This document shows positions 1 to 5,436 of a stretch of DNA of 5,436 nucleotides, piece by piece. The stretch comes from Chloroflexota bacterium. Lineage in GTDB: Bacteria; Chloroflexota; Chloroflexia; QHBQ01; JADMIH01. The number at the start of each line of letters is the position of its first letter. Positions within the stretch are counted from its first letter, which is position 1. Location: contig JADMIH010000227.1 in assembly GCA_015478675.1 (NCBI GenBank), positions 1 to 5,436 of the forward strand. Reading direction: 5' to 3'. The position numbers and the translations under genes were made by a program. The notes under the pieces are model-generated. The model ran no database searches. It was not told where the DNA came from and saw only the letters and a list, made by a program, of their open reading frames with translations.

Positions 1-26
1 GGCGCGCGGGAATCCACAGCGGGAGG

Positions 27-67
27 GTCATGGACCAGGGGTTAGCTGCCAACCCCCGGTCCATGAC
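27..67. other. Strong hairpin (16-bp stem), possible terminator of an upstream gene
   Basis: The outer arms GTCATGGACC (27-36) and GGTCCATGAC (58-67) pair perfectly. The inner arms GGGGTT (38-43) and AACCCC (51-56) continue the stem after one A-C mismatch, leaving a 7-nt loop (44-50). The stem is stable, but only a weak T-rich stretch (TGTTACTTCCT) follows, so an intrinsic terminator is possible rather than certain. It could also be the palindromic end of a repeat family. No coding sequence is visible around it; bases 1-26 and 68-139 show only a small inverted repeat (GGCTTTG-T-CAAAGCC, 123-137). Confidence 0.5.
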
Positions 68-139
68 TGTTACTTCCTCACCTTACGCAACAGACGATCT
101 CTCAAGGCCACACAACAAAGCTGGCTTTGTCAAAGCCAT

Positions 140-293
140 GTTATGTAGTAACTGTTCAGATTTAGGGTGGAGCAAAGTTCTTGGGGTATCTGTGCGGGCG
201 TACTCCCGACTACCCTCACCCCATGCCCTCCTCCCATGAAGGGAGAAGGGGGGAGACCCCTGTAACCCCTATCCTGAACAGTTACGTTATGTA
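140..293. repeat. 8-bp target-site duplication GTTATGTA flanking MITE copy 1
   Basis: GTTATGTA occurs immediately before (140-147) and immediately after (286-293) the inverted-repeat element at 148-285. The match is exact over 8 bp, which shows that the element arrived by transposition and that the insertion is fairly recent. Confidence 0.85.
148..285 (+). mobile_element. MITE copy 1 (138 bp, IS66-like ends)
   Basis: The element begins GTAACTGTTCAG (148-159) and ends CTGAACAGTTAC (274-285), a perfect 12-bp terminal inverted repeat, and it is flanked by an exact 8-bp direct duplication. It is too short to encode a transposase. The interior carries a CCCTCACCCCATG segment and an imperfect G-rich counterpart. 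It is homologous along its length to the reverse complement of 5234-5372, sharing the 'GGGTGGAGCAAAGTTC'-like left part, the CCCTCACCCC core and the 'TGTAACCCCTAT' right part. Family knowledge: IS66-type elements have ends starting GTAA and make 8-bp duplications, so an IS66 transposase acting in trans is the likely mover. Confidence 0.85.
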
Positions 294-327
294 CGGGGTG
301 GGAACTGCGTCTGCTTTCTCTATACGC

Positions 328-333
328 TATAAT
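328..333 (+). promoter_or_regulatory. Candidate -10 box TATAAT upstream of the small ORF and NUDIX fusion gene
   Basis: A perfect TATAAT hexamer lies about 100 nt upstream of the first possible start codon (434) on the same strand. No good TTGACA-like -35 hexamer is found 16-18 nt upstream (the region reads CTGCGT), so the promoter call rests on the -10 box and its position. Transcription would begin near 340 and leave a leader of about 90 nt containing two hairpins. Confidence 0.45.
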
Positions 334-348
334 ATCCACACTATCGGA

Positions 349-383
349 GCAGCTATGGCTATAGCTGCGGTAAAGCCCTTACC
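349..383 (+). promoter_or_regulatory. Two consecutive hairpins in the 5' leader
   Basis: GCAGCTAT (349-356) and ATAGCTGC (361-368) form a perfect 8-bp stem with a GGCT loop. Directly after it, GGTAA (369-373) and TTACC (379-383) form a 5-bp stem with a 5-nt loop. Both lie between the TATAAT box and the ribosome binding site at 422-427. I do not recognise a known riboswitch class. They may affect mRNA stability or translation of the downstream ORFs, but a function is not shown by sequence alone. Confidence 0.35.
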
Positions 384-421
384 TCTATTCGGCGGCCTAT
401 GGAAAACAAGGTGAGAGTGAC

Positions 422-427
422 GGGAGG
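422..427 (+). promoter_or_regulatory. Ribosome binding site GGGAGG
   Basis: GGGAGG lies 6 nt before the ATG at 434. It is the best Shine-Dalgarno sequence in the region and it supports the 46-codon small ORF. The long gene starting at 549 or 561 has no comparable site of its own. Confidence 0.55.
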
Positions 428-433
428 TAGCGG

Positions 434-574
434 ATGCTAACCACAAAACGCACCTTTGATTTACAAACAAAATATGGAGAGATAAAGATTGCTTCGAGCG
501 ATATGCTTGATATAAAAAGCGTGACTAATGATCTCCTGATACAAATCTTTGAGCGAATATATGATAGGTGTTAA
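434..574 (+). CDS. Small ORF, 46 aa, possible leader peptide or gene remnant
   Basis: The ORF runs from ATG at 434 to TAA at 572-574, preceded by a strong Shine-Dalgarno at ideal spacing. The product begins MLTTKRTFDL and ends FERIYDRC; it has no signal peptide, membrane segment or recognisable motif. I do not recognise the protein. It overlaps the start of the NUDIX fusion gene in another frame: its stop lies 14 nt inside if that gene starts at 561, and 26 nt inside if it starts at 549. This is the geometry of translational coupling. The segment 434-540 is about 36% GC by hand count, clearly lower than the genes around it, so it may be a remnant of foreign DNA. Either a coupling leader peptide or a chance ORF is possible. 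Confidence 0.4.
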   Translation: MLTTKRTFDLQTKYGEIKIASSDMLDIKSVTNDLLIQIFERIYDRC

Positions 575-2243
575 CGTTGCCATCTTCCGGGATAATCGCA
601 TTCTACTAACCAAGAGGGAAGACTATGAAGCGTGGTGCATGCCTGGCGGCCACGTAGATCCTGCCGAGTCAATAGCCCAGGCCGCTATGAGAGAAGTAGA
701 GGAGGAAACTGGGCTTAAAGTAAGACTTACGCGCCTCGTCGGTATATACTCACGGCCACGCTGGTTGAATGGTGACTATCATATCGTCCTGTTCACTGCT
801 GAGGTAGTGGGAGGCACTTTCCAGATGCAATCTGGCGAAGTAGTAGACATTGGCTATTTTGATCTTGCTGATCTACCCGTCCCTCTTTTGATCGGGCAGC
901 GAGAAAGGATAGTTGAAGCTGCAACAGACAATGGGGGTGGTACTGTAGCTGTGGAGGAAACGATCTGGCCTTTTCCACAAGAGACAACTCATATGGATGT
1001 ATATAGGCTCCGAGACGAATCAGGGCTGGCTAGAGATGAGTTCTACAGGCGATACTTCGTTCCCGCGGAGGTCGCAGGCAATCGCGTGGAAGTACCAGGA
1101 GCACACCAACCAAATAGTCAAGAGCTTCAGCCTACATTGAACAATGTACCAGCCCGCGAACCACATCAACTGATAGGTGCACAGCGAGCAGCTTACATAA
1201 CTTCCCAGCGTGTGGCACATCTCGCCACCGCTGACGCTGAGGGTCGCCCTCATGTAGTGCCCGTCTGCTACGCCTTCGACGGGCACTACTTCTACATAGC
1301 TCTCGATGACAAAGCTAAGAGCGTAGCGCCAACACGCCTCAAGCGGGTTCGCAATATCCTCGTTAACCCGCACGTCTCGCTGCTCATAGACAGCTACTAC
1401 GAAGATTGGCGTCGCCTCAGTTACCTGCTGGTGAGCGGCGCCGCTCACCTGGAGGAAGCAGGCACCACGCATCACACTCAGGCCGTCACACTGCTTCGTG
1501 AAAAATACCCGCAGTACCGGGCTATGAAGATAGACCAACGCCCCCTGATTGTCATTGAAGCCGTTACTGTGCACGGCTGGACTGGAAGCAGTATTCAAGA
1601 GGCTGAAGGAATGCCGCCTGAGCGCACAGAGCTTGACTTCGCTTCTCTGGTAAAGGGCAGGCATGTAGTGAGGCAATACAAGCACATACAGGTGCCCAGG
1701 GGATTGGTAGAAAGGACAATTGAGGCGGCGGGGTGGGCGCCTTCGCCTCACGGCATACAGCCCTGGCGCTTCGTAGTAATCACAAGAGCTGCTACGAAAG
1801 AGAAATTAGCGGCTGCTATGTCTGCTGATTGGCGGCTCAACCTGGAGATGGACGGCGAGAGCGCAGAGATAGTAGACACACGCCTGCGTAAGTCGCGCCT
1901 GCGTATAACCAACACTCCAGTGCTGATAATCCCCTGTCTCTATCTTGAAGATAGTCACCATTATGCTGACCCTGCCCGCCAGGAAGCTGAAGTAACAATG
2001 GCGGTCCAGAGCCTCGGAGCCGCCATACAAAACCTGCTACTCAGCGCGTACAGCCTCGGCCTCGACACAGGCTGGATGTGCGCCCCCCTTTTCTGTCCCG
2101 AAATAGTGCAGGGTGCGCTCGCGCTCCCTCCTACGCTGACGCCTCACGCTATGATCCAGCTAGGCTACGCAGCCAAAGACCCACCCAGGCGGCCTCATCG
2201 CCCTGTGAGTGAGCTGATATACAGCTACAACGAGGGCAAATGA
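549..2243 (+). CDS. NUDIX hydrolase - PPOX-class F420-dependent domain - FbiB C-terminal-like nitroreductase fusion protein
   Basis: This is one uninterrupted 564-codon frame carrying three domains. Residues ~5-125 are a NUDIX hydrolase with an exact NUDIX box: G34-x5-E40, then R48-E49-V-E-E52-E53-T-G55-L, the metal-binding helix that hydrolyses nucleoside-diphosphate-X substrates. Residues ~207-345 resemble the TIGR03668-type PPOX-class F420-dependent family (RVAHLATADAEGRPHVVPV, then RNILVNPHVSLLIDSYYEDW, then KYPQYRA), a split-barrel flavin/deazaflavin binder. Residues ~365-545 resemble the nitroreductase-fold C-terminal domain of FbiB (APSPHGIQPWRFVV near 397-410, an N-terminal R-x-Y after VV, and AAIQNLLLSAYSLGLDTGWM near 491-510). 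In FbiB that domain reduces dehydro-F420-0 using FMNH2. A linker of about 70 residues joins domains one and two, and one of about 20 joins two and three. The protein is predicted cytosolic, with no signal peptide. The start is uncertain: TTG at 549, or ATG at 561 (residue 5), which fits the NUDIX N-terminus equally well. Neither has a strong Shine-Dalgarno, so coupling to the small ORF is plausible. The substrate of the NUDIX part is unknown. Confidence 0.88.
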   Translation: MSEYMIGVNVAIFRDNRILLTKREDYEAWCMPGGHVDPAESIAQAAMREVEEETGLKVRLTRLVGIYSRPRWLNGDYHIVLFTAEVVGGTFQMQSGEVVDIGYFDLADLPVPLLIGQRERIVEAATDNGGGTVAVEETIWPFPQETTHMDVYRLRDESGLARDEFYRRYFVPAEVAGNRVEVPGAHQPNSQELQPTLNNVPAREPHQLIGAQRAAYITSQRVAHLATADAEGRPHVVPVCYAFDGHYFYIALDDKAKSVAPTRLKRVRNILVNPHVSLLIDSYYEDWRRLSYLLVSGAAHLEEAGTTHHTQAVTLLREKYPQYRAMKIDQRPLIVIEAVTVHGWTGSSIQEAEGMPPERTELDFASLVKGRHVVRQYKHIQVPRGLVERTIEAAGWAPSPHGIQPWRFVVITRAATKEKLAAAMSADWRLNLEMDGESAEIVDTRLRKSRLRITNTPVLIIPCLYLEDSHHYADPARQEAEVTMAVQSLGAAIQNLLLSAYSLGLDTGWMCAPLFCPEIVQGALALPPTLTPHAMIQLGYAAKDPPRRPHRPVSELIYSYNEGK

Positions 2244-3172
2244 ATCTCCGGCAGCACCCGCTCGATCTCGTTTCGCTCTGCCTCATACCAGGGAGGCAGC
2301 TTCAGGTGCGTGCCTAGCTCGTCCGGCGCCTCGTCTATCAGGAAGCCCGGCGGGTCGGTAGCAATCTCGAAGAGCACGCCGCCCGGCTCGCGAAAATAAA
2401 TTGAGTGGAAGTATTCACGGTCCAGTACCGGAGTAACACTATAGCCCCGCGCCGCGATCTCCTCACGCCACGCTGCCTGCGCTTCGTCACTCAGGGCGCG
2501 ATAAGCCACATGATGTATTGTGCCTACCGCCACTATGCCGCGCCGCTGCCCTGGCAACTCAAGCAGATCAACAGTAGCGCCCGCGCCACCTTCACCTGTC
2601 TCGTAGCGAAAACGGTTGCCCTGCGCGCCCACCAACCGGAAGCCAAGTAGATACGTCAGCATGGAAGCAGTGCGCTCGTAGCTCTCCTCCGACAGCGTAA
2701 CGCCATGAAGACCCCTTATCCCGAACTCGGCAGGCACAGGTCCACCCGGCCAGCCTGCCCGCACATCACTCTTGCCGCCTTCTACAAGCTCAACCTGTAA
2801 GCTGTCGGGGTCAAGAAAAGTAATTACCTGCTCGCCAAAGCGCTCCTTTGGCTCCTCTACTTCCATCCTCGCGCTTGCCAGCCTGTTGCGCCAGTAGCTA
2901 GCCGACCCTTGCGGTATTGAGAAGGCCACAGCCGTGCTTTGGCCGGTCCCTCTGCGCCCTTGCTGCGCACCCGGCCACGGAAAGAAGGTAAGGATTGTGC
3001 CTGCGTTGCCAATCTCATCTCCATAATAAAAGTGATAAGTGCCAGGATCGTCGAAGTTGACTGTCTTCTTCACCAGACGTAATCCGAGCAGCCTCACGTA
3101 AAAGTCAATATTCCTCTGCGGTTCACCCGCGATAGCCGTCACATGATGTATGCCGGGGATCTCTTCACTCAT
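2225..3172 (-). CDS. Ring-cleaving dioxygenase, VOC/glyoxalase superfamily (hydroquinone type, MhqO/LinE/PcpA-like)
   Basis: A 315-residue two-module vicinal-oxygen-chelate protein of normal family length. The N-terminal module opens with GIHHVTAIAGEPQRNIDFY and continues GLRLVKKTVNFDDPGTYHFY and TILTFFPWPGA. The second module starts near LHGVTLSEE (155-163). By comparison with PcpA-type enzymes, the Fe(II) ligands are H10, H221 (in TIHHVAYRA) and E269 (in GGVLFEIATDPPGF); their spacing matches that family. These enzymes open the ring of (chloro)hydroquinones or similar aromatics with O2. The start at 3172 is chosen because AAGGG lies 8 nt upstream (3181-3185) and homologous sequence begins there; an in-frame start at 3217 lacks a ribosome site and would lie inside the preceding gene. 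The gene begins 5 nt after the flavin reductase stop, so the two form an operon. Its 3' end overlaps the NUDIX fusion gene by 19 nt in antiparallel orientation. The exact substrate is unproven. Confidence 0.85.
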   Translation of the reverse strand: MSEEIPGIHHVTAIAGEPQRNIDFYVRLLGLRLVKKTVNFDDPGTYHFYYGDEIGNAGTILTFFPWPGAQQGRRGTGQSTAVAFSIPQGSASYWRNRLASARMEVEEPKERFGEQVITFLDPDSLQVELVEGGKSDVRAGWPGGPVPAEFGIRGLHGVTLSEESYERTASMLTYLLGFRLVGAQGNRFRYETGEGGAGATVDLLELPGQRRGIVAVGTIHHVAYRALSDEAQAAWREEIAARGYSVTPVLDREYFHSIYFREPGGVLFEIATDPPGFLIDEAPDELGTHLKLPPWYEAERNEIERVLPEIHLPSL

Positions 3173-3177
3173 TCTTT

Positions 3178-3756
3178 TTACCCTTGTTCCGCGCCCCGCC
3201 TCAACCGTCGTGTCCATTCTGCCAGCGCCTGTAGGAGAGCGCTAATCTGTCCTCGAAGAGCATCGTCCGTCAGGTTGCCCTGCTCATCGAACATATTAGC
3301 CGCCTGCCTTATGAAGACCTCGGGCTTATTTATCGGGTACATATTTGTAAAGATCGCCACCTGCCTTAGATGCAACTGAGCGCGAAGCGTGCCATTGAGA
3401 CCGCTCGATGCGCCCATCATGCAGAGCGGTTTGCCGTTGAGAGAGTTCTGCCCAATGGGGCGTGATGCCCAGTCTATAGCGTTCTTCAACACACCTGGCA
3501 TCGAGTAGTTGTACTCAGGAGTAACTATCAGCAGCGCATCAGCGGCTGCTATGCGCTCTTTGAACTCCTTGACAGGCTCCGGTATTCCAGCATCCTCAAC
3601 ATCGCCGTTGTAGAGCGGAATAGGCGAGAGGTCAAAAGTCTCCATCGATACGCCCTCTGGGAGAAGCTCTTCAGCCGCCCGCAACGTAGCGCGGTTATAG
3701 GAGCCTTTTCGCAGGCTCCCCGCGAAACCAAGCAGATGTATATTATCAAGGGGCAT
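3178..3756 (-). CDS. NAD(P)H-dependent FMN reductase (flavodoxin-like, azoreductase/quinone reductase family)
   Basis: A 192-residue flavodoxin-fold protein of usual family length. The FMN phosphate loop is GFAGSLRKGSYNRATLRAA (residues ~10-28 from this start). The flavin-contacting segment is TPEYNYSMPGVLKNAIDWAS (~79-98), followed by the KPLCMMGASSG strand and loop. Such enzymes transfer two electrons from NAD(P)H through FMN to quinones, azo dyes, chromate or free flavin. Two starts are possible. ATG 3756 has AAAGGAGAG upstream (3766-3774; GGAGAG spaced 9 nt) and matches the family N-terminus. ATG 3831 adds 25 low-complexity residues but has GGGAGG at 3841-3846, 9 nt upstream. I prefer 3756 on homology, without certainty. 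It is the first gene of an operon with the ring-cleaving dioxygenase, which suggests quinone/hydroquinone detoxification. An IS630 element lies 40 nt upstream of the longer start and has probably displaced the native promoter. Confidence 0.85.
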   Translation of the reverse strand: MPLDNIHLLGFAGSLRKGSYNRATLRAAEELLPEGVSMETFDLSPIPLYNGDVEDAGIPEPVKEFKERIAAADALLIVTPEYNYSMPGVLKNAIDWASRPIGQNSLNGKPLCMMGASSGLNGTLRAQLHLRQVAIFTNMYPINKPEVFIRQAANMFDEQGNLTDDALRGQISALLQALAEWTRRLRRGAEQG

Positions 3757-3840
3757 AATTGGTGTCTCTCCTTTGGTCAGTGGTGTGCCTTTGCCATAAC
3801 CGTCTTCTCTATCAAGAGCTGTGCCGCTCATATTGACGAG

Positions 3841-3846
3841 CCTCCC
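3841..3846 (-). promoter_or_regulatory. Ribosome binding site GGGAGG supporting an alternative start at 3831
   Basis: On the minus strand GGGAGG sits 9 nt before ATG 3831, which is in frame with the FMN reductase and 25 codons upstream of the family-like start at 3756. It is as good a site as the one upstream of 3756, so either an extended protein or initiation at both starts is possible. Confidence 0.4.
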
Positions 3847-3900
3847 AGGTCTTGCGTGTCACTAATGCCCTAGTACAGGTTGGCGTAAAAAGAACCATGT

Positions 3901-4632
3901 TTATGCCACCAAAGCCTTGCCCCGGTATGTCCAGGCAAAAGGCTTTGCCATCGTCTTGTTGTAATAGTCAATGAACTCCAACACCTTCTCTTGCAACTCC
4001 TCAACCGAGCGGAAGCTACCACGCTTGAGCAGCTTGCGTACCAGTATGCTCAGCCAGATCGAGATCTGGTTGAGCCATGAACTGTGCTTGGGTGTGTAGT
4101 GGAACACGATCTTGTGCGTGGGGTCAGAAAGGAACACCGCTCTCGTTTGACGGTTGTGCAGGATACCACTCTTACCCTTCTCTCCCAAGTCCATCTCGTC
4201 CAACCCCGAGGCTTTGGCTACCAGCCGCACCAGCGTCTCGGAACGGTGCGTGTCCAGGTTGTCCACCACGAAGTGCCATCTGGTTACGTCCGGCTCGGCG
4301 ACCACCGTGCCAAGCACATGGGAGGCAAAGTCAGCCTCATTGCGCGTGGGTCCACAAGAGGTGTTGCCAATCGTCCCACTTGCCACGTTCAGGTCGATGA
4401 TGAACGACCGTGTACCATGCCGAATGTACTCGAACTCTCGGCGTTCTACCTTGCCCGGTTGCGTAGGCAAAGTTGGGTGGCGTCGCTCCAGAGCCTGTAC
4501 TCCAGTCATCTCATCCGTGCTCACTATCCGCTCCCCTTGCTTGGTCAACTCCCCGGCTGTACGATAGAGTTCACACACGTCCACGACTTTCTCATCGAAC
4601 TGTTCTTCTCTCTCATAGGTGGGAGGTGTCAA
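3901..4632 (-). CDS. IS630 transposase, C-terminal half (DDE domain), catalytic Glu replaced by Ser
   Basis: This 243-codon frame covers the RNase-H-like DDE catalytic domain. The first acidic residue is D40 (IVSTDEMTG), the second D124 (FVVDNLDTH). The third position, normally E in a WLNQVEIWFS-type motif, is S191 in WLNQISIWLS (codon at 4060-4062), so the triad is D-D-S. The C-terminus KPFAWTYRGKALVA is the normal family end, so the domain is not truncated. The frame opens with TTG at 4632 and lacks a ribosome site. The family motif GDLKPHLSRYWLTPP runs into it from upstream in this same frame (4671 downward), showing that it is the continuation of the N-terminal frame through a -1 shift, giving a 407-residue fused product. 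With the lost glutamate it is likely catalytically dead. Confidence 0.88.
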   Translation of the reverse strand: MTPPTYEREEQFDEKVVDVCELYRTAGELTKQGERIVSTDEMTGVQALERRHPTLPTQPGKVERREFEYIRHGTRSFIIDLNVASGTIGNTSCGPTRNEADFASHVLGTVVAEPDVTRWHFVVDNLDTHRSETLVRLVAKASGLDEMDLGEKGKSGILHNRQTRAVFLSDPTHKIVFHYTPKHSSWLNQISIWLSILVRKLLKRGSFRSVEELQEKVLEFIDYYNKTMAKPFAWTYRGKALVA

Positions 4633-5123
4633 CCAGTAGCGTGAGAGGTGCGGCTTGAGGTCCCCCTTTTTAGCAGCCTGGCCGCATGGCGAGGGGAGAT
4701 TTCCTCCAGGATACCGCGCTCGATTATCTCATCGGCAATCTCTCGACTGCTCCATTGGCTGATCGGACGACCGCTTTCAGAGGGAGCTTCACACGCCAAG
4801 GCTATGATTTGGCATACTGCCTCGGCGCTGATGCGGGCAGGCGTGCCTGGACGTGGCGCATCGGTCAATCGATCTTCGATACTCAAGTCCTCGAGGGAGG
4901 CAGCCGCCAGCCCCAACCACCTGTTACGCCAAAGCCGAGCCATATCAAGGCTGATGTCGAGAGCGCGAGCTATCTGGGCGTTGTTGAGACCATCTGCGGC
5001 AGCCAACACGATGCGAGCACGCAAAACGAGTTGCTGCGGTGTTGAGTGGCGGCGCACCAGTGCCAGCAGACCCTGTCGCTGCCTATCTGAAAGCTCGATA
5101 ATCGGGGGTTTAGGTCCTCGCAT
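4629..5123 (-). CDS. IS630 transposase, N-terminal half (helix-turn-helix DNA-binding domain)
   Basis: A 164-residue frame starting MRGPKPPIIELSDRQRQ with a Shine-Dalgarno GAGAGG (5132-5137) 8 nt upstream, which sets the start. A TTG-started extension to 5186 would run into the terminal inverted repeat and is unlikely. The helix-turn-helix that binds the IS ends is in NNAQIARALDISLDMARLWRNRW; a second winged-helix-like region includes WSSREIADEI and HAARLLKRG. After LLK the family motif leaves this frame: the last 12 residues (RGTSSRTSHATG) are out-of-frame tail. The frame overlaps the C-terminal half by 4 nt at its end and by far more functionally. Either programmed frameshifting or a one-base deletion explains the split. 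Confidence 0.85.
   Translation of the reverse strand: MRGPKPPIIELSDRQRQGLLALVRRHSTPQQLVLRARIVLAAADGLNNAQIARALDISLDMARLWRNRWLGLAAASLEDLSIEDRLTDAPRPGTPARISAEAVCQIIALACEAPSESGRPISQWSSREIADEIIERGILEEISPRHAARLLKRGTSSRTSHATG
4662..4671 (-). other. Frameshift site A5G5 between the transposase halves
   Basis: On the minus strand the run AAAAAGGGGG is read CTA-AAA-AGG-GGG-ACC in the N-terminal frame. Slipping back one base on A-AAA-AGG gives AAA-AAG-GGG-GAC, producing LLKKGDLKPHLSRYW, the expected family sequence. The run could therefore be a programmed -1 slippery site or a transcriptional slippage site. It could equally be a mutation: an ancestral A6G5 or A5G6 would be in frame. Confidence 0.7.
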
Positions 5124-5159
5124 GGCTGTTACCTCTCTGTTCACGTTCGTCTTGCAGCT

Positions 5160-5186
5160 ACTATACCATTGTCTGATTTCAGCCAA
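5160..5186 (-). promoter_or_regulatory. Candidate transposase promoter inside the IS630 right end
   Basis: On the minus strand TATAGT (5165-5160) could be a -10 box, and TTGGCT (5186-5181), partly in the terminal repeat, a -35 box with a short 15-nt spacer. It lies 37 nt upstream of the transposase start. The spacing is below the usual 16-18, so the call is tentative. Confidence 0.35.
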
Positions 5187-5233
5187 CCTGTACTAGGTGT
5201 GACGGCCCCTAGCCCGCTGAGCGATAACCACCA

Positions 5234-5372
5234 GTAAATGTTCAGAATAGGGGTTACAAGGGTGTCCCCTGGCCCTCACCCCATGCCCCTCTCCCCTTGT
5301 GGGAGAGGGGCATGGGGTGAGGGCGCACAGCTAACTCTTGAACTTTGTTCTACCCTGAACCTGAACAGTTAC
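5234..5372 (-). mobile_element. MITE copy 2 (139 bp), inverted relative to copy 1
   Basis: The ends are GTAAATGTTCAG (5234-5245) and CTGAACAGTTAC (5361-5372), matching as inverted repeats at 11 of 12 positions. The reverse complement aligns along its length with 148-285, including the AACTTTGTTCTACCCTGAA side and the AGAATAGGGGTTACA side. The flanking 8-mers AACCACCA and CACAGCCA agree at only 5 of 8 positions, so a target duplication is not clear here; this is an older or altered insertion. It contains no coding sequence. Confidence 0.82.
5272..5324. repeat. Perfect 24-bp-arm palindrome inside MITE copy 2
   Basis: The left arm starts GCCCTCACCCCATG (5272 onward) and ends at 5295; the right arm (5301-5324) is its exact reverse complement, ending CATGGGGTGAGGGC. 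The loop is CTTGT (5296-5300). The GC-rich stem would form a very stable hairpin in RNA or single-stranded DNA. In copy 1 the corresponding region has decayed to an imperfect palindrome. Confidence 0.9.
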
Positions 5373-5390
5373 CACAGCCAAAAGTATAGT
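5362..5390 (+). promoter_or_regulatory. Candidate promoter using the MITE end as -35
   Basis: TGAACA (5362-5367), part of the MITE terminal repeat, matches TTGACA at 4 of 6 positions. It is separated by 17 nt from TATAGT (5385-5390), a 5-of-6 match to TATAAT. The pair points toward the ribosome binding site at 5424-5430. This suggests that the insertion supplied or altered the promoter of the gene beyond the window. Confidence 0.4.
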
Positions 5391-5423
5391 AATATAGAGG
5401 TGCTACAGGAACAACAGCAAAAC

Positions 5424-5430
5424 GAGGAGG
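5424..5430 (+). promoter_or_regulatory. Ribosome binding site GAGGAGG of a gene starting beyond the window
   Basis: GAGGAGG followed by TATTTT to the window end is a strong Shine-Dalgarno. A start codon would be expected right at or just after 5437 on the plus strand, divergent from the flavin reductase operon. Nothing of the protein is visible. Confidence 0.6.
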
Positions 5431-5436
5431 TATTTT

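Follow-up and report, generated by a model that had tools for sequence, protein, structure and literature searches.

A putative F420-pathway PPOX-FbiE protein in one open frame with a NUDIX hydrolase on a short Chloroflexota contig

Results

The window (the whole 5,436-nucleotide stretch of Chloroflexota DNA analysed here) carries on its forward strand a single stop-free open frame, 549..2243, that encodes NUDIX, PPOX and nitroreductase domains together, as the earlier note had read it. The frame has 564 codons if TTG 549 starts it and 560 from the alternative ATG 561; the latter is the start of the database protein P0002 (the window's own protein, known from 1 contig of 5436 bases) and is the likelier start. 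All three Pfam domains exceed their gathering scores: NUDIX (PF00293) at residues 5-112 with 82.9 bits, PNPOx_N at residues 214-344 with 49.2 bits, and Nitroreductase at residues 368-540 with 96.8 bits. With the NCBIfam models, the protein passes TIGR03668, the F420-dependent class of PPOX proteins (140.1 bits vs a cut-off of 119.15), while TIGR03553, the FbiB C-terminus, ranks first by E-value over the nitroreductase stretch with 146.8 bits, under its equivalog cut-off of 249.55. These Pfam and NCBIfam scores are far above chance level.

From ATG 561 the frame comprises a NUDIX hydrolase unit, complete with its C-terminal tail (RDESGLARDEFYRRYF...VEVPG, 561..1100; PF00293 and 13 aligned homologues), which includes at 648..713 the complete NUDIX box GX5EX7REUXEEXG (GHVDPAESIAQAAMREVEEETG) that had been claimed for it; a linker of 22 codons, w/o recognised homologues (1101..1166); a PPOX/FDOR-B split-barrel domain (1188..1580); and an FbiE/FbiB-C-type nitroreductase domain, predicted to be a dehydro-F420 reductase (1653..2219). 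A possible separate PPOX-FbiE gene of 368 codons starts at TTG 1137 and ends with the frame (1137..2243, forward strand). At its other end, a 46-codon forward-strand frame (MLTTKRTFDLQTKYGE..., 434-574) overlaps the start of the NUDIX part. A structure model of the full protein was discarded as unreliable in its NUDIX part (pLDDT <50 at residues 8-32 and 85-199).

On the reverse strand, a glyoxalase/dioxygenase-like protein with two VOC domains (2225-3217) and an overlapping NADPH-dependent FMN reductase-like protein (3178-3831) form a perhaps quinone-detoxifying pair that converges on the PPOX-FbiE frame, with which it shares 19 bases; no likeness to either neighbour was found at E <= 1e-10 in the 179 loci around PPOX-FbiE relatives. 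An IS630-type element (3869-5197) follows, bounded by 21-base terminal inverted repeats (3869-3889 and 5177-5197), with two overlapping reverse-strand frames (3901-4632 and 4629-5186) that may be joined by frameshifting or may represent a broken copy. A palindromic repeat, perhaps a miniature mobile element, is present in two copies of opposite orientation near the window ends (144-285 and 5234-5376), with outer arms GTAACTGTTCAG...CTGAACAGTTAC and a C/G-rich core; a search of 400 genomes of one phylum gave matches to its short core only, in 21 of them.

Residues ~207-564 of the window protein correspond to a two-domain protein, PPOX plus FbiE/FbiB-C-type nitroreductase, that occurs w/o NUDIX across many relatives in Chloroflexota, Thermomicrobiota and Rubrobacter. 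The earlier note had overlooked that this part of the frame is a widespread gene. Our search of about 5.8 billion proteins, which relies on shared five-residue words and length limits such that distant or fragmentary three-domain proteins may escape it, gave 1323 matches at E <= 1e-10 from 7997 candidates scored. Among the best 120 of these, which were listed, the 119 other than the window protein have 317-385 residues and 54-87% identity; nearly all bear PPOX and nitroreductase together, with only a few exceptions, and none of the 119 has PF00293 in the precomputed Pfam column. Where database names are given to two-domain relatives, they are TIGR03668 oxidoreductase, PPOX enzyme or F420 ligase. 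The nearest listed relative, P0003 (87% identical, 368 aa), has no NUDIX part and starts from a Met of its own shortly ahead of the PPOX domain, its similarity to the window protein starting at about residue 207.

Scanning genomes gave 303 related stretches, the best 80 of which were taken as loci: L001-L046 match PPOX plus nitroreductase, and L047-L080 are nitroreductase w/o adjoining PPOX. Named strains among the former include Rubrobacter taiwanensis (L032) and Rubrobacter marinus (L012). At E <= 1e-60, P0003 has a match, one per genome, in 102 of 158 genomes in the class-level search around G001 and in 39 of 47 in that around G003. The window retains 133 of the 136 columns that are at least 90% conserved across 78 two-domain proteins; one proline that is invariant in all 78 is alanine in the window, as it also is in a single-domain PPOX protein of another genome. 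Among the 36 two-domain genomes, 4 have a PPOX part that scores below the TIGR03668 cut-off, one being G018, where the frame is broken. At ~1.2 kb upstream of PPOX-FbiE, two of the loci have an additional PPOX-like stretch with a weaker match (about 33% identity; L007, 8413-8643; L013, 1027-1269).

To place the nitroreductase domain we built a quick maximum-likelihood tree of 88 rows, in which the labels CofE-FbiB-C and solo were assigned from frame lengths, not from a ligase test. Two-domain rows were taken from at most 23 of the 46 loci L001-L046 (odd numbers, identical rows once), from 16 of the 119 other listed proteins and from four actinobacterial sequences, one being dropped as identical to another, which left 42; further rows were 21 solo reductases, 14 FbiB proteins and 10 other nitroreductases. 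The window pairs with P0003 (SH-aLRT 99) within a 61-row FbiE clade (SH-aLRT 96), whose neighbour group is the 14 FbiB-C rows with three actinobacterial solo rows. The 10 other nitroreductases stand apart, on a weak separating branch (SH-aLRT 13) and with two very long rows. Rows of PPOX-FbiE and of solo FbiE intermingle in the tree: with the window counted outside, 7 changes of the two-domain label are needed, and the starred branches require at least 3, one possibly the window itself. The fusion was therefore probably gained or lost more than once.

Published docking sets FbiB residues P289, R337 and M372 at the substrate (Bashiri et al. 2019, PMC6450877). P289 is kept in all 78 FbiE/FbiB rows, the window included, and M372 in 72 of 78; neither is found in any of the 10 other nitroreductases. 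The window keeps both, along with H290, but carries K in place of R337, a position that varies among relatives. P0003 scores 154.2 bits with TIGR03553, also below the equivalog cut-off, and only 7 of 149 genomes in a sample of the actinobacterial phylum exceed that cut-off; the model therefore seems narrow. No CofE ligase domain was found in the window protein by Pfam, and of the full-length FbiB model just the reductase part (positions 257-446) is matched. By these sequence criteria the window nitroreductase is to be called FbiE-type, not FbiB. The structure model of P0003 is good per domain (mean pLDDT 90.6; pTM 0.63), and its top Foldseek matches are the FbiB-C structures 4xom, 4xoq and 4xoo, FMN and F420 complexes among them, with 4zky and F420-bound 5jv4 (F420-binding MSMEG_6526) matching the PPOX part at ranks 17 and 19. 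An FbiB-C-like third domain and an F420-dependent class of PPOX, both proposed before from the letters alone, thus hold up, the former by TIGR03553 rank, tree, pocket residues and P0003 fold, the latter by TIGR03668 score and the F420-bound fold match of P0003.

We examined the F420 gene neighbourhood in 36 two-domain genomes that are hand-picked, related and non-random, many being incomplete metagenome bins. In 34 of the 36, cofE is over its cut-off, and likewise cofD in 34; neither is over cut-off in G008 and G014. The PPOX-FbiE gene lies on the same contig as cofD or cofE and within 15 kb of it in 12 genomes (G003, G009, G011, G016, G017, G018, G111, G112, G113, G114, G115 and G177), while in the remaining 24 these genes were either placed on different contigs or not found. 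Separate contigs are uninformative when short; a long contig, as in G015, argues against clustering. Of seven two-domain cluster regions retrieved, two were read gene by gene, L170 (G003) and L171 (G177; its cofD and cofE placed by separate profile searches of genomes). In both, cofD, cofC, cofE, an FGD-like LLM enzyme (TIGR03557) and PPOX-FbiE follow one another consecutively, PPOX-FbiE being last. The co-occurrence with cofC, cofD and cofE that had been put forward as a check is thus seen in relatives, cofC being present in both clusters scanned. At the head of the L170 cluster, a further F420-class PPOX gene (TIGR03618, over cut-off; 10113-10637, reverse strand) overlaps the cofD start. Of the 10 solo genomes examined, 7 have the solo FbiE-type reductase gene flanked by cofE and cofD (G019, G020, G021, G168, G183, G187 and G205). 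Scores over the TIGR03668 cut-off occur in 32 of the 36 two-domain genomes, in 12 of 17 with solo FbiE and in 3 of 16 that have no FbiE match at E <= 1e-60; in hand-picked related genomes, such co-occurrence with solo FbiE is suggestive only.

For FO synthase, no CofG or CofH over cut-off was found in 30 of the 36 genomes with PPOX-FbiE and in 6 of the 10 with solo FbiE, CofH-like matches of about 295-312 bits, below cut-off, being present in 4 of these 46 (G003, G175, G176 and G077). The gap includes the complete chromosome G003 and Dictyobacter strains (G019, which is L048, and G187, by coordinates L059), and the genomes concerned mostly retain cofD and cofE. De novo F420 synthesis looks incomplete in PPOX-FbiE genomes w/o FO synthase over cut-off, which suggests FO uptake or an unrecognised FO synthase.

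The NUDIX part has a separate set of relatives. Residues 1-184 searched alone (length limit about 101-322 aa) match 166 proteins; the best 120 of these, which were listed, are mostly about 180-190 residues long, the best full-length match being 59% identical. All 13 stand-alone homologues that we aligned end 2-8 residues past the point matching window residue 184, and the junction in the window frame coincides with this usual end. When residues 1-205 were searched against proteins of 310-987 aa (E <= 1e-10; 13 matches), none of the 12 besides the window protein had PPOX or nitroreductase: three are isolated fusions in which this NUDIX subfamily is joined to other, unrelated proteins (SurE, a methyltransferase and part of MreB), and the nine others are two-NUDIX or NUDIX-only by Pfam columns or names. 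A NUDIX match near relatives (E <= 1e-4) was found in 2 of 80 loci only (ten of the loci being <6 kb), 30-33% identical and about 7 kb off. No match spanning NUDIX and PPOX-nitroreductase was listed in 400 genomes of G003's phylum; one in G585 that seemed to begin in the NUDIX tail was rejected because its PPOX frame is preceded by stops and has no NUDIX before it.

Third-position GC is 0.473 in the NUDIX part, 0.604 in PPOX and 0.613 in the nitroreductase, and drops to 0.292 over residues 183-206, which span the linker (24 codons, a small sample). The linker's two other frames stop at 1115-1117, within the end range of stand-alone NUDIX proteins, and at 1138-1140, and TTG 1137 is in frame, preceded by only a weak AAGAG 12 bases before it (by eye). 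Matches from residues 155-190 hinted at linker likeness in L002, L011, L019, L040 and L113, none of which bore it out by eye.

Discussion

The stand-alone NUDIX proteins end at the junction and P0003 has its own Met; two whole genes therefore appear to be joined through the ~22-codon linker. In our view the frame is quite likely a recent end-to-end join of two complete genes, an F420-making PPOX-FbiE and an ordinary NUDIX hydrolase. The upstream unit would be a house-cleaning enzyme, the join would have come about by stop loss or a small indel, in the organism or in assembly, and translation from TTG 1137 could still yield the normal two-domain enzyme. We judge the NUDIX joining to be recent and incidental, or else an indel or assembly error.

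The second of these options, in which an indel in the linker merges adjacent or overlapping NUDIX and PPOX-FbiE genes (the latter from TTG 1137) through sequencing or assembly error, we regard as a serious possibility, though short of an even chance. It would account for the other-frame stop at 1115-1117 just where NUDIX proteins usually end, for a linker of very low third-position GC w/o recognised homologues, and for a TTG 1137 product matching P0003 in length, and the protein is known from 1 contig of just 5,436 bases. Against it, the database cluster has 2 member sequences, albeit on 1 contig, and TTG 1137 is preceded by the weak AAGAG only. The palindromic repeat family near both window ends is weak counter-evidence to a two-species chimera, since its core also occurs in other genomes, and is compatible with a misjoin within one genome.

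The PPOX-FbiE part, in the window and in its relatives, is most probably a dehydro-F420 reductase of the F420 pathway, because of its grouping with FbiE/FbiB-C, its P289 and M372, and the proximity of cofD/cofE in relatives. By analogy with FbiB and FbiE, the FMN-bearing nitroreductase domain would use FMNH2 as the hydride donor to reduce the enolpyruvyl double bond of dehydro-F420 and so form F420. The PPOX domain, judging by TIGR03668 and the F420-bound relative 5jv4, would bind F420 or F420H2, and most likely either retains the product or provides F420H2 electrons. In the published FbiB assay (PMC6450877), FMNH2 came from added E. coli flavin reductase. Fusion of an F420-binding-type domain, with an FGD-like enzyme adjoining, suggests F420H2 as the donor, or product holding. 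We tentatively propose, well short of expecting it, that PPOX-FbiE is a self-sustaining F420 maturase, in which PPOX takes hydride from F420H2 supplied by the adjoining FGD-like enzyme and reduces the FMN of the FbiE domain. If so, mature F420 would power the final reduction of its own precursor, and single-domain TIGR03668/FDOR-B2 proteins would be the partners of FbiE where the two genes are separate.

The PPOX-nitroreductase could instead be a general F420H2- or FMN-dependent detoxifying reductase, as reduction of many foreign compounds is frequent among FDOR-type PPOX proteins (PMC8498797 and PMC5449967). We find this improbable: a single match at E <= 1e-60 per genome, PPOX fused or not, occurs in 102 + 39 genomes; tree and residue signature point to FbiE/FbiB; the gene adjoins cofD, cofC and cofE in relatives; and in most of the solo genomes examined (7 of 10) cofE and cofD flank a solo FbiE from the same clade. 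In the same sources, MSMEG_6526 is judged by docking to be poorly suited to general substrates (PMC5449967), and the physiological substrate of the FDOR-B2 group is given as unknown (PMC8498797).

A functional three-domain enzyme, whose NUDIX domain would hydrolyse a nucleotide-linked F420 intermediate (e.g. enolpyruvyl-diphospho-guanosine) or damaged cofactor beside the reductase, has intact motifs in all three domains and an open frame in its favour, but is very hard to credit, being a singleton in protein searches, with a nearest relative w/o NUDIX, no listed match of its architecture in 400 genomes of G003's phylum and NUDIX in only 2 of 80 related loci, while loss of a guanylylated intermediate would presumably counter the pathway. 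The earlier note had suggested that the F420 step might be coupled to NUDIX hydrolysis of a possibly guanylylated precursor in this way; its proposal to look for the same architecture elsewhere returned, among the matches listed, only the window protein itself, and the nearest NUDIX match in the 80 related loci (ten of them <6 kb) is about 7 kb away. Of two outcomes it had weighed against itself, homologues encoded as separate genes are what we find, while the third domain groups apart from ordinary nitroreductases.

FbiE, FbiB-C, PPOX and NUDIX are all known kinds, and the PPOX-FbiE combination is common in databases. Stand-alone FbiE, which the earlier note had missed, is described as the dehydro-F420 reductase of Chloroflexi, from Thermomicrobium roseum (Braga et al. 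2020, as cited in PMC8498797 and PMC8764529). The window shares its kind of nitroreductase domain, and its clade also takes in solo FbiE-type genes from other Chloroflexota, the T. roseum protein not being singled out among the rows; in contrast to that stand-alone enzyme, the window has PPOX before the reductase and, in the window only, NUDIX before PPOX. The C-terminal domain of actinobacterial FbiB (PDB 4xom, 4xoo and 4xoq) is the best solved relative by sequence and, for P0003, by fold, but FbiB is a reductase fused to the CofE ligase, whereas in the window the N-terminal position is taken by PPOX, and PPOX-FbiE relatives carry cofE as a gene of its own. MSMEG_6526 (FDOR-B2; PDB 4zky, and 5jv4 with F420), presumably itself a TIGR03668 member, and the TIGR03668 PPOX proteins, whose family model the window domain passes, are its best solved relatives on the PPOX side; unlike the window protein, they are single-domain. 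The PPOX-FbiE proteins of Chloroflexota and Rubrobacter (most of P0003 to P0121) have the same two domains, with up to 87% identity, and lack NUDIX. The NUDIX hydrolases P0135 to P0253, many of them JGI-named YjhB-like ADP-ribose pyrophosphatase, resemble the window over their whole length including the C-terminal tail (13 aligned), but are mostly single proteins of about 180-190 residues (search range about 101-322). We found no description of the PPOX-FbiE combination in the accessible parts of the literature, including PMC8498797, PMC8764529, PMC6450877 and PMC5449967; Braga et al. 2020 may mention it.

The NUDIX addition, and with it the three-domain singleton, is probably incidental, and serves as a caution against taking one uninterrupted frame on a short contig as evidence for a functioning multi-domain enzyme. 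The part worth following is the PPOX-FbiE fusion rather than the NUDIX joining. Its presence in an F420 cluster makes the natural electron donor of the reductase directly testable, and the fusion suggests a role in F420 maturation for an orphan family of F420-binding PPOX proteins.
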